Shown: positions 1-64,000 of the stretch, in pieces | Position numbering within the stretch: position 1 is the first letter of the stretch | Layout of the letters: every line of letters starts with the position of its first letter | NCBI GenBank assembly: GCA_015067485.1 | Contig: SVMJ01000004.1 | Span: forward strand, 62,001 to 126,000 | DNA from: Oscillospiraceae bacterium | GTDB lineage: Bacteria; Bacillota; Clostridia; Oscillospirales; JAAYXM01 | Direction of reading: 5' to 3' | DNA length: 64,000 bases | Position numbers and translations under genes: made by a program | Notes under the pieces: generated by a model | Database searches by the model: none | What the model was told of the DNA's origin: nothing | Seen by the model: only the letters and a program-made list of their open reading frames with translations

Positions 1-1003
1 AATTACGCCCGGAAACCGCAAAATCGCGTTCCACCATCTTGTCTTTCGCAAATTTCAAAAGTTCTTCGAGCGAGATCAACTCCCCGTACAAACTCTCAAA
101 ATTGAGTTCGTCTTCCGCAGAAACGCCTAAGAGTTCTTCCGCGATCGGATTGATGTGAACCAGCGCCCCATCGCCCGAAAACGCGGTTACGCCATCCGCC
201 ATGTAAAGGAACAGGGTTTCCAGCTTGTTGCGTTCACCGTTGACCGTTTCAAGTGTCTGCTGCAGAGTTTCCGCCATGTTATTGAATGTCTCGGTGAGAA
301 CACCGATCTCGTCGTTGGAATATGCTTCCGGGCGGTTTTCAAAATCACCCTTGGAAAGCCGTTTCGCACTCTTGGTGAGCGTTTCGATGGGCATGGTGAT
401 TTGCTTGGAAAGCAGGAGACTCAGTAAAATCGAGATTGCAAGCCCGACCAGGAGCGACTGCAAAATGATGAAGAACATCTGATCGCTCAGCGCTTGCATC
501 TGCTGTTTTGTATCACGGATGTAGACGATGTAGCGCACTTCATTCTCGTCCATAACGGGAACTGCACGGTCCCAATACGGTTGCGACAAGCGTGTCTCCT
601 GCCCGATGCGTCCGTTGATCGCCGCGATGATGGCAGGGGTCGCCACAATGCTTGCTTCATCTTCCGAACCTGTGATCACCGCACCCGTCTTACCGCTCAG
701 TATGTAGTAATTACGGTTACTGTTGATTCCAAGGGACGTAGAAAAAGCACCCACAGCGTCTTTGAGACGGGTTGCTCCATCTTCTGCTTTGGCTTCGTTT
801 TGCAGCATGTGGTACATACTGTCGGTGAACACCGCATTCATCTGCCTGGTAAACTCGTCATAGTAGAACGACGAGACACGGCCGAGCAGGAACGTGCCCA
901 CGATCGCCATGACCAAAAGGTTTAACACCATCAAAACCAGAATCAGTTTCATTTGCAGGCTGCGGAAAAATCCGCCCCATTTTTTCGTCATCTTCCCGCT
1001 CAT
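1..1003 (-). CDS. Sensor histidine kinase, WalK-like, N-terminal part only
   Basis: The first 334 residues are visible; the kinase core lies beyond the window start. I read a transmembrane helix at about residues 17-40, an extracytoplasmic domain, a second helix at about 178-200, a HAMP linker (motif around PIETLTKSAKRL) and the start of a PAS domain (YMADGVTAF). This membrane-sensor/HAMP/PAS order is that of WalK-type kinases, which phosphorylate an OmpR-family partner and control wall metabolism. The ATG overlaps the stop of the response regulator upstream (ATGA), so the two are translationally coupled. The family is sure from layout and partner; WalK rather than PhoR-type is inference. Confidence 0.85.
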   Translation of the reverse strand, partial: MSGKMTKKWGGFFRSLQMKLILVLMVLNLLVMAIVGTFLLGRVSSFYYDEFTRQMNAVFTDSMYHMLQNEAKAEDGATRLKDAVGAFSTSLGINSNRNYYILSGKTGAVITGSEDEASIVATPAIIAAINGRIGQETRLSQPYWDRAVPVMDENEVRYIVYIRDTKQQMQALSDQMFFIILQSLLVGLAISILLSLLLSKQITMPIETLTKSAKRLSKGDFENRPEAYSNDEIGVLTETFNNMAETLQQTLETVNGERNKLETLFLYMADGVTAFSGDGALVHINPIAEELLGVSAEDELNFESLYGELISLEELLKFAKDKMVERDFAVSGRN

Positions 1004-1701
1004 ACTGTCTGGAACAGATATCCCGCACCGCGACGGGTCAGGATATACTCAGGCTCTGCCGGGTTGTTTTCGATCTTTTCGCGAAGACGTCGCACGGTTA
1101 CGTCGACCGTACGCAGATCGCCGTAAAATTCAAAATTCCATACCTTTTCCATCAGTTCCTCACGGGAGAACACTTTATTTGGCTGGGTGGCAAGGAATTT
1201 GATGAGTTCAAACTCACGTGGGGTGAGATCGACCGGTTTCTTGTTCTTGGTAACACCCATGCTGTTGGTGTTGATGACAAGATCCCCAAAGCGGAGCACG
1301 CCCTCCTCTTGACTCGCGGTTTCGGTGTTGTCGTCGAGTACTCTGCGACGGATATTCGCCTTGATGCGTGCGAGAAGTTCGCGTCTGGAAAACGGCTTGG
1401 TCACATAGTCATCCGCACCGAGTTCCAGTCCCAACACCTTGTCCACTTCTTCTTCGCGTGCGGTGAGCATGATGATGGGCGTGTTCATGCGACTGCGGAC
1501 GTATTTGCACACTTCAAAGCCGTCCATCTTCGGAAGCATGACATCGAGCAAAATCAAATCGGGATTTTGCTCCTTGGCAAGGCGGACACCGTCTTCCCCG
1601 TCCAATGCGGAGATGACCCGATACCCTTCCTTTTCCAAGTTAAAGGTCAAAATCTCAACGATGGCCACTTCGTCTTCGATGATCAAAATTGTCTTATCCA
1701 T
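1000..1701 (-). CDS. walR: OmpR-family response regulator, WalR-like
   Basis: 233 residues, full length for the family. The receiver domain has the acidic pair near residues 10-11, the phosphoacceptor Asp53 in LLDVMLP and the conserved Lys102 in VTKPFS. The C-terminal winged-helix DNA-binding domain carries LTPREFELIKFL and ends in the usual YILTRRGAGYLF segment. It would be phosphorylated by the kinase encoded immediately downstream. A strong AAGGAGG ribosome site sits inside the 3' end of the upstream Nudix gene, with which it overlaps by 8 bp. The overall sequence recalls WalR/YycF of Bacillus from memory. The wal accessory genes (yycH, yycI, yycJ) are not in view, so the name is probable, not proven. 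Confidence 0.85.
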   Translation of the reverse strand: MDKTILIIEDEVAIVEILTFNLEKEGYRVISALDGEDGVRLAKEQNPDLILLDVMLPKMDGFEVCKYVRSRMNTPIIMLTAREEEVDKVLGLELGADDYVTKPFSRRELLARIKANIRRRVLDDNTETASQEEGVLRFGDLVINTNSMGVTKNKKPVDLTPREFELIKFLATQPNKVFSREELMEKVWNFEFYGDLRTVDVTVRRLREKIENNPAEPEYILTRRGAGYLFQTV

Positions 1702-2236
1702 GATGCTCCTCCTTCAACAAACGCGCGGTCTTAAGCGCACTCACCACGGTCTTCGCGTCGTGAATCTCATCACTCATGATGCGTTGCAGTAACGTTTCAA
1801 GCGGCATTTGCACAAGATTCAAGAATTCATCTTCATCGGGCGACGCTTCCCCACGGGTCAGTCCGCGTGCCAGATACAGATACAACTTTTCATCCACATA
1901 ACCGGGGGTGGGATAAATACATCCGAGCGGGATCATCTCGCGTGCGGTACAACCCGTCTCTTCTTTCAGCTCACGAATTCCACACACCAGCGGCTCTTCT
2001 CCACGCTCCAGCTTCCCTGCCGGAATCTCAAGCAGTTCACACCCGTAAGGATAACGGAACTGCTCGACCAAAAGTACCTGCCCGTCATCGGTGAGCGGCA
2101 GGATCCCCACACCGCCCGGGTGCATGCAAAATTCACGCTCGCTTTTGTGTCCGTTTTCCAATTCGACTTGGTCGCGGCGCACATGGAGTAGTTTCCCCGC
2201 AAACACGGTTTCTTGCTGTAGTGTTTTCTCTTTCAT
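1694..2236 (-). CDS. Nudix hydrolase, ADP-ribose pyrophosphatase type
   Basis: 180 residues. The Nudix box is complete at residues 74-96 (G74, E80, then REL and the metal-binding EE92-93, TG), preceded by a YPYGCELLEIPAG segment typical of ADP-ribose pyrophosphatases (NudF/YqkG-like). It would hydrolyse ADP-ribose or a related nucleotide sugar in the cytoplasm. I start it at the ATG at 2236 because AAGGAG lies 8-9 nt upstream; a longer reading to 2302 would run into the esterase gene and has no ribosome site. It sits 2 bp after the esterase stop and overlaps the response-regulator start, so it belongs to the same transcript. Confidence 0.9.
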   Translation of the reverse strand: MKEKTLQQETVFAGKLLHVRRDQVELENGHKSEREFCMHPGGVGILPLTDDGQVLLVEQFRYPYGCELLEIPAGKLERGEEPLVCGIRELKEETGCTAREMIPLGCIYPTPGYVDEKLYLYLARGLTRGEASPDEDEFLNLVQMPLETLLQRIMSDEIHDAKTVVSALKTARLLKEEHHG

Positions 2237-2238
2237 AC

Positions 2239-2976
2239 TTATTTCTCCTTTGCGAGCATCCACGAAATATACTGTTTGATCTGCTCGCGCCATAAAACCC
2301 ATTCATGCTCTCCCGGGCACTCGCTGTATTCCACCGGGAGATGCAGTTTCTGTGCCTTTTGCAAAAATCTGCGGTTATACTCGTACACAAAATCTTCTGT
2401 CCCGCAGAACTGATACATCTGCGGTGGATTTTGTACGGTTTCAATCAGCGTTAACAAGTCAGCATTTGACCCCGGGATGGTTTCAAAATCCGAAAACACG
2501 GTGCGGCACTCGGTGATCGGTTCCTCATACTCGCACAAACAGGAATACAGATCCAAACACCCCGAGAAACTCCCCGCGGTGCAAAACCGATCCGGATTTC
2601 TCAGCGCAATCATAAAAGCGCCGTATCCGCCCATGGAAACCCCTGCAATATGTGTCCGCTTTGGATCATTTTCCACCCCGAACATCCGCTTTGCAAGCGC
2701 CGGAATCTCTTCTGCAATATGGTCATAGTAACGCGGACCAGTCTCCATATTATGATAGAAACTCTTTTCCGCCTCCGGCATGATGACCGCAATGTTGTAC
2801 TCGCGTGCCAAGTTCTCGATTTCCGAGTTGTTACACCATGTCAGATAATTGTCTCCATGTCCGTGAAGCAGGTATAATACCGAGCAGTCGCTTGCCCCGC
2901 GTTCGGGAAGCAGAACATTCATCCCGCTCTTCTTACCCAGCACTTCGGACTCGAAAATACACTGCATGATCGCCAT
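2239..2976 (-). CDS. Alpha/beta-hydrolase esterase (esterase D / tributyrin esterase family)
   Basis: 245 residues. The oxyanion-region HGHGD (38-42), the nucleophile elbow GVSMG with Ser114, and a C-terminal His224 in GEHEW fit the putative-esterase branch that includes tributyrin esterase and S-formylglutathione hydrolase. No signal peptide is seen, so it is cytoplasmic. The natural substrate cannot be read from sequence; short acyl esters or acetylated sugars are known for the family. The start at 2976 follows GGAGAAG and lies 1 bp past the cinA stop; a longer frame to 3045 would overlap cinA. Confidence 0.85.
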   Translation of the reverse strand: MAIMQCIFESEVLGKKSGMNVLLPERGASDCSVLYLLHGHGDNYLTWCNNSEIENLAREYNIAVIMPEAEKSFYHNMETGPRYYDHIAEEIPALAKRMFGVENDPKRTHIAGVSMGGYGAFMIALRNPDRFCTAGSFSGCLDLYSCLCEYEEPITECRTVFSDFETIPGSNADLLTLIETVQNPPQMYQFCGTEDFVYEYNRRFLQKAQKLHLPVEYSECPGEHEWVLWREQIKQYISWMLAKEK

Positions 2977-2977
2977 A

Positions 2978-4216
2978 TTACTTCTCCAAAATTCTCCGCA
3001 CCTGATCGAGTGCGGTGAGTGCCGACATATTGCGGACCGTCCCACGGTCGCGCTGATGCAACACTTTTTTTACACGGGTTTCCACCCCATCACTCACCGC
3101 GATATACACGGTTCCGACCGGTTTTTCTTCGCTTCCGCCACCGGGACCCGCGATCCCCGTGATGCCGACGCCGATATCCGCGCCGAGCGCTTTTCGCACG
3201 CCTTCCGCCATCGCCGCGGCACATTCTTCGCTCACCGCTCCGTGTTTTTCCAGCAGTTCGTGCGGAACGTAGAGCAGTTTTTCTTTGATTTCGTTTTGGT
3301 ATGCACAGATCCCACCAAGAAACGCATCGGATGCCCCGGGCAAATCGGTCAGCATTTTAGAGAGCAGACCGCCTGTGCAGGATTCCGCAGTCGCAATGGT
3401 TTTCCCTTGTTTTTTCAAGGTTTCAAGCACCACGAATGCCAACGACGGAACATCCGTTCCGTAGATGCAGTCGCCCAAAATCTCATAGACCTGATCGATG
3501 ACCGGGCGGGTCAGCGCATCTGCTGCGCTCTCATCTCCCGCACGCCCAGTTACACGAAGAAGTGTCTCCCCTTCTTTTGCATACGGTGCGAGTGTGGGAT
3601 TTGTCATCTTCTCCGCGATGTGGCGAATCTTATCTTCCACAGAAGACTCGCCCATCCCGAAAATCTTGATTTCATGCGATACCAGGCACGCATCCGAAAG
3701 TTTTTTCAGATACGGCATCGCACGCTCACGCATCATGGGTACGCATTCACGCGGCGGACCGGGGAGCATCAGAACATGGGTGTTTTCTGCGAAGAATGCA
3801 CAACCGGGCGCAGTCCCCCAATCGTTTTCCAGCACAGTGCAGTCTTCGGGCAGGTATGCCTGTTGCTCGTTGTTTTTGGTCATCGTGCGACCGAGTTTTT
3901 CAAAATATCCTTTGATTTTTTGAAGTTCCCGTTCGTTTAACACGAGTTTTTTACCAAAGCACTCAGCCAAAGTTTGCTTGGTGAGATCATCAAACGTGGG
4001 GCCGAGTCCTCCCGTTGTGATGATGATATCCGCGCGGTCTTTTGCAATTTCAACCGCGGCACGCAGACGCTCAGGGTTATCCCCAACCACCGTGTTGTAA
4101 TAGACATTGATGCCAAGCTCAGAGAGCGCACGAGCAACCGTTTGTGCATCGGTATTTACAATATCGCCGAGCAAGATCTCGGTACCGACCGCAATAATTT
4201 CAGCGCAATAATTCAA
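2978..4216 (-). CDS. cinA: CinA family protein, TTG start
   Basis: 412 residues, normal length. The N-terminal MoaB/MogA-like domain opens with AEIIAVGTEILLGD and continues to about residue 170. The C-terminal CinA domain (from about 250, TAESCTGGLLSKML) is the NMN-deamidase-type module. In Firmicutes the gene is linked to competence and damage response and to pyridine-nucleotide salvage. The start codon is TTG at 4216; there is no in-frame ATG that keeps the conserved N-terminus, and an AAGGG site lies about 10 nt upstream. It follows thiI by 14 bp in the same operon. Confidence 0.92.
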   Translation of the reverse strand: MNYCAEIIAVGTEILLGDIVNTDAQTVARALSELGINVYYNTVVGDNPERLRAAVEIAKDRADIIITTGGLGPTFDDLTKQTLAECFGKKLVLNERELQKIKGYFEKLGRTMTKNNEQQAYLPEDCTVLENDWGTAPGCAFFAENTHVLMLPGPPRECVPMMRERAMPYLKKLSDACLVSHEIKIFGMGESSVEDKIRHIAEKMTNPTLAPYAKEGETLLRVTGRAGDESAADALTRPVIDQVYEILGDCIYGTDVPSLAFVVLETLKKQGKTIATAESCTGGLLSKMLTDLPGASDAFLGGICAYQNEIKEKLLYVPHELLEKHGAVSEECAAAMAEGVRKALGADIGVGITGIAGPGGGSEEKPVGTVYIAVSDGVETRVKKVLHQRDRGTVRNMSALTALDQVRRILEK

Positions 4217-4230
4217 AACAGTTCATCCCT

Positions 4231-5400
4231 TTATTCCAACGTAATGACTTCGATCTGTGCGACCGCTTCCTCCACCAATTCTTCCACGGGGAGTTTTGCT
4301 TCTTCCGCTTCCACATCGTACTTGCGCGGTTTGGTCTTGGGGTGCTTGGGCGTGAAGACCGTGCAACAGTCTTCATACGGCAAAATGGAGATTTCAAACG
4401 TATCGATTTTTCGTGCAATGCGAACGATTTCTTCCTTGTCCATCCCGACCACCGGGCGCAAAACAGGCAGTTCGCATACCGCACCGGTAACCCCCATCGC
4501 TTCCATGGTCTGACTTGCCACCTGCCCCAGGCTTTCGCCCGTGATCAGCGCACGGCAGTCGTACTCGCGCGCCACCCGCTCGGAAATTCGCATCATGAAA
4601 CGGCGCATGATGAGCGTGAACATATCCTCGCGGCAATGCGCACGAATTTCTTCCTGAATCTTGGTAAACGGCACCATGGAAACACGCAGTCTACCGTTGT
4701 AACGGGTGAGTTTTTCACCCAGTTCCAACACTTTTTTCTTCGCACGCTCGGACGTGTACGGGTATGAGAAGAAGTGAATGCCGTGGAGCGACACACCGCG
4801 TTTTGCAATCATGTACCCTGCGACAGGACTGTCGATGCCGCCCGAAAGCAAGAGCGCCGCACGTCCATTAATACCGACCGGCATCCCGCCCGCACCGGGC
4901 AGGGGGTTTGCGTGGACATACGCCATGCGGTCGCGCACTTCGACTTTGACACACAGTTCGGGATTTTCCACATCCACCTTGAGATGCGGGAACCGGTCGT
5001 GCAGCGCGCCGCCGATTTCCATCGCAATCTCAGGCGATTTTTTCGGGAAGGTTTTATCCGCGCGCTTCGCATCCACCTTGAATGTTCTCGCGGTTTCCAA
5101 ACGGTCAGCGAGAAACTCCAACGCGGTATCTAAAATGACATCCATATCCTTTTCGCATTCTGCCGCACGGCAAATGCTCACGATGCCGAACACACGGCTG
5201 ACCGCATCCACCGCGGCATCCATATCCACCGACTCATCTTTCGGTTCTACGTAAATGGTGGACTGCAAGCAGTAAATGTCAAACTCACCCACCGCGCGCA
5301 AACGCCAGGTCAGATTCTTCACAAGGCGTTGTTCAAACATCCCACGGTTTAAGCCCTTGAGTACAATTTCCCCAAGTTTCAGCAGTAATATTTCACGCAT
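4231..5400 (-). CDS. thiI: tRNA 4-thiouridine sulfurtransferase ThiI
   Basis: 389 residues. It has an N-terminal ferredoxin-like and THUMP region (about 1-170) and a PP-loop ATPase domain with SGGIDS at 186-191. The C-terminal rhodanese domain of the enterobacterial protein is absent, as is usual in Firmicutes, so the persulfide must come directly from a cysteine desulfurase. That partner lies immediately upstream. The enzyme adenylates U8 of tRNA and inserts sulfur; a role in thiazole synthesis is not certain for the short form. A GGAG site precedes the ATG. Confidence 0.95.
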   Translation of the reverse strand: MREILLLKLGEIVLKGLNRGMFEQRLVKNLTWRLRAVGEFDIYCLQSTIYVEPKDESVDMDAAVDAVSRVFGIVSICRAAECEKDMDVILDTALEFLADRLETARTFKVDAKRADKTFPKKSPEIAMEIGGALHDRFPHLKVDVENPELCVKVEVRDRMAYVHANPLPGAGGMPVGINGRAALLLSGGIDSPVAGYMIAKRGVSLHGIHFFSYPYTSERAKKKVLELGEKLTRYNGRLRVSMVPFTKIQEEIRAHCREDMFTLIMRRFMMRISERVAREYDCRALITGESLGQVASQTMEAMGVTGAVCELPVLRPVVGMDKEEIVRIARKIDTFEISILPYEDCCTVFTPKHPKTKPRKYDVEAEEAKLPVEELVEEAVAQIEVITLE

Positions 5401-5412
5401 TTGAAAAAACTC

Positions 5413-6507
5413 CTATCTCACACCGAAGCGTGCGGCAATTACGTCGCACACACGGTCTATCTCATCATTTGTGGTCTCGCTCGAAAGACTGATGCGAATG
5501 GCAGAATCAATGAGTTTGCTCGAAACTCCCATCGCTTCCAACACATGACTGCGATGACCGCGGCTGCACGCAGAACCGGACGAAACATAAATCTCTTCTT
5601 CTTCCAGCAAACGCATCGCAACCTCACTCGGATATCCTTCGATCGCGACGGAAACAATGTGCGGAGCATCGGTTTTTGCCAAAATCTTGACGCCCGGAAT
5701 CTCGCTCAGTTTTTCACAAAGATATGCCTTGCAAGCGGACGTGTCTTCCATCTGCTCGGATGCAACTCCGAGCGCACAAATCCCCGGCGTCGCCTCGGTA
5801 CCCGAGCGCATCCCGTTTTCCTGACCACCGCCCAAAATGTACGGCGCGATTCTGACTCCTTTTCGGATAAACAACGCACCCACACCCTTCGGGGCATGGA
5901 TTTTATGTCCGCTCACGGTGAGCAGGTCCACATCCCATTTTTTGACGCTTACGGGCAGTTTGCAAAACGCCTGCACCGCATCGGTATGTACCAACGTCTG
6001 CGGATTTTTGCGATGCACGGCTTTTGCGATTTCTCCGATCGGAAGCACCGAGCCCACTTCGTTGTTCACCGTCATTACCGACACCAGAACCGTGTCTTCC
6101 CGCATAGCGGAAATCACTTGCTCTGCGGTGATCATCCCATTTTCATCGGGGTTTAACCGCGCAACTTCAAAACCGTCTTCTTCCAGACGGCGCATCGGCT
6201 CGAGGACCGATGCATGCTCGATCGCGGTCGTGATGATATGTTTGCCTTTTCGTCTGCGCGCTCTTGCCGCACCGAAGATCGCAAGGTTATTCCCTTCGCT
6301 ACCACCGGATGTGAACGTGATCTCACTCTTTTCGGCTCCCAGTCGCTTCGCAACTTGCGCTCGCGCGGTATTGATCGCTTCTTCTGCAAACAGTCCTAAT
6401 CGGTGGAGAGACGATGCGTTTCCAAACGTTTCCCGCATCATCTGATAAGCGGCATCTGCCGCGGCATCTGAAACCCGCGTGGTCGCGGCGTTATCCAAAT
6501 AAATCAT
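5413..6507 (-). CDS. Cysteine desulfurase, NifS/IscS-like
   Basis: 364 residues. The N-terminus IYLDNAATT, the PLP lysine Lys202 in SGHKIHAPKG and the catalytic Cys314 in SSGSACSRG are all present. It removes sulfur from L-cysteine as a protein-bound persulfide. Its place 12 bp before thiI points to a dedicated ThiI donor of the NifZ type. The start at 6507 has GGTGAGG upstream; an in-frame codon at 6549 has none. A TATAAT box on the minus strand (6539-6544) may be its -10, with no clear -35. Confidence 0.93.
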   Translation of the reverse strand: MIYLDNAATTRVSDAAADAAYQMMRETFGNASSLHRLGLFAEEAINTARAQVAKRLGAEKSEITFTSGGSEGNNLAIFGAARARRRKGKHIITTAIEHASVLEPMRRLEEDGFEVARLNPDENGMITAEQVISAMREDTVLVSVMTVNNEVGSVLPIGEIAKAVHRKNPQTLVHTDAVQAFCKLPVSVKKWDVDLLTVSGHKIHAPKGVGALFIRKGVRIAPYILGGGQENGMRSGTEATPGICALGVASEQMEDTSACKAYLCEKLSEIPGVKILAKTDAPHIVSVAIEGYPSEVAMRLLEEEEIYVSSGSACSRGHRSHVLEAMGVSSKLIDSAIRISLSSETTNDEIDRVCDVIAARFGVR

Positions 6508-6577
6508 GTCTACCTCACCATATATTTTCCTATTTTCTATTATAACCAATTTTTTTCTGTTTTTCTACCATTATACA

Positions 6578-6609
6578 AAAAAATCTCTCCTTTTCAGGAG
6601 AGATTTTTT
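6578..6609 (-). terminator. Intrinsic terminator of the ECF S-component gene
   Basis: An AATCTCTCCT / AGGAGAGATT stem with a short loop and T-runs on both strands, directly after the S-component stop. It separates that gene from the desulfurase operon. Confidence 0.85.
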
Positions 6610-6616
6610 CATCGAA

Positions 6617-7126
6617 TTATAACTGTGCAATTTTGTTTTTCTCGAATACTTTGATCAAAATGACACCCAAGATCAAACCCGCTGCGCCTTGCACGCCGTT
6701 AAACGGAATGTTCACAGCCGAAGTCGCAAATCCGTACAGGAAACCCTCGAACAAGAAGTATCCCAAAACCATTGCCGCTTCTGCGAGCAGACCGCTCATC
6801 AGTCTGGACGGAAGATTTCCCAATTTACCACGCATGAACTTGACCCCATACCAAGCAATCAGCGCCATAACGCCTTTGATGACAAATGTGATTGGAGCAT
6901 AGACCGCGTAGCCCAAGAAGAGATCTGCAATCGCGCTTCCGATTGCCGCCGCAAGAAATCCGTAGAGCGGAGAGAGCATCCAACCGGCAAGCAGGACGAT
7001 ACAATCGCCCAAATTGATGTACCCTTGACCACTGATCGGAGACGGAATCTTGATGACCATTGTCGCCACACAAGCGAGTGCCGCAAACATTGCCGCAATC
7101 ACCATTTTCTTTGTTTTCAGATTCAT
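6617..7126 (-). CDS. ECF transporter S component, possibly for vitamin B6
   Basis: 169 residues, about six hydrophobic helices, with the opening MVIAAMFAALACVATMVIK typical of S components of energy-coupling-factor vitamin transporters. These bind a vitamin and share an EcfA-EcfT module encoded elsewhere. The substrate is not written in the sequence, but the gene is divergent from a PdxR/MocR-type regulator, which in related genomes goes with pyridoxine transport (PdxU-type). Thiazole or hydroxymethylpyrimidine are alternatives. The start at 7126 follows AAGGAG; upstream in-frame Met codons lie in the promoter region. Confidence 0.75.
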   Translation of the reverse strand: MNLKTKKMVIAAMFAALACVATMVIKIPSPISGQGYINLGDCIVLLAGWMLSPLYGFLAAAIGSAIADLFLGYAVYAPITFVIKGVMALIAWYGVKFMRGKLGNLPSRLMSGLLAEAAMVLGYFLFEGFLYGFATSAVNIPFNGVQGAAGLILGVILIKVFEKNKIAQL

Positions 7127-7138
7127 CTTATAAACTCC

Positions 7139-7167
7139 TTTACAACTGGATGATGTCATTATATAAT
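7139..7167 (+). promoter_or_regulatory. Promoter of the MocR-type gene, overlapping a divergent -10
   Basis: TTTACA (7139-7144) and TATAAT (7162-7167) with 17 bp between. On the opposite strand a TATAAT (7158-7163) faces the S-component gene, so the two promoters overlap and could be controlled together. Confidence 0.65.
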
Positions 7168-7218
7168 AACACTTGGATATATTACCATTACCAAAAAAGG
7201 AGTTTTTTATATAACCAG

Positions 7219-8316
7219 ATGAAGTACACAATCGACAATGAACTCAAACAAAGTGCGTACATTCAACTCTACCGACAGTTGCGCGATGACATTGTAAACT
7301 GCGTCTATCAATACGGTGAAAAACTCCCATCCAAGCGACTTCTTGCGGATGAGACGGGAGTGAGCGTGATCACCGTGCAACACGCATACGACATTTTGTG
7401 CGACGAGGGTTATGCGGAATCCAAAGAACGAAGCGGATATTTCGTAACATTCCGTAAAGACGATTTCTTATCGGTTGCGGATTCCCGATCCCGTTTCCCG
7501 ATCCCACACGAGCCGCACGATGAAGATGCGTTCCCCTTTTCGGTGTTTGCCAAAACCATGCGCACCGTCATCTCAAACTACGGGGATCAGATCCTGGTCA
7601 AATCCCCCAACTTCGGCGTACTTGCTCTGCGGCAGGCAATCTCGGATTATCTCGCACGCAGTAAGGGCATCTTTGTTTCTGCAGATCAGATCGTGATCGG
7701 TTCGGGCGCCGAGTATCTGTACGGATTGATCGTGCAGTTTTTGGGACGAGACAAACTGTATGCGATTGAAGACCCGTCATATGAAAAAATACACGCGGTG
7801 TACCGCGCGCACGGGGTCGACTGTGATTTGTTAAAGCTCGGAAACGATGGGATTTTAAGTGTAGAACTAAGTCGCACGCGGGCGGAGGTTCTCCACATCA
7901 CCCCGTTTCGCAGTTTTCCAAGCGGTGTTACCGCAAGCGCATCCAAACGTGCTGAATACATCCGATGGGCGACCGAACATAACAGCATCATCATTGAAGA
8001 TGATTTTGATTCGGAATTTACGGTTTCCACAAAGTATGAAGACACGGTCTTTTCGCTCGAGCCCACACACAGCGTGATTTATGTGAACACCTTCACCCAA
8101 ACCATCGCTCCGTCCATGCGCATCGGGTATATGGTGTTACCCGATACGCTCATCACCCGTTTCACCGAGCAGTTGGGGTTTTATTCCTGCACCGTTCCCA
8201 CGTTTGAGCAATACGTGCTCGCAGAGTTCATCCGAAGCGGAAATTTCGAGCGCCACATCAACCGTGTGCGCCGTCGCCGTCGGATGCGCGCGAAACTCGG
8301 ACGTCCCATTCCTTGA
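7219..8316 (+). CDS. MocR/PdxR-type GntR regulator, degenerate and C-terminally truncated
   Basis: 365 residues; the family is usually about 460-490. Residues 1-75 are a GntR winged helix (AYIQLYRQLRDDIV, KLPSKRLLADETGVS). The rest is a fold-type I aminotransferase-like domain. Two defects stand out. The PLP lysine of the usual TFSKTLAP segment is Gln294 (TFTQTIAPSMRIGY), and the protein stops after RRRRMRAKL, losing roughly the last 90-100 residues. It may no longer sense pyridoxal phosphate, may bind another ligand, or may be decaying. The nearest ribosome-site match (AAGGAG) is about 16 nt from the ATG, unusually far. Its target is probably the divergent transporter gene. Confidence 0.8.
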   Translation: MKYTIDNELKQSAYIQLYRQLRDDIVNCVYQYGEKLPSKRLLADETGVSVITVQHAYDILCDEGYAESKERSGYFVTFRKDDFLSVADSRSRFPIPHEPHDEDAFPFSVFAKTMRTVISNYGDQILVKSPNFGVLALRQAISDYLARSKGIFVSADQIVIGSGAEYLYGLIVQFLGRDKLYAIEDPSYEKIHAVYRAHGVDCDLLKLGNDGILSVELSRTRAEVLHITPFRSFPSGVTASASKRAEYIRWATEHNSIIIEDDFDSEFTVSTKYEDTVFSLEPTHSVIYVNTFTQTIAPSMRIGYMVLPDTLITRFTEQLGFYSCTVPTFEQYVLAEFIRSGNFERHINRVRRRRRMRAKLGRPIP

Positions 8317-8341
8317 CAGGTGTTGCCGCACCCCTTATAAT
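8313..8341 (+). promoter_or_regulatory. Consensus promoter of uppP
   Basis: TTGACA (8313-8318) and TATAAT (8336-8341) with an exact 17-bp spacer. The -35 box overlaps the TGA stop (8314-8316) of the upstream regulator gene. Confidence 0.85.
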
Positions 8342-8364
8342 AAAACCCAAAGGAGTGATTTTTC

Positions 8365-9192
8365 GTGAATGTTCTTAATGTGTTATATGCCGCATTTTTA
8401 GGCATCGTGGAAGGGATTACCGAATGGCTTCCCATCAGCAGTACCGGGCACATGATTTTGGTCAATGAGTTTTTCAGCGGCGCGGATGCATTTTTCCGCA
8501 CCGATGTATTTCTCTACGTAATTCAGCTCGGCGCCATTCTTGCCATCGTTACCATGTATTTTAAGAAGTTAAACCCGTTTGCTCTCTCGAAATCCCGTGA
8601 AGAAAAGCAAGACACTTGGCAGATGTGGTTCAAAGTCATCATCGCGTGTCTCCCTGCCGCGATCATCGGGCTTTTGCTTAACGATTTCATGGAAAACTTT
8701 GAAAATCCGTGGGTCATCAGTGCGACTTTGATTCTCTACGGTGTCGGGTTCATCCTGGCAGAACGCAGACAGAAACCCGCACAGGTAACTTCCATCAAAG
8801 ACCTTTCGTACAAGACCGCGATTCTCATCGGCGCGTTCCAAGTGCTTTCCATCATCCCGGGCACTTCCCGCTCGGGTGCTACCATTCTGGGTGCGATCAT
8901 TTTGGGCTGCTCCCGTGGAATTGCGGCAGAGTTCTCCTTCTTCCTTGCAGTCCCCGTCATGTTCGGGGTGAGCGCGCTGAAACTCGTTACCAATGACTAT
9001 GCGATGAACTCGGCAGAATGGGTACTGCTCGCGGTCGCGATGGTGGTAGCCTACGTGGTTTCCATGCTCGCGGTGAAACTGCTCACCGGCTATGTCAAAA
9101 AGCACGATTTCAAAGTGTTCGGTTGGTACCGCATCATCCTTGCGATTTTCGTACTCCTCTACTTTTCGATTCAAATGTTCGGTCTGATTTGA
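8365..9192 (+). CDS. uppP: Undecaprenyl-diphosphatase UppP (BacA)
   Basis: 275 residues, integral membrane. The two signature regions are present: EGITEWLPISSTGH at about 16-29 and GTSRSGAT at 165-172. It dephosphorylates undecaprenyl pyrophosphate outside the membrane to recycle the lipid carrier for peptidoglycan and other wall polymers, and confers bacitracin tolerance. The start is GTG at 8365, with AAAGGAG at a good distance. It is a single-gene unit with its own consensus promoter and a terminator that begins inside the last codons. Confidence 0.96.
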   Translation: MNVLNVLYAAFLGIVEGITEWLPISSTGHMILVNEFFSGADAFFRTDVFLYVIQLGAILAIVTMYFKKLNPFALSKSREEKQDTWQMWFKVIIACLPAAIIGLLLNDFMENFENPWVISATLILYGVGFILAERRQKPAQVTSIKDLSYKTAILIGAFQVLSIIPGTSRSGATILGAIILGCSRGIAAEFSFFLAVPVMFGVSALKLVTNDYAMNSAEWVLLAVAMVVAYVVSMLAVKLLTGYVKKHDFKVFGWYRIILAIFVLLYFSIQMFGLI

Positions 9193-9206
9193 CCGAACAT
9201 TTTTTA
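9175..9206 (+). terminator. Terminator nested in the end of uppP
   Basis: ATGTTCGGTC (9175-9184) pairs perfectly with GACCGAACAT (9191-9200), followed by six T. The uppP stop codon lies inside the hairpin. Confidence 0.85.
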
Positions 9207-9216
9207 TGAAAAAAAG

Positions 9217-9248
9217 AAAAAACCTCGTTCAAACGAACGAGGTTTTTT
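9217..9248 (-). terminator. Terminator of tRNA-Gly
   Basis: AACCTCGTTC and GAACGAGGTT form a perfect stem with A/T tracts at both ends. On the minus strand it begins right at the encoded CCA of the tRNA. Confidence 0.85.
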
Positions 9249-9322
9249 GGAGCGGAAGACGAGATTCGAACTCGCGACTTTCACCTTGGCAAGGTGACAC
9301 TCTACCACTGAGTCACTCCCGC
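9248..9322 (-). tRNA. tRNA-Gly (anticodon GCC)
   Basis: The minus strand folds as a cloverleaf: acceptor GCGGGAG/CTTCCGC with one G-U pair, D-arm, anticodon stem-loop CACCTTGCCAAGGTG with anticodon GCC, and T-arm with GTTCGAATC. The CCA end is encoded. Confidence 0.95.
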
Positions 9323-9339
9323 ATTTCTTAGCATGGATT

Positions 9340-9368
9340 ATTGTAGCACAGTTTTTTTGATTCGTCAA
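9340..9368 (-). promoter_or_regulatory. Promoter of tRNA-Gly
   Basis: On the minus strand TTGACG (9363-9368) and TACAAT (9340-9345) with a 17-bp spacer, about 18 bp before the tRNA 5' end. Confidence 0.8.
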
Positions 9369-9379
9369 CACCTGAATTG

Positions 9380-9412
9380 AAAAAATTTTTACGGAGACGA
9401 AATTCGTCTCCG
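9380..9412 (-). terminator. Terminator of the pyrK operon
   Basis: CGGAGACGAA (9392-9401) and TTCGTCTCCG (9403-9412) form a stem. On the minus strand it is followed by TAAAAATTTTTT. Confidence 0.75.
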
Positions 9413-9426
9413 CAAACGTATTTTCT

Positions 9427-11082
9427 CTACCGTTTCAGACTGAGTACTGACCGGATCTCGCCCGTGCTCGCCGAGTCAATTTCCAGCGTTACTGTGTCTC
9501 CCACACTTAGGGTGACCGCAATTTGGTCATCCTTTGCTTTCACCGCGTAGTACGGCGCATCGTTTTCCAGTTTCAGATAGTACACGGTGTTCCCGTCAAT
9601 GACCGCAGAACGGATTTCAACGATCTTACCGCTGACCGTTGTTTCAATGATCTCGGTTTCTTCTGTGATCCCCTGCGTTGCAAGGAGTCGGATATATTCG
9701 CGCTCACATTCCGCAGGTGTCGCCCCTGTTGCCACGATTTGATACTGACGGACATTTACCATCGCATACATCTTGACGAGTTGCGCGTTGTCCTTGAGTG
9801 CCACAAAATACGTCGGCTCATCCGAAATGTTGAGCAGCAGCGGGAATGTGGAATCATATCCCAAATGCTGGACGATCCCTTCCGCCGAAGACATTGCGGA
9901 ATACTCAGTCGCACCCGCGCACGGGTAGAACTTGGTCTCCTTGGTACGTTGATTGGACAGGATGAATCCAATATTGGACTGATCCCCACCCGCGGATGTG
10001 ATACCCGTGTACATATACACATCGTCGTCGAGCGCGATGTAGTTATAGCCCGAAGTGGTAAGGGTAACATCCTTTTGTCCCAGAATCGAGTTAAAGAACC
10101 CGTTGCGGTAGTAGCCGTAGTAATCATACTGCTGAACGATCAAGTCCGCAGGATACACACGGTCGACCCAAGTGGGAACTTCTTCCACATATTCGTGCTC
10201 GCCCGTGATCGCATTGATCATGACTGCGCCTTTGACATCGTCCCCTCCAAACAGACCCACACGCTTGACAATGCGCGGACAAATCCAATACGGCTCACGG
10301 TCTTCGTTAATTTCAAACGTGGGTTCGGCAAACAGATAGGTCGGGTAATTAAAACGCAGATGGCGTTTGAGATTGCGTCCGAAGTATTCACTCGGGGAAT
10401 ATTTCATCCCCGCACTCAGTCGCACCACTTCCACATTCTGCGAGACCATATCGATAATCAGGTATGCAGGAAGCCCTTCTCTGCGGTTGTTAAACCACTT
10501 GATCACGTCGCCATAGACAAGCGGAGTCACACGCACGGGACGGTTTTTGTAATTGATTTGGGTGTAATTGTCCGCGACTTCAAACTGGCTGACCATGTCT
10601 GCCAGTTCGCCGAGTTTGCGGTCGCCCAAACGCATCGCAGACTGTGCGTCCAGAAGCGGAATTTTATCAAACGAGATTTCTGCGACATCCTCCGCAAAAT
10701 CACCGGGTTCCACCGTGAGCAGGTTTTTATAACTGTTTGCACGGATGACCGTCCAGGATGAAATCCCACCGAGCAGGAATACTGCTACGAGCAGTACAAT
10801 AATCGCCCCGGGGATAATACACTGTTCCTTGACGTGTCCGAGATACTCGCGCACTCCGCTACGCAGGCCGTGACCCGATGTTACAAGAGAACAACCGATG
10901 TAAACCAAACAGAGCAGTCCGACAAACCAGTAAAACTCCTGTGCGTGAATGGAGAGCGCGGGCAGATTGATGTAGAAGTAGACGAACCCGACCACCGCAG
11001 TTACTGCAAAATTGATCAAAAATCGAAGCCATCGGCTATTGATCTTACGCCCGGGTTCCACTGCGTTAGAATAATCAAACAT
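9427..11082 (-). CDS. Conserved membrane protein of unknown function
   Basis: 551 residues. An N-terminal membrane part has three hydrophobic segments at about 22-41, 49-66 and 91-110. A large extracytoplasmic part of about 430 residues follows, rich in Tyr and charged residues. The last 70 residues (SGKIVEIRSAVIDGNTVYYL, VSVGD-like turns) look like a small beta-barrel, OB-fold-like domain. I do not recognise a catalytic motif. It is the last gene of the pyrK operon, 12 bp after the SpoVB-like flippase, so a wall or export role is possible but only by association. AAGGAGG precedes the ATG. Confidence 0.6.
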   Translation of the reverse strand: MFDYSNAVEPGRKINSRWLRFLINFAVTAVVGFVYFYINLPALSIHAQEFYWFVGLLCLVYIGCSLVTSGHGLRSGVREYLGHVKEQCIIPGAIIVLLVAVFLLGGISSWTVIRANSYKNLLTVEPGDFAEDVAEISFDKIPLLDAQSAMRLGDRKLGELADMVSQFEVADNYTQINYKNRPVRVTPLVYGDVIKWFNNRREGLPAYLIIDMVSQNVEVVRLSAGMKYSPSEYFGRNLKRHLRFNYPTYLFAEPTFEINEDREPYWICPRIVKRVGLFGGDDVKGAVMINAITGEHEYVEEVPTWVDRVYPADLIVQQYDYYGYYRNGFFNSILGQKDVTLTTSGYNYIALDDDVYMYTGITSAGGDQSNIGFILSNQRTKETKFYPCAGATEYSAMSSAEGIVQHLGYDSTFPLLLNISDEPTYFVALKDNAQLVKMYAMVNVRQYQIVATGATPAECEREYIRLLATQGITEETEIIETTVSGKIVEIRSAVIDGNTVYYLKLENDAPYYAVKAKDDQIAVTLSVGDTVTLEIDSASTGEIRSVLSLKR

Positions 11083-11094
11083 CGTATTTCCTCC

Positions 11095-12705
11095 TTACTT
11101 TCTGAGCGGTAAAATCTTTTGGAGTTTCCTTCCGCCCGGGAGCATTTCCACATCTTCACGCGTAATGCCTCCGGTGATGAAAAGCATTCCGAAATAGGTG
11201 CATCCGCCAATCGCGACTGATGCAAACATCGCGATATAATTTCCAAAGAGCTTTCCAATCAGGAAATAAGCACCCAGACAAAGGATTCCCATCACGAGCG
11301 TGGATAACACAACTTTTCCGTAAGTTTTTACGAAATCCACACGGAATCCGGTCTCTTTCTTTAAGAAATACAAATTCAAAAGTGTGATGACCACATAGCA
11401 CAAAACCGTACCGATTGCCGCGCCGTTTAGTTCCACACCCGGGATGGCAATCAGCACATAGTTTGCCGCTACTTTGACGAGTGCACCCGCGAGCATGGTC
11501 ATGACCGGGATCATCGGTCGACCAATCGCCTGCAACACTGTGGACGTCAAAGAAGAAACGCACAAGAACACCGCCGCAACCGACAAAATGGCAAGTACCG
11601 GGGTTGCGATATTCGCACTCTCGCCCGCACCATAGAGCAAACTGATAATCGGGTTTGCGAGCACCGCGATTCCAACCGCGGCGGGAAGCGAGAGCATGAC
11701 CACGATACGGCTGGACGAGAGCAGCGTATTGTGCAGGCTTTCCATATCACGGCGCGCATACGCGGCAGAGACCACGGGAGTAATACTGAGATTGAGCGAA
11801 ATGATAATGGACGGGACCAGATTGAAGAGCGGAATCGCGTAGTTATCATAAATCCCGAACAGTTCGGTAGTCGCATACTGGTCATACCCTACCGCCGCCA
11901 AGCGATTGGTAACCAAAACCAAGTCGATGGTGTTGGTCAGATTCATCACGAGTGCGCCGACCGTAACAGGAATCGCAAGCGCAAGAAGGTCGCGCAAAAT
12001 CTTGCCGCTACTTCTCATCTCATCGGTTTGCATCAGTTCCGCATCCGCTTTTGCGTGGCGCTTGCGTGCGGTCATGACGAGAATTGCAAGCAGGAGTGCG
12101 GAAAGCCCGGCACCAATGGTAACACCCGTGATGGCACCCGCCGCGACATATTTATCGGGAAGTCCCATCTTAATAAATAACAGCGCAAAAAACAGCCCCA
12201 CAAACAGTCGGCTGAGTGCTTCGAGCACTTGCGAAAGCCCGGTAGGAAGCATATTGTTACGACCTTGGAACGAGCCGCGAAGTCCCGCCGCAATCGACAA
12301 AAGCAAGACGGCAGGTGCGAGCGCGATGATACTGGTCGCAACTTCCGCATTGTTTGCGATTTGTGCAAGTTTCCCCGAACCCAAAATCAAAAAGATCGTT
12401 CCGAGTCCGCCCAAAACCGCACAGAACAAAAACGCAATCTTGAAAATGCGTTTGGATTCCCGCACGCGACCGAGTGTTCGCGCTTCCGAAATCATCTTGG
12501 AAATGGCAAGCGGAATGCCCGCGGTAGAAATCGTGAGCAAGAGTGAATAGTAACGGTATGCCGCGCTGTAAAGCCCCATCCCGTAGTCGCCCACGACACG
12601 GGTGAGCGGGACGCGGAACACCGCGCCGATGATTTTGACTAAGATATTTGCCACCATCAAAACCATCGCACCTTTTAAGAATCCTTCTGTCTTCTTCTCG
12701 GACAA
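11095..12705 (-). CDS. SpoVB/MurJ-type polysaccharide flippase, TTG start
   Basis: 536 residues with about 14 membrane helices, of the MOP flippase superfamily. The N-terminal GFLKGAMVLMVANILVKIIG and VPLTRVVGDYGMGLYSAAY match the SpoVB/YtgP branch that exports lipid-linked peptidoglycan or polysaccharide intermediates; SpoVB proper is needed for the spore cortex. The reading frame opens with TTG at 12705, with AAGGTG five nt upstream; the first ATG would cut into the first helix. It follows the phosphatase/GNAT gene by 14 bp. SpoVB versus a vegetative homologue cannot be told apart here. Confidence 0.85.
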   Translation of the reverse strand: MSEKKTEGFLKGAMVLMVANILVKIIGAVFRVPLTRVVGDYGMGLYSAAYRYYSLLLTISTAGIPLAISKMISEARTLGRVRESKRIFKIAFLFCAVLGGLGTIFLILGSGKLAQIANNAEVATSIIALAPAVLLLSIAAGLRGSFQGRNNMLPTGLSQVLEALSRLFVGLFFALLFIKMGLPDKYVAAGAITGVTIGAGLSALLLAILVMTARKRHAKADAELMQTDEMRSSGKILRDLLALAIPVTVGALVMNLTNTIDLVLVTNRLAAVGYDQYATTELFGIYDNYAIPLFNLVPSIIISLNLSITPVVSAAYARRDMESLHNTLLSSSRIVVMLSLPAAVGIAVLANPIISLLYGAGESANIATPVLAILSVAAVFLCVSSLTSTVLQAIGRPMIPVMTMLAGALVKVAANYVLIAIPGVELNGAAIGTVLCYVVITLLNLYFLKKETGFRVDFVKTYGKVVLSTLVMGILCLGAYFLIGKLFGNYIAMFASVAIGGCTYFGMLFITGGITREDVEMLPGGRKLQKILPLRK

Positions 12706-12719
12706 TGTTGCACCTTCTT

Positions 12720-13868
12720 TTAGAACAAGTCTGTGATCTGTTTTCTCAAAATGATTTGAATGATGCCGTCGGACTCTTCCATCCGCATTTCTTCAAACCC
12801 GAGTTTTTCATAGAATTTCCGCGCACGCGTATTGGTCTGCGCCACACGAACGGAAATGTATTTCTTCCCCAGTTTGCGGTAGAAACTGACCGCGTATCCG
12901 ATCAAAATCGCACCCATGTATTTCCCGCGGTTCTGTTCGGTTAAGTAAAGCAGCGCGATATGCCCCGCATCGGGCAAAACCTTTGCACGGGTATCAAGCA
13001 AAATCGTGCCCACGTTCTCATCGCGGCGACGCGCGATCGCGATCGCGTTTTCATCCGCATCGAGCAATTTTTTCATCCGCGAACGCATCGCTTTGCTATT
13101 ATAATCGTCCTTTTGGAATATTTGAATCCAAGCCGCATGGTAGTATTCATCCAGTAAATCCATATCCTGTGGGAGTTGTGCCAGACGAAAATGTAAATTG
13201 AAATACGCAGGGTCATCCACTTCTCGCCACCATTGTTGGCGTTCCAGCGTGGACACTTCTTTGAGATGTTCGTTATCGTTGCAATAGCGGACGGTGTATT
13301 TCCCGTTATCGAACTCAATACAAGCCACCGCGGTATTGTCGCACCACTGCACGTCTTTCAGACGCGTAAAATCTTCGCCATACAGAAACGCACAAAGAAG
13401 CGCACGAATGACCGTGCCGTGGGTTACCACACCCACCGTTTGGTTCGGGTGATTCTTCACAATTTCATCGAGTTTCGCCTTCACACGCGCGTACATGGAA
13501 GCGTAGGTTTCGCTGCCTTGCACCTGAAACGCTTCGGGACGGTCGCACCAATTCTGATACTGCTCGGGGTAGTCCGAAATCAACTCACCCCAAGTGAGAT
13601 CTTCCCAAATCCCGAAATGGAATTCGCGCAGTTCGGGACAAAAGCGCGGTGTGATCCTTTTGTCCTCATACAGCGCGGTTGCAGTCTGGCGGGTGCGCGC
13701 AAGATCACTGGTATATACCGCATCCAGCGGGATATCTGAGAAGCGGTCTTTTAACCGCGCGATTTGAGAAAGACCGTTTTTGGTGATGTATCCGTCATAA
13801 GACCCGTGCACACGGCGGTAGATATTCCCTTCCGCTTCCGCGTGACGGACGATATACAGCGTTGTCAT
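12720..13868 (-). CDS. Histidine phosphatase fused to GNAT acetyltransferase
   Basis: 382 residues, two domains. Residues 1 to about 205 are a phosphoglycerate-mutase-like phosphatase: RHAEAEGN with the catalytic His at the N-terminus, TSDLARTRQTA, a catalytic Glu near ELREFHFG and the second His in VVTHGTVIRALL. Residues about 230-382 are a GNAT domain with the acetyl-CoA site QNRGKYMGAILIG and the closing NTRARKFYEKLGFEE. The substrates are unknown. It lies 10 bp after pyrD and before the flippase, in the middle of the pyrK operon. The fusion is continuous, with no sign of a frameshift join. Confidence 0.85.
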   Translation of the reverse strand: MTTLYIVRHAEAEGNIYRRVHGSYDGYITKNGLSQIARLKDRFSDIPLDAVYTSDLARTRQTATALYEDKRITPRFCPELREFHFGIWEDLTWGELISDYPEQYQNWCDRPEAFQVQGSETYASMYARVKAKLDEIVKNHPNQTVGVVTHGTVIRALLCAFLYGEDFTRLKDVQWCDNTAVACIEFDNGKYTVRYCNDNEHLKEVSTLERQQWWREVDDPAYFNLHFRLAQLPQDMDLLDEYYHAAWIQIFQKDDYNSKAMRSRMKKLLDADENAIAIARRRDENVGTILLDTRAKVLPDAGHIALLYLTEQNRGKYMGAILIGYAVSFYRKLGKKYISVRVAQTNTRARKFYEKLGFEEMRMEESDGIIQIILRKQITDLF

Positions 13869-13878
13869 GCTTTTCCTC

Positions 13879-14784
13879 CTACCAAGGGCGCACCGTCCCC
13901 ACGATCTCGCTCACATTGGAAACGCCCTGCTCTTTGCAGAACGCTTCGATTCCGTCTCGGACCTTGATGGGTGCAAAGGGGTCACGGAAGCACGCGGTGC
14001 CGACCGCGACCGCGCTTGCGCCTGCAAGCATCATTTCCACCGCATCACGACCGGTCGAGATGCCACCCATACCGATAATGGGAAGTTTGGTCGCACGATG
14101 TACTTGATACACCATACGCACCGCGACCGGGAAGACCGCAGGACCCGACATACCACCCATATTGTTGTGCAGGATGGGGCGACGGGTTCTGATGTCGATA
14201 CGCATCCCCAAAAGGGTGTTGATGAGACTCAAAACATCCGCACCGCCCGCTTCTGCCGCACGTGCGATTTCGGTGACATCGGTCACATTCGGCGAGAGTT
14301 TGACGATGAGCGGTTTACTTGTCTTTTCGCGCACCTGCTTGACCAAAGATTCCACCGTGGTCGGGCAAGTGCCGAAGGTCATACCGCCCGCTTTGACATT
14401 CGGGCAGGAAATGTTGAGCTCTAACAGGTCAACATCGGCAGAGTCCATCTTTTCCGCGATCGCGAGATAGTCTTCTACCGTGCTTCCCGAAATATTGGCA
14501 ATAATTTTGGTGTCAAACTGACGAAGAAACGGAATTTCTTCTTCGATAAATTTGTCCACACCCGGATTTTGCAGACCGACCGAGTTTAAGATCCCGAGCG
14601 GGGTCTCCGCAATACGCGGGGGGACGTTCCCGAGACGCGGATTCAAGGTAAGACCCTTGACGTTTACCGCGCCGAGCTCGGAAAGGTTATAAAATTCGTT
14701 GTATTCACGACCGAAACCGAATGTTCCGGATGCGGTCATCACCGGGTTTTTCAAGGTTACCCCTGCAAGATTGACTGAAAGCAT
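13879..14784 (-). CDS. pyrD: Dihydroorotate dehydrogenase B, catalytic subunit
   Basis: 301 residues. Class 1B enzyme: N-terminal [20 protein letters not shown] for FMN binding, the catalytic Cys127 in [12 protein letters not shown], and the phosphate-binding [13 protein letters not shown] near the C-terminus. It oxidises dihydroorotate to orotate and passes electrons through the PyrK subunit to NAD+. It lies 12 bp after pyrK, the usual arrangement. Confidence 0.97.
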
Positions 14785-14796
14785 ATTCTCTCTCCC

Positions 14797-15567
14797 TTAC
14801 TGATCCCAAACCACTTTTTCCGACGGGAAGACAGGCCCGTCCAGACAAACGCGTGAATTGTGTTCCTCCCCGTGGTCGTGCGTTTTGCAAGCACAGACCA
14901 GGCAAGCCCCCACGCCACAGCCCATGCGCTCTTCCATGGAGACAAAGCACGGGATGTTCTTTGCATTTGAAAGATCGCGCACCGCGCGGAGCATGGGCTT
15001 CGGACCGCACGCCAAAACTGCGCAGTAGTCGTTCTGATCAAGCAGTCTCGCAACCGGTTCTGCCACTGTGCCGCGGGTGCCGACCGAACCGTCATCGGTT
15101 GCGATCATCACATTCTCGCTTGATGCAAGGAAATCGCGGTACAAGATCATCGCGGCTTCATTGCGATAGCCCAAAACCACGTGTGCGGATCTCGCGCGTG
15201 CCACCGACAGAAGCGGCGGTACACCGACACCGCCACCCACCAAAAGGACAGGGCGCGGGTCATCTTCAAAGAGCGGGAAAACACCGTTCCCGAGCGGACC
15301 TAAAATATCGAGCACATCCCCTGCTTTTCGGCGGGACAGCCACTCGGTCCCCTCGCCGCGGATCTCAAACACCAGTCGGAGCAGACCTTCCTTGGTCTCA
15401 CAAATACTGATAGGGCGGCGGAGCAGATGGGAATGCCCGCAAATCACATTGACAAACTGCCCCGGTTTCGCGGTGTTTGCGATCTCGGGTGCATCCAAAC
15501 AAAGTTCAAAGTGTGTTTTTGTCAGCGCGCGACAGGAAATGACCGCGCATAAATTGGTTTTTGCCAT
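14797..15567 (-). CDS. pyrK: Dihydroorotate dehydrogenase B, electron-transfer subunit
   Basis: 256 residues. It has a FAD domain (RRPISICE), an NAD-binding region (LLVGGGVGVPPLLSVAR) and a C-terminal [2Fe-2S] cluster with cysteines spaced GCGVGACLVCACK then a distant VCLDGP. It takes electrons from PyrD and reduces NAD+. It is the first gene of its unit, with a consensus promoter at 15610-15638, separated from pyrF by a terminator. Confidence 0.96.
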   Translation of the reverse strand: MAKTNLCAVISCRALTKTHFELCLDAPEIANTAKPGQFVNVICGHSHLLRRPISICETKEGLLRLVFEIRGEGTEWLSRRKAGDVLDILGPLGNGVFPLFEDDPRPVLLVGGGVGVPPLLSVARARSAHVVLGYRNEAAMILYRDFLASSENVMIATDDGSVGTRGTVAEPVARLLDQNDYCAVLACGPKPMLRAVRDLSNAKNIPCFVSMEERMGCGVGACLVCACKTHDHGEEHNSRVCLDGPVFPSEKVVWDQ

Positions 15568-15609
15568 ATTCTTTCATCCATTTCTGCCCAAAGGCGAATT
15601 CTACTGTCT

Positions 15610-15638
15610 ATTATAAAGGAAAGCAGTATTTCAGTCAA
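15610..15638 (-). promoter_or_regulatory. Promoter of the pyrK-pyrD operon
   Basis: On the minus strand TTGACT (15633-15638) and TATAAT (15610-15615), 17 bp apart, starting right after the pyrF terminator. Confidence 0.85.
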
Positions 15639-15665
15639 GAAAAGGGCGGATAAATCCGCCCTTTT
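15639..15665 (-). terminator. Terminator of pyrC-pyrF
   Basis: AAAAGGGCGGA and TCCGCCCTTTT with a 4-nt loop, 3 bp past the pyrF stop. The -35 box of the pyrK promoter abuts it. Confidence 0.85.
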
Positions 15666-15667
15666 CC

Positions 15668-16591
15668 TTAGCAATATCGTTTCAAATCATCGCGCATTGC
15701 AACCGCCGCATCGTATGCCGCTTCTGCAAAGTTTTCACCGGTTTTGCAATCGGTTTTCTGCCATGCAAAAATGATTCCACGGGAGGAGTTGACGATTGCG
15801 CCAAGCCCTCTGCGGTCAAATGCGCCCGCAAGATCGCGTGCGGTCGCGCCCTGTGCGCCGTAACCCGGGACAAGGAAGAACTGCCGGGGATGCGCACGGC
15901 GCAATTCCAGAAGCTGGGTGGGATGGGTCGCACCGACCACAAACCCGACATCCGAGTAGCCGTTTTTGCCGACAAGGTCTTCGCCCCACAGGTTGGTCTT
16001 TTCCGCCATGACCTGATAGATGGTGCGTGTGCCCGCGACCAGATCCTGCAATTCATTGGAAGACGGGTTGGAAGTCTTGACCAAAACGAAGATGGACTTG
16101 CCATTTTCCTTACAGCGTTCCACAAACGGCAAAACGCCGTCAGAACCCAAGTATCCGTTTACTGTGATGCAGTCCGCCGCAAACGGCTCGATCACGGTCT
16201 CTCCCACCTTGACAGAGCCAAGATATGCATCTGCGTATGCAGACGCAGTAGAGCCGATGTCGCCACGCTTGACGTCCAAAATGACATACATCCCCTTGCT
16301 TTTTGCATAGTCCATGGTGCGTTTGAGCGCATTGATGCCCTCCACCCCGTACATTTCATAGTACGCGGACTGGGGTTTCACCGCAGGGACGATGCCGTAC
16401 AGGGCATCGATGAGACCTACGTTGAATTCATAAATTGCTTCCGCGGCCGCTTTCAAAGTCTCGCCGTGTTCTTTGACGTGCTTTTCCAGCAAATACGGGG
16501 GGATGTTTTTGAGATTCGGGTCAAGTCCGACAACGGTCGGATTGCCTTTGACGATGATTTTCTCAATCAAACGATCCATTGACATTCTCAT
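15668..16591 (-). CDS. pyrF: Orotidine 5'-phosphate decarboxylase, type 2
   Basis: 307 residues, the longer type 2 form. The active-site segment DVKRGDIGST is at 106-115, the N-terminal PTVVGLDPN at about 18-26, and the phosphate-binding PGYGAQG-type loop is near the C-terminus. It makes UMP, the last step of de novo synthesis. AAAGGAAG precedes a cluster of three in-frame ATG codons (16591, 16585, 16579); the first is used here, the second is equally possible. It is 13 bp downstream of pyrC. Confidence 0.95.
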   Translation of the reverse strand: MRMSMDRLIEKIIVKGNPTVVGLDPNLKNIPPYLLEKHVKEHGETLKAAAEAIYEFNVGLIDALYGIVPAVKPQSAYYEMYGVEGINALKRTMDYAKSKGMYVILDVKRGDIGSTASAYADAYLGSVKVGETVIEPFAADCITVNGYLGSDGVLPFVERCKENGKSIFVLVKTSNPSSNELQDLVAGTRTIYQVMAEKTNLWGEDLVGKNGYSDVGFVVGATHPTQLLELRRAHPRQFFLVPGYGAQGATARDLAGAFDRRGLGAIVNSSRGIIFAWQKTDCKTGENFAEAAYDAAVAMRDDLKRYC

Positions 16592-16604
16592 TTCTTCCTT
16601 TCTC

Positions 16605-17861
16605 TTATTCGACGATCTTACCGTCGACGATGGTATATTTGACTTTCCCGTACAAATGATAGTTCAGATACGGAGTGTTTTTGCTCTTGCTTGCAATATC
16701 CGCTTCACTCACGATCCATTCTTCTTCCGGATCGAAAATGACGAAGTCTGCCGGGGCATTCTGCTCCAATTTGCCTGCAGGGATGCCCAGAATTTCTGCC
16801 GGATTACAAGTGAACTTGGAAAGCATCTCGCTCATGGTCATGTACCCCGGGCGCACCAGGCTGGTGATGGCAACTGCAAGTGCGGTTTCAAAGCCGATGA
16901 TGCCGTTGGGTGCAGCCGAGAAGCCTTTGCCCTTTTCGTCCGCGTGGTGGGGAGCATGGTCGGTCGCGATCGCATCGATCGTGCCGTTGCACAACCCTTC
17001 AATGATCGCACGCACATCTTCTTTCGTGCGAAGCGGCGGGTTCATTTTTGCATTGGCGTTGCGCCCTTCGCAAATTTCATCGGTGAGCGAGAAATAGTGC
17101 GGGCAGGTTTCCGCGGTAACCGGGATGCCGCGTGCTTTCGCATCGCGAATGAGTTCAACACTGCCTTTGGTGCTGATGTGTGCGATGTGTACCGGTGCGC
17201 CCGTGACCGATGCAAGCACGATTTCACGCGCCACCATACACTCTTCTGCGGCGGGGCTGATGCCTTGCACGCCGAGTTTTTTCGATACCGCGCCGTCATG
17301 GATGACCCCGTCTTTGAGCGTGGGTTCTTCACAATGGGAGGTAACGGTCAGTCCGAGTTTTTTTGCCAAAAGCAAAGTATCACGCATCATTTTGGCACTT
17401 GCAACCGGAAGTCCGTCATCGCTCACGCCGACCGCGCCCGCTTCTTTCAGAGCGGCAAAATCGGTCATCTGTTCACCCTTCATGCCTTGAGAAATCGAAG
17501 CAAACGGGTAAACGTGCACACTTGCAGGTGCGTTTTTCACAAATGAAATCAAATCCGTGCTATCAAGCGGTGGAGTGGTGTTCGGCATACAGGCGATGCT
17601 GGTAAACCCGCCCTTTGCCGCACTCTTGGTGCCGCTTGCGATGTCTTCTTTATGGGTTTGACCCGGTTCTCTCAAGTGGCAATGCATATCCACCAAGCCC
17701 GGGGCAACGATGAGACCGCGCACATCCAGACTTTCCCCGTCAGGCTTGCCCCCGGGGTATTTGATGTCGACGATCTTGCCGTTTTCGATCACGATGTCAC
17801 CCACATTACAAAGGCCGGTTTTCGGATCGATCACACGACCGTTTTGGATCCAAAATCTCAT
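16605..17861 (-). CDS. pyrC: Dihydroorotase
   Basis: 418 residues, class I dihydroorotase. The first metal site is HCHLREPG (His60, His62). Further metal ligands are in TSHCEEP and VHIAHISTKGSVELI, and the catalytic ATDHAPHH is near residue 300. It closes carbamoyl-aspartate to dihydroorotate. The start is set at 17861 by GAGGTG upstream; an in-frame codon at 17957 lies inside the lipoprotein gene. PyrB and the carbamoyl-phosphate synthase genes are not in view. Confidence 0.96.
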   Translation of the reverse strand: MRFWIQNGRVIDPKTGLCNVGDIVIENGKIVDIKYPGGKPDGESLDVRGLIVAPGLVDMHCHLREPGQTHKEDIASGTKSAAKGGFTSIACMPNTTPPLDSTDLISFVKNAPASVHVYPFASISQGMKGEQMTDFAALKEAGAVGVSDDGLPVASAKMMRDTLLLAKKLGLTVTSHCEEPTLKDGVIHDGAVSKKLGVQGISPAAEECMVAREIVLASVTGAPVHIAHISTKGSVELIRDAKARGIPVTAETCPHYFSLTDEICEGRNANAKMNPPLRTKEDVRAIIEGLCNGTIDAIATDHAPHHADEKGKGFSAAPNGIIGFETALAVAITSLVRPGYMTMSEMLSKFTCNPAEILGIPAGKLEQNAPADFVIFDPEEEWIVSEADIASKSKNTPYLNYHLYGKVKYTIVDGKIVE

Positions 17862-17869
17862 ATCACACC

Positions 17870-18460
17870 TCAATCTTCCGCAACCACCCAAATCTTTTGG
17901 GTGATTCTCCCATTTTGTGTGTGCAGTTGTACACTGCTTCCGTCTTCGTTGTACCAAGAATAAATCTTGGATTCATCCACCGCGTTGTTCTGACTGTATT
18001 CGCAAACGATCTCAAGACCCGGTCCACCAAAGAGTTCTTCGGCTTTGGAAATTTTATCCTTTTCGTTGACCTGCGAGAGCGCGTCTTCGGTGTATCCGTT
18101 TGCAAACGGAATGAGATCCTTCGAATGGTTGTAGTACAGGGTTTTCGCGCGGACTTTCCCTTCAAAGTTATATAACACATTGACACCGCAACTCTTTTCG
18201 TCGCTTAAATATGCGACATACATCACTTCGCCCAGATCGTCTTTGCGCTCCACACCCGGACCGAACAGCGCTTCGACATCTTCACGGGTCATGGTGCGGT
18301 CTACCTGATCGTAGTAGGAATAGAGTTCTTCCACAGTTTCGGGCGGAATCGCGTTGGGATCAACCCGCGGGATCTCTGTGGTAGACTCGGGCCACGGCAT
18401 ACAGGACGTGCACAAAAGCGCAATCAGAACAAGCGAAAAAACAAGAGAAAATTTTTTCAT
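17870..18460 (-). CDS. Putative lipoprotein with two similar alpha/beta segments
   Basis: 196 residues. A signal peptide (KKFSLVFSLVLIALL) ends at LCTSC, an imperfect lipobox with Cys rather than an aliphatic residue at -3. The mature part has two segments that resemble each other, MTREDVEALFGPGVE and ISKAEELFGGPGLEI, each followed by beta-strand-like sequence. This suggests a tandem small domain of the BamE/BLIP kind; that is inference. It lies 8 bp before pyrC and may share its transcript. The start at 18460 is preferred over 18469 because AAAGGA is at a proper distance. Confidence 0.6.
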   Translation of the reverse strand: MKKFSLVFSLVLIALLCTSCMPWPESTTEIPRVDPNAIPPETVEELYSYYDQVDRTMTREDVEALFGPGVERKDDLGEVMYVAYLSDEKSCGVNVLYNFEGKVRAKTLYYNHSKDLIPFANGYTEDALSQVNEKDKISKAEELFGGPGLEIVCEYSQNNAVDESKIYSWYNEDGSSVQLHTQNGRITQKIWVVAED

Positions 18461-18543
18461 AAAAACCATTCCTTTCCGCCGTTAAAACACGTGGTTTTCG
18501 GCAACAATAACAATGTCAATTAAAATCTCAGGAGGATGCAAGT

Positions 18544-18723
18544 ATGAACTCATTCATGAAAGGGATGACGACCGGCGTCCTGCTCAGCAGTGCCGCGGTG
18601 GCAACGGTAGCGACCATGATGCCCAAAAGCACGAAAAGCAAACGTGCGGTCAAGCACAATGCGGAAAAAGCGCTCAAGGCAATGGGCGGCTTCATTGACA
18701 ATGTCCAGTCCATTTTAGACTGA
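18544..18723 (+). CDS. Small YtxH-like membrane-associated protein
   Basis: 59 residues. A glycine- and alanine-rich hydrophobic segment (GMTTGVLLSSAAVATVATMM) is followed by a basic stretch (KSTKSKRAVKH) and a short amphipathic end. This is the plan of YtxH/general-stress-type small proteins in Firmicutes. A very strong AGGAGG site lies 9 nt before the ATG, which is the main evidence that it is translated. It is divergent from the lipoprotein gene. Function is unknown. Confidence 0.7.
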   Translation: MNSFMKGMTTGVLLSSAAVATVATMMPKSTKSKRAVKHNAEKALKAMGGFIDNVQSILD

Positions 18724-18735
18724 TTTTCCCCTCTC

Positions 18736-18760
18736 AATGTCGGAACACACTTCCGACATT
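18736..18760. other. Perfect hairpin after the YtxH-like gene
   Basis: AATGTCGGAA (18736-18745) and TTCCGACATT (18751-18760). No T-run follows on either strand, so it is either a weak terminator or a 3'-end stabiliser. Confidence 0.45.
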
Positions 18761-18837
18761 ACATATAGTATAACAGACTGTGCAAGGTAAACTCAATGAC
18801 TTTTTTGTTAATTTCTGAAAATCTTTCAAAATAATGC

Positions 18838-18866
18838 TTGCATTTTTCAAAATGCTGTGGTATTAT
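18838..18866 (+). promoter_or_regulatory. Promoter of tRNA-Arg
   Basis: TTGCAT (18838-18843) and TATTAT (18861-18866) with 17 bp between, 22 bp before the tRNA. Confidence 0.7.
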
Positions 18867-18888
18867 TGATAAGCATTCGTTGAGATGT

Positions 18889-18965
18889 GCGCTCGTAGCT
18901 CAGCTGGATAGAGTACTTGACTACGAATCAAGGGGTCACAGGTTCGAATCCTGTCGGGCGTGCCA
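18889..18965 (+). tRNA. tRNA-Arg (anticodon ACG)
   Basis: Cloverleaf with acceptor GCGCTCG/CGGGCGT (G-U pairs allowed), D-arm, anticodon loop CTACGAA with anticodon ACG (read as ICG), T-arm GGTTCGAATCC and encoded CCA. Confidence 0.95.
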
Positions 18966-18966
18966 C

Positions 18967-19007
18967 AAAAAGACCACATTTGTCCGTCGGACAAATGTGG
19001 TCTTTTT
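18967..19007 (+). terminator. Terminator of tRNA-Arg
   Basis: A 19-bp perfect stem (AAAAAGACCACATTTGTCC with its complement) and a 3-nt loop, starting right after the CCA and ending in five T. Confidence 0.9.
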
Positions 19008-19009
19008 GC

Positions 19010-19150
19010 ATGATGTTTGCCTGTCGTCAAATGATGACGCTAACGCTAATGATGTTTTCTTCGGAAATGATGTCGCTTCGCGAATGTTGCGGGCAAACAT
19101 CACATCATTGCGAGAAAAGCGAGCAACATCATGAAGCGAAGCATCACACC
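19010..19150. repeat. Array of small hairpins spaced by ATGATGT
   Basis: Short palindromes, TTTC-TTCG-GAAA (19056-19067), CGC-TTC-GCG (19074-19082) and TTGC-GG-GCAA (19087-19096), are separated by ATGATGT (19010-19016, 19049-19055, 19067-19073). The right half uses the complement ACATCAT (e.g. 19126-19132), so the whole array is itself roughly inverted around 19090-19100. It lies between the tRNA-Arg terminator and the promoter of the four-helix-bundle gene. It is not coding. Confidence 0.65.
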
Positions 19151-19160
19151 ATGTACATCG

Positions 19161-19189
19161 TTGAAAAATTTTACTGTTTATGGTATAGT
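19161..19189 (+). promoter_or_regulatory. Promoter of the four-helix-bundle gene
   Basis: TTGAAA (19161-19166) and TATAGT (19184-19189), 17-bp spacer, 24 bp before the start codon. Confidence 0.65.
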
Positions 19190-19212
19190 AAATCGAAAAG
19201 GGGGCATTTTTT

Positions 19213-19565
19213 ATGAAAGATAATAAACTTGCCACACTTTCTATGGATTTTTCGGTTGAGATTATCAATCTTGTAAAGCACTTAAAATCAAACCACGAAT
19301 CAATCGTTTCCAATCAAATCGGCAGAAGCGGGACTTCCATTGGCGCCAATATCCACGAAGCGCAATATGCGCAGAGCAAAAAGATTTTATCTCTAAACTG
19401 GAAATTGCGCTAAAAGAAGCAAGCGAAGCAAGTTATTGGCTGAAACTTATGTACGAAACCAAAAGAATCAATATCGAGACCTATCAAAACACCGAAAGCC
19501 TGTGCGGAAATATTCGTAGACTTCTAATCGCATCTTGCAAGACGGCAAAACAAACAAAGGAGTGA
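19213..19565 (+). pseudogene. Four-helix-bundle (S23/Avd-like) protein, frameshifted
   Basis: The first frame gives KDNKLATLSMDFSVEIINL, NQIGRSGTSIGANIHEAQYA, then breaks off at a stop at 19411. Reading one base back from the A5-G run (19378-19383) restores the family sequence DFISKLEIALKEASEASYWL to a TGA at 19563, about 117 residues in all. This matches the small four-helix-bundle family found in 23S rRNA intervening sequences and related to the Avd protein of diversity-generating retroelements. A missing A in the homopolymer is the simplest cause; -1 slippage or an assembly error are alternatives. The last codons (AAGGAG TGA) form the ribosome site of the next gene. Confidence 0.8.
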
Positions 19566-19569
19566 TATT

Positions 19570-19941
19570 ATGTTTACATTTGCACACAACAACTTCAATG
19601 TCCGTGATCTTGACAAATCCCTTGCTTTCTACAAAGAAGCACTCGGGCTTCATGAAGTCCGCCGCAAAACCGCAGAAGACGGAAGTTTTATCCTTGTGTT
19701 TCTCGGCGATGCCGCAGGAAGTCAGCATCAGCTCGAACTCACCTGGCTGCGCGACTGGGACCGCCCGTATAACCTGGGTGACAACGAGATCCACCTTGCG
19801 TTCAAGGCAGACGATATGGATGCCGCCCACGCACTCCACGAGAAGATGGGCTGCATCTGCTTCGAGAACAAGGCGATGGGCATTTACTTCATCTCAGACC
19901 CCGACGGATACTGGCTCGAGATCGTCCCTGCGAAAAGATAA
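19570..19941 (+). CDS. gloA: Glyoxalase I-type VOC family protein
   Basis: 123 residues, one VOC domain made of two beta-alpha-beta-beta-beta modules: HNNFNVRDLDKSLAFYKEAL at the N-terminus and EIHLAFKADDMDAAHALH in the second half. Likely metal ligands are His6, the Glu of LELTW, the His of EIHLAF and the Glu of YWLEIVP, as in lactoylglutathione lyases. It would detoxify methylglyoxal with a thiol cofactor; which thiol is unknown in this lineage. It is read from the four-helix-bundle promoter unless a promoter is hidden in that gene. AAGGAG overlaps the upstream stop. Confidence 0.85.
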   Translation: MFTFAHNNFNVRDLDKSLAFYKEALGLHEVRRKTAEDGSFILVFLGDAAGSQHQLELTWLRDWDRPYNLGDNEIHLAFKADDMDAAHALHEKMGCICFENKAMGIYFISDPDGYWLEIVPAKR

Positions 19942-20251
19942 AAAAGGTCGAACCTTCGGCGGCTTCACATAGGGATCATTCGTCTTATGACGGGATTTCG
20001 CGTCCATAGCATCACAAAAACCACTTGGGATCCGCCAGGATTCCCGCGTAATTTTTGCTCGCTCTGAATCACGAAATCCTCGGCATAAGATGCGTTGCAG
20101 TTTTGAGACAGACATTTTTCGTGAAGACAAAGAAGAAAAGCACCGAAAATCCTGACGGATTTCGGTGCTTTTTGATGCAGTATTCGCGGAAAAGGGCGTA
20201 TCAAAACCGATTTCTCCCTATATGAAGACGCCGTTCAGGTTCGACCTTTTT
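19941..20251. mobile_element. 311-bp element with terminal inverted repeats (MITE-like)
   Basis: This fills the convergent gap between gloA and gdhA. The ends are perfect 15-bp inverted repeats, AAAAAGGTCGAACCT (19941-19955) and its complement (20237-20251). Just inside, 19957-19975 and 20215-20233 pair 17 of 19 bases. In the middle is a strong hairpin (20136-20173: AAAAGCACCGAAA / TTCGGTGCTTTT) that can end transcription from both sides. Flanking TA is present on both ends, with one extra base on the right. Short open frames inside carry no ribosome site and no known domain. A pair of merged terminators is the alternative. Confidence 0.55.
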
Positions 20252-20263
20252 CTATGTAAGATT

Positions 20264-21610
20264 TTAGAATACGCCTTCTGCGAGCATTGCTTCCGCGACT
20301 TTCTTGAAGCCTGCGATGTTTGCGCCTGCGATGAGATCGTAGCCCAAACCGACTTCTTCAGCAGCCTTAGCGGATGCATCGTGAATGTTCTTCATGATAA
20401 GACGGAGTTTTGCATCGACTTCAGCCGGCTCCCAGTTGTAACGCATCGAGTTCTGTGCCATTTCAAGAGCACTGGTAGCAACGCCGCCTGCGTTAACTGC
20501 CTTGGACGGAGCAACCAACTTGATGTTCTTCTTCAGGTATTCAACCGCTTCGTTGGTGGTCGGCATATTTGCAACTTCGATGTAGTACTGAACACCGTTT
20601 GCAACGATCTGTTCTGCTTCTTTCATGCCGATTTCGTTCTGATATGCACACGGCATACAGATGTCGACCTTTTCGCCCCAAACCTTTGCGCCCGGAACGA
20701 ACTTGCAGCCGAACTTGTCAGCGTAATCCTGTGCACGGTCACGACCGGAGGAACGCATTTCAAGCAGGAAGTCGATCTTTTCTTTGGTTACGATACCGTC
20801 CGGATCATAGCAGTAGCCGTCCGGACCGGAGATGGTAACAACTTTACCGCCGAGTTCTGCGACCTTTTCGCAAACGCCCCAAGCAACGTTGCCGAAGCCG
20901 GAAACTGCGATGGTCTTGCCCTTGATGGTATCGCCGTAATGTTTGAGAACTTCTTCGAGGTAGTAAACAGCACCGTAGCCGGTCGCTTCCGGACGGAAGT
21001 AGGAACCGCCGTAGGAGAGACCCTTACCGGTGATAACACCGTTCTGCCAAGTAGCCTTGATTCTCTTGTACTGACCATAGAGATAACCCACTTCACGAGC
21101 ACCGACGCCGATGTCACCTGCCGGAACGTCAACGTCCGGACCGATGTGACGGTACAGCTCGGTCATAAATGCCTGACAGAAGCGCATAATTTCATTGTCG
21201 CTCTTGCCACGGGGGTCAAAGTCGGAACCACCCTTACCGCCGCCGATGGGGAGACCGGTAAGGCTGTTCTTAAATGTCTGCTCAAAAGCAAGGAACTTCA
21301 TTGTATCAAGGGTAACCGAAGGATGGAAACGAAGTCCGCCTTTGTACGGACCGATCGCGCCGTTAAACTGGACACGGAAACCACGGTTGGTGTGGAAGTT
21401 GCCCTGATCGTCCTGCCAGGTAACACGGAAAGAGATCTGGCGATCCGGTTCGCAAAGTCTCTCAAGGAGACCAGCCTTCTCGTACTCAGGATGCTGAGCA
21501 ACGATGGGCTCAATGCTGGCAAATACTTCTTCTACCGTCTGGATGAAGAGATCCTCGCCTTTATTGCGAGCTTTTACTTCATCAAGGACTCTTTGCATAT
21601 AGGGTGTCAT
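20264..21610 (-). CDS. gdhA: Glutamate dehydrogenase (NADP-type, hexameric)
   Basis: 448 residues, normal for the small hexameric enzyme. The substrate region GPYKGGLRFHPSV contains the catalytic-site lysine, GLPIGGGKGGSDFDPRG follows, and the nucleotide-binding VSGFGNVAWG is in the second domain. It interconverts 2-oxoglutarate plus ammonium and glutamate. The start at 21610 has GGAGG 8 nt upstream. It has its own promoter at 21684-21711 and an inverted repeat in the leader. The coenzyme assignment is from overall similarity, not from a decisive residue. Confidence 0.96.
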   Translation of the reverse strand: MTPYMQRVLDEVKARNKGEDLFIQTVEEVFASIEPIVAQHPEYEKAGLLERLCEPDRQISFRVTWQDDQGNFHTNRGFRVQFNGAIGPYKGGLRFHPSVTLDTMKFLAFEQTFKNSLTGLPIGGGKGGSDFDPRGKSDNEIMRFCQAFMTELYRHIGPDVDVPAGDIGVGAREVGYLYGQYKRIKATWQNGVITGKGLSYGGSYFRPEATGYGAVYYLEEVLKHYGDTIKGKTIAVSGFGNVAWGVCEKVAELGGKVVTISGPDGYCYDPDGIVTKEKIDFLLEMRSSGRDRAQDYADKFGCKFVPGAKVWGEKVDICMPCAYQNEIGMKEAEQIVANGVQYYIEVANMPTTNEAVEYLKKNIKLVAPSKAVNAGGVATSALEMAQNSMRYNWEPAEVDAKLRLIMKNIHDASAKAAEEVGLGYDLIAGANIAGFKKVAEAMLAEGVF

Positions 21611-21639
21611 TTCAGTTACCTCCAATATGTAGTAATAAA

Positions 21640-21671
21640 TGAATTAATCAATGGCTGAACGAATTAATTCA
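21640..21671 (-). promoter_or_regulatory. Inverted repeat in the gdhA leader, possible operator
   Basis: TGAATTAAT (21640-21648) and ATTAATTCA (21663-21671), 14 bp apart, between the promoter and the start codon. The protein that binds is unknown. Confidence 0.45.
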
Positions 21672-21683
21672 CTGACTGTCTTT

Positions 21684-21711
21684 ATTATAACACTATAAAA
21701 AATAAAGTCAA
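21684..21711 (-). promoter_or_regulatory. Promoter of gdhA
   Basis: On the minus strand TTGACT (21706-21711) and TATAAT (21684-21689), 16-bp spacer. Confidence 0.75.
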
Positions 21712-21821
21712 ATAAAAAGGCGAATTAAATAGAAAAAGCACAGTTTCGCCCAAAATCGAAAAAAATGCAAAGTTTGATACCTGCAGGAAGTGTATGTACG
21801 TCCATCTCAAAATAGTACGAA

Positions 21822-21842
21822 GCCGAACCAAAAAGGTTCGGC
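21822..21842 (-). terminator. Hairpin after the ROK gene
   Basis: GCCGAACC, a 5-nt loop and GGTTCGGC, 7 bp past the ROK stop on the minus strand. The T-run is poor, so termination may be weak. Confidence 0.5.
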
Positions 21843-21848
21843 GTCTTT

Positions 21849-23057
21849 TCATTGTACCAAGAATTCGTTGACATCGAAGATTTGTGAGAGCAGGTATTTT
21901 GCGCAACCGTTGGTAACCGCATTCTTCTTCGAGCAAGAATACGCCACAAGTGTACGGTTCAGCACCGAGCGGCTCACATATCTCTTGAGTTTCTGTCTGA
22001 GCAGTTCCAGAAACTCTTCGCCGAGTTCGCAGATTCTGCCGCCGACCACCACTTCTTCCGGGTTCATGACACAGATGACATTCCCGACTGCAAGTGCGAT
22101 GTACTCGCACGCTTCGTCCACAATACGGACTGCAAGCGGATCGTTTTTCTGGAATGCACGTGCGATGTGATGGAACGGAATGGTTCCGTCGCGGTGCGGT
22201 GCGACCGTGGTCTCCGCGCCCGCGTTCATTTCCGCGGTGAAACGTTCTTTGATCGCCAAAACACTTGCAAGTGCTTCGAGTTTATTTGCTTTCGGGTCTT
22301 CGCCTACCCCGACGATGATCTGACCGATTTCGCCCGCATAACCGGAAGCACCGGTGTAGAGTTGGTCATCGATGATCATACCGCCACCGATGCCTTCGTT
22401 GATATTGAGATAGATCAAGTTGTGGATCTCACGGGGAGATTCAAACTTTTCGCTATACGCGCAGAAGCACGATTCGGTTCCCATTTTCACAGGAATTCTG
22501 CGAAAACGGCTCTGTAAGGCTTTGAAAAATTCATTGTTTTCGTCCACCGGGATAACAGAAGATTCCACCACGCGGCGTGCATCTTTGTCCACAAGTGCCG
22601 GCACACCCACGCAGATCCCGAACAGTTTTTCTTCGCGTATCTTGAGTTTTTTCATCAAGCGCTCAATCGCGCCGATGAGTTCACCGCCGAGAGTATCCCA
22701 GTCTTCGATCTCTTTTTGCACCGAATCCACACGGACGCCGCAAAGGTCATAGAGTTCCAGCCAAAACCCTTCTGCGACCAGTTCGATCCCTACGACGTGA
22801 CCGCCATTCGGATTGACCTCGATCAAGATCGGTTTGCGACCGCTCGTGTTCGACTCGCCTGCGCCACACTCCGCGACCATTCCGCTTGCAATCAACTCAT
22901 CCACCAAACTGGATACCGTGGTCGGGCTAAGCCCCGTGATATGTGCGATCTCGGCACGTGAGGTTTGCCCATACTGATTGATCAAGTGGAACACGAGGGA
23001 CAGATTTGCCGCTTTTACCAGTTGTAAATTGGCGGTTCGCTGTTTCTTGTTTGCCAT
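21849..23057 (-). CDS. ROK-family transcriptional regulator with altered signature
   Basis: 402 residues. The N-terminal winged helix (VFHLINQYGQTSRAEIAHITGLSPTTVSSLVDEL) is followed by a ROK sugar-kinase-like domain (GIGGGMIIDDQLYTGASGYAGEIG). The usual EIGH is EIGQ here, and the zinc-binding CxCGxxGCxE motif that should follow is missing altogether. It therefore probably has no kinase activity and an atypical fold in this loop. It is the last gene of the sugar cluster and most likely its repressor or ligand sensor. AAGGGAAG precedes the ATG. Confidence 0.85.
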   Translation of the reverse strand: MANKKQRTANLQLVKAANLSLVFHLINQYGQTSRAEIAHITGLSPTTVSSLVDELIASGMVAECGAGESNTSGRKPILIEVNPNGGHVVGIELVAEGFWLELYDLCGVRVDSVQKEIEDWDTLGGELIGAIERLMKKLKIREEKLFGICVGVPALVDKDARRVVESSVIPVDENNEFFKALQSRFRRIPVKMGTESCFCAYSEKFESPREIHNLIYLNINEGIGGGMIIDDQLYTGASGYAGEIGQIIVGVGEDPKANKLEALASVLAIKERFTAEMNAGAETTVAPHRDGTIPFHHIARAFQKNDPLAVRIVDEACEYIALAVGNVICVMNPEEVVVGGRICELGEEFLELLRQKLKRYVSRSVLNRTLVAYSCSKKNAVTNGCAKYLLSQIFDVNEFLVQ

Positions 23058-23088
23058 TTTCTTCCCTTCTTCCCTTTTTCCCTATTCC

Positions 23089-24027
23089 TTATGTATTTGC
23101 CTCGATAAATTTCTTGATCTCAGCATAAGGACGAATTCCGGTGGTCGCGCCCACCGCCTGTACGCAGTGTGCGCCGACCGCGTTTCCGAGCACGCAGCAA
23201 TCGCGCATGGGAAGACCGATAGAAAGCCCATACAGGAAACCTGCACAGAACGAGTCGCCCGCGCCCGTGGTGTCTTTGGCTTCCACGGTGAACCGCGGGA
23301 CGTACTTCCCTTCGGCTTCGCGGCTTTCACGGTAATAAGAGCCGCGGCTGCCCATCTTGATTGCAACGTGTTTTACCCCGTAATCAAAGAAGACGTCTGC
23401 GATTTTATCCGGGTCGGTCTCTCCCGAGAGTTCACATGCTTCTTCAATACTCGGAAGGAAATAATCTACATACTGAAGTGCCGGACCGAGCAAATCCATC
23501 CAGCGACCGCTGTCATCCCACGCGGTGTCAAGCGCGGTGATCTTACCCATTTCCTTAGCACGTTTGAGCACACGGGCGCACGGCTCACCGTCAAAACCAT
23601 CCATCAGCATAGACCCTGCCACGAAGACGATTTTGGATTCTTCGATCACGTCAAAATTCACGTCCTGATCGGTAAATGCCGCGTTGGAACTTTTGCAATG
23701 CAGGAAGGTTCTCTCGCCGCTGCTTTCCACCAAAACGACCGATGCGGAAGTGTCCACCGAATCATCCACGATGAGACCATCGGTATTGACTTGGTACTGG
23801 CTCAAAACGCCTTTGAGATGCATTCCAAATCCGTCGTTTCCGATTTTACCCAAGATCGCGGTTTTCGCGCCAAGAATTGCGAGATCCGCCGCCGCGCTCA
23901 TCGCACAGCCGCCGTTATACAGACGCAAACTGTCGATGAGTCCGAGTTTTCCCGATTCCGGGATGGTGTCTACGGTTTTGCAAATGACGTCTGCAACCAA
24001 AATTCCAATACAAGCGATATCATGCAT
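23089..24027 (-). CDS. PfkB-family sugar kinase
   Basis: 312 residues. The N-terminal signature region is LRLYNGGCAMSAAADLAILG, and the C-terminal one is AKDTTGAGDSFCAGFLYG with the catalytic Asp. It phosphorylates a sugar or sugar-like alcohol in the cytoplasm; the substrate is not predictable within the ribokinase family. It lies between the dehydrogenase and the ROK regulator of the cluster. The AAAGG site is about 11 nt from the ATG, somewhat far. Confidence 0.88.
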   Translation of the reverse strand: MHDIACIGILVADVICKTVDTIPESGKLGLIDSLRLYNGGCAMSAAADLAILGAKTAILGKIGNDGFGMHLKGVLSQYQVNTDGLIVDDSVDTSASVVLVESSGERTFLHCKSSNAAFTDQDVNFDVIEESKIVFVAGSMLMDGFDGEPCARVLKRAKEMGKITALDTAWDDSGRWMDLLGPALQYVDYFLPSIEEACELSGETDPDKIADVFFDYGVKHVAIKMGSRGSYYRESREAEGKYVPRFTVEAKDTTGAGDSFCAGFLYGLSIGLPMRDCCVLGNAVGAHCVQAVGATTGIRPYAEIKKFIEANT

Positions 24028-24055
24028 GGTTTACACAACCTTTCTTTATCTATAT

Positions 24056-24126
24056 AACAAAGCAAAACAGATAGTAACCGCTATCTGCTTTGCTTTGTTG
24101 CGGATGCCGGGATGCGGCATCCGCAA
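24056..24126 (-). other. Two strong hairpins between the dehydrogenase and kinase genes
   Basis: 24056-24099 pairs 19 bases with one mismatch around a 6-nt loop. 24098-24126 pairs TTGCGGATGCCG with CGGCATCCGCAA perfectly. No T-run follows on the minus strand. They may protect or process the operon mRNA, or lower expression of the kinase and regulator. Confidence 0.6.
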
Positions 24127-24130
24127 AATC

Positions 24131-25171
24131 TTAAAGAGTGATGACCTTTCCGGTCTCAACAGATTCATATGCAGCCTCAATGACCTTCTGAACCTGGATC
24201 GCATCAGCAGCCGGAACTTCGATCTTTACCCCGTCGGTGATGGAGCGACCGAAGGATTCGATTTCCTTGGTGTACATATTGCCGAAGTCCGCTTCGATTT
24301 CAAGCGGAGCAACATCGTTGCGGTTCTGTTGTGCATCGTAGCCGCCTTCTTCCGAAATGACGACCGAGATGTTACCCGCTTCGATCTGGCTGATGGTACC
24401 TTCCGCAAGGATACTGCCGCGGGTACCGTAAATTTCCATACGGCACTTTGCTGCTGCGTCCGGAATGTTGAAGTTTGCATCAACGTATGCAAATGCACCG
24501 TTTTCCAGTTCGAGCATGGTGGAAGACTGGTCTTCTACATCATAGCTGAAACTGTTGGTGCTGCAGAAGCTCACGACTTTCTTTGCCTTGGAGCCAATGA
24601 TGTACTGGAGTAAGTCGATGCAGTGCACGCCCATATCGGTCAAAGAGCCGCCGCCTGCGAGTGCCTTGACCTGACGCCATGCGCCCGGGATGTCCGGATA
24701 CCAGCAGGTAAGCTGTGCACGCGCGGAAACGATCTGACCGAGTTTTCCGTCAGCGATGAGTTGTTTCATGGTCTGATGATAAGTGTGATAACGCATCATG
24801 AGACCGGTTGCGATCTTAACGCCTTCCTGTTCGCAGATGCGCAGGACTTCTTCGCCTTCTTCGATGGTGCCGCAAATCGGCTTTTCCACCAAGATCTGCT
24901 TCTTTGCCTTTGCGGCCGCGATGACCTGCTCCTTATGGCAGTTAACCGGAGAAGCGATATAGACCGCTTCGATTTCCGGATCTGCGAGAAGGTCCTGATA
25001 GTTGTCATACGCACGCTTTGCGTTGTATTTTGCGCGGAGTTTTTCCGCGAGTTCCATGTTGATTTCCATGACCGCGATGAGTTCCGCATTGTCAGCAAGC
25101 ATCATACCGGGCAGAGTACGGCGGTCTGCAATTCCGCCTGCACCGATTACGCCCCACTTCACTTTTTTCAT
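24131..25171 (-). CDS. Gfo/Idh/MocA-family oxidoreductase
   Basis: 346 residues. The NAD(P)-binding fold is WGVIGAGGIADRR (residues 6-18), followed by the EKP motif at 96-98 (LVEKPICGT) and the catalytic-region DMGVHCIDLLQ around residue 190. The family oxidises or reduces sugars and inositols. No secretion signal is present. In this cluster it would act on the ring made available by the deacetylase. AGGAGGATC lies before the ATG and the gene is 18 bp after the NagB-like gene. Confidence 0.88.
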   Translation of the reverse strand: MKKVKWGVIGAGGIADRRTLPGMMLADNAELIAVMEINMELAEKLRAKYNAKRAYDNYQDLLADPEIEAVYIASPVNCHKEQVIAAAKAKKQILVEKPICGTIEEGEEVLRICEQEGVKIATGLMMRYHTYHQTMKQLIADGKLGQIVSARAQLTCWYPDIPGAWRQVKALAGGGSLTDMGVHCIDLLQYIIGSKAKKVVSFCSTNSFSYDVEDQSSTMLELENGAFAYVDANFNIPDAAAKCRMEIYGTRGSILAEGTISQIEAGNISVVISEEGGYDAQQNRNDVAPLEIEADFGNMYTKEIESFGRSITDGVKIEVPAADAIQVQKVIEAAYESVETGKVITL

Positions 25172-25189
25172 ACGATGATCCTCCTGCGA

Positions 25190-26137
25190 TTAGTTGCATT
25201 CTGCGACCAGCGGACCTGCGAGTTCTTCCAGGAAGAACAAGCGACCTGCGATGGTCGGCATATAAGACGAGGTGACCCACATATCCGGACCGTAGCGAAG
25301 GGTCATCCACAAGGACATACCCTGCCATTGCATCCCACGGGAGAGTGCACCGTCGCAACCGCCGATGATCTTGTCGGACTGGAGGAAGATGCCCGGGCCG
25401 ATGGTGTTTGCACGGCACGGAACGAGAGTGGTACGGCTCTTGAAGCTGGTGATTGCGTTCTGCTCAATGGTGAGCGGGTGGAGCATTGCACCGATGCGGT
25501 GGGTCTGCTTCTTCCATTCTTCCGCGGATGCGAATTCACCTGCAAACTGCGGTTCCCAGAATGCAATGTGGCACATACGACCAATGCCGAAGGTGGTGAT
25601 CATGCGAGCGCCTTCCGCTTTGAGTTTTGCGATCTTTTCCGGATAAGTCGGAAGATTTTCCTTGGTTGCGAAGTTACGCTGAGAAACCGGAACACCCTTG
25701 TTGAGTTTCCCGTAGAATGCGTCGGTCATTGCGAAAGTGAAAGAGCCCGGGTTAGAAGAATCCAAGGTGTTTCCGTCGCCGTCGCTCCATTCGTCCATGT
25801 TGAAGCCGTAGACGTGCGAGCAGTCTACATCCCACTCATTGAGGAAGTAAGTCGCCCAGCGATACATCCCCATCGGGCCTGCCGGCAGGATCAGGATGAG
25901 TTTCTTTCCGTCGTCGCGTGCTTTCTTGATTTCGTTTGCAATTTCATGACCCATCATCATGTTGAATTCGGTTACGTCTTTACACGGAATGGGCTCGAAA
26001 TCCTTGTGCCAGAAATCCTGGCGCTTGGTGATTTCTTCCGCCGGATTGGAACAGCAAGCATCGATCTTTGCAAAATCCCAACCTGCCGGATAGAACCCTT
26101 CCAACAGAGAACCTTTTACTGTGCTCATAAAATCCAT
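25190..26137 (-). CDS. NagB-like sugar-phosphate deaminase/isomerase, altered active site
   Basis: 315 residues, longer than NagB (about 266). The NMDEW segment (113-117) corresponds to the FNMDEY region of glucosamine-6-phosphate deaminase. The catalytic loop reads [13 protein letters not shown] (184-196): the histidine (His190) and glutamate (Glu195) are kept, but the Asp that starts ring-proton transfer in NagB (DGH) is Met188. The reaction may therefore differ from ordinary GlcN6P deamination. It lies 27 bp after the PIG-L deacetylase gene. The start at 26137 is set by GGAGGG; an upstream in-frame Met lacks a site. Confidence 0.8.
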
Positions 26138-26164
26138 GGTAATACCCTCCAAGTTGTTTTTATA

Positions 26165-26872
26165 TTACGGCAACAGCCGCTTACATGTAACTCTGGAATG
26201 TGCCTTGCAAGTGCGGAAGCCTTCCGCATACTGAACGCCCGACTGCAGACCGCGGAAACGGGAAATAGACTGCACCCATTCCACAAAATCGATCTTGTCG
26301 TGTTCGAGCATCCACTTGATCTGGCTCTCGTGGCACTTGAGCGCCTCGAGTTTCAAGTCGATCTCATCGGTGATGTCGACATACAGTTCCGGCTCAAAAC
26401 CATGCCCTGCCAATGTGTCCATATAATAAATCGGGACGACCGCAGCAGCATTCGGGAATTCCGGGAACATATGCGGAACAGACGCGGTGAAGCTCGCTTC
26501 GAATACCATCTTGCTGACTTCCACATGGTCCTGCATATAGTCTTCCGGGTTGTGAGTAATGATGAAGTCCGGCTGAACCTCACGGATGACCCCGACCAGG
26601 CGGCGCAGCCCTTCCTGGAAGTCGCGACCCAGGACACAATCCCCGATATCAACATTGTAAACCTTTTTTGCACCAACCATCAGCCCTGCCTTGATCGCTT
26701 CCTGCTCACGCATATCGCGCAGTTCCGGCGGCATGATGATTGCATGACCCATATCACCGTTTGCGACATGGACCATATAGACGTTGTGTCCTTCTTTTGC
26801 AAGGCGTGCCAAGGTTCCGGAGCACGCAATTTCGAGATCGTCCGGATGGCACCCGATTGCCAAAACATTCAT
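26165..26872 (-). CDS. PIG-L (LmbE) family deacetylase
   Basis: 235 residues. The zinc site HPDD (9-12) with the third ligand His116 in HNPEDYMQDH is complete. The family removes acetyl groups from N-acetylglucosamine in GlcNAc-inositol, GlcNAc-malate or chitin fragments. It has no signal peptide, so the substrate is cytoplasmic. It lies 38 bp after the nucleoside phosphorylase and directly before the NagB-like gene, which supports deacetylation of an amino sugar as the first committed step. Confidence 0.88.
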   Translation of the reverse strand: MNVLAIGCHPDDLEIACSGTLARLAKEGHNVYMVHVANGDMGHAIIMPPELRDMREQEAIKAGLMVGAKKVYNVDIGDCVLGRDFQEGLRRLVGVIREVQPDFIITHNPEDYMQDHVEVSKMVFEASFTASVPHMFPEFPNAAAVVPIYYMDTLAGHGFEPELYVDITDEIDLKLEALKCHESQIKWMLEHDKIDFVEWVQSISRFRGLQSGVQYAEGFRTCKAHSRVTCKRLLP

Positions 26873-26910
26873 TGTAAAATTCTCCCTTCACATGGGTTAT
26901 TTCCAGTATA

Positions 26911-27663
26911 TCACAAACCTTGTTCGCTGTCTATCAGCAATTTCAGCGCATCGATACAAATTTTAATCGCTACTTCACAATCGGTGCAAGTTTCGTCTTC
27001 CAGCCCCTCGGCACGGCGTTCCTGATTCCAAAACACCTGCAAAACCGCGCCGCAACGCACCCGTCTGGTCGCCGCAACCGTGAAGAGTGCCGCGCACTCC
27101 ATCTCACTTGCGAGAACACCGAGTTTTTTCCAAGCACTCCATTGTTCGTTTAAGGCTTCACTCGTCGCCATACTCTCAGGATTGTGCTGACCGTAAAATG
27201 AATCTTTGCTTTGTATCACTCCGATATGCGCATTTCGGTTTGCCGCGCTGGCAAGCGCCTGTGTTACCACAAAATCCGCCACCGCAGGAAATGCGAGCGG
27301 TGCATATTCACGGCTGGTGCCTTCCTGCCGTACCGCCGCAGTTGCGATCACGCAGTCCCCGCCTTCCACCGCAAGGTCGATCCCGCCGCAGCTTCCCACA
27401 CGGATGAAGGTATCCGCACCGAGTGCGACCAACTCTTCCATCGCGATTGCGGCAGAAGGTCCCCCAATCCCGGTGGACACCACACTCACCGGAACTCCGT
27501 CGAGCAGCCCGGTATAGGTAACATATTCACGGTTGGATGCGATACATTTTGCATCCGTAAGATGCGCTGCGATCTGCTCGCAACGCCCGGGATCTCCCGG
27601 CAGGATGCAGTACCGCCCGACATCGCCGGGTCCGCATTGGATATGAAACTGCTTTTCTCCCAC
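26911..27663 (-). CDS. Nucleoside phosphorylase, uridine phosphorylase/DeoD-like, GTG start
   Basis: 250 residues of the NP-I superfamily. GDPGRCEQIA at the N-terminus binds phosphate, VGSCGGI is the central signature and EMECAALFTVA the ribose-binding segment, most like uridine phosphorylase. The GTG at 27663 is chosen because AAAGGAGGG stands 7 nt before it; the in-frame ATG at 27687 lies in the promoter's start region and has no site. It heads the cluster of sugar genes. Either it cleaves a nucleoside-like substrate of that pathway, or it is merely co-transcribed. Confidence 0.85.
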   Translation of the reverse strand: MGEKQFHIQCGPGDVGRYCILPGDPGRCEQIAAHLTDAKCIASNREYVTYTGLLDGVPVSVVSTGIGGPSAAIAMEELVALGADTFIRVGSCGGIDLAVEGGDCVIATAAVRQEGTSREYAPLAFPAVADFVVTQALASAANRNAHIGVIQSKDSFYGQHNPESMATSEALNEQWSAWKKLGVLASEMECAALFTVAATRRVRCGAVLQVFWNQERRAEGLEDETCTDCEVAIKICIDALKLLIDSEQGL

Positions 27664-27685
27664 AGAACATCCCTCCTTTGTTTTC

Positions 27686-27715
27686 ATTGTATCACACCTT
27701 AGGGTGAGAAAACAA
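27686..27715 (-). promoter_or_regulatory. Promoter and dyad operator of the sugar cluster
   Basis: On the minus strand TTGTTT (27710-27715) and TACAAT (27686-27691), 18-bp spacer. The spacer contains the near-palindrome CACCTTAGGGTG (27695-27706), well placed for a repressor, possibly the cluster's own ROK protein. Confidence 0.55.
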
Positions 27716-27736
27716 TCCATTTCTTCAGTTTATGAA

Positions 27737-27767
27737 AAAAAGCATTTCCGAAACGGAAATGCTTTTT
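27737..27767 (-). terminator. Terminator of the phosphoesterase gene
   Basis: AAAAAGCATTTCCG, a 3-nt loop and its complement, 5 bp past the stop on the minus strand, with T-runs both ways. Confidence 0.85.
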
Positions 27768-27771
27768 CTGA

Positions 27772-28713
27772 TTATTTCACTTCTTTTTGGAGTTTAATGG
27801 TTTCTGTCATGACATTTGGGGTGATTTTGATACCCTGACTGCATCCGGTTTCGGAAAGCATATCCGGGGTAACACCGAACATAAACGAACCTTTCATGCC
27901 TTCGATTTCAATCGTTCCGTCTTCGGACAGCGTGATGATCGCATGAATCGGCTCATTATAAATGACGGTGTACTTCGCGCCTTTGTGCTTTTCGTTGAAT
28001 TCCTTCGGGAAGTAGTCGTGCATATATGCGCTTCCCATCCAGCACTGCATCGCGGAGTTGATGTCGAGATAGCACACGTGCTCGTAGATTCTCATATAGT
28101 CGATGTGGTGATGACCGTTGATGCACATGAAAATACGCTTGCCGTTCGCGTGTGCTTTTCGGATGATGTTTTGGATCTCTTCGCGGTTTTTGAGCGCCGC
28201 CTGGGTAACATCTTCACGCACCAAACTTCCGTGGCTGAAGAGTACCATGGGATATGGAGACGACATCACGACTTCTTCCAGCCATTCAATCTGCTCCTGC
28301 GACACCCATTCACGGTCTTTACCGTGCTGGAAGTAGTTGCCCATGGAGTACGGAATGTCTTTCCCGTCGATACGGATATAGTTTGCATTGAGCACGATGA
28401 ATCGGAAGCCGTTTTTATCGAAGTAGTAATATTCATGCGGCATATTGTATGCCTTGACCACATCTTCCAAAGTGCAGCGGTCCATGTCGTGGTTACCCAG
28501 CACATGGTAGGTCGGGATTTCAAAATTGTTATACTTATCGAGTGTTTCTTTCATCGCGGTTGCTTCATGGGTCATGTCGCCCAAGTGGATGATGAAATCA
28601 ACGTTCTCTTTCTTTGCGCGATCAAGGATAAAATCAAGGCGTTCTTCCCCGTCGCCGCACCATTCCATATCGTGGTGGAGATCCGCAAAAGCGGAAAATT
28701 TGATCTTGTTCAT
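27772..28713 (-). CDS. Calcineurin-like metallophosphoesterase
   Basis: 313 residues. The metal-binding motifs come in order: FADLHHD at residues 9-15, HLGDMTHE, LGNHDMD, LFSHGSLV and NGHHH. No signal peptide is seen. The substrate, a phosphomonoester, diester or nucleotide, cannot be inferred. The start at 28713 has AAGAAGG upstream; the frame is open much further, but that part overlaps transketolase and has no coding signs. It is a single-gene unit, divergent from tkt. Confidence 0.87.
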   Translation of the reverse strand: MNKIKFSAFADLHHDMEWCGDGEERLDFILDRAKKENVDFIIHLGDMTHEATAMKETLDKYNNFEIPTYHVLGNHDMDRCTLEDVVKAYNMPHEYYYFDKNGFRFIVLNANYIRIDGKDIPYSMGNYFQHGKDREWVSQEQIEWLEEVVMSSPYPMVLFSHGSLVREDVTQAALKNREEIQNIIRKAHANGKRIFMCINGHHHIDYMRIYEHVCYLDINSAMQCWMGSAYMHDYFPKEFNEKHKGAKYTVIYNEPIHAIITLSEDGTIEIEGMKGSFMFGVTPDMLSETGCSQGIKITPNVMTETIKLQKEVK

Positions 28714-28863
28714 ACGAAACCTTCTTCCCTTTGGTTTGTTTGGGTTCATATTAACATAAAACAGGCTTGGAATCAATAAAAATTTTTGCAAAAAAGGGAT
28801 ACACAATCGGCAAAAAATGGTGTATAATGAAAAAAACTCTATTGGATTTTTGAGGTGAATGAT

Positions 28864-30843
28864 ATGAATCAACTCGATCAAAAAGCGATCAATACCGTAC
28901 GAGTGCTGTCCGCAGAAGCGGTGCAGAAGGCAAAATCCGGTCACCCCGGCATTGCGCTCGGCGCGGCTCCCCTTGCATATACCATTTGGGCAAAGGCAAT
29001 GAAGCACAGCCCGAAGAACCCCAAGTTCGTTGACCGCGACCGCTTCATCCTGTCCGCAGGTCATGGTTCCGCTCTGCTTTACAGTATGCTCCACCTGTTT
29101 GGCTACGGGCTTACTATGGAAGACCTGAAAAACTTCCGTCAGGCAGATAGTCTCACCCCGGGTCATCCCGAGTTCGGTCACACCGCGGGTGTCGAAATCA
29201 CCACCGGTCCGCTCGGTCAGGGCATTGCAAACGGCGTGGGTATGGCAATGGCGGAAGCACATCTCGCGGCAAAGTTCAACCGTGATGGGCACAAGATCGT
29301 TGACCACTATACTTACGTTCTCTGTGGCGACGGCTGCTTGATGGAAGGCGTTGCTTCCGAAGCAGCATCTCTCGCAGGCACCTTGGGTCTTGGAAAACTG
29401 ATTTTAGTTTATGACTCCAACAACATCACCATCGAAGGCAATACCGACGTTGCATTCACCGAAGACGTCTCCAAGCGCTTTGACGCTTACGGCTGGCACA
29501 CCCAGACCGTGGAAGACGGAAACGATACCGATGCTTTAGAGACTGCAATCGCTGCTGCAAAAGCAGAAAGCGGAAAGCCGAGCATGATCTTGGTCAAAAC
29601 CGTCATCGGTTACGGCTCTCCGAAAGCAGGCAGCGCTTCTTCCCACGGCGAACCGCTCGGGGAAGACAATCTCAAACTCACCAAAGAAGCGCTCGGTATG
29701 CCGGAAGATGCATTCTTCGTCGCAGATGACGTGAAGGCTCACATGGCAGACATCGTCGCAAATCTCAACAAAAACGAAGACAACTGGAACGCGGCATTCT
29801 CCGCATACGAAGCAGCATACCCCGAACTCGCGGCTGAATGGAAGCGCTGGATGTCCGGCAATGTCGAATTGAGCGAAATCGACACCCCGGCTCTTTGGGA
29901 ATTCGAAGACAAGCCCAACGCAACCCGCGCAACCTCGGGTATCGTGCTCAACCGCTTGGCAGAACTCATCCCGAACCTGTTCGGCGGCTCGGCTGACCTT
30001 GCTCCGTCCAACAAGAGTGATATGAAGGGCAAGGCATACTTCTCCAAGGAAGACTACGCAGGTCAGAACCTGCACTTCGGCGTCCGTGAACACGCAATGG
30101 GCGCAATTATGAACGCGATTGCGGCACACGGCGGCCTGATTCCGTACGGCGCAACCTTCTTCGTATTCTCGGATTATCTCAAACCCTGTATGCGTCTCGC
30201 GGCTTTGATGAATCTCCCGACCACTTACATCTTCACCCACGACAGCATCGGTGTCGGTGAAGACGGTCCGACCCATCAGCCGATCGAACAGCTCTCCGCA
30301 ATGCGTGCGATCCCGGGCTTCATTGATTTCCGTCCGGCAGACGGTAAGGAAACCACCGCAGGCTGGCTCTATGCGGTCACCAACGGCAAGCACCCGGTCG
30401 GTCTGGCGCTCACCCGTCAGAACCTGCCGCAGTATGCAGAAACCGGCCGTGATGCAATGCGTGGCGCATACGTCCTGCTCGATTCCGAAAAGGAAACTCC
30501 GGACATCATTTTGATCGCTTCCGGCTCGGAAGTCGAACTCGTTTACAAGGCACACGCAGAACTGAAAGCACAGGGCGTGGATGCTCGCGTCGTCAGCATG
30601 CCGTCCATGACCCTGTTCGAAATGCAGGATGCGGCATACCGTGAAAAGGTTCTTCCGTCCGCTTGCCGTAAGCGCGTTGCTGTGGAAGCAGGCACTTCCT
30701 TCGGTTGGGATAAATACGTCGGGCTTGACGGCAAGATCCTTGCAATCGACCACTTCGGCGCATCCGCTCCGGCAGGCACTCTGTTTGCAAACTACGGCTT
30801 CACCGTTGAAAACGTTGTCTCCCTCGCAAAGAGCATCCTGTAA
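28864..30843 (+). CDS. tkt: Transketolase
   Basis: 659 residues, full length. The N-terminal TPP domain has [12 protein letters not shown], the GDGCLMEG motif at 155-162 and a downstream Asn in [10 protein letters not shown]. The middle domain has GVREHAMG with the catalytic Glu, followed by the C-terminal domain. It transfers two-carbon units in the pentose phosphate pathway. The ATG at 28864 has GAGGTG at the right distance; a GTG at 28855 overlaps that site. A TATAAT at 28823-28828 is the likely -10, with no good -35. Confidence 0.97.
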
Positions 30844-30855
30844 AAAGACAAAACG

Positions 30856-30891
30856 AAAGCACCGCAACCAAACGGATTGCGGTGCTTTTTT
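30856..30891 (+). terminator. Bidirectional terminator between tkt and the VanW gene
   Basis: AAAGCACCGCAA and TTGCGGTGCTTT with a 9-nt loop and a T6 tail; the two genes converge here. Confidence 0.85.
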
Positions 30892-30899
30892 ATGTGATT

Positions 30900-32570
30900 T
30901 TATGCGGCAGGAATGTTTTCTGCCGGCGGATTTGTTTCTGCGGGTGCAGGAGTTTCAGCCGGCTGTTCTGTTGCCGGTGGGGTTTCGGGTACCGGTGCAG
31001 GTTCTACCACAGGTGCCGCGGGACCGACGTTTACAATTTGTGTCATCGGTTTATAGCGGGTGGTGTTTTCACGATCCTTGCGGAGCAGGTTTCCGTTTTT
31101 GTCGTAAACCAAGCGGTACACGGTCATATGCATCCCCTGCTGACCCGCCTGTTTGATGACGCGTTCACCCGGCTTCAAACTCGGGTCTTCCACAATCTTT
31201 TCGGTAAACGGGGTGGTACTGTGGGTGGTCGTTTGGATCTTCACCGTCTTCTGCTGCGCCACGGTGCCTTTGATGGTAACGGTAACCGAAGTGTTGTTCG
31301 CGGTTGCGAAAATCTTAATGGGTGCATCCGTGTTGTTTCTAAACTGGAAGTCGATCGAGCCGTAAACAACGGTTGCATCTTCGCCCTTCGGCGCGTAGTC
31401 AACATAGAATGCGTGATTGGTGCGTTTGACCGTTTCCAAATCCGCATACATAGACGCCATATACAATGTAGAAGAAACCTGGCAAATACCACCGCCGATG
31501 CCGTCTACCACTTCTCCGCCCGCAAAGACGCCCGCTGCTTTGAAACCGCGCGCGGTGGTACGCGGACCGACCACCTTATTATACGAGAATACTTCACCCG
31601 GGTTGAGCACGGTGCCGTTGACCAGTTTTGCCGCGAGTTTGACGTTACTCACGCGGTTTGTCTTGTGTGCGCTGTAACGCGTGGTTACTTTGGAAAGGGT
31701 GTGCGAGAACAGTTCGTTTGACGACTGCAACTGCTCGGTGGTAACTTTCGGTTTGGTAAGTGTGAGCGGGATCTCGATTTTCTGATCGGGAGTCGCATCC
31801 AGCGCTTTCTTTGCCGCTTCCAGATCAAAATCCACACCCACTACGTGCGGAGTGAGAACCTTTTTCCCATCCACGGTCTCGATGACCGCATCCTTTGCCA
31901 CCTTGTGTACTTCCGCATATACTTCATCCAAATTCAGATGCTTTGCTTCCCAAACATTGATGGCAAGCACCATATCCCCGTGGTCTTTCTGCTCAAATTT
32001 CTCTTTGAGACGTGCGCGGAACGCGGCTTCGTCAAAATGACTGCCATCCACCGGCGGGGTCAAGGTCATCTTATCGCCTTCAATGCTAAACGACGCATCC
32101 TGCGGTTCTACATTCACTTCCGCAATTTTGGAGATGATGACATCCAAAAGTTCCTGATCCAGTTTCACCGTCGGCTCAAGTTCCCGCCCGATCAGGAGTG
32201 TCTTCGCGGTCGACATCATTCTGTTCCAGAACGAACCGTTATGCCCGTAACCAAGCGCGGCATCCGCAAGTGCTTCCTTATCGAGCTGAACGCCAAGATC
32301 CACGCCGGAAATCGAAGTCGCAACATCTGCCGCAGTCACAGAGAACTTTGCCGCGCCATATTCTTCATCCAGCACAGCCATCGCAGAAATCGCTTCTTGG
32401 CGGTTCATGCCGCCGAGTGAAAGCCCGTCGATGCTGACACGCGGAAAAATATCAGTGTGCGCCGCGGTGTAGATCGCGAGTGCGCCAAACACCACTACCA
32501 CGGCGAGTACTGCCGCGAAAACCCCCACGAGCCACTTTTTTGTTTTCAGTGCTTCAAAAAGTTTGTTCAT
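30900..32570 (-). CDS. VanW/YoaR-like wall-associated protein
   Basis: 556 residues. One N-terminal membrane anchor (about 13-35) precedes a tandem peptidoglycan-binding-4-type region (about 45-290). Next is the VanW domain with RFVSN-like RVSNVKLAAKLVNGTVLNPGEVFSYN and VDGIGGGICQVSSTLY (about 305-440), then a short G5-like part. A Pro/Glu/Thr-rich tail of about 50 residues ends the protein. The family is extracytoplasmic, often near glycopeptide-resistance or sporulation genes, with unknown biochemistry. It has its own promoter at 32607-32635; the ribosome site is weak. Confidence 0.85.
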   Translation of the reverse strand: MNKLFEALKTKKWLVGVFAAVLAVVVVFGALAIYTAAHTDIFPRVSIDGLSLGGMNRQEAISAMAVLDEEYGAAKFSVTAADVATSISGVDLGVQLDKEALADAALGYGHNGSFWNRMMSTAKTLLIGRELEPTVKLDQELLDVIISKIAEVNVEPQDASFSIEGDKMTLTPPVDGSHFDEAAFRARLKEKFEQKDHGDMVLAINVWEAKHLNLDEVYAEVHKVAKDAVIETVDGKKVLTPHVVGVDFDLEAAKKALDATPDQKIEIPLTLTKPKVTTEQLQSSNELFSHTLSKVTTRYSAHKTNRVSNVKLAAKLVNGTVLNPGEVFSYNKVVGPRTTARGFKAAGVFAGGEVVDGIGGGICQVSSTLYMASMYADLETVKRTNHAFYVDYAPKGEDATVVYGSIDFQFRNNTDAPIKIFATANNTSVTVTIKGTVAQQKTVKIQTTTHSTTPFTEKIVEDPSLKPGERVIKQAGQQGMHMTVYRLVYDKNGNLLRKDRENTTRYKPMTQIVNVGPAAPVVEPAPVPETPPATEQPAETPAPAETNPPAENIPAA

Positions 32571-32606
32571 GCGTTATGCACCATCCAAATTTCTATTATT
32601 AATCAC

Positions 32607-32635
32607 AGTATACAGCCAACTGACAAAAAATGCAA
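32607..32635 (-). promoter_or_regulatory. Promoter of the VanW gene
   Basis: On the minus strand TTGCAT (32630-32635) and TATACT (32607-32612), 17-bp spacer. Confidence 0.75.
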
Positions 32636-32669
32636 TTACAGTTTGATTACTTTTTATAATTGGTAATAC

Positions 32670-32699
32670 TTGCAGAATCGGTATCTCGTGTGTTATACT
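32670..32699 (+). promoter_or_regulatory. Promoter of metG
   Basis: TTGCAG (32670-32675) and TATACT (32694-32699), 18-bp spacer, 41 bp before the start. No T-box leader fits in that distance. Confidence 0.6.
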
Positions 32700-32721
32700 A
32701 TACATTATTATATAAGGTTAA

Positions 32722-34671
<1,950 letters not shown>

Positions 34672-34680
34672 ACAAAAAGC

Positions 34681-34715
34681 GAACACCCTTGCATGAGCAA
34701 GGGTGTTCTTCTTTT
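34681..34715 (+). terminator. Terminator of metG
   Basis: GAACACCCTTGC, loop ATGA and its complement, followed by TTCTTTT. It also lies at the end of the convergent ABC permease gene. Confidence 0.85.
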
Positions 34716-36762
34716 ATTTACTGTACTGCGAGATTCCGCTCGCATCGTCATAGAATGCCGCGATCGGGTGTACGTAACCGCCATCGTCCACATAGCATAC
34801 ACAGTACGCGTATTCCTGGTCCGGCACATACCGAACCGGGGTGTTGATGACGAGAGAGCGAATCGCTTCTTTTTCCGCAGGCGATGTGATGCGGACAGCC
34901 CCCGGAATATCCGTAATGGTTTTCGGTTCTTCCACGGCTACCTGCGTTGCTACATAGGTCAGTTTACTATTGACATAGCCGATCTCTTCCTGGTTCTGCA
35001 GATAGGTTTTCCACTGCTCCCAGGTGAGCACAGTGAGATCGTGTCCTTCGCGATTCATGAGTTCGTTTTCATATCCGTGCGAAACCAGCCACGCGATGGT
35101 ATTACGGTAATTCGCATTGATGACTTGGTGGACGTTGTAAACACGGTACTCTTCCTCCTCACCGTTTTCGGGTTTGTATTCGATGTGCAGACTGGTCTGC
35201 CACACGTCGTTTCCAATGTGCCCTGTGCTTTCAGTATAGTCGAGTTCCAAAAGATCAGCGGTGAGTGCTTGGATCAAACCGTCGACCTCATCCTGCTCCT
35301 TGATGGATACCGCGCCAAAGTCAACCACGCGGAACTCCCCGATTGCTTCATAGAACAGTTCGATATTTTGCATTTTGTACTCGCGCCACGCATACAGTGC
35401 ATCCATCGTGTCGCAAAGTTTTGCTTCGCTCATGAGATAGCGACGGGTTATGGTTGTTCCGTTTTTCAACTGGTAGACCAAGACCATCGAGTTTGAACGG
35501 TCTTTTGCCTGCCACTGCATGGTATAACGCATCTCGTCTTTCAGCATATCGCGATGAAGTTCGAGTGCGATTTTCTTGACTTCTTCGTGGTCCACATGGC
35601 GCCCGACTTCGTACCAGCTGTTTTCGGTGACCGAGACCGACTCGATTTCTTCCAGATCGGGGATACGGGTTTCAAACCCGAACACGCTTGTAAATGCAAA
35701 GAAGCAAATGAATGCGGAAAATGCCGCAAGGAAGACCAGATAGCCCTTGTACGATTTCCAGATCTTGAGATTCTTTTTCAGCACCATCTCGGTTGCGAAA
35801 TATGTGACCGCACTCACGATGAGTACCAAAACAACCGTCAGCCACAAGCCGTTGACTAGCGTTTCCGCCGCAAGCAGGAATGCCGCACTTGCCGCGATCA
35901 GTGTGAGCATATATTTGAAGATGGGGTTTAACACGCGATACCCTGCCACGTCTTCCGCCACTTCCAGACGACGGCGACGGTAGAGTACCCACGCGAGTAC
36001 ATACAGCACCACCGCAAGGGCGAGCATGATGAAAAGTGTGCTCCACGCAAACGGGATGGAAAATTCACCATTAAAATAGTTGTGGAACTGACCGATATAG
36101 AAGCCGAAGTTCCAGCCTTCCGCAAGATGGAGCAAGCGGTTGGTTTCCTGATAGCCATACAGGAACAGGCGCGAGAACGCGGAGATGCCGCCTGCCAAAA
36201 TCAGCCCGATGAAGTGGAGCAGTACGTTGATGCCCACCATCGCAAAACTATTACCGGTGAGTGCTGAAGCAAAGGTGGCGACCGAGAACATCAAGAACAA
36301 ACTCAGCAGGTTCGTTCCCATCCAAATCATGCAGTCTACCACGGTAAAGAGCGCGCCGTAGCCGCAGACCGCGAGCAGCATCAAGAGAAGTGCATCCACG
36401 ATCACAGGGATCGCCATCAGCGTAAATGCCGCCGCAAGGGTGGATAGGTAGTTTGCGGTGCGTGACACAGGTAAACTGTGGACAAAAATCGCGGTTTTCT
36501 TGGAATGCAGGAATCGATAGACCAAGAGCGCAACCACGGTGGGAACCACATACGAACAAATCAGCGGGAATGCGTAGTAAGCATCCTGCAGAATGAGCGA
36601 GAGATCTCGTCCGAGATGATAGCGGTTCGGGTCGACCGAAAACAGAATGGGAAATACAGTAGTGAGTGCCAGAATAATAAAGTACAGCACCGCGCCCAAA
36701 CGATAACGGCGGATGGTGGATGTATAGATCCCGCGGTTAAATAAGGATGTTCTTGCAGTCAT
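34714..36762 (-). CDS. ABC transporter permease with large C-terminal extracytoplasmic region
   Basis: 682 residues. The first 350 or so hold about ten hydrophobic segments in the style of ABC-2/YtrC-D permeases. From about residue 365 (FGFETRIPDLEEIESVSV) to the end the protein is soluble, with no motif I recognise; similar long C-terminal parts occur in some Clostridia permeases. It pairs with the ATPase encoded just upstream, whose end it overlaps by 26 bp. GGGAGG supports the start at 36762. What is exported is unknown; a wall-stress or antibiotic-sensing role is inferred from the YtrA-like regulator. Confidence 0.8.
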   Translation of the reverse strand: MTARTSLFNRGIYTSTIRRYRLGAVLYFIILALTTVFPILFSVDPNRYHLGRDLSLILQDAYYAFPLICSYVVPTVVALLVYRFLHSKKTAIFVHSLPVSRTANYLSTLAAAFTLMAIPVIVDALLLMLLAVCGYGALFTVVDCMIWMGTNLLSLFLMFSVATFASALTGNSFAMVGINVLLHFIGLILAGGISAFSRLFLYGYQETNRLLHLAEGWNFGFYIGQFHNYFNGEFSIPFAWSTLFIMLALAVVLYVLAWVLYRRRRLEVAEDVAGYRVLNPIFKYMLTLIAASAAFLLAAETLVNGLWLTVVLVLIVSAVTYFATEMVLKKNLKIWKSYKGYLVFLAAFSAFICFFAFTSVFGFETRIPDLEEIESVSVTENSWYEVGRHVDHEEVKKIALELHRDMLKDEMRYTMQWQAKDRSNSMVLVYQLKNGTTITRRYLMSEAKLCDTMDALYAWREYKMQNIELFYEAIGEFRVVDFGAVSIKEQDEVDGLIQALTADLLELDYTESTGHIGNDVWQTSLHIEYKPENGEEEEYRVYNVHQVINANYRNTIAWLVSHGYENELMNREGHDLTVLTWEQWKTYLQNQEEIGYVNSKLTYVATQVAVEEPKTITDIPGAVRITSPAEKEAIRSLVINTPVRYVPDQEYAYCVCYVDDGGYVHPIAAFYDDASGISQYSK

Positions 36763-37636
36763 ATCCCAAACCTCCCAACTCATAAATGAAAACTTCTTCG
36801 AGCGTCAAACTCACACATTCGCAAAGCGTGGGTGCGAGATCACGAATCTGTGCATCGATTTTCTCCGCATCTCCGCGGATAATGACGTTATAGACCGAGC
36901 CTGTTTTGGAAACGTGGAGCACATTTTCCACATTGGCGAACGCATCGTCGTTCTCGTGTTCCAAAACGATTTGATATTTATGGACATTACCTTTGAGATC
37001 ATCGAGCGGTTTTTCCAAAATCATGCGTCCCTCGTGGATGATGCCCACCCAGTCGCAAATGTCTTCGAGTTCGCGCAGGTTGTGAGACGAGACCAATACG
37101 GTCATCTCACGGTCGGCAACGTCCGCAATCACCATGCCCAGCACTTGTTTTCGCATGACCGGATCAAGCCCGTCGAGCGGTTCGTCTAAAATCAAAACAT
37201 CGGGCATCGCGGAAAGCGAGAGCCAAAACGCGACCTGCTTCTTCATCCCCTTGGAGAGTTTGCGGATCTGTCGCTTCTCATTGATATGGAATACTTCCCC
37301 GATCGCCTTGTATCGTTCGGTTGAGAAATTCGGGTAAATCGAGCGGTAGAATTTCGCCATGTCCCGAATGGTGAAGGTGCTGTAATAAAACCAGTCATCC
37401 GAAATGTTCAGCACGCGCTGTTTTACGCTTTCATTTTCAAACACGGGCTGACCATCGATAAAAATCTCGCCGCACTTCGGAGTGAGTACCCCGTTGATAT
37501 GGTTGATGATGGTGGTCTTTCCCGCGCCGTTCGGACCCACAAGCCCGTAAATCGTCCCTTTACGGACATGCATGGAAATATCGTCAATTACCTTAAAATC
37601 ATCAAAATATTTGGTAACACCACAAACTTTGATCAT
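36737..37636 (-). CDS. ABC transporter ATPase, YtrB/BcrA-like
   Basis: 299 residues. Walker A is GPNGAGKTT (34-42), the signature is LSKGMKKQ and Walker B VLILDEPLDGLDP, with an H-loop in LVSSHNLRELE. The C-terminal extension of about 80 residues is normal for this export-type family. Its start overlaps the regulator stop (ATGA) and its end overlaps the permease gene, so the three are translationally coupled. Confidence 0.92.
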   Translation of the reverse strand: MIKVCGVTKYFDDFKVIDDISMHVRKGTIYGLVGPNGAGKTTIINHINGVLTPKCGEIFIDGQPVFENESVKQRVLNISDDWFYYSTFTIRDMAKFYRSIYPNFSTERYKAIGEVFHINEKRQIRKLSKGMKKQVAFWLSLSAMPDVLILDEPLDGLDPVMRKQVLGMVIADVADREMTVLVSSHNLRELEDICDWVGIIHEGRMILEKPLDDLKGNVHKYQIVLEHENDDAFANVENVLHVSKTGSVYNVIIRGDAEKIDAQIRDLAPTLCECVSLTLEEVFIYELGGLGYDCKNILI

Positions 37637-38013
37637 TTGTTCTCCTCCTTTTCCCGATAGATCTGATCAATCAGTTCCTTTACCGCATCTTTGTCTTCTC
37701 CCAAAAACGCGAGTTCGCGCACCGCTTCCGAAATTGTCTCTCGGAGTTCTTCACTTCGCTTTACACTCTCGGTTTTGGATAACGTGGAAACAAAGTTCCC
37801 CTTTCCTTTAATACTGTAAATGAACCCGTCCTGCTCTAACTGCTTGTATGCGCGCTGTACCGTGTTTGGATTCACCGTCATACTCACAGAAAGTTCTCGC
37901 ACCGACGGAAGTTGCTCATCCGGCCTCATTGCTCCCGAAATGATCAGTCGCTTCATCTCGTCTTCAATTTGCTCATGCAAACTCTTGCCGCTCTTATAGT
38001 CCGGGCGTATCAT
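37633..38013 (-). CDS. GntR-family regulator, YtrA type
   Basis: 126 residues: a GntR winged helix (SLHEQIEDEMKRLIISGAM, LPSVRELSVSMTVNPNTVQRAYKQLEQDGF) and a short helical C-terminus of about 50 residues. This is the YtrA subfamily, whose members repress the ABC operon they head. A 17-bp-spaced promoter and a perfect dyad lie just upstream, which fits autoregulation. GGAGGTG precedes the ATG. Confidence 0.9.
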   Translation of the reverse strand: MIRPDYKSGKSLHEQIEDEMKRLIISGAMRPDEQLPSVRELSVSMTVNPNTVQRAYKQLEQDGFIYSIKGKGNFVSTLSKTESVKRSEELRETISEAVRELAFLGEDKDAVKELIDQIYREKEENK

Positions 38014-38030
38014 GCGGTCACCTCCGTTTC

Positions 38031-38057
38031 AACTGTATTAACCGTATTAGTACAGTT
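38031..38057 (-). promoter_or_regulatory. Dyad operator for the YtrA-like regulator
   Basis: AACTGTA (38031-38037) and TACAGTT (38051-38057) are a perfect inverted repeat with 13 bp between, placed at and just after the expected transcription start. Confidence 0.7.
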
Positions 38058-38086
38058 AGCATAACACGCATTTTTCTCTCTGTCAA
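38058..38086 (-). promoter_or_regulatory. Promoter of the YtrA-like ABC operon
   Basis: On the minus strand TTGACA (38081-38086) and TATGCT (38058-38063), 17-bp spacer, followed directly by the dyad. Confidence 0.75.
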
Positions 38087-38100
38087 TACTTTCCATAAAA

Positions 38101-38139
38101 AAACATCTCAAGACTTTAGTAAGTACTTGAGATGTTTTT
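38101..38139 (-). terminator. Terminator after the zinc-ribbon gene and hairpin array
   Basis: AAACATCTCAAG (38101-38112) and CTTGAGATGTTT (38126-38137), 13-nt loop, A/T tracts on both sides. Confidence 0.75.
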
Positions 38140-38142
38140 CTC

Positions 38143-38221
38143 GTTGCGAAGCAACATATCGCATCGAAGATATATCGCGTGCGCAGGCACATATCGAAAA
38201 TTCCGAAGGAATTTATATCGC
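38143..38221. repeat. Array of four small hairpins spaced by ATATCGC
   Basis: GTTGC-GAA-GCAAC (38143-38155), ATC-GAA-GAT (38163-38171), GTGC-GCAG-GCAC (38179-38190) and AAATTCC-GAA-GGAATTT (38198-38214) are each perfect stems. Each is followed by ATATCGC or ATATCGA (38156-38162, 38172-38178, 38191-38197, 38215-38221). Three of the four loops are GAA. It lies between the stop of the zinc-ribbon gene and its terminator, so it would be the 3' untranslated part of that mRNA. Confidence 0.75.
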
Positions 38222-38230
38222 TGTCGAGTG

Positions 38231-38470
38231 TCATTTCTCTCCTTTCAATTTTCTATAAAGGAACAAAATGCAATCTCTTATCAGTTCAAATAACTCAATG
38301 ATGAGGAAAATTCCGGGATGGTAGTCGCCATAACGATATGGTGTCTCGACTATATGTTTCATTTGTCCGCAACCCTCACAAAGTTCAAAATCTTTTGACA
38401 GAACACAGGTGTGTTCCGAAAGTTCACATTCATTGATTTCGTTCCAGCAATCCAGACAAAACTCTGCCAC
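38231..38470 (-). CDS. Small zinc-ribbon protein, GTG start
   Basis: 79 residues. CLDC near the N-terminus and CEGC at about 32-35 (ELCEGCGQMK) form a likely zinc ribbon. A hydrophobic helix (GIFLIIELFELIRDCILFLY) and a basic end follow. Short proteins with the CLxC ... LCEGCG pattern are common near mobile regions of Clostridia; I know no function. GTG at 38470 follows AGGGGGG. It has its own promoter and a dyad, divergent from an XRE regulator. Confidence 0.75.
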   Translation of the reverse strand: MAEFCLDCWNEINECELSEHTCVLSKDFELCEGCGQMKHIVETPYRYGDYHPGIFLIIELFELIRDCILFLYRKLKGEK

Positions 38471-38492
38471 TCAGTTGCCCCCCTTTATTTTT

Positions 38493-38521
38493 ATTATAGG
38501 TCAGTTTCACCCTAATTTCAA
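38493..38521 (-). promoter_or_regulatory. Promoter of the zinc-ribbon gene
   Basis: On the minus strand TTGAAA (38516-38521) and TATAAT (38493-38498), 17-bp spacer. Confidence 0.75.
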
Positions 38522-38526
38522 TAGGG
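38510..38526. promoter_or_regulatory. Dyad CCCTA-N7-TAGGG in the divergent intergenic region
   Basis: A perfect 5-bp inverted repeat around the -35 box of the zinc-ribbon promoter and 31 bp before the XRE start. It is the natural operator candidate for the XRE protein. Confidence 0.55.
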
Positions 38527-38556
38527 GAATTTGCCATAATAATCTTGGGTGATAAA

Positions 38557-38775
38557 ATGAGCAGATTGGAAGAATTGCGAAAAGAAAAAGGCTATACGCA
38601 GATCAAGATTCAAATGCTGACCGGGATCGATCAGAGCGATTACTCGAAACTCGAAAATGGGAAGCGGTATTTTACATTCGAACAATGTCGAAAACTCGCC
38701 ATCGCGCTTGATACCAGTATGGACTATCTTGCAGGGCTGACCGACGAGCAGAAACCGTATCCGCGAAGTAAGTAA
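38557..38775 (+). CDS. Small XRE-family helix-turn-helix regulator
   Basis: 72 residues, essentially one HTH_3 domain: RLEELRKEKGYTQIKIQMLT, GIDQSDYSKLENGKRYFTFEQ and LAIALDTSMDYLAGLTDE. It resembles the Cro-like DNA-binding unit with no effector domain. The ATG at 38557 has GGGTGAT upstream; a TTG at 38545 is in frame but less likely. It is divergent from the zinc-ribbon gene and probably regulates it and itself. Confidence 0.85.
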   Translation: MSRLEELRKEKGYTQIKIQMLTGIDQSDYSKLENGKRYFTFEQCRKLAIALDTSMDYLAGLTDEQKPYPRSK

Positions 38776-38779
38776 ATAG

Positions 38780-38811
38780 AAAAGGACAATGCCGTGTGGC
38801 ATTGTCCTTTT
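38780..38811 (+). terminator. Bidirectional terminator between the XRE gene and comM
   Basis: AAAAGGACAATGCC, loop GTGT and its exact complement; the two genes converge here. Confidence 0.9.
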
Positions 38812-38814
38812 GAT

Positions 38815-40323
38815 TTAATTTTCGTTTGGTCTGAATTGGATGGCTTCTGCGAGATGGACGGTTTCGATGGTCTCGCTCCCTGCCATATCCGCGATGGTGC
38901 GCGCCACGCGCAGGAGTTTGGTATACGAACGCGCGGTGAGCCCGAGTTTGTCATACGCTTGTTTCATCAGATTATTCGCGCCGCCCTCGAGTTTACAGTG
39001 TTCTTTCAGTTGCTCGGGGGTCATACGTGCGTTGCAGGTAACCTTTGTACCCGCAAAGCGTGGAGCGATCCGCTCGCGCACCTTGATAATGCGTTCACGG
39101 ATGGTAGCGGAACTTTCCGCACTGCCGGGGCGAATCATTTCTTCATACGGCACCATGGGGACCTGGACGTGCATATCAATTCGGTCAAGCAGTGGTCCCG
39201 AGATGCGTTTGCGGTACTGCGCCACCATGCGCGGAGTGCATTCGCACCGTTCTTTCGAATAGCCGTACCAGCCGCATTTGCACGGGTTCATCGCACAGAC
39301 CAACATGAAGGATGCAGGATAAGTGAGTGTGCCCGCCACGCGGGTGATGGTGATCTTTCCATCTTCCAGCGGTTGGCGGAGCGCTTCGAGAGCTGTGGGT
39401 GCAAACTCGGGGAATTCATCTAAAAACAACACCCCGTTATGAGCAAGCGAGATCTCGCCCGGCTGGGGAACGCGACCACCGCCCGTCATGCCCATGGCGG
39501 ACATCTGATGGTGCGGGCTTCTAAACGGTCTCTCGCTGAGCAGCGGATTTTCTTCACTGACCAGACCACGCACCGAATGGATCGCGGTGGTCTCGAGCGC
39601 TTCTTCTTTGGAAAGGGGCGGCAAAATCCCCGGGATGCGTTGTGCCAGCATACTCTTGCCGCCGCCCGGAGGTCCGACGAGCAGAATATTATGACCGCCG
39701 ACTGCGGCGATCTCGATCGCACGTTTGACATTTTCCTGCCCACAAACGTCACCAAAGTCTGGAACGTTGCAGGTGGTTTCACTCGGGATCCACTTCTCGG
39801 TCGGAGAAAGCGGAGTTTCTCCCGAAAAATGGCTTAAGAGTTCTTTGACGTGGGAGATGCCATAGACCGTGATGCCATCGGCAAGGGTGGCCTCGGTCGC
39901 ATTTTCGCGCGGGAGATAGATTTCTCGCACACCGCGCCGTCTTGCTTCCAATGCCATGGGAAGCACACCCGTGATTTTACGCACGCTGCCGTCGAGTGCG
40001 ACCTCGCCCAGGAAGATCGCGTCTTGCGGGAGTGCTTTGAGTTGTCCGCTCGCACCCAAGATGCCGAGCAGAATGGGCAGGTCATAGAGCGCGCCTTCTT
40101 TTTTACGGTCGGCAGGGGCAAGGTTTACCGTGATGCGACGGGTGGGAAATTCCAGCCCACAGTTTTTGATCGCGGCACGCACGCGTTCCCGCGATTCTTT
40201 GACCGCATTGTCCGGAAGCCCGACCACTTCAAAACTTGGAAGCCCCTGAGAGGCATCCGCCTGTACTTCTACCGGGAACCCTTCGATCCCCAAAAGCCCC
40301 ATACTGTTGATTTTTGCCAGCAT
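38815..40323 (-). CDS. ComM/YifB-type AAA+ ATPase (Mg-chelatase-like)
   Basis: 502 residues. The N-terminal Lon-protease-like fold (LPSFEVVGLPDNAVKESRERV) precedes an AAA+ domain with Walker A GPPGGGKS, the DEFPEF segment and a C-terminal Mg-chelatase-like part (GPLLDRIDMHVQVP). A CxC/CxC zinc pattern (CKCGWYGYSKERCEC) is inserted. In transformable bacteria ComM drives branch migration of imported DNA; in Clostridia its role is less clear. AAAGGGGG supports the start at 40323. Confidence 0.92.
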   Translation of the reverse strand: MLAKINSMGLLGIEGFPVEVQADASQGLPSFEVVGLPDNAVKESRERVRAAIKNCGLEFPTRRITVNLAPADRKKEGALYDLPILLGILGASGQLKALPQDAIFLGEVALDGSVRKITGVLPMALEARRRGVREIYLPRENATEATLADGITVYGISHVKELLSHFSGETPLSPTEKWIPSETTCNVPDFGDVCGQENVKRAIEIAAVGGHNILLVGPPGGGKSMLAQRIPGILPPLSKEEALETTAIHSVRGLVSEENPLLSERPFRSPHHQMSAMGMTGGGRVPQPGEISLAHNGVLFLDEFPEFAPTALEALRQPLEDGKITITRVAGTLTYPASFMLVCAMNPCKCGWYGYSKERCECTPRMVAQYRKRISGPLLDRIDMHVQVPMVPYEEMIRPGSAESSATIRERIIKVRERIAPRFAGTKVTCNARMTPEQLKEHCKLEGGANNLMKQAYDKLGLTARSYTKLLRVARTIADMAGSETIETVHLAEAIQFRPNEN

Positions 40324-40345
40324 CACAATTCCCCCTTTTAACATT

Positions 40346-40374
40346 ATCATAATATATTTCTGTCAAAAAGACAA
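40346..40374 (-). promoter_or_regulatory. Promoter of comM
   Basis: On the minus strand TTGTCT (40369-40374) and TATGAT (40346-40351), 17-bp spacer. Confidence 0.55.
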
Positions 40375-40435
40375 GCAGATGGCAAAAATGGAATGAGACT
40401 ATGCAGAAAATGCATGATTTTTGTAAAATTAGTGG

Positions 40436-40464
40436 TTTACATACGAAAATGAATGTGTTACAAT
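40436..40464 (+). promoter_or_regulatory. Promoter of the PFOR gene
   Basis: TTTACA (40436-40441) and TACAAT (40459-40464), 17-bp spacer, about 53 bp before the start codon. Confidence 0.75.
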
Positions 40465-40516
40465 GTAATTTGCGAAAAAAACGCTATGCGCTAAAAAATA
40501 AAGGAGGCAAATAACC

Positions 40517-43500
40517 ATGGCAAGAAAAATGAAAACCATGGACGGCAATACAGCCGCCGCTCACGTCAGTTATGCCTTTACCGAGGTTGCTGGCATTTAC
40601 CCCATTACTCCTTCCAGCCCCATGGCCGACTATGTTGACCAGTGGTCCGCAGGTGGACGTAAGAACATTTTCGGCGACACCGTAAAGGTCGTTGAAATGC
40701 AGTCCGAAGCAGGTGCAGCAGGTACCGTTCACGGCTCGCTCGCAGCAGGTGCACTTACCACTACATACACCGCTTCTCAGGGTCTTCTTTTGATGATCCC
40801 GAACATGTACAAGATCGCAGGTGAACTCCTGCCGTCCGTGTTCCACGTTTCCGCACGTACCGTTGCGGCGCAGGCACTCAACATCTTCGGTGACCATTCT
40901 GACGTCTATGCTTGCCGTCAGACCGGTTTCGCAATGCTCGCTGAAACCAACGTTCAGGAAGTTATGGACTTGGGTGCAGTTGCACATCTCGCAGCTCTCG
41001 AAGGCCGCGTTCCGTTCATCAACTTCTTCGACGGTTTCCGTACTTCCCACGAGATCCAGAAGATCGCAATTTGGGACTACGATGACCTGAAAGAAATGAC
41101 CAACATGGATGCTGTCAACGAATTCCGTAAGCACTCCCTCAATCCGGAGCGCCCGGCAATGCGTGGCAGCCATGAAAACGACGACATCTTCTTCCAGCAC
41201 CGTGAAGCTTGCAATAAGTACTACAATGCTCTTCCGGCTGTTGTTGAAAAGTACATGAACAAAGTCAACGAAAAACTCGGCACCGACTATCAGTTGTTCA
41301 ACTACTACGGTGCTCCGGATGCTGACCGCATCATCGTTGCAATGGGTTCTGTCAACGACGTTATCGAAGAAGTCATCGATTACCTCAACGCACATGGCGA
41401 AAAGGTCGGTCTCGTTAAGGTCCGCCTGTTCCGTCCGTGGAGTTCCGAACATCTCTTGAAGGCGATCCCGGCAACCGCTAAGAAGATCGCAGTGCTCGAC
41501 CGTACCAAAGAACCGGGCAGCCAGGGCGAACCGCTTTACCAGGATGTCGTAATGGCACTGGCAAAGGCAGGTCGTCATGACGTTTCCGTCATCGGCGGTC
41601 GTTACGGTCTCGGTTCCAAGGATACCACTCCGGCTTCCTTCTTCGCAGTTTATGAAGAACTCGCAAAGGCAGAACCGAAGCAGGAATTCACCCTTGGTAT
41701 CGTTGACGACGTTACCAACCTTTCTTTGGAAGAAAAAGTTTCTCCGAACACCGCAGCTGAAGGCACCATCGAATGCAAGTTCTGGGGTCTCGGCGGCGAC
41801 GGTACTGTCGGTGCAAACAAGAACTCCATCAAGATCATCGGTGACCACACCGATAAGTATGTTCAGGCATATTTCCAGTACGACTCCAAGAAGACCGGCG
41901 GTGTCACCGTTTCCCACTTGCGTTTCGGCGACAAGCCCATCAAGAGCCCGTACTACATCAACAAGGCGGACTTCGTTGCTTGCCACAACCCGTCTTACAT
42001 CACCAAGGGCTTCAAGATCGTTCAGGACGTGAAACCGGGCGGTGTCTTCCTCATTAACTGCCAGTGGACTCCGGAAGAACTTGAACATCACTTGGATTCC
42101 GCTTCCAAGCGCTACATCGCTGAAAACAACATTCAGCTTTACACCATCAACGCAATCGACCTCGCAATCGAAGTCGGCATGGGTAAGCGTACCAACACCA
42201 TCCTGCAGTCCGCATTCTTCTCCCTCGCAGAAGTTATGCCGTCTGCTGAAGCAATCGGCTACATGAAGGATGCTGCTGAAAAGTCCTACTTGAAGAAAGG
42301 CCGCGAAGTTGTTGAATGCAACTGGAAGGCAATCGATGCAGGTGCTACCGCATACGTTAAGGTTAACGTTCCGGATTCCTGGAAGAACGCTGCTGACAAC
42401 AATGCAGACGTCGCTCTCGAAGGTCCGGCTGACACCGTTAAGGTTGTTAAGAACATCATGAACCCGGTCGGCAAGATGGACGGTTACAGCCTGCCTGTTT
42501 CCGCATTCGTCGATCTGGAAGACGGTCAGTTCCCGCTCGGTGCTTCCGCATACGAAAAACGCGGCGTTGCTGTTACCGTTCCGCATTGGGATGAAACCAA
42601 GTGTATCCAGTGTAACAACTGTTCTTACGTCTGCCCGCATGCTACCATCCGTCCGTTCGCTCTGACCGAAGAAGAGGTCGCAGCTGCTCCGGCAAACACC
42701 CGTGCAGTTCCGATCAAGGCAGGCAAGGGCAAGGGCGTCTACTCCTACACCATGGCGGTCTCCCCGCTGGATTGTATGGGTTGTGCAGTTTGTGTCGGCG
42801 TTTGCCCGACCAATGCGATCACCATGGTCCCGCAGGAAGCAGAACTTGCAGAACAGGAAGTCTTCAACTACATGGTAGCAAAGACCTCCCGCAAGGCAGA
42901 CATGGAAGACAACACCGTCAAGGGCAGCCAGTTCCGCAAGCCGCTGCTTGAGTTCTCCGGCTCTTGCGCAGGTTGTGCTGAAACCTCTTACGCTCGCCTG
43001 GTTACCCAGCTCTTCGGCGATCGTATGTACATCTCCAACGCAACCGGTTGTTCCTCCATCTGGGGCGGCCCGGCTGCAACCAGCCCGTATTGCGTAAACG
43101 AAGACGGTTACGGTCCGGCATGGGCAAACTCTCTCTTTGAAGACAACGCAGAACACGGTCTCGGTATGGCAACCGCACAGGATGTCATCCGTAAGTCCCT
43201 CGCTGAAAAGGTCGCAACCGTGATGGAAAAGACCTCTTGCGACGCTCGCAAGGCTGCTTGCCAGGCTTGGATCGATACTTACAACGACGGCGAAGCAAAC
43301 AAGGCAGCTACCAAGGCTCTCATCGAGAACCTGGAAGCAGACGTTTGCTGTGATCTCGTGAAGGAAATCCTGTCCAAGAAAGAATACCTGTCCAAGAAGT
43401 CCATCTGGATCTTCGGTGGTGACGGTTGGGCATACGACATCGGCTTCGGCGGTTTGGACCATGTCCTTGCTTCCGGTGAAGACGTCAACATCTTCGTCTT

Positions 43501-44047
43501 CGATACCGAAGTTTACTCCAACACCGGCGGTCAGGCTTCCAAGGCTTCCAACATCGGTCAGGTTGCACAGTTTGCAGCTTCCGGTAAGGAAACCAAGAAG
43601 AAGTCTCTCGCTGAAATCGCAATGAGCTACGGCTATGTCTACGTTGCTCAGATCGCAATGGGTGCAAACCCGGCTCAGACCATCAAGGCGATCGCAGAAG
43701 CAGAAGCATACAACGGTCCGTCTCTCATCATCGGCTATGCACCGTGCGAAATGCACTCCATCAAGGGCGGCATGAGCAACTGCCAGGCTGAAATGAAGAA
43801 GGCTGTCGAATGCGGTTACTGGAATCTGTTCCGCTTCGACCCGACCAAGGAATCCGGCAAGTTCCAGCTTGATAGCAAGGAACCGAAGGGCGGCTATCAG
43901 GAATTCCTGATGAACGAAGCTCGTTACAGCCGTTTGACCCGCGAATTCCCGGATGCAGCAGCAGAACTCTTCGCACGCAACGAAGCTGCGGCGATGGAAC
44001 GCTACGAGCACCTGGTCAAGCTTGTTACTCTCTACGGCGACAAGTAA
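40517..44047 (+). CDS. nifJ: Pyruvate:ferredoxin (flavodoxin) oxidoreductase
   Basis: 1176 residues, the homodimeric single-chain type. Domain I opens with AYAFTEVAGIYPITPSSPMA-like sequence. The inserted ferredoxin domain has two [4Fe-4S] sites, Cys696/699/702/706 and Cys753/756/759/763. The C-terminal TPP domain has SGSCAGC, GCSSIWGG and GDGWAYDIGFGGLDHV. It oxidises pyruvate with CoA to acetyl-CoA and CO2 and reduces ferredoxin, which feeds the Rnf complex at the window's end. Leu TTA/CTA and Ser TCA are almost absent from it, which suggests high expression. It is monocistronic, with AAGGAGG before the ATG. Confidence 0.98.
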   Translation: MARKMKTMDGNTAAAHVSYAFTEVAGIYPITPSSPMADYVDQWSAGGRKNIFGDTVKVVEMQSEAGAAGTVHGSLAAGALTTTYTASQGLLLMIPNMYKIAGELLPSVFHVSARTVAAQALNIFGDHSDVYACRQTGFAMLAETNVQEVMDLGAVAHLAALEGRVPFINFFDGFRTSHEIQKIAIWDYDDLKEMTNMDAVNEFRKHSLNPERPAMRGSHENDDIFFQHREACNKYYNALPAVVEKYMNKVNEKLGTDYQLFNYYGAPDADRIIVAMGSVNDVIEEVIDYLNAHGEKVGLVKVRLFRPWSSEHLLKAIPATAKKIAVLDRTKEPGSQGEPLYQDVVMALAKAGRHDVSVIGGRYGLGSKDTTPASFFAVYEELAKAEPKQEFTLGIVDDVTNLSLEEKVSPNTAAEGTIECKFWGLGGDGTVGANKNSIKIIGDHTDKYVQAYFQYDSKKTGGVTVSHLRFGDKPIKSPYYINKADFVACHNPSYITKGFKIVQDVKPGGVFLINCQWTPEELEHHLDSASKRYIAENNIQLYTINAIDLAIEVGMGKRTNTILQSAFFSLAEVMPSAEAIGYMKDAAEKSYLKKGREVVECNWKAIDAGATAYVKVNVPDSWKNAADNNADVALEGPADTVKVVKNIMNPVGKMDGYSLPVSAFVDLEDGQFPLGASAYEKRGVAVTVPHWDETKCIQCNNCSYVCPHATIRPFALTEEEVAAAPANTRAVPIKAGKGKGVYSYTMAVSPLDCMGCAVCVGVCPTNAITMVPQEAELAEQEVFNYMVAKTSRKADMEDNTVKGSQFRKPLLEFSGSCAGCAETSYARLVTQLFGDRMYISNATGCSSIWGGPAATSPYCVNEDGYGPAWANSLFEDNAEHGLGMATAQDVIRKSLAEKVATVMEKTSCDARKAACQAWIDTYNDGEANKAATKALIENLEADVCCDLVKEILSKKEYLSKKSIWIFGGDGWAYDIGFGGLDHVLASGEDVNIFVFDTEVYSNTGGQASKASNIGQVAQFAASGKETKKKSLAEIAMSYGYVYVAQIAMGANPAQTIKAIAEAEAYNGPSLIIGYAPCEMHSIKGGMSNCQAEMKKAVECGYWNLFRFDPTKESGKFQLDSKEPKGGYQEFLMNEARYSRLTREFPDAAAELFARNEAAAMERYEHLVKLVTLYGDK

Positions 44048-44059
44048 AAACAAAAACAA

Positions 44060-44103
44060 AAATTCCCTGCTGCGGAGCATACCGCAGCAGGGAATTTCTT
44101 TTT
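44060..44103 (+). terminator. Terminator of the PFOR gene
   Basis: AAATTCCCTGCTGCGG (44060-44075) and its complement (44082-44097), then CTTTTTT. Confidence 0.92.
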
Positions 44104-44110
44104 TGAATCT

Positions 44111-44692
44111 TTACTTGTTTGCGACTTTTGCGATTCTCGCACTTGCCGGGCTTAAAATCACATTGATCAAAACTTCCGGGATCATGTTCGCTACGATGAG
44201 TCCCGTGAGTACATAACCTAAGATCTCACCGCCGCCTGCCCATGCCGCCAAGACGTCCACAAAGAACGCGAGCATACACGCAACGAAGATTCCCGTATTC
44301 ACAAGCGGACAAACGATTGCCGCAAGCAGCATTGCAAAGTAAGCGTTTTTCTCTTTCAGCGCCGCATAGACCGCGCCCGATGCAACGCCTGCCAGAATGC
44401 CTTTTGCCATCACGACCAAAAAGCACAAAATCGGATTTGCGTTAAATACCATCGCACCGCCGACATCCGCGCCCGTGATGCAGTTGATGTACACGATCAC
44501 GCCAAAGGTGGCACCGAGCAGTGCTCCCGCGCCGATTCCGTAAACCGCGGCACCGATCACGATGGGAACCAACACCAGCGAGATGGAAAATCCACCGATG
44601 GGCGGGATCATACCGCCGATTGCCTGAAGTACCAGCACCAGCGCCATCAAAAGCGCCATTCCAACCATCCGTTTGATCTTATTTTGTTTCAT
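44111..44692 (-). CDS. ECF transporter S component, substrate unknown
   Basis: 193 residues with about six hydrophobic helices. The opening RMVGMALLMALVLVLQAIGG and the alternation of Gly/Ala-rich helices fit the large S-component family of ECF vitamin transporters. No ligand motif is recognisable and no EcfA or EcfT gene is nearby. It faces the PFOR terminator and has AGGAGG before the ATG. Pantothenate, folate or another vitamin are all possible. Confidence 0.7.
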   Translation of the reverse strand: MKQNKIKRMVGMALLMALVLVLQAIGGMIPPIGGFSISLVLVPIVIGAAVYGIGAGALLGATFGVIVYINCITGADVGGAMVFNANPILCFLVVMAKGILAGVASGAVYAALKEKNAYFAMLLAAIVCPLVNTGIFVACMLAFFVDVLAAWAGGGEILGYVLTGLIVANMIPEVLINVILSPASARIAKVANK

Positions 44693-44737
44693 TCGACTTC
44701 CTCCTTAATGCCAAACAGGTACCTATAGTATATCGAA

Positions 44738-45547
44738 TCATCCTTTTTTTGTCAATTCATCAAGAGACGCAAAGGCATAGCCCATCTCTCTCCATTCCGT
44801 GAGCAGTTCATCTAAAATCTCCGCATTGGTTTTCGATGTACTGTGTAGCAAGACGATCGCCCCCGGGTGAATGCGTGACGTGAGTTTTTCCATGGCTTCT
44901 TCCCGTGTGGGTTGCTTATCATTGTACCAGTCCACATAGGCAAGGCTCCAGAACACGGTCTTGTACCCCAAGTCCTTGGCACATTTTAAGTTCTCTTCGC
45001 TGAATTTCCCTTGCGGCGGGCGGTAAAACCGCGGAAGTTCACAACCGGTCACAGTTCGATAGCCTTGTTCCAACTTCTCGATCTCCTGCTCGAACGCACG
45101 TGCATCTGCAATTTTGGACATATCAGGGTGGCTGTATGTATGATTTCCAACGATGTGCCCTTCTTCCACCATGCGTTTGACCAAATCGGGCGCGGTCTCC
45201 AAATAATTCCCCACCAGGAAGAATGCCGCGGGGACTTTATGCTGTTTCAGTACATCCAAAATCTGTTCGGTATATCCGTTTTCATACCCCGCATCGAATG
45301 TGAGATATATTTTCTTTTCATCCGGATTGCCCATATAATACGCGTCAAACTGCTCGAGATGCTCTCGGCTTGCATTCGCCACCGGCGCTTGCCCGTCCTT
45401 CCCAAAACTCAGTCCCCAATCGGTTGCGGAAGCCGATACGGTCTCGGGTGTGGACGCGAGTTTAGACACTCCGGTCGGGATCAAGCAAAGCGCAAAGAGA
45501 CACGCAAACACAACCAGTACCGTTCTTTTTCGAATCGTTAAATACAT
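44738..45547 (-). CDS. pdaA: PdaA-like polysaccharide deacetylase
   Basis: 269 residues. A signal or anchor helix (about 8-28) precedes the PdaA-type lead WGLSFGKDGQAPVANASREH. The catalytic NodB domain has TFDAGYENG, HTYSHP with the metal histidines, and RPPQGK. In this branch the first motif is TFD(N/A)GYENG. Enzymes of this type make muramic-delta-lactam in the spore cortex. The ribosome site (AAAGGCGG) lies within a hairpin stem that also looks like a terminator of the ferredoxin gene. Confidence 0.88.
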   Translation of the reverse strand: MYLTIRKRTVLVVFACLFALCLIPTGVSKLASTPETVSASATDWGLSFGKDGQAPVANASREHLEQFDAYYMGNPDEKKIYLTFDAGYENGYTEQILDVLKQHKVPAAFFLVGNYLETAPDLVKRMVEEGHIVGNHTYSHPDMSKIADARAFEQEIEKLEQGYRTVTGCELPRFYRPPQGKFSEENLKCAKDLGYKTVFWSLAYVDWYNDKQPTREEAMEKLTSRIHPGAIVLLHSTSKTNAEILDELLTEWREMGYAFASLDELTKKG

Positions 45548-45550
45548 AGA

Positions 45551-45594
45551 GAAAACACCGCCTTTCTTCTACCGAATATATGGGCGGTGTTTTC
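45551..45594 (-). terminator. Hairpin between the ferredoxin and pdaA genes
   Basis: GAAAACACCGCC (45551-45562) pairs with GGCGGTGTTTTC (45583-45594), followed on the minus strand by TCTATG of pdaA. It may terminate the ferredoxin transcript and also hides the pdaA ribosome site. Confidence 0.6.
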
Positions 45595-45616
45595 TTTGCA
45601 GTCCTGTTTTGTTGTC

Positions 45617-45799
45617 CTATTTTATGTCGATGACATCCACCGGGCAACTGTCGCGTGCTTCTTTGGAGCGCTCGACAAATTCGGGTGCGATCCCATCACC
45701 CTTCGCCTTTCCGTTTTCGTCCCAGGAAAAGACATTCGGGCACATACTGACACACAACCCGCAGCTGATGCATCCATCCTGATTTACGATTGCTTTCAT
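45617..45799 (-). CDS. Small [4Fe-4S] ferredoxin
   Basis: 60 residues. One cluster-binding set, CISCGLCVSMCP at about 10-21, is completed by a distant Cys in ARDSCPVDVI, the pattern of single-cluster bacterial ferredoxins. The rest is acidic. It can carry electrons from PFOR to Rnf or hydrogenases. GAGGAGG precedes the ATG at 45799; a longer frame to 45856 lacks a site. Confidence 0.92.
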   Translation of the reverse strand: MKAIVNQDGCISCGLCVSMCPNVFSWDENGKAKGDGIAPEFVERSKEARDSCPVDVIDIK

Positions 45800-45864
45800 A
45801 CTCTGCCTCCTCTCGGTTTGTACTATAATATAAGCAAAAAAATTCAATTTATGCAAAAAAGTGC

Positions 45865-45893
45865 TTTACTTTTTCGAAAATCCGTGGTAGAAT
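45865..45893 (+). promoter_or_regulatory. Promoter of rpsO
   Basis: TTTACT (45865-45870) and TAGAAT (45888-45893), 17-bp spacer, about 138 bp before the start codon. Confidence 0.6.
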
Positions 45894-45899
45894 ATCAAG

Positions 45900-46031
45900 G
45901 CGCGTGATAGTGAATACTGTTTACGCAATCACCCATTGTCATAGTTTGAGGGCTTTCGCTCGGTTCATCCGAGGGTTTCACCCACCTCATACTCTGCTTT
46001 TGGGAATCTATTTTATGAAAGGTGAAAAGCC
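45900..46031 (+). promoter_or_regulatory. rpsO 5' leader, probable S15 autoregulatory RNA
   Basis: A 130-nt untranslated leader with paired segments, for example GAGGG ... CTC and GGTGAAACCC-type pairs at 45945-46000 (CTCGGTTCATCCGAG is a clear stem). Several unrelated S15-binding leaders are known in bacteria. The exact class here cannot be decided by eye. Confidence 0.5.
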
Positions 46032-46298
46032 ATGATCCAGAAGGAACAGAAGACCGCAGTGATTGAAAACAATCGCCTGCACGAAACCGACACCGGTTCG
46101 CCGGAAGTACAGATTGCAATTTTGACCGAGCGTATCGCTCAGCTCACCGAGCATCTCAAAATCCACAAGAAGGATAACCATTCCCGCCGTGGTCTGTTGA
46201 AGATGGTCGGTAACCGCCGCAGCCTTCTCAACTATCTCCAGAAGAAGGACATCGAGCGTTACCGTGCAATCGTTGCAAAGCTCGGACTCAGAAAGTAA
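46032..46298 (+). CDS. rpsO: 30S ribosomal protein S15
   Basis: 88 residues, exact family length. [20 protein letters not shown] and [19 protein letters not shown] are hallmark segments. It binds 16S rRNA early in 30S assembly. It precedes pnp, as in Bacillus and E. coli. GAAAGGTG precedes the ATG. Confidence 0.98.
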
Positions 46299-46308
46299 GA
46301 AACGAAAC

Positions 46309-46347
46309 GGGTAAGAAGCGGGAACTACCCTTGCTTCTTACCCTTTT
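46309..46347 (+). terminator. Terminator of rpsO
   Basis: GGGTAAGAAGC (46309-46319) and GCTTCTTACCC (46333-46343), then TTTTGTT. Confidence 0.8.
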
Positions 46348-46353
46348 GTTGTC

Positions 46354-46452
46354 TGCGAGAAGACGAAAGTGGTATTGTTTAGCAGTTGAATATGCCGCCG
46401 AAGACAGTCGGCCGTGTGTTCAAATGCTAAACCCACATCGGTCTTTCTCGCA
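46354..46452 (+). promoter_or_regulatory. Long hairpin leader of pnp
   Basis: TGCGAGAAGAC (46354-46364) pairs with GTCTTTCTCGCA (46441-46452). Inside, TTTAGCA (46378-46384) pairs with TGCTAAA (46425-46431) and CCGCCGA with TCGGC (about 46394-46412). A long 5' hairpin just before pnp is the feature by which PNPase represses itself after RNase III cutting in E. coli; here that is analogy. Confidence 0.65.
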
Positions 46453-46485
46453 AAAAATACACATCACAGTAAAGGAGAAAGACAC

Positions 46486-48606
46486 ATGAAAGAAATGCAA
46501 TTCACCAAGTACCGCAAGTACGAAACGCAGCTCGCCGGTCGTCCGCTCGTTGTGGAAGCCGGTAAGATGGCAGGCCTTGCAAACGGCTCCTGCCTGGTCA
46601 GCTACGGTGACACCGTTGTTTTGGTCACCGCCACCGCTTCCGAAAAGCCGCGCGCAGGGATCGACTTTTTCCCGCTCTCGGTTGACTTTGAAGAACGCCT
46701 TTATTCGGTCGGTCGTATCCCGGGCAGTTTTATGCGCCGTGAGGGTCGTCCGGGCGAACGCGCGATCCTCTCTTCCCGTTTGATCGACCGTCCGATCCGT
46801 CCGCTCTTCCCGAGCGATATGCGTAACGACGTTGCAATCGCTGCAACCGTTCTCTCGGTTGATAACGACTGTGCACCGGAAATCGTTGCAATGATCGGTA
46901 CTTCCATCGCACTTTCCATCTCGGATATTCCGTGGGCAGGTCCGATCGCAGGTGTCAATGTCGGTCTCGTTGACGGTGAATTCGTCATCAACCCGACCAG
47001 CGCACAGCGCGAAAAGAGCACCCTTGCGCTCACCGTTGCAGGTACTGCACAGAAGGTCGTCATGATCGAAGCAGGTGCAAACGAAATTCCGGAAGACACC
47101 ATGTTTGACGCGATCATGCGCGCACATGATGAAATCAAGAATCTGGTTGTCTTCATTTCCAACATCAAGGCGGAAATCGGCCTTCCGAAGTTCGAATATG
47201 CAAAGAACGAATTTGACTTCGAACTCTTCGAAACCTTAAAGGCATCGATTCTCGACAAGGTTCGTTACTGCATGGACACCGATGACAAACTCATCCGTGA
47301 CGCCCGTCTGCTCGAACTCTCCAATGAACTGGTTGCAACTTACAGCGAACAGTTCCCGGAAATCGAAGCAAACCTTGGCGAAGTTCTCTACAAGCTGCAG
47401 AAACTGGTCGTCCGCGATTGGCTCCTTCAGGGCAAGCGCGTTGACGGTCGTGCACTTGATGAAATCCGTCCGCTTGCAGCAGAAGTCGGCATCCTGCCGC
47501 GCACCCACGGTTCCGGTATGTTCACCCGTGGTCAGACCCAGGTTCTCACGGTTGCAACCCTCGGCACCATCGCTGATCAGCAGAAACTCGATACCATCTA
47601 CGAACAGGAATTCAAGCGCTATATGCACCACTACAACTTCCCGTCCTACTCGGTCGGTGAAGCGCGCCCGAGCCGCAGCCCGGGTCGCCGTGAAATCGGT
47701 CACGGTGCATTGGCAGAACGTGCTCTTGTCCCGGTCATTCCGAGTGAAGACGAGTTCCCGTACTGCATCCGTTTGGTCTCCGAAGTTCTCTCTTCCAACG
47801 GTTCTACTTCCCAGGGTTCCATCTGCGGTTCCACCCTTGCTTTGATGGACGCAGGCGTTCCGATCAAGGCACCGGTTGCAGGTATCTCCTGTGGTTTGGT
47901 CACCCGCGACGACGAATGGCTCACTTTCGTTGACATCCAGGGCGTTGAAGACTTCTACGGCGATATGGACTTCAAGGTCGGCGGCACCAAAGCCGGTATC
48001 ACCGCAATCCAGATGGACCTGAAGATTGACGGTTTGACTCCGGAAATCATCCGCAGCGCACTCACCACTTGCCGTGATGCACGCTACAAGATTCTCGACG
48101 AAATCATGCTCCCGTGCATTGCAGAGCCGAGAAAGGAACTTTCCAAGTACGCTCCGAAGATGCTCCACATGACCATCGATCCGGAAAAGATCCGCGATGT
48201 CATCGGTAAGGGCGGCAGCGTCATCCAGAAGATCGTTGCTGACACCGGCGCTAAGATCGACATTGAAGATGACGGCAGCGTCTACATCTCCGGCATGGAT
48301 CAGGCTGCTTGCGAAAACGCAAAGAAAGTCATCGAAACCATCGTGCTGGATCCGGAAGTCGGCGCAATGTACTACGGTAAAGTTGTCCGCTTGATGCAGT
48401 TCGGTGCATTCGTTGAAATCGCTCCGGGCAAGGACGGTTTGGTTCACATTTCCAAGCTGGAAAACAAGCGCGTCGAAAAAGTTGAAGATGTTCTCAACGT
48501 CGGCGATATGACTTGGGTCAAGGTCACCGAAATCGACGACAAGGGCAGAATCAATCTTTCCCGTAAAGACGCTTACAACGAACTCGCAGCAAAAGAACAG
48601 CAGTAA
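46486..48606 (+). CDS. pnp: Polyribonucleotide nucleotidyltransferase
   Basis: 706 residues: two RNase PH domains (FMRREGRPGERAILSSRLID and PSYSVGEARPSRSPGRREIGHG), a KH domain (IRDVIGKGGSVIQKI) and a C-terminal S1 domain (VRLMQFGAFVEIAPGKDGLVH). It degrades RNA from the 3' end with phosphate. AAAGGAG at a good distance selects the ATG at 46486; frames upstream lie in the leader hairpin. Confidence 0.98.
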   Translation: MKEMQFTKYRKYETQLAGRPLVVEAGKMAGLANGSCLVSYGDTVVLVTATASEKPRAGIDFFPLSVDFEERLYSVGRIPGSFMRREGRPGERAILSSRLIDRPIRPLFPSDMRNDVAIAATVLSVDNDCAPEIVAMIGTSIALSISDIPWAGPIAGVNVGLVDGEFVINPTSAQREKSTLALTVAGTAQKVVMIEAGANEIPEDTMFDAIMRAHDEIKNLVVFISNIKAEIGLPKFEYAKNEFDFELFETLKASILDKVRYCMDTDDKLIRDARLLELSNELVATYSEQFPEIEANLGEVLYKLQKLVVRDWLLQGKRVDGRALDEIRPLAAEVGILPRTHGSGMFTRGQTQVLTVATLGTIADQQKLDTIYEQEFKRYMHHYNFPSYSVGEARPSRSPGRREIGHGALAERALVPVIPSEDEFPYCIRLVSEVLSSNGSTSQGSICGSTLALMDAGVPIKAPVAGISCGLVTRDDEWLTFVDIQGVEDFYGDMDFKVGGTKAGITAIQMDLKIDGLTPEIIRSALTTCRDARYKILDEIMLPCIAEPRKELSKYAPKMLHMTIDPEKIRDVIGKGGSVIQKIVADTGAKIDIEDDGSVYISGMDQAACENAKKVIETIVLDPEVGAMYYGKVVRLMQFGAFVEIAPGKDGLVHISKLENKRVEKVEDVLNVGDMTWVKVTEIDDKGRINLSRKDAYNELAAKEQQ

Positions 48607-48620
48607 TTTTTGACGGATTT

Positions 48621-48652
48621 GAAACGGGCAGTAAAACTGCCCGTTTTCTTTT
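48621..48652 (+). terminator. Terminator of pnp
   Basis: GAAACGGGCAGT, a 3-nt loop, ACTGCCCGTTTTC and further T. The M16 peptidase gene begins 16 bp later, so some read-through is likely. Confidence 0.8.
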
Positions 48653-48667
48653 ACAAAGGAGAACGCT

Positions 48668-49912
48668 ATGCAGGAACTCAGAACTCTTCCAAACGGCGTA
48701 ACGCTGGCACTTGAGCGCATCCCCGCCGCACGCACCACCGCACTCGGCATTTGGATCCGCTCGGGTGCGCGTCATGAACCCGAATCACTTTGCGGGATTT
48801 CCCACATGATCGAACACATGGTGTTCAAAGGCACCGAAAGTCGCAGTGCGCGTGAACTTGCGGAAGAAATGGACGCGATCGGCGGACAGATCAACGCATT
48901 TACCGCGATGGATTGTACTTGTTTTTACGCGCGCGTACTTGACACCCATGCATCCAAAGCGGCAGATCTGCTTTGCGACATGGTCTTTCACGCGACTTTT
49001 TCCGACCGCGATTTGCGGGTTGAGCGTGGTGTTGTCTTTGAAGAGATTGGGATGTATCACGACTCCCCCGAAGACCACACAGTCGACCGCTTAAACGCCG
49101 CGATTTACCGCGGAAGTTCCTTGGGACGCCCGATTTTGGGGACAAAAGCAACCCTGCGCGCGATGACCGGGGATGTGTTGCGCGAATACCGCGCAAAGAC
49201 TTATACCGGCTCTGCCATCACGGTTGCGATTGCAGGAAGTTTCGATGAAACCCTGCTCTCTGATTTGACCGAACGGTTTTCTGCTCTTCCCAAAGCGGAT
49301 GCGCCGACATTCACTCCCGTACAGTACACCCCGTCGATTACCCTGTGCAAAAAAGACATCCAGCAAAACCACATCTGCATCGCATTCCCGTCTCTCCCCT
49401 ACGGTTCGCCCGAGCGTCATGCCATGCGCCTGCTCAATGCGCTGGTGGGTGGCGGGATGTCGTCCCAACTGTTCCAGTCGGTGCGCGAAGAAGCAGGGCT
49501 TTGCTACTCAATTTCTTCCTTTGTCAGCACCTATGACGATGTGGGCGGATTTTTCATCTACACCGCAACCAACCCCGACACCGAAGTCGCGGCACTCTCC
49601 CGCATTTACAACGAACTCGCGTCCTTTGACCGCACGGTTACCGAAGAGCGACTTGATCGCGTCCGCGAGCAGACGATCTCGAATATCTACATGGGGCTTG
49701 AGAGTACGGTGGCGCACATGAACAACCTGGCAAACGGATATCTGCGCGAAAGACGTTTGATTGATCCCGATGAAGTGGTATCGGCTCTGCGCGCGGTTAC
49801 ACTCGATGAAGTGCGTGCGCTCGCACGACGTATTTTCGATGTTTCCAAAGCATCGATTTCGGTGGTCGGCACCCCAAAATCGCGGAGTTTTTATCGCGAC
49901 TTTCAAAGATAG
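48668..49912 (+). CDS. M16-family zinc peptidase (MlpA/YmxG-like)
   Basis: 414 residues, the single-domain-pair bacterial length. The inverted zinc motif HMIEH is at 46-50 with the distal Glu in VVFEEIGMY. The second half holds the usual inactive domain with GGGMSSQLFQSVREEAGLCYS. In Bacillus the gene also follows rpsO-pnp (with a polysaccharide deacetylase in between), and here a deacetylase lies just before rpsO on the other strand. The substrate is unknown. AAAGGAG precedes the ATG. Confidence 0.92.
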   Translation: MQELRTLPNGVTLALERIPAARTTALGIWIRSGARHEPESLCGISHMIEHMVFKGTESRSARELAEEMDAIGGQINAFTAMDCTCFYARVLDTHASKAADLLCDMVFHATFSDRDLRVERGVVFEEIGMYHDSPEDHTVDRLNAAIYRGSSLGRPILGTKATLRAMTGDVLREYRAKTYTGSAITVAIAGSFDETLLSDLTERFSALPKADAPTFTPVQYTPSITLCKKDIQQNHICIAFPSLPYGSPERHAMRLLNALVGGGMSSQLFQSVREEAGLCYSISSFVSTYDDVGGFFIYTATNPDTEVAALSRIYNELASFDRTVTEERLDRVREQTISNIYMGLESTVAHMNNLANGYLRERRLIDPDEVVSALRAVTLDEVRALARRIFDVSKASISVVGTPKSRSFYRDFQR

Positions 49913-49954
49913 ATAATTTTTTGTCAATTTTTTTGGTTTTTATGGAATAAATGC

Positions 49955-49983
49955 TTGCAATCCTGCAAAAAAGTAAATATAAT
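49955..49983 (+). promoter_or_regulatory. Promoter of the PEP carboxykinase gene
   Basis: TTGCAA (49955-49960) and TATAAT (49978-49983), 17-bp spacer. Confidence 0.8.
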
Positions 49984-50019
49984 ATATAATGACCTATTTT
50001 GGAAAGGAGTCATATACCA

Positions 50020-51789
50020 ATGAGCTTAACCACAAATAAAGCTGTCAACCAGTGGGTTGATGAAATGATCGCGCTTACCAAGCCGGATCAGATCGTTTGG
50101 ATCGACGGTAGCGAAGCACAGTTGGATGCTCTGCGCGCAGAAGCAGTTGCAACCGGCGAAATGATCAAACTGAACGAAGAAAAACTCCCGGGCTGCTATC
50201 TCCACAGAACTGCAGTCAACGACGTTGCTCGCGTTGAGCATCGTACCTTTATCTGCACCCCGACCAAGGAAGAAGCAGGTCCGACCAATAACTGGATGGA
50301 TCCGGCTGAAGCATACGATATGCTCGGCAAACTGTACGACGGTTCCTATAAGGGTCGTACCATGTACGTCCTTCCGTTCAGCATGGGTGTTCCGACCTCC
50401 CCGTTTGCTAAGGTCGGTATCGAACTCACCGACTCGATCTATGTTGTTCTCAACATGGCTATCATGACCCGCATCGGTCAGAAGGTTCTCGACGTTCTGG
50501 GCGACAGCGAAGACTTCGTACACGGTCTGCATGCTCGCGCAGAACTCGACGAAGAAAAGCGCTACATTGTCCAGTTCCCGCAGGACAACACCATTTGGTC
50601 CATCAACTCCGGTTACGGCGGAAACGTTCTCCTCGGCAAGAAGTGCTTCGCACTGCGTATTGCTTCTTACCAGGCGAAGAAGGAAGGCTGGATGGCTGAA
50701 CACATGCTCATCCTCGGCATCAAGAAGCCGAACGGTGAGAAGTTCTATGTCACCGCTGCATTCCCGTCCGCTTGCGGTAAGACCAACCTCGCGATGCTCA
50801 TTCCGCCGGAAGGCTATCGTAAGAACGGCTACGAAGTCGAATGTGTCGGTGACGACATTGCATGGCTCCGTATTGGCCAGGACGGTCGTCTTTGGGCTGT
50901 CAATCCGGAAGCAGGCTTCTTCGGCGTTGCTCCGGGTACCAACATGAAGTCCAACCCGAACGCACTTCTCACCTGCCAGAAGAACACCATCTTCACCAAC
51001 GTTGTTCACAATCTTGCTGACAACACTGTTTGGTGGGAAGGTCTTGACAAGAACCCGCCGGCAGAAGCTCTCAACTGGAAGGGCGAGCCGTGGGATGCTT
51101 CCAAGGGCGAAAAGGGTGCTCATCCGAACAGCCGTTTCACCGCTCCGGCAGCACAGTGCCCGTGCATTTCCGATCAGTTCGAAGCTGATCAGGGTGTTCC
51201 GATCTCCGCAATCATCTTCGGCGGCCGCCGTGCTAAGACCGCTCCGCTGGTTTACCAGTCCTTCGATTGGAACCACGGTGTCTTCGTAGGCTCCGCTATG
51301 GCAAGTGAAACCACCGCAGCTGCTACCGGTGCAGTCGGCGTTGTCCGCCGCGACCCGATGGCTATGAAGCCGTTCTGCGGTTACAACATGGCTGACTACT
51401 TCGGTCACTGGGTTGAAATGGGCGGCAAGATCGGCAAGCAGCCGAAGATCTTCCACACCAACTGGTTCCGTCAGGACGACGAAGGCCACTTCGTATGGCC
51501 GGGCTTTGGCGACAATATGCGCGTCCTTGAATGGATCATCAACCGTTGTGAAGACAAGGTTGGCGCTCAGGAAACCGCTATCGGTTACGTTCCGAACGCA
51601 GAAGACATCAACCTCGATGGCATCAAGGACTTCGATATCGAAACCTTGAAGAGCATCCTGACCGTTGATCCGGAACTGTGGATGGAAGACGTGAAGGGTC
51701 TCGAAGAGTTCTACGCTGATTTCGGCGACAGAATGCCGGCTGAAATGACCAAGCAGTTGAACGCTTTGAAGGATCGCCTCAGCAAGTAA
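50020..51789 (+). CDS. pckG: Phosphoenolpyruvate carboxykinase, GTP type
   Basis: 589 residues. The kinase P-loop FPSACGKTN (248-256) with the active-site Cys, the preceding FPQDNTIWSINSGYGGNVLLGKKC and the MKPFCGYNMADYFGHW segment identify the GTP-dependent class rather than the ATP-dependent one. It interconverts oxaloacetate and PEP. In a fermenting anaerobe it may run in the carboxylating direction and conserve energy. It is monocistronic with a strong promoter and AAGGAG about 9 nt before the ATG. Confidence 0.96.
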   Translation: MSLTTNKAVNQWVDEMIALTKPDQIVWIDGSEAQLDALRAEAVATGEMIKLNEEKLPGCYLHRTAVNDVARVEHRTFICTPTKEEAGPTNNWMDPAEAYDMLGKLYDGSYKGRTMYVLPFSMGVPTSPFAKVGIELTDSIYVVLNMAIMTRIGQKVLDVLGDSEDFVHGLHARAELDEEKRYIVQFPQDNTIWSINSGYGGNVLLGKKCFALRIASYQAKKEGWMAEHMLILGIKKPNGEKFYVTAAFPSACGKTNLAMLIPPEGYRKNGYEVECVGDDIAWLRIGQDGRLWAVNPEAGFFGVAPGTNMKSNPNALLTCQKNTIFTNVVHNLADNTVWWEGLDKNPPAEALNWKGEPWDASKGEKGAHPNSRFTAPAAQCPCISDQFEADQGVPISAIIFGGRRAKTAPLVYQSFDWNHGVFVGSAMASETTAAATGAVGVVRRDPMAMKPFCGYNMADYFGHWVEMGGKIGKQPKIFHTNWFRQDDEGHFVWPGFGDNMRVLEWIINRCEDKVGAQETAIGYVPNAEDINLDGIKDFDIETLKSILTVDPELWMEDVKGLEEFYADFGDRMPAEMTKQLNALKDRLSK

Positions 51790-51800
51790 TCATGCATACG

Positions 51801-51835
51801 AAAACGCGATTGGAGAAATCCAATCGCGTTTTTTT
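51801..51835 (+). terminator. Terminator of pckG
   Basis: AAAACGCGATTGG and CCAATCGCGTTTT around a 6-nt loop, followed by further T. Confidence 0.9.
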
Positions 51836-51845
51836 GTAGAAAGGT

Positions 51846-51874
51846 TTTACAGATGCATCATTTTTTGGTATACT
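51846..51874 (+). promoter_or_regulatory. Promoter of the membrane protein/SDR pair
   Basis: TTTACA (51846-51851) and TATACT (51869-51874), 17-bp spacer. Confidence 0.7.
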
Positions 51875-51907
51875 GGTAGTAAGTTCCCACTCAGGAGGAG
51901 TTTTTCT

Positions 51908-52762
51908 ATGCAAAAAGAAACCTTTACCGCCATGACACTCCGTCGGATGCAGATGAAGTTCCACGCAAAGCGTGCACTCCCCGGAAACTGGCTCCGCGTG
52001 ATGTTCTTGGTGTTGCTCTCTGTCCTTGCATCGTCTTTTTGTCTGAGTTATCTGCTGCAGACGGTCGATGTAAGTGTGCTGATGTCCGAAAACCCCACGC
52101 CGGAAGCAATTTTGCAGGCGCTCGTTCCGCAACCCATCACGAGAAACTACTTGCTTTTGGTGGGCGTTTCGCTCTTGCTTTACTGGTTTTTGCTCTCGCC
52201 GCTCAGCGTCGCCACCGCACGCTTTTGCATCGGCATCGCGTGTTTGCAAAAGCCGAAACTCCCTGTGGCGTTTTCGGTCTTTACCGATTTTTCTCTGGTA
52301 CTGAGGAGCATGGGGCTCGTCCTGTGGGTGGGTATTTTGAAACTTTTATGGGGTGTTTTCTTCCTTGCGCTCCCCTGTTTGGTCTTCTACGCAGGACTTT
52401 TACTCTCATCAGCCCTGCTGCTTGATCTCGCCGTTTTGGTATACATTGCAGCCATTGTCCTGTTTGTACGGAAAACCCTTGCGTACTCCCCTGCGCTCTA
52501 TCTGTTCGCAGAGAATCCGTCCATCGGTGTGTTCGGCGCAGTGCGTGAATCCTACGCCATCACACGCGGCAAACTGACCGAGTACCTGTGGTTTGAATTG
52601 AGTTTCATCCCGATGCGCCTGTTGGTCTCATTCGCAGGCATCTTTGGCACATTGTTCTTCACCCCGTATTACCAAACAGCGACCGTCGTCCTGATCGATT
52701 ATCTGCGGACGCGTCACGACCCGGAACGCTATGCCGCGGCACCGAAGGAGGGCGAGGAATGA
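51908..52762 (+). CDS. Multi-span membrane protein, DUF975-like
   Basis: 284 residues with about six hydrophobic segments. The start (LRRMQMKFHAKRALPGNWLRVM) and the late VRESYAITRGKLTEYLWFELSFIP segment recall the DUF975 family of Firmicutes membrane proteins, whose role is unknown. No catalytic motif is seen. AGGAGG precedes the ATG. Its stop overlaps the next start (ATGA), so it is translationally coupled to the SDR enzyme. Confidence 0.65.
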   Translation: MQKETFTAMTLRRMQMKFHAKRALPGNWLRVMFLVLLSVLASSFCLSYLLQTVDVSVLMSENPTPEAILQALVPQPITRNYLLLVGVSLLLYWFLLSPLSVATARFCIGIACLQKPKLPVAFSVFTDFSLVLRSMGLVLWVGILKLLWGVFFLALPCLVFYAGLLLSSALLLDLAVLVYIAAIVLFVRKTLAYSPALYLFAENPSIGVFGAVRESYAITRGKLTEYLWFELSFIPMRLLVSFAGIFGTLFFTPYYQTATVVLIDYLRTRHDPERYAAAPKEGEE

Positions 52763-53472
52763 AAACGGTTTTGGTAACGGGCGCATCCCGCGGCATCGGC
52801 TACTGCATCGCGGAAACCTTTGCAAGGCGTGGCTACCGCGTATTTGCTACCTATCAGAACACTGCAGACACACTTCCCCCGCTCGCAGAAAATTTGGCAA
52901 AAGACGGATTTTCTTTGACACCCGTCTACTGTAATGTGGCAGATGAGACATCTGTTTCGGCGCTCTTTGAGCAAATCGGCACCGTTGATATTCTCATCAA
53001 CAACGCAGGCATCTCGCAATTTGCTCTGCTCTCCGATATTTCTTTGTCCGACTGGAATCATATGATCAACACCAATCTGACGTCGGTGTTTCTCTGTTCC
53101 AAAGCCGCGTCAGTTGGGATGATTCGCAAAAAGTTTGGGCGTATTATCAACATCTCATCGGTTTGGGGTGTTTGCGGCGCGTCCTGCGAGACCCACTACT
53201 CAGCGAGCAAAGCGGGCATCATCGGCTTTACCCGCGCGCTTGCAAAAGAGCTGGGTCCATCGGGCATCACGGTCAACTGCATCGCACCCGGGGTAATTGC
53301 AACCGAAATGAACGCGCGCCTTTCCAAATCGGATATGGAGGCGCTCCGCGACGAGACCCCGCTCGGAAGAATCGGCACACCGCAGGATGTCGCAAACGCG
53401 GCACTCTATTTTGCGGAAGCGGATTTCGTCACCGGCGAAGTGCTGAATGTCGGCGGCGGATTTGGATTCTAA
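52759..53472 (+). CDS. Short-chain dehydrogenase/reductase (FabG-like)
   Basis: 237 residues, classical SDR. The nucleotide-binding TGASRGIG is at 7-14, followed by NNAG, the catalytic Ser in INISSVWG and YSASKAG with Tyr and Lys. The end VGGGFGF is like 3-oxoacyl-ACP reductases. A role in fatty-acid synthesis is possible, and the acyl-ACP thioesterase gene lies next door, but no other fab gene is here. The substrate is therefore uncertain. Confidence 0.88.
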   Translation: MKTVLVTGASRGIGYCIAETFARRGYRVFATYQNTADTLPPLAENLAKDGFSLTPVYCNVADETSVSALFEQIGTVDILINNAGISQFALLSDISLSDWNHMINTNLTSVFLCSKAASVGMIRKKFGRIINISSVWGVCGASCETHYSASKAGIIGFTRALAKELGPSGITVNCIAPGVIATEMNARLSKSDMEALRDETPLGRIGTPQDVANAALYFAEADFVTGEVLNVGGGFGF

Positions 53473-53478
53473 ATAGCA

Positions 53479-53508
53479 AAAAACCTGCACAATGTGCAGG
53501 TTTTTCTT
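53479..53508 (+). terminator. Terminator between the SDR and thioesterase genes
   Basis: AAAAACCTGCAC, loop AAT and GTGCAGGTTTTT. The two genes converge here. Confidence 0.9.
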
Positions 53509-54249
53509 TTATTTGAATGTACATCTTGCTTCGAAGCATTTACCGCGTTCGTGTTCGCCGCGGAAGTAGAGCACCTCATTTTCCCACTTTGCGTACATGG
53601 TGATGGTGTCCCCCTCTTTTGCTTCTCCGATGTAGGAGATGTCAAGGGTGTCGAACGTCTTGTCATGCATTCCGCCGGGCATGAAATCGCACAGGAAATC
53701 TGCATAGACACAGTTGTTGACATGACCGTTATAGTCCAAATCGGTATAGCGGACGGGTCTTACTCCGATCTGCTCGAGCGTATCCGGCACACGCAGTTTG
53801 CCCGGTCGGGTGGGAAGTTCGGGGTCAGGTTTATGCGGCAGGTTATACGCGGTAAAATCCGACGGACGCCAGATTTTATGGTCACGTACGTGGGCAAGCA
53901 CCCAAACGCTCGTGGAATCGACGAGCACGCTTCCATCTTCGCGAAGGAGCTGCATCTCACGGATGAACTGTGCGCCCGTGGTTTTGCGATGCCACGTTTG
54001 CAAAAGAACCGTCTCCCCTTTCTTGGGAAGTTCATAAAGATTGAGACTCTGTCGTACGATCAAAAATACCCCATCGTTTTCATAGAGCATATCATAATCC
54101 ATGCCGAACAGTGCACAATGTTCTCCTGCGATCTCCTGCAGATAGCGGAGCAGCGCACTCGGACGAAGCGTCTGTTTGCAGTCGCAATCATAAGAGCGCA
54201 CGGTGATCTCTTCACGCGCCAAAGTGCCGTTTTCCAATAAATATGCCAT
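53509..54249 (-). CDS. Acyl-ACP thioesterase (FatA/FatB-like)
   Basis: 246 residues, a double hot-dog protein. The first half has YDCDCKQTLRPSALLRYLQEIAGEH, and the second has RYTDLDYNGHVNNCVYADF with the catalytic-region Asn and His. It releases free fatty acids from acyl-ACP. AAGGAG at 8 nt selects the ATG at 54249 rather than the GTG at 54258. Confidence 0.88.
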   Translation of the reverse strand: MAYLLENGTLAREEITVRSYDCDCKQTLRPSALLRYLQEIAGEHCALFGMDYDMLYENDGVFLIVRQSLNLYELPKKGETVLLQTWHRKTTGAQFIREMQLLREDGSVLVDSTSVWVLAHVRDHKIWRPSDFTAYNLPHKPDPELPTRPGKLRVPDTLEQIGVRPVRYTDLDYNGHVNNCVYADFLCDFMPGGMHDKTFDTLDISYIGEAKEGDTITMYAKWENEVLYFRGEHERGKCFEARCTFK

Positions 54250-54329
54250 TGGTTTCACTCCTTAATAGATTCATTATATCGCAACACGTGAAATATTTCC
54301 ATATTTTTTTGCCGTAGCCTTAAAAAATC

Positions 54330-54359
54330 TTGACAGAATCAGCGGTTTCGGGATATAAT
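54330..54359 (+). promoter_or_regulatory. Promoter of asnA-glnN
   Basis: TTGACA (54330-54335) and TATAAT (54354-54359), 18-bp spacer. Confidence 0.75.
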
Positions 54360-54378
54360 ATTTTAGAATAGAGCATTG

Positions 54379-54409
54379 GCGCCGTGAGAGAAGCTCTCGC
54401 GGTGCTTTT
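54379..54409 (+). promoter_or_regulatory. Attenuator-like hairpin in the asnA leader
   Basis: GCGCCGTGAGAG (54379-54390) pairs with CTCTCGCGGTGC (54394-54405), using two G-U pairs, and is followed by TTTTC. It lies about 15-40 nt after the expected transcription start and before the start codon. No T-box core (TGGNGG-type motif) fits in the 90-nt leader. Confidence 0.6.
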
Positions 54410-54449
54410 CATTTATATACTTTGCAAAACGGCGAAAGGAGAAACACTC

Positions 54450-55457
54450 ATGGCAAAAACAATGATCCCAAACGGCTACCAATCCAAACTTGATTTGTAT
54501 GAAACACAAACCGCGATCGGTGAGATCAAGAATCAGTTTGCACAGAATTTAAGCCGTGCATTGAATTTGAAGCGTGTTTCCGCGCCGCTTTTTGTTGACC
54601 CGAACACCGGGCTGAACGACGACTTAAACGGCATCGAGCGCGCAGTATGTTTTGATATCAAAGCGACCGGGACCGATGCGCACATCGTCCACTCGCTTGC
54701 GAAGTGGAAACGTATGGCGCTTTACCGTTATGACTTCCATCCGGGAAACGGCTTGTATACTGATATGAACGCGATCCGTCGCGATGAGGATATGGATAAC
54801 ATCCACTCCATCTATGTCGATCAGTGGGACTGGGAAAAGGTCATCACCGAAAAGGACCGCACCGTGGATTATCTCAAACAAGTAGTCCGCGACATTGTAG
54901 GCGCGATTGCAGATACTTCGGACTTTGTGGCGAAACGCCACCCCGGTCTCGGTGTCGATATTTGCCGCGACGTGCATTTTATCACCACGCAGGAACTGGA
55001 AGACTTGTATCCCGATCTCACCGGCAAAGAACGCGAGCGCGAGATCACCCGCAAGTACAAGACCGTGTTCATTATGCAGATCGGTGATGTTTTGAAATCC
55101 GGCAAGAAGCACGACGGACGTGCGCCCGACTATGATGATTGGTCGCTCAACGGCGATATTCTCTTCTGGAACGAAGTGCTCGAAGATTCTTTGGAACTCT
55201 CGTCTATGGGCATCCGCGTGGATGCAAAGGCGCTGGATGAACAGCTTCGCAAGGCGGGTTGTGACAATCGCCGTGAACTTCCGTTCCACAAGGCGCTCTT
55301 AAGTGGTGAACTGCCCCTGACGATTGGCGGTGGCATTGGTCAGTCTCGCCTTTGTATGCTGCTTCTCAAGAAGGCACACGTCGGCGAGGTACAGGTTTCC
55401 ATTTGGGATGCCGACACGGTAGCCGCGTGTAAAGCGGCAAATGTTGAACTCTTGTAA
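54450..55457 (+). CDS. asnA: Aspartate-ammonia ligase (asparagine synthetase A)
   Basis: 335 residues, class II synthetase-like fold. SAPLFVDPNTGLNDDLNG, the RYDFHPGNGLYTDMNAIRRDE region and the C-terminal LTIGGGIGQSRLCM are characteristic. It makes asparagine from aspartate, ammonium and ATP. AAAGGAG selects the ATG at 54450. It is 18 bp before glnN, so ammonium assimilation into Asn and Gln is co-transcribed. Confidence 0.97.
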   Translation: MAKTMIPNGYQSKLDLYETQTAIGEIKNQFAQNLSRALNLKRVSAPLFVDPNTGLNDDLNGIERAVCFDIKATGTDAHIVHSLAKWKRMALYRYDFHPGNGLYTDMNAIRRDEDMDNIHSIYVDQWDWEKVITEKDRTVDYLKQVVRDIVGAIADTSDFVAKRHPGLGVDICRDVHFITTQELEDLYPDLTGKEREREITRKYKTVFIMQIGDVLKSGKKHDGRAPDYDDWSLNGDILFWNEVLEDSLELSSMGIRVDAKALDEQLRKAGCDNRRELPFHKALLSGELPLTIGGGIGQSRLCMLLLKKAHVGEVQVSIWDADTVAACKAANVELL

Positions 55458-55475
55458 CAGAGAGGAGTATTTTCG

Positions 55476-57566
55476 ATGAATCGTATTCCTGAATTGTTTG
55501 GCACCATGGTATTCGGCGACGAAGCCATGCGTGAGCGCTTGCCCGCGCATGTATACGAATCTTTCCGCCGTTGTTTGGAAGCCAGACAGACATTGGATTT
55601 AGATGTTGCGGATGCAATGGCGACCGCGATGAAAGACTGGGCGGTCGAACACGGCGCGACCCACTATACCCATTGGTTCCAACCGATGACAGGTGTTACC
55701 GCGGAAAAGCATGACAGTTTCATCTCCCCGACCGATGACGGGAAGATCATTATGGATTTCTCGGGCAAGGAATTGGTCAAGGGCGAACCGGATGCATCCA
55801 GTTTCCCCTCGGGCGGTCTTCGCGCGACGTTTGAAGCGCGTGGCTACACCGCTTGGGACCCGAGTTCTTATGCATTTATCAAGGATGGGACACTCTGTAT
55901 CCCGACCATCTTCTACTCTTACGGCGGATCTGTCCTGGATAAGAAGACCCCGCTGCTCCGCTCTTCCGATGCGCTTGACCGCCAGGCGCGCCGTATCCTT
56001 GCGCTCTTTGGCAATACCGATGTCAACCGCGTCATCACCTCTTGCGGTGCGGAACAGGAGTATTTCCTCATTGATAAGGAACTCCATGACTGCCGTCGCG
56101 ACTTGATGTATTGCGGCAGAACCCTGTTTGGCGCAAAGCCCCCGAAGGGTCAGGAACTCGATGACCATTACTTCGGTGCGATCAAGCCGCGCGTCCAGGG
56201 CTTTATGAATGAACTCAACTTGGAACTCTGGAAACTTGGTGTCTATTCCAAGACCGAGCACAATGAAGTGGCACCGGCTCAGCACGAACTTGCCCCCGTC
56301 TTTACCGATGCAAACCGCGCGGCAGATCACAACCAGCTTACCATGGAACTCATGAAAACGGTTGCGGCTCGCCACGGGCTCACCTGCCTGCTGCATGAAA
56401 AACCGTTTGCAGGCGTCAACGGTAGCGGCAAGCACGACAACTGGTCGATCTGCACCGACACGGGCGAAAATCTGCTGAATCCGGGTACATCCCCGCAGAA
56501 CAATGCGCGTTTCCTGCTGTTCTTGGTCGCAATGATCAAAGCGGTGGACGAGCATCAGGATCTCCTTCGTGTCTCGGTCGCAACCGCGGGTAACGACCAT
56601 CGTCTCGGCGGCAATGAAGCACCGCCCGCGATCATCTCCATTTTCCTTGGCGACGAACTCACCGACCTTTTGGAAACGTTGGAGAAAAAAGAAACATACG
56701 ACCCGAAAGACCACGCGGATCTCAATCTGGGTGTGGATGTTTTACCGCGTTTGCGTCAGGACACCACCGACCGTAACCGTACATCCCCGTTTGCATTCAC
56801 CGGGAATAAGTTTGAATTCCGTATGCTGGGCAGCGCGATCTCCATTTCTTGCCCGAACACGATTTTGAATACCATCATGGCGGATACCTTGATGCAGTTT
56901 GCGGATGAACTGGAAGGCGCGGAAGATTTCTCCCATGCGCTCAACCGCTTGATCCGCAGAACATATCGCGAACATAAGCGCATCATCTTTAACGGGAATA
57001 ACTATTCGGATGAATGGACACAGGAAGCCGAAAAGCGCGGGCTTTTGAATCTCAAAACCACCGCGGATGCGCTCCCCTACTACATCAGCGACAAGAACGT
57101 CGCACTCTTTGGACGTCACGCGGTCTATTCCGAAAACGAAGTCCATTCCCGCTATGAGATTTTGATGGAAGGGTATGCAAAGACCCTGAAAATCGAAGCG
57201 CACACCATGCTCGAAATGGCGCGCAAGGATATCTTCCCTGCAGTTTGCGCGTACATGAAAGACCTTTCGAGTACCGCGATGCAAAAAAAATCGATTCTCC
57301 CCGATTTGGAAGCGGACCTTGAGTGTTCTCTGCTCACGCGCCTTTCCAAACTCTCTTCCGACCTCTACCGTTTGACTGAAACGTTGGAAGCAGATCTTGC
57401 GAAGGCCTCTACGGATGCGGATTGCAAAGAGGTTGCGGAATTCTACCGCGATATCATTCTGCCCGATATGCAAAATCTCCGTGAAGTGGCAGACGAGATC
57501 GAAATGCTGACCGGTGCGGACTACTGGCCGTATCCCACCTATGGTGATCTTTTATTCCACGTATAA
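55476..57566 (+). CDS. glnN: Glutamine synthetase type III
   Basis: 696 residues, the length of GSIII, far longer than GSI. The catalytic core shows CGAEQEYFLID, the KTEHNEVAPAQHELAP region, FAGVNGSGKHDNWS and NRTSPFAFTGNKFEFRMLGS. The type is common in Bacteroides and Clostridia and is not controlled by adenylylation. It follows asnA in one operon. AGAGGAG precedes the ATG. Confidence 0.97.
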   Translation: MNRIPELFGTMVFGDEAMRERLPAHVYESFRRCLEARQTLDLDVADAMATAMKDWAVEHGATHYTHWFQPMTGVTAEKHDSFISPTDDGKIIMDFSGKELVKGEPDASSFPSGGLRATFEARGYTAWDPSSYAFIKDGTLCIPTIFYSYGGSVLDKKTPLLRSSDALDRQARRILALFGNTDVNRVITSCGAEQEYFLIDKELHDCRRDLMYCGRTLFGAKPPKGQELDDHYFGAIKPRVQGFMNELNLELWKLGVYSKTEHNEVAPAQHELAPVFTDANRAADHNQLTMELMKTVAARHGLTCLLHEKPFAGVNGSGKHDNWSICTDTGENLLNPGTSPQNNARFLLFLVAMIKAVDEHQDLLRVSVATAGNDHRLGGNEAPPAIISIFLGDELTDLLETLEKKETYDPKDHADLNLGVDVLPRLRQDTTDRNRTSPFAFTGNKFEFRMLGSAISISCPNTILNTIMADTLMQFADELEGAEDFSHALNRLIRRTYREHKRIIFNGNNYSDEWTQEAEKRGLLNLKTTADALPYYISDKNVALFGRHAVYSENEVHSRYEILMEGYAKTLKIEAHTMLEMARKDIFPAVCAYMKDLSSTAMQKKSILPDLEADLECSLLTRLSKLSSDLYRLTETLEADLAKASTDADCKEVAEFYRDIILPDMQNLREVADEIEMLTGADYWPYPTYGDLLFHV

Positions 57567-57570
57567 GCCA

Positions 57571-57597
57571 AAACCCGTCCGCGAAGCGGACGGGTTT
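57571..57597 (+). terminator. Weak terminator of glnN
   Basis: AAACCCGTCCGC, loop GAA and GCGGACGGGTTT, with no T-run beyond the stem. Confidence 0.65.
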
Positions 57598-57622
57598 ACA
57601 TTCATCTGAAAGGGTGTTTTTT

Positions 57623-58459
57623 ATGATGGAACTCTTAAACCGTGCGTATGCCGCACTCAAAGAAAAAACAAGTATCACACCGCGCCTTGCGCTGGTACTC
57701 GGCTCGGGGCTCGGTGATTTTGCAGAGAATATGGATGTGCGTGATATCATCCCCTACGATGAGATCCCGGGTTTTCCTGTCTCCACTGTACCCGGGCATT
57801 CGGGTCGGTTTTTACTGGGGTACTTGGGAGACGTCCCGATGATCGCGATGCAGGGGCGTGTCCACTACTATGAAGGCTATTCCATGCAGCAGGTGGTCCT
57901 GCCCATCCGTTTGATGGGGATGCTTGGTGCAAAGGTGCTGTTTTTGACCAATGCGGCAGGCGGCTTACAAGACGGTATGCAACCGGGCGATTTGATGCTC
58001 ATTGAAGACCACATTTCGTCTTTCGTCCCGTCTCCGCTCATCGGAAAGAATCTTGATGCACTTGGCACGAGATTCCCCGATATGTCCTGTGTATATGACA
58101 AAGCACTCCGCGAGATCATTCTCAAAACCGCAGGAGAAAACGGGATCTCTCTCAAGCGCGGCATCTATACCCAACTGACGGGCCCACAGTTTGAAACTCC
58201 GACCGAGATCCGTATGCTGAAAAAACTCGGCGCGGATGCGGTTGGCATGAGCACGGTTTGTGAAGCCATTGCCGCGCGGCACATGGGACTTCGCGTTTGC
58301 GGCATCAGTTGTATCTCAAACCTTGCTGCAGGGCTCTCCGCCAATAAACTCACCCACGAAGAAGTGCAGGAAACTGCAAACCGCGTGAAAGATACGTTTG
58401 CGACCATCGTCAAAGCGAGTATTTCCGCGTTTTTTGAGCAAAACGAACTTGCTGATTAA
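57623..58459 (+). CDS. punA: Purine nucleoside phosphorylase, trimeric (PunA-like)
   Basis: 278 residues. LVLGSGLGDFAE binds phosphate, the VPGHSGRFLLGYLGDVPM and GRVHYYEGYSM segments are signature regions, and VGMSTVCEAIAARH near residue 215 is the family motif. It cleaves guanosine and inosine with phosphate. AAAGGGTG lies before two adjacent ATG codons; the first is used. It is a separate gene after the glnN terminator. Confidence 0.95.
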   Translation: MMELLNRAYAALKEKTSITPRLALVLGSGLGDFAENMDVRDIIPYDEIPGFPVSTVPGHSGRFLLGYLGDVPMIAMQGRVHYYEGYSMQQVVLPIRLMGMLGAKVLFLTNAAGGLQDGMQPGDLMLIEDHISSFVPSPLIGKNLDALGTRFPDMSCVYDKALREIILKTAGENGISLKRGIYTQLTGPQFETPTEIRMLKKLGADAVGMSTVCEAIAARHMGLRVCGISCISNLAAGLSANKLTHEEVQETANRVKDTFATIVKASISAFFEQNELAD

Positions 58460-58467
58460 AATACGCA

Positions 58468-58501
58468 TAAAAGAGACTCTGCCGTATGGCAGAGTCTCTT
58501 T
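58468..58501 (+). terminator. Bidirectional terminator after punA
   Basis: AAAAGAGACTCTGCC, loop GTAT and its exact complement. The stem reaches the stop codon of the convergent gene. Confidence 0.92.
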
Positions 58502-59655
58502 TATGATTCTTGTGTTTGGAACAAAATCGGGTCGTACACGCCGTCTGCTGAATCGTATAAATATCCAACACCAAACGGGCGGATCTCTTTCACCATTTCA
58601 TACGCTTCGAGTGCAGGGCGTTCTGCGAGCGAAACGAGCGGTACTAAACGGTACGGCAAAGTTCCCTCGCCCAAAAGCGCACTCATCTCAACGATGGGAG
58701 CGGTATCTACCGCGGTTTCTTCTCCGTACGTGAGCGGAAGATAGATGCGATAGAAGAAGTTTGCAAATGTTTGCAGTTTCTGTCCTTCCGCACCGTCAAA
58801 CCGCACTGAGAGCGATAAATCGGGAAGCCCATTTGCAAATCCACCGAGTTGGAGCAGGAACTGATCGAGTCTCTGTTCCTTTTCTTCTGCGGTTTCCTTT
58901 CCTTGTTCATAGACGATCAAATCCGCATCCGACGCGATTGGAAACGACAGATTGGTGAGCAAAATCTCGGTAAATCCGAGCTTGTACAAATCAGAGATCA
59001 GCGTGATGAGATACACGTGTGCATCTTCGGAATACGGGTCGAGCCAGGTGTAACGCATCGCGTCTCCCCAAAGCGCACCGTCTCGATTTTTGCAGCCGAG
59101 CATTTCATGATTGCGTGGGATGAGATTGTCTCTGAAACACGACACGGATGCGACCACCGCATACCCTGCCTGCTGAATTTTTCCTTTCAGCGCGAGTAGT
59201 GCATCGTTTTTCTCCGCATTGGCTTCACCTGCAAGGGGCGAAGACGACACGAACGCGAGCGATCCGTTTGCGGGCTTTGCTTCTATAATGACCGTATTGA
59301 CGTTTGTCCCCGCAAGGCGCGCTAAGAAGTCATCCGCCGCAGGAGCGTCAAACATCATGTGATACGGAAGTACCACCGAGCGTTCGATCCGTTCCTGATA
59401 GGAGGTTCCTTCCGCAGGAAGGAATACTTCTTCGGAGAGATTCGGCTCGGGGACAGGTTCTTCTGCCACTGCGGGAGATTCCAGCGCGATGACATGATCG
59501 GTAAACGGGATTTTGAGGACCTTGAGATTTTCTTCATTGATCTCAATGTTCATCATAAGCAGTGCAAGCACAGCACCCGCAAGTACGCACAAAATCAGGA
59601 GCGTAATGCCAAGGCGTTGTGCGAAAAGACTGCTTTTTCGATATCCACGGCTCAT
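58501..59655 (-). CDS. DUF4015-like putative glycoside hydrolase with membrane anchor
   Basis: 384 residues. An N-terminal helix (about 15-35) anchors or exports the protein. The rest resembles the DUF4015 TIM-barrel family: NTVIIEAKPANGSLAF, AGYAVVASVSCFRDNLIPRNH, WLDPYSEDAHVYLITLISDLYKLGFTEILL. The usual YVRFP after that segment is replaced by LSFPIAS. No enzyme activity is established for the family as far as I know. It follows rnfB by 45 bp on the same strand and may be read from the rnf operon. Confidence 0.75.
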   Translation of the reverse strand: MSRGYRKSSLFAQRLGITLLILCVLAGAVLALLMMNIEINEENLKVLKIPFTDHVIALESPAVAEEPVPEPNLSEEVFLPAEGTSYQERIERSVVLPYHMMFDAPAADDFLARLAGTNVNTVIIEAKPANGSLAFVSSSPLAGEANAEKNDALLALKGKIQQAGYAVVASVSCFRDNLIPRNHEMLGCKNRDGALWGDAMRYTWLDPYSEDAHVYLITLISDLYKLGFTEILLTNLSFPIASDADLIVYEQGKETAEEKEQRLDQFLLQLGGFANGLPDLSLSVRFDGAEGQKLQTFANFFYRIYLPLTYGEETAVDTAPIVEMSALLGEGTLPYRLVPLVSLAERPALEAYEMVKEIRPFGVGYLYDSADGVYDPILFQTQES

Positions 59656-59700
59656 CCCGTCACCTTCTCCCTAACAGTAGTTTCTCCGCAAGCGAAGCCT

Positions 59701-60552
59701 TTATGCCTTCTTGCTTTCTCTTTCGCGGATGAGTTCCGCATCTTCTTCTTCGTTGAGCAAATCAGCGTCTCGGATCAGATGACGCGGGCATTTTTCAGCA
59801 CAAGTGCCACAACTGGTGCACTTGTCATGGTCAATGACTGCAAGGTTGTCAACCACATGGATTGCGTCAAACTCACAAGATTTTTCACAGATCTTACAAC
59901 CGATACAACCGATCTCACAAATCTTTCTGAGTTCTGCACCGCGCAAGTGGCTCGAGCAGAGCACATTGACGTCTGCAGTATACGGAACGGAAGTGATGAT
60001 GTTACGCGGGCAAGCATCGATACAACGCAGGCAACCGGTGCACTTTTCATGGTCGACTACCGCGACACCGTCCACTACATGGATCGCATCAAACAGACAC
60101 GCTTTGACACAGGAGCCGAAGCCCAGGCAGCCGAACTCACAAGAGAGCGGACCGCCGGCTAAAGCGTTTGCGGATGCGCAATCGCTTACGCCTGCGTATT
60201 CGTATTTCTTCTTTGCGTGGTTTCCGCCGCTACAACGAACCAGCGCGGTAATACGGGTGTTCTTTCCGGGTTTGACCCCCAGAATTTCAGCAATTTTCGC
60301 TTCGAGTTGACCACCGCCGACCGGGCACGCGCCCACGCGTGCATTGTCGTGGACGAGCGCTTCCGCATATGCGGAGCATCCCGAATAGCCACAACCGCCA
60401 CAGTTTGCGCCCGGAAGTGCTTCCAGAATCTGTTCTGCACGCTCGTCTTTTTCGACTGCGAACACTTTACTTGCAATCGCAAGTACCGCACCGAAGAACA
60501 CGCCGAGCAGACCCAAAATCAAAACAGCATAGAGAATATTCATATAATTCAT
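59701..60552 (-). CDS. rnfB: Rnf complex subunit RnfB
   Basis: 283 residues. An N-terminal membrane helix precedes a [4Fe-4S] motif (LPGANCGGCGYSGC and CPVGG). Several ferredoxin-type sets follow, e.g. CTGCLRCIDACP, CIGCKICEKSCEF and CTSCGTCAEKCP. It is the cytoplasmic entry point for electrons from ferredoxin. It is longer than the E. coli form because of the extra clusters, as in Clostridia. The start at 60552 has GGGAGG 9 nt upstream. It is the last rnf gene. Confidence 0.96.
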   Translation of the reverse strand: MNYMNILYAVLILGLLGVFFGAVLAIASKVFAVEKDERAEQILEALPGANCGGCGYSGCSAYAEALVHDNARVGACPVGGGQLEAKIAEILGVKPGKNTRITALVRCSGGNHAKKKYEYAGVSDCASANALAGGPLSCEFGCLGFGSCVKACLFDAIHVVDGVAVVDHEKCTGCLRCIDACPRNIITSVPYTADVNVLCSSHLRGAELRKICEIGCIGCKICEKSCEFDAIHVVDNLAVIDHDKCTSCGTCAEKCPRHLIRDADLLNEEEDAELIRERESKKA

Positions 60553-60570
60553 AGTCTGCATCCTCCCGAC

Positions 60571-61161
60571 TTAAAAAATCTTCATGCCCTGGAAGCCCAT
60601 GAATGCCATGGCAAGCAAGGACGCGGAAACAAGTGCGATCGGGAAGCCCTCAAAGCACTTCGGATAATCTGCGAACTCCAAACGCTCACGGATGGAGGAG
60701 AACAAAACGATTGCAAGGGTAAAGCCGATCGCCGCACTCGCACCGTAGACAAGCGATGCGATGAAAGAATCCGCATAGTTCTGCGCGTTTAAAAGCGCAA
60801 CGCCGAGCACCGCACAGTTAGTGGTGATGAGCGGCAGGTAGATACCAAGGGATTTATGCAGAGCGGGGAGTGCTTTTTGCATAAACAGTTCTACGAACTG
60901 CACCAGTGCCGCGATCACAAGGATAAATGCAACGGTTTGCATATATTCCAAATGGAGCGGGCGGAGCAGGAATTTGTCGACTGCATAAGTAAACGCGGAT
61001 GCGACGGTCATAACGAAGATGACCGCGACACCCATGCCTGCTGCAGTTTCCGTTTTCTTGGAAACGCCAAGGAACGGGCAGATACCAAGGAACTTGACCA
61101 AAACGAAGTTTTCGATCAGGATGGCACTCAGCGCGATCCCAAACAATTCGGTAATACTCAT
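60571..61161 (-). CDS. rnfA: Rnf complex subunit RnfA
   Basis: 196 residues with six helices; VLVKFLGICPFLGVSKK and YLPLITTNCAVLGVAL carry the paired membrane cysteines that bind an intramembrane [2Fe-2S] cluster together with RnfE. Its start overlaps the rnfE stop (ATGA). Confidence 0.97.
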   Translation of the reverse strand: MSITELFGIALSAILIENFVLVKFLGICPFLGVSKKTETAAGMGVAVIFVMTVASAFTYAVDKFLLRPLHLEYMQTVAFILVIAALVQFVELFMQKALPALHKSLGIYLPLITTNCAVLGVALLNAQNYADSFIASLVYGASAAIGFTLAIVLFSSIRERLEFADYPKCFEGFPIALVSASLLAMAFMGFQGMKIF

Positions 61162-61823
61162 TCCTGCGCCTCCTTCACTTCATTTTTACGGTTTTCCAGA
61201 TATGCTTTCAGTTTCGCATACGGAGTGAATCCGTCCTGCTGGATCTTCTGAATGGTTGCGATGACCAGCCCCAGCGTCAAGAAGCCGCCGACCGGCAGGA
61301 TCATCAGGGTTGCGGGCTGGAAGTTCTCACCAAAGAGCGAGATGCCAAAGAACGTCCCGTTACCCAAAATTTCACGGATGGTGGACATGATGACGAGTGC
61401 ACCGGTAAAGCCGAGACCCATGCCCAGACCGTCTGCCGCAGATTCCAAAATGCCGTTTTTGGAAGCGAATGCTTCCGCACGGGCCAAGATGATACAGTTA
61501 ACCGTGATGAGCGGGATGAAAAGCCCCAACGATGCGTACAGATCGGGCAAGAATGCGTGGATGATCATTTCAACCGCGGTAACAAAACCCGCGATGACCA
61601 CGATGTATGCCGCAATTCGGATCTCACTCGGGATAAGTTTGCGAAGCAGCGAAATCACGATATTGGAGCAGACCAAAACCGCGGTTGCGGAAAGCCCCAT
61701 GCCGATACCGTTGGAAACCGAAGTGGATGTCGCAAGAAGCGGACACATACCGAGTAAGAGCACCAACGACGGGTTATGGGTGAGAATACCGTCTAAAAAC
61801 GGGGTTGTCATTTTCTTAAACAT
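61158..61823 (-). CDS. rnfE: Rnf complex subunit RnfE
   Basis: 221 residues with six helices. NPSLVLLLGMCPLLATSTS and FIPLITVNCIILARAEA mirror the RnfA motifs with their cysteines. AGGAGGGG lies 8 nt before the ATG at 61823, so that start is preferred to the ATG at 61829. It overlaps the rnfG end by 8 bp. Confidence 0.96.
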   Translation of the reverse strand: MFKKMTTPFLDGILTHNPSLVLLLGMCPLLATSTSVSNGIGMGLSATAVLVCSNIVISLLRKLIPSEIRIAAYIVVIAGFVTAVEMIIHAFLPDLYASLGLFIPLITVNCIILARAEAFASKNGILESAADGLGMGLGFTGALVIMSTIREILGNGTFFGISLFGENFQPATLMILPVGGFLTLGLVIATIQKIQQDGFTPYAKLKAYLENRKNEVKEAQE

Positions 61824-62409
61824 TTGCATCCCCTCCTAACAGCGCCACAGCTTTGAGTGCGGCATTGACACCGCTCGTTACCGCTTTGGAAGAAACGGTT
61901 GCACCGGTGATCGCGGAAATTTCGTTTTCCCCGATATTCGTTTTGGTCGATGCGGTGATTTCTTCCACATGACCGCTAAACTGAGAAAGGAACTTTTCAT
62001 CATTGGTTTTGGTGCCGATGCCGGATGTTTCCGCCATATTGACGATCGCGACCTTGGTGATCGCACCGTTTAAGTCGACCCCCACGATCATGGAGATCGG
62101 GCCGCCAAACCCGTTCGGTGCTACTTCCACACAAGTACCGAGCGTAGTATCACCGTTTTTTGCGATATAAGCCGCGGTTACGATGCCGTCTAACTGAGCA
62201 TTTTCCAAGTTCACCGCGTCATAAGTATCTGCAGCAAGCACCATGCTGAGTGCCGCCTGCACTTTTTGTTCGTTTTGTACCGCGATGGTGTCTTTTGTTA
62301 CTTCATTGATGAGTGCCAAGACTCCCCCGGTGATGATCGCAATCGCAGAAAGAATGAGGACGAGTTTTGCAAGCGGCCAAATGGAAGCGCGTTCTTTTAC
62401 ATTATCCAT
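61816..62409 (-). CDS. rnfG: Rnf complex subunit RnfG
   Basis: 197 residues. One N-terminal helix (about 14-36) precedes an extracytoplasmic FMN-binding domain. Thr171 in AITGATVSS is the residue to which FMN is covalently attached. AAAGGAGG precedes the ATG at 62409; it overlaps the rnfD end by 8 bp. Confidence 0.96.
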   Translation of the reverse strand: MDNVKERASIWPLAKLVLILSAIAIITGGVLALINEVTKDTIAVQNEQKVQAALSMVLAADTYDAVNLENAQLDGIVTAAYIAKNGDTTLGTCVEVAPNGFGGPISMIVGVDLNGAITKVAIVNMAETSGIGTKTNDEKFLSQFSGHVEEITASTKTNIGENEISAITGATVSSKAVTSGVNAALKAVALLGGDANV

Positions 62410-63448
62410 TGACTTTGTCCTCCTTTTGCTTTTTCTCGAAACGCTTGACACCGAAACGGCGCGGACGGAACGTCTTATCAAGAAGCCATACCATGGTGTT
62501 CATGATGAGAATGGAATAGCTGACACCTTCCGCATAAGAGCCAAAGTAACGGATCATGACCGTGATGAGACCGCATCCGATGCCGAAGATGATCTTACCC
62601 ATCGGGGTAACCGGAGAGGTTGCATAGTCGGTCGCCATAAAGACCGCACCGAGCATCAGACCGCCGGTGAACAGGTTGTAAAGCATCCAGGTAAGACCGT
62701 CGTTTCCACCCTGCGGGAACAGGAATGTGAGCAGCGCGACGGTTCCGATATATGCAAGCGGAACGTGCGGGCGAATGACTTTACGGACGATTAAGTACAC
62801 TGCAGCCGCAAGGATCACGACTGCGGAAACTTCACCGATGCAGCCTGCGGTGTTGCCGATGAATGCATCACGCAGGGTAACGGAGAATTCACCGACAGCC
62901 GGCAAAACGCCGGTTTTCATCTTGGCAAGCGGGGTTGCGGTGACCAGAACATCCGGAGTCAGGGATGCCATATCCACATTGCCGAAGAGCGGAAGTTTCA
63001 CATTGGAGAGCGGGCGCACCCAAACCGTGATGAGCGCAGGCCAGGAGATCAAAAACGCACGAGCGGCGAGCGCCGGGTTCATAAAGTTCTTGCCAAGCCC
63101 GCCGTAGAGTTGCTTTACAATGACGATCGCAAAGAAAGATCCGATGACGATGATCCACATTGGGGTAGTAACAGGCAGGTTGAATGCCAGAAGCATACCG
63201 GTTACCACGGCGGACAAATCGCCGATGGTGCTGGAGTTCTTGGTAAAGCGGCGGTACAGCCACTCAAATGCGATACAGGAGCAAACGCCGACCAAAGTCA
63301 TGCTGAGTGCCCGCCAGCCGAAAAAGTAAACTGCCATCACGAGCGGGAAGCAAAGAGCAATGATGACATCTAACATGATGGAGCGCGTTCCGTCGTCCGT
63401 CTTGATGTGCGGAGAGGGCGCGACTCGAAGTTGATTTTCAAGTTGCAT
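62402..63448 (-). CDS. rnfD: Rnf complex subunit RnfD
   Basis: 348 residues with about ten helices. PHIKTDDGTRSIMLDVIIAL opens the protein, GKNFMNPALAARAFL is conserved, and the FMN-threonine segment is VTATPLA (normally SGATPL). Two ATG codons compete: 63448 is 7 nt from AGGAG, and 63454 overlaps the rnfC stop as ATGA. The first is preferred. It forms the membrane ion-translocating part with RnfA and RnfE. Confidence 0.95.
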   Translation of the reverse strand: MQLENQLRVAPSPHIKTDDGTRSIMLDVIIALCFPLVMAVYFFGWRALSMTLVGVCSCIAFEWLYRRFTKNSSTIGDLSAVVTGMLLAFNLPVTTPMWIIVIGSFFAIVIVKQLYGGLGKNFMNPALAARAFLISWPALITVWVRPLSNVKLPLFGNVDMASLTPDVLVTATPLAKMKTGVLPAVGEFSVTLRDAFIGNTAGCIGEVSAVVILAAAVYLIVRKVIRPHVPLAYIGTVALLTFLFPQGGNDGLTWMLYNLFTGGLMLGAVFMATDYATSPVTPMGKIIFGIGCGLITVMIRYFGSYAEGVSYSILIMNTMVWLLDKTFRPRRFGVKRFEKKQKEDKVNG

Positions 63449-63450
63449 GC

Positions 63451-64000
63451 TCATACTCCTTTCTTCTTCCGCGCAGCTGTTTCGCGCTTTGCGGTCTTGA
63501 ACGTTTGTGCCAAATGCAAACGTCCCGGGCACTCGTAAGAGCAGGAACCGCATTCGATACAATCGGTCAGATTGAGTTTGTCGAGTTCGTCGTATCTGCC
63601 CGCTTTGATATAAGCGTACAGGTAATTCGGGAGCAGATTCATCGGGCAAGCCTTGACGCACTTACCGCAACGGATACAAATCTGTTCTTCCTCAAATTTG
63701 TTTTCATCCTTGCAGAGTGCAAGCACCGCGTTGGTGCCCTTGATGACCGGGACGTCCACCGTGTGCTGTGCCATCCCCATCATCGGACCGCCGGCTAAAA
63801 CCGTGTTCGGTTCCTCCAGCATTCCACCTGCCGCATCCAACAAGTTTGCAAATGGCGTACCGATGCGCACGAGCAAGTTTTTCGGATTTGCGACCGCAGA
63901 ACCCGATACGGTAACAACCTTGGTGGTAAGCGGCATACCGGTTTCCAAGAATTCCGCGATTTTAACCGTGGTCGCAATGTTCATGTTGACCACGCCCACC
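63451..64000 (-). CDS. rnfC: Rnf complex subunit RnfC, C-terminal part
   Basis: About 182 C-terminal residues are visible; the 5' part with the NADH and FMN domains lies beyond the window. The soluble-ligand-binding beta-grasp part (AGGPMMGMAQ) and two [4Fe-4S] sets, CIRCGKCVKACP and CIECGSCSYECP, are present. It is the NAD+-reducing subunit and the first gene of the rnfCDGEAB operon. Confidence 0.96.
   Translation of the reverse strand, partial: VGVVNMNIATTVKIAEFLETGMPLTTKVVTVSGSAVANPKNLLVRIGTPFANLLDAAGGMLEEPNTVLAGGPMMGMAQHTVDVPVIKGTNAVLALCKDENKFEEEQICIRCGKCVKACPMNLLPNYLYAYIKAGRYDELDKLNLTDCIECGSCSYECPGRLHLAQTFKTAKRETAARKKKGV

Follow-up and report, generated by a model that had tools for sequence, protein, structure and literature searches.

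The window, a 64,000-nucleotide stretch of an Oscillospiraceae bacterium genome (contig SVMJ01000004.1, positions 62,001 to 126,000), carries between positions 18889 and 19941 an ordered succession of a tRNA-Arg gene, a palindromic terminator, a hairpin array, a promoter-like stretch, a gene for a four-helix-bundle (4HB) protein of the S23/IVP family and a VOC gene. The tRNA-Arg gene (anticodon ACG; 18889..18965, forward strand; ARAGORN) includes its CCA, and the unit discussed here is bounded on the left by its 3' end. The intrinsic terminator, a perfect 21-bp palindrome recovered by repeat search (18966..19008, unstranded), is the first hairpin of this unit and, judged by eye, is not alignable with the terminator behind the same tRNA in G008, a genome of the same genus. 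The array as a whole (19010-19161) consists of forward ATGATG words followed by reverse-complement words. Its left half (19010..19102, unstranded) holds words at 19010, 19031, 19049 and 19067 with hairpins in between, its closing element being a perfect inverted repeat of 11 nt (19011-19021 with 19092-19102). The right half (19102..19161, unstranded) holds two exact reverse words (CATCAT at 19103 and 19127) and two degenerate ones (at about 19146 and 19155), again with hairpins in between. At least five array words occurred in only 8 of 6385 overlapping 150-nt segments of the 64 kb, all of them on this array, and folding of the array alone was only moderately better than that of shuffled sequences (z of -1.9 as RNA and -2.2 as DNA). 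An earlier sequence-only reading had described an ATGATG array between a tRNA-Arg terminator and a 4HB gene, and this observation was confirmed.

The stretch ahead of the 4HB gene (19158..19201, forward strand) is presumably a promoter; by BLAST it is 80% identical over 45 nt to sequence immediately ahead of the VOC gene of G008. In that genome it runs straight into the VOC gene, and in the window the 4HB gene is interposed. The 4HB gene (19213..19565, forward strand), delimited from open reading frames, PF05635 and alignment with intact relatives, had been called broken, and it does match PF05635 in two overlapping frames: one is open from 19213 to 19413 and the other continues to a TGA at 19563-19565. 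Relative to intact copies the single frame change falls at an A-run (19378-19382), as either a true frameshift or an assembly error. The predicted protein starts with MKDN. Directly behind it lies the VOC/glyoxalase gene (19570..19941, forward strand; PF00903, E 1.8e-11), which may be a passenger or a resident; its homologue in G008 is 3.5 kb from the tRNA. Just past the VOC gene, at 19941-20250, is a dispersed repeat, some 300 bp long, that has terminal inverted repeats. Copies of it occur elsewhere in the genome at up to 99% identity and in large numbers in G008 and G002; it is MITE-like and independent of the array. Rfam matched only two tRNAs in the window and no other known RNA family.

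Pattern searches of the whole genome recovered nine arrays, five of the ATGATG type and four of an ATATCG type (49 and 26 pattern matches, against 4 and 2 for reversed-pattern controls). One of the latter lies in the window itself (about 38156..38220, unstranded), directly behind a terminator; as had been suggested, it has the same design with another linker, and it has no 4HB gene. Three of the nine arrays are accompanied by such a gene: that of the window, one on contig C17 with an intact gene beside a tRNA-Leu, and one at C5:106697. An array standing without its gene had been named beforehand as evidence against a joint unit; such arrays do occur elsewhere, six of the nine in this genome being of this sort, and are read here as gene-less copies or remnants. 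Four of the five ATGATG arrays adjoin a tRNA gene or a copy of a tRNA 3' end (by eye for the one on C1). The fourth 4HB gene of the genome (C15, L002) is preceded by a different kind of repeat, a long imperfect inverted repeat with ATTCATTATTCA or ACTTATTACTTATTC words, which was also seen with the 4HB genes of L073, L076, L171, L173, L177, L183 and L192. Several of these lie behind tRNA terminators, and in some cases one half of the terminator's stem is copied within the repeat.

Known since the 1990s, the S23/IVP family is said to be of unknown function in the portions of the literature available to us. All 14 relatives tested scored above the PF05635 cut-off. A structure model of the L114 protein (pLDDT 94.3; the broken protein of the window lies outside the model) closely resembles solved S23 proteins (2rld, TM 0.91; 2gsc, 0.83) and, more weakly, the Avd protein of diversity-generating retroelements (4dwl, TM 0.77; 8ub7, 0.74). 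This likeness in fold is what would favor a retroelement, in which an Avd-like 4HB protein assists a reverse transcriptase in copying the RNA of the array to tRNA ends; the sequence-only reading had pointed to the occurrence of the family in diversity-generating retroelements. Unlike Avd, however, the protein shows no association with reverse transcriptases here. Matches to the 4HB family were found in 138 of 295 genomes of this order, and reverse transcriptases are not commoner in these (35/138) than in genomes without them (46/157). Nor was a reverse transcriptase (PF00078) found in the genome of the window, which is 83% complete, so that absence is not proof, or in G152, G163, G253 and G143. 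A retroelement is thus highly improbable.

Arrays upstream of 4HB genes were scored as the number of word-hairpin-word units within 450 nt, with a threshold of at least 3. Three sets of loci were used: the 80 best relatives in genome contigs (set A, 75 usable after 5 with less than 250 nt upstream were dropped), the 30 top Pfam scores (set B, 29 usable, 1 dropped for the same reason) and 40 picks spread over the order-wide 4HB list (set C). The threshold was reached at 38/75, 3/29 and 19/40 loci, respectively, as compared with 9/750 random segments of the same loci and 6/99 positions upstream of other genes. Because the set A query came mostly from array-bearing relatives, that set is biased toward arrays, and set C together with a held-out set gives better estimates of their frequency; of 27 held-out loci (40, less 11 without motif and 2 too short), 12 scored at least 3 and 19 at least 2. 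Arrays are therefore far commoner near 4HB genes than chance would allow (19/40 in set C versus 9/750), as the earlier reading had proposed should be checked. They lie at most about 300 nt from the start codon and almost always run from forward to reverse words.

The highest-scoring Pfam members (set B) are mostly without hairpin arrays. When it was enough for a 7-mer to recur four or more times on either strand within 300 nt, positives rose to 65/75, 15/29 and 25/40 in sets A, B and C, against 16/770 in controls, indicating that a tendency to have short repeats ahead of the gene extends more widely through the S23 family. This agrees with Coxiella, where the accessible part of PMC4990558 describes two to four tandem heptamers just ahead of the S23 start codon. 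In viral contigs 4HB relatives were few (10 loci), and spread of the unit by viruses was set aside on this account. Two phage records from human faeces (MT835590, L343, and MT835815, L344) contain 4HB genes, both with hairpin arrays, that of L344 directly behind a tRNA-like end.

The segments between words are structured. Among 368 segments (313 distinct) the best stem averaged 4.47 bp, as compared with 2.92 bp after shuffling. In 17 aligned ATGATG arrays a 25-pair structure was paired at 86.8%, against 80.0 in column shuffles and at most 53.8 when the structure was slid along the alignment. Eleven pairs change on both sides, versus 4.4 in shuffled alignments, a value that none of 500 shuffles reached.

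The identity of the word varies between loci, its families including ATGATG, GTGATG, GTGAAG, ATGAAG, A/GTGAAAT, ATGAATTG, GCTAAAT and GTGATAT. In 71 of 81 cases the nearest protein relative (at most 95% identical) carried the same word, as opposed to a mean of 10.1 and a maximum of 23 when words were shuffled. A host family may contain up to five words, and a word may occur in up to four host families, so the word tracks the protein and not the host.

This correspondence could be narrowed to a single position. Where residue 4 of the 4HB protein is N or D the first base of the word is A, and where it is S the base is G, in 95 of 95 loci. The set comprised the array-positive loci, ten array loci missed by the score and the two phage loci, each with at least three word copies; of 96 rows, L165 was removed for its truncated gene, and L137 and L167 were given new start codons. 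Before these changes, 51 of 52 A-words went with N or D and 44 of 44 G-words went without. The rule holds separately within the TGATG, TGAAG, TGAAAT and TGATAT cores, and also when each core is left out in turn. The next-best positions are residue 7 (88/95, with R or K accompanying G) and residue 2 (74/95). No third codon position, and none of the 12 spacer positions ahead of the start, does better than 63/95, where the majority class alone gives 52/95; linkage at the DNA level as the source of the match is ruled out by these near-chance values. In held-out loci the rule was right in 19 of 22 cases and contradicted in none, L368, L389 and L396 being uncallable. On the best tree, which was built without the first eight residues and is poorly resolved, residue 4 and the word base each change 14 times, giving 14 independent pairs irrespective of branch support; only 3 pairs lie on well-supported branches, and all 3 agree with the rule. 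Residues 4 and 7 fall on one face of helix 1 (residues 2-26) in the structure model. In the window, residue 4 is N, which fits the ATGATG word of its array.

Since residue 4 predicts the first base of the word, the 4HB protein very probably reads the word of its own array. The match would imply physical binding, with the array presented as folded RNA or as single-stranded DNA. It could be argued that these are simply neutral tandem repeats drifting beside the S23 family, given that many S23 genes are preceded by short tandem repeats, those described in the accessible part of PMC4990558 for Coxiella included. However, the hairpins between words, the inverted words, the compensatory changes and the residue-base match are all unexpected under drift, and an explanation of this kind is scarcely credible.

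The arrays often follow tRNA genes. A tRNA gene ends within 110 nt ahead of the first word in 49 of 90 array-bearing loci, covering 15 isotypes, as compared with a tRNA in the preceding 450 nt at 11 of 1138 random positions. Of 45 cases in which the distance was measured, 26 have the palindrome starting 0 or 1 nt past the tRNA. A hairpin whose tip is TTTGTCTACC-like was found behind 13 of 48 array-linked tRNAs (eight isotypes) and behind 2 of 43 others, suggesting that it travels with the unit.

One clean pair of filled and empty sites was recovered. In L240 (G163) a palindrome, an array, a 4HB gene and a HAD gene stand, in this order, between a tRNA-Lys and a small gene. The same tRNA-Lys in G205 and G152 has a different terminator, behind which that small gene comes immediately. 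The sequences cease to be homologous at the tRNA CCA and become so again about 1.5 kb further on, just past the HAD gene, indicating that terminator, array, 4HB gene and HAD gene arrived together. No target duplication was found at the ends. Elsewhere in relatives there are HAD homologues of 44-52% identity, and these have no array. These two relatives without the unit place its left end at the tRNA CCA, and together with the association described above they support the earlier suggestion that array and gene form a transferable unit that landed beside a tRNA. At the window locus the comparison gave a mixed outcome: G008 lacks both array and 4HB gene at tRNA-Arg, with homology ending at the tRNA 3' end, but it is rearranged downstream, which makes this a weaker case of an empty site. 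L253 offers no clean empty site, the tRNA of its relatives being in the opposite orientation. A single tRNA-Tyr site in four species of one genus is occupied variously, by a GTGAAATA array with a 4HB gene in G005, an ATGAAG array in G006, a short ATGATG array in G007 and no array in G003. Copies of a tRNA 3' end were observed just ahead of the unit at L001:1150-1260, L103 (G004 contig 47) and L338; they may be what is left of other islands, by which these tRNA genes were used at a later time.

The origin of the palindrome was also considered. At L174 and L178 its left arm, by eye, is the coding 3' end of a gene that we take to be rlmD, with no T-run and about 165-200 nt before the 4HB gene. 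A coding end at the palindrome of L152 (by eye) and the tRNA-linked palindromes that include the CCA are likewise suggestive of fold-back, so that the palindrome may be formed by fold-back copying of the target's own 3' end. Such copying is not claimed here, because palindromic terminators starting 0-2 nt past the tRNA are common also at tRNAs without a scored array (27/43, some of which do precede arrays, versus 44/48 with an array).

Genes downstream of the 4HB gene are varied. An open reading frame preceded by a Shine-Dalgarno sequence starts at most 60 nt from the 4HB stop in 25 of the 75 array-bearing loci of sets A and C and in 11 of 38 array-less ones, and the passenger was accordingly rejected as a fixed part of the unit. 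In 7 of those 25 loci the two genes overlap by ATGA, and in 6 of these 7 the Shine-Dalgarno sequence, AAGGAG, is contained in the last 4HB codons. Among 26 downstream proteins, the VOC protein of the window included, Pfam identified up to six acetyltransferases, two glyoxalases, two nucleotidyltransferases and single NUDIX, HAD, methyltransferase and GDSL proteins. L240 is the only case of a downstream gene that arrived with the unit. In G006 contig 126 (L100:300-3000) two long ATGATG arrays flank the gene of an ATPase resembling AbiLi (PADLOC, E 1.4e-47) and its partner, which matches AbiLii weakly, so defence genes may be among what the arrays carry.

Altogether, the window locus probably represents a small mobile unit, present here as a decayed copy at a tRNA 3' end, whose 4HB protein recognises its own array. 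The unit would comprise the palindromic terminator, the hairpin array with its inverted word pattern, the promoter and the 4HB gene, often with a passenger gene. Recognition would take place through the start of helix 1, by residue 4 aided by residue 7, and would serve the spread of the unit. Our best guess is that a 4HB pentamer holds the folded array and that host enzymes do the remainder, cutting and joining being performed by host or other trans-acting enzymes. Action in trans is suggested by the lack of a known catalytic function in the family and by the failure to find a reverse transcriptase or Y1 transposase in this genome. Only two tyrosine recombinases were found in it, both on contig C3 and neither near the array of the window. 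Against this reading as a whole stand the lack of a catalytic domain in the protein and of any mobilising enzyme found, the single clean pair of filled and empty sites with no target duplication, the many arrays without the gene, the scarcity of hairpin arrays in set B, the frequency of palindromic terminators at tRNA ends that have no array, and the poor resolution of the tree.

The layout is comparable to that of REP/REPIN sequences and their RAYT genes, in which, according to the part of PMC3733652 available, the hairpins bear a conserved foot word that is unpaired, are arranged in inverted fashion, occur also as orphan copies and have a cognate gene. Hairpins with a conserved foot word in inverted arrangement are present here too, and a Y1 (HUH) transposase might move the hairpin units in trans with the 4HB gene as a fellow traveller. 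This is improbable, however, as Y1_Tnp had no match in 5 of 10 genomes searched, including that of the window, and as the word tracks the 4HB protein. The cognate protein is a four-helix bundle and not a Y1 transposase, and the target is the 3' end of a tRNA.

The main rival for the purpose of recognition is autoregulation, in which the array is a structured leader and binding of the protein controls expression of its own or the next gene, with no role in movement. The array does lie upstream of the gene at a fixed spacing, and the residue-base match requires binding only, so that recognition would suit autoregulation equally well. Against this, six of the nine arrays in the genome have no 4HB gene, the location at tRNA ends and the filled and empty sites point to movement, and a promoter-like stretch (by eye) separates array and gene, so that the mRNA does not have to include the array. 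Autoregulation is therefore considered rather unlikely. Far less likely is a toxin-antitoxin system resembling type III, in which hairpin repeats would neutralise a toxic 4HB protein: repeats do adjoin a small gene, but the order is terminator, array and gene, many arrays stand alone, and S23 proteins are not known to have nuclease activity. A growth assay is included in the part of PMC4990558 available.

The same protein family is encoded in intervening sequences of 23S rRNA in Leptospira and Coxiella, where the small insert is thought to be selfish (PMC4990558, as available in part). Unlike these, the present unit lies outside rRNA genes, at tRNA 3' ends, is equipped with a long hairpin array and with a terminator and promoter of its own, and is often accompanied by a passenger gene; insertion within a 23S rRNA gene was not encountered at the window locus, where tRNA-Arg and protein genes surround the unit. 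S23 genes also occur in rRNA inserts of CPR bacteria, as mentioned in the accessible text of PMC11270868. Integron gene cassettes, like the present unit, are small, have structured sites and carry one of a variety of passenger genes (here GNAT, VOC, NUDIX and nucleotidyltransferase); the unit differs in having no adjoining integrase and in inserting at many tRNA genes. Tentatively, and as a possibility that falls a little short of likely, we propose a new class of mobile cassette, in which a catalytically silent 4HB protein would read the array words by a residue-to-base code and mark the unit and a captured passenger for insertion at tRNA 3' ends through host enzymes, the S23 genes of rRNA intervening sequences being its best-known branch. 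No prior description of the arrays or of the residue rule was found in a literature search that was thin on subscription journals and preprints.

The residue-to-base rule, uncontradicted in held-out loci, gives the widespread S23 family a testable function, namely sequence recognition of a hairpin array. Movement of S23 units likewise becomes testable, as insertion at tRNA 3' ends by a unit for which no recombinase or reverse transcriptase of its own was found. The appearance of S23 genes in two CRISPR surveys may be explained too: 18 23S_rRNA_IVP genes are reported in cas loci, one of them between cmr3 and cmr2 (PMC3936711), and '23S rRNA IVP' appears in a figure legend of the other (PMC10910872), with no mention of hairpin arrays or a word-protein match in the parts of either available. 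By eye, no cas genes were recognised among the open reading frames around the window array. 4HB genes flanked on both sides by plain short repeats of other sequence were observed in Monoglobus (L345) and Treponema (L346), that of Monoglobus lying between hsdS and hsdR.

Follow-up and report, generated by a model that had tools for sequence, protein, structure and literature searches.

A linker-hairpin array in an Oscillospiraceae genome as a probable decayed half of a REPIN-like miniature element accompanied by four-helix-bundle protein genes

The intervening sequences (IVS) of 23S rRNA, for example in Coxiella, have been described as selfish elements of unknown function, and the S23 protein is a ring of five four-helix bundles (PMC4990558). 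The corresponding protein family, PF05635, resembles the Avd protein of diversity-generating retroelements (4DWL versus 2GSC; PMC10053308), and four-helix-bundle (4HB)/IVP proteins have also been reported in cas loci (PMC3936711, PMC10910872). Short intergenic heptamers have been described in the Beggiatoaceae, where TAACTGA is repeated head-to-tail with no hairpins between the copies (PMC4679880).

Here we analyzed a 64-kb stretch of DNA from an Oscillospiraceae bacterium (hereafter the window), which contains an array of four mini-hairpins of different sequence joined by a 7-nt linker. We consider this array to be most probably (about 0.7) a decayed solo left half of a REPIN-like miniature mobile element that would be served by a protein of the Avd/IVP type. 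The likeness to REPIN/REP-RAYT systems lies in short, dispersed, inverted palindromic pairs, in the occurrence of solo copies, in a trans-acting gene that accompanies some copies as their cognate and in a co-inherited signature; complete copies form an inverted palindromic pair with strand polarity, and the window copy is a single half. Unlike REPINs, each half here contains three to four different mini-hairpins on a fixed 7-nt linker, the gene encodes a four-helix-bundle protein with no association with Y1 transposases, and inspection revealed no GTAG/CGTC tag at the foot of the palindromes, the linkers being ATATCGC or other heptamers. As in the 23S rRNA IVS, a homologous PF05635 protein goes with a selfish element that has complementary ends and encodes no known enzyme, but the copies described here occupy promoters, tRNA ends and other intergenic sites rather than rRNA helices, their noncoding part is a linker-hairpin array, and many are solo copies lacking the gene. 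Diversity-generating retroelements share a related protein with our elements, which have no reverse transcriptase, template or variable repeat. Membership of both the REPIN/RAYT and the retroelement classes was rejected for lack of association with Y1 or with the reverse transcriptase domain RVT_1. The Beggiatoaceae heptamers are likewise intergenic 7-nt sets, and were rejected as the same thing since they have no hairpins, by that paper's description. CRISPR arrays consist of long repeats with unrelated, non-palindromic spacers, whereas the constant part here is 7 nt long and the spacers are palindromic. A preliminary description of the window, made from the sequence alone, had stated that the array does not fit REP, BOX or CRISPR layouts, a judgement that our analysis supports.

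We found no description of linker-hairpin arrays with 4HB genes in the open-access literature (subscription journals and preprints lay outside the search). Judged on that literature, the element could represent a new category; on a stricter view it could be a variant of the IVP-encoding selfish elements.

The window array and its neighbours

The features of the window are listed in Table 1. Direct reading of the forward strand gives four perfect hairpins with stems of 5, 3, 4 and 7 bp and with GAA loops in three of the four (GCAG in the other), separated by ATATCGC twice and ATATCGA once and closed by a terminal ATATCGC, so that stems, loops and linkers had been described correctly to the base. 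This is the sole chain of at least three identical 6-mers with hairpins between them in the 64-kb window, and no such chain arose in 60 dinucleotide-preserving shuffles. Folded as a single molecule, the half-array has only modest stability (RNA z of -1.1 for the plus and -2.8 for the minus strand; DNA z of -1.65 and -1.74), so its notable feature is the layout and not the total energy. The array has no match in Rfam 15 at the gathering score, the only Rfam matches in the window being two tRNAs.

Table 1. Positions of the array components and of other features in the window
Feature	Position	Strand	Remarks
Array ATGATG/CATCAT (second array)	18970-19190	+	Preceded by a tRNA with its terminator, followed by a 4HB gene
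Frameshifted four-helix-bundle (TIGR02436) gene	19214-19566	+	Goes with the second array
Symmetric terminator-like hairpin, 14-bp arms	38099-38139		Abuts inner end of the half-array
CTC preceding hairpin 1	38140-38142		Conserved; GAG on the opposite strand
Hairpin 1, GTTGC-GAA-GCAAC	38143-38155	+	Innermost in the left half; read from sequence
Linker ATATCGC	38156-38162	+	
Hairpin 2, ATC-GAA-GAT	38163-38171	+	
Linker ATATCGC	38172-38178	+	
Hairpin 3, GTGC-GCAG-GCAC	38179-38190	+	
Linker variant ATATCGA	38191-38197	+	Fixed linker of a sister 4HB subclade
Hairpin 4, AAATTCC-GAA-GGAATTT	38198-38214	+	Conserved outermost hairpin of the left half
Terminal linker ATATCGC	38215-38221	+	
TGTCGAGTGTCA	38222-38233	+	Read from sequence, compared with complete copies
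79-aa Cys-rich ORF	38231-38470	-	Zinc-ribbon-like by CxxC motifs; stop codon abuts the array

Read on the minus strand, the array corresponds to the left half of complete elements found elsewhere, with AAATTCC..GGAATTT outermost and GAG after the innermost hairpin. The slot of hairpin 1 and the CTC/GAG are the same in three other loci (L191, L183 and L192), a hairpin identical to hairpin 2 occurs in arrays of G158, G145, G255 and L073, and an arm of hairpin 4 recurs in the core of complete elements. The terminator-like hairpin stands where complete elements carry their core and right half, which the window copy appears to have lost. The TGTCGAGTGTCA sequence is probably a degenerate remnant of the outer hairpin, which in complete copies has the form TGA-hairpin-CA.

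The Cys-rich ORF points towards the array and stops about 10 nt short of it, its stop codon overlapping TGTCGAGTGTCA on the minus strand; the order on that strand is stop codon, array and terminator-like hairpin. The product has no Pfam or NCBIfam domain, and the ORF is supported as a gene by an ortholog in the same genus (G001). The preliminary description had assigned the array to the 3' end of this zinc-ribbon mRNA. That assignment is not supported, since the same element is found behind promoters and tRNA ends and between unrelated genes, and since the ortholog has a stop codon directly followed by a terminator, with no array, in a comparison that consists of one distant ortholog (37% identity) and includes no DNA-level empty site. 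Loop and wobble polarity, described below, likewise favours the other strand over that of the mRNA. Given the recurrence of the element in unrelated contexts and its absence beside the ortholog, we rejected a structure peculiar to this mRNA.

At 18889-19566, a tRNA, a terminator, an ATGATG/CATCAT hairpin array and a frameshifted 4HB gene follow one another. This region is a decayed element of another linker type.

Complete elements and the adjoining 4HB genes

Complete elements are approximately 200-330 bp long, and many of them directly precede a 4HB gene, as in the window's own genome and at four loci from other genomes. In the direction of the gene, they consist of an outer perfect hairpin, a left half, a core, a right half and a short tail. 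The left half contains three to four GCGATAT-hairpin units and the right half three to four ATATCGC-hairpin units, which makes the halves inverted and their linkers complementary. The left half reads GCGATAT-AAATTCC..GGAATTT-GCGATAT-hairpin-GCGATAT-hairpin-GCGATAT-hairpin-GAG; the core repeats one arm of the first hairpin and ends in GGAATTTATATC, and the tail contains TTGGCATCTAAA or a similar sequence. Tandem GA.GA mismatches were seen in 32 of 87 right-half hairpins versus none of 69 in the left half. As RNA, the whole element folds far better than its shuffles (z of -7.7). A conserved ORF starting in the tail was considered and ruled out, its frame not being conserved.

The adjoining 4HB genes have 113-119 codons (about 115 aa), and their product matches PF05635 (23S_rRNA_IVP, E ~1e-22) and TIGR02436 (four helix bundle protein, E ~1e-25), with 2RLD as a relative of solved structure (E 6.5e-28). 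The window copy itself encodes no PF05635/TIGR02436 protein, whereas complete copies often adjoin one. Proteins of the IVP/S23 four-helix-bundle type occur in many bacteria and, to our knowledge, have no known function; nor do we know of any catalytic activity in the 4HB family. In our sample the family is present in 35 of 59 relatives, with up to nine matches per genome.

Other 4HB genes are preceded by similar arrays with different linkers, including ATTTAGC, ATTTCAC/ATTTCAT, ATATAAC/ATATCAC, ATATCAT and CATCAT. At least two hairpin-separated pairs of identical 7-mers were found upstream of 48 of 92 distinct 4HB genes, versus 0 of 460 shuffled sequences and 0 of 56 window ORFs; the same pattern precedes 33 of 505 ORFs in other loci, which had been fetched because they hold arrays. 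A further 23 of the 92 genes lack any hairpin-separated 7-mer pair, and several of these bear tandem heptamers instead. In other 4HB clades, tandem heptamer-like repeats (TTCACTN, ATTCATA) with no hairpin arrays can be seen upstream of the 4HB genes of L225, L228-L230, L232, L207 and L209.

The type of linker follows the protein tree (107 columns; a quick tree with many unresolved forks). Of the 18 rows with ATATCG[CA] linkers, 17 fall into one well supported 4HB clade of 20, with the ATATCGA rows forming a subclade of their own, and the ATTTAGC rows also lie in one clade. Mapping linker labels onto the tree takes 27 changes, compared with 57.8 when labels are shuffled. In our reading, the linker is a heritable signature matched to one 4HB clade, and any stem sequence is allowed provided that the stem closes.

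The linker pattern recurs widely among relatives. It also marks arrays on another contig of the window's own genome, and a loose two-linker pattern matches 46 of 59 relatives, many by chance, with several genomes containing many genuine arrays. A stricter three-linker pattern matches 23 of 291 genomes of the class, 19 of which are genuine on inspection, and a reversed control pattern has no match among the same 291; outside the class, the three-linker pattern was found in one of approximately 380 genomes of a phylum sample. The named matches are mainly metagenome-assembled genomes of gut and rumen Clostridia, Oscillospiraceae, Ruminococcus, Eubacterium and Christensenella. Every one of the 19 genuine array carriers has a 4HB match, versus 71 of 291 genomes overall, a contrast inflated by shared ancestry. 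In some genomes rich in arrays, the sequence examined contains no intact ATATCGC-clade 4HB gene, and there the loss or borrowing of a gene must be assumed. The expectation of a recurring and probably mobile unit, its linkers conserved and its stems covarying, was borne out by these copies in related genomes; second copies, and covariation of their stems, are clearly present.

In the own genome, contig C5 (locus L041) contains a left-half-only copy at 1004-1130, with a TATAAT box on one side and the start codon region of an unrelated gene on the other. This is a second left-half-only copy, so half-copies recur in this genome. At approximately 320-950 of the same locus, the terminator GCAAGCCGAAAGGCTTGCTCTC lies on each side of an element and its 4HB gene, which could possibly be a duplication made on insertion.

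Mobility, strand polarity and alternative readings

Orthologous sites differ in the presence of the element. An element of G118 lies between two genes, and the orthologous gene pair has no element in the congeners G170, G276, G255 and G215 (66-80% DNA identity at this locus). Another conserved promoter is occupied by an ATATCGC element in G255 and by an ATTTAGC element that shares its outer ends in G118, and is free of elements in G170 and G215. This presence/absence evidence concerns relatives of the window copy. Copies are placed just after a -10 box or a tRNA end, and others are found at intergenic sites between unrelated genes. Direct repeats clearly flank a few copies (L174, CCAGGAAAAAA; L200, CCAGAAAAA; L185, TATAAT). 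Over all copies the signal of target-site duplication is weak (mean 7.4 nt versus 6.1 nt for mispaired flanks; maximum 7.2 in 200 shuffles), and a clean duplication in every copy was not found. The mobility of the element family is well supported.

The two strands of the element are not equivalent. On the ATATCGC strand, each half has G..A loops to the exclusion of T..C loops (28:0 and 15:0), and G.T wobbles are more frequent than C.A mismatches (5:0 and 9:2, both small counts). Since the halves are inverted, no single transcript shows both of them in ATATCGC-strand form. Together, polarity and inversion suggest that each half is recognized single-stranded, as happens in REPINs, and speak against a folded leader RNA being the sole functional form.

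The element has no nuclease, integrase or polymerase linked to it. The Y1 transposase domain (Y1_Tnp, PF01797) is absent from the window's own genome (83% complete) and from G010, G026 and G048, the latter three of which carry several 4HB genes; the own genome, G010 and G048 (the latter two 98% complete) also lack RVT_1. Neither domain is associated with the 4HB family: Y1 occurs in 16 of 35 genomes with 4HB and 12 of 24 without, and RVT_1 in 10 of 35 and 7 of 24, respectively. Because both domains are missing from these genomes and are not enriched with 4HB, we propose that the 4HB protein would act as a specificity factor, with host enzymes doing the chemistry. The protein (23S_rRNA_IVP/Avd family) is taken as the cognate trans-acting factor and, like its solved relatives, would be expected to form a pentameric ring. 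It would bind each linker and mini-hairpin in single-stranded form on the ATATCGC strand, with the inverted halves marking where the element begins and ends, and host enzymes would copy the element into sites of strand opening immediately behind a -10 box or the 3' end of a tRNA. In this way the 4HB protein would mobilize the element.

Three other explanations were weighed against this proposal. The element could be a regulatory RNA leader, that is, a structured 5' UTR through which the 4HB gene regulates itself, with solo copies controlling or stabilizing other mRNAs. Many complete copies do begin right after a -10 box and ahead of a gene, the own-genome half-copy lies between a TATAAT box and a gene start, and the strong fold of the whole element as RNA would suit such a role. 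We regard it as unlikely, since the loop and wobble polarity of the left half lies on the strand that is not in that transcript, many copies follow tRNAs or separate unrelated genes, and congeneric species differ in whether the element is present at the same promoter. Status as a mobile element does not exclude regulatory side effects. A REPIN/RAYT-type system in which a Y1 (HUH) transposase acts in trans would account for inverted palindromic pairs with single-strand polarity, for the many solo copies and for the cognate gene in some; with no Y1_Tnp in the four genomes named above, and Y1 about as common with 4HB as without it, this reading is very improbable.

The remaining explanation bears on what the stems themselves can tell. 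A perfect stem of 3 bp or longer is present in 368 of the 534 distinct spacers, compared with a mean of 11 and a maximum of 26 when letters are shuffled. At the three outermost stem positions, 81% of cells show Watson-Crick pairing, versus 40% (maximum 43.5%) when 3' arms are exchanged between spacers of the same length, and each of these positions has several pair types. The matched stems of differing sequence are real, as is the covariation that the preliminary description had read as compensatory change and hence as selection on structure. The second step of that argument is weakened, in that template-switch correction could also match stems; matching alone therefore does not demonstrate selection. 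Quasi-palindrome correction is an established mutational process, and the array might be passive inverted-repeat DNA in which template switching or gene conversion keeps the stems and ordinary recombination spreads the copies, with no dedicated factor. Such a process would explain matched stems, and leaves unexplained the fixed linkers, the two-half layout, the fixed loop polarity, the restriction of GA.GA mismatches to the right half, the adjacency to one gene family and the co-inheritance of linker and protein, which makes it improbable.

If the reading as a REPIN-like element with a 4HB specificity factor is true, a widespread repeat of uncultured gut bacteria would be mobile DNA that lacks a recognised transposase, located at promoters and tRNA ends, where gene expression can be altered, and the matching of linker to protein type would point to an undescribed mode of DNA spread. 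For the 4HB family, the linker-matched array in this class offers a concrete, testable ligand. Co-inheritance of linker and protein also suggests a possible account of how the 23S rRNA intervening sequences spread. More tentatively, and with odds we would place somewhat below even, IVP/Avd-type proteins may confer specificity on a large and so far undescribed class of miniature mobile elements, in which each protein clade would read its own 7-nt linker among mini-hairpins that vary freely, no nuclease or polymerase would be encoded, transcription starts and tRNA ends would be the targets, and the 23S rRNA IVS would form one branch.

In other phyla, and in most of the viral contigs, chance or coding repeats mainly account for matches to the linker pattern. 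Genuine ATATCGC hairpin arrays, up to three per contig, can be seen in the IMG/VR contigs L387, L429 and L458. A protein search also retrieved two unannotated fecal 'phage' scaffolds (L466 and L467; MT835815.1 and MT835590.1), each containing a 4HB gene with an array on its 5' side. These phage-collection scaffolds look bacterial, and in one of the two the array lies just after a tRNA.
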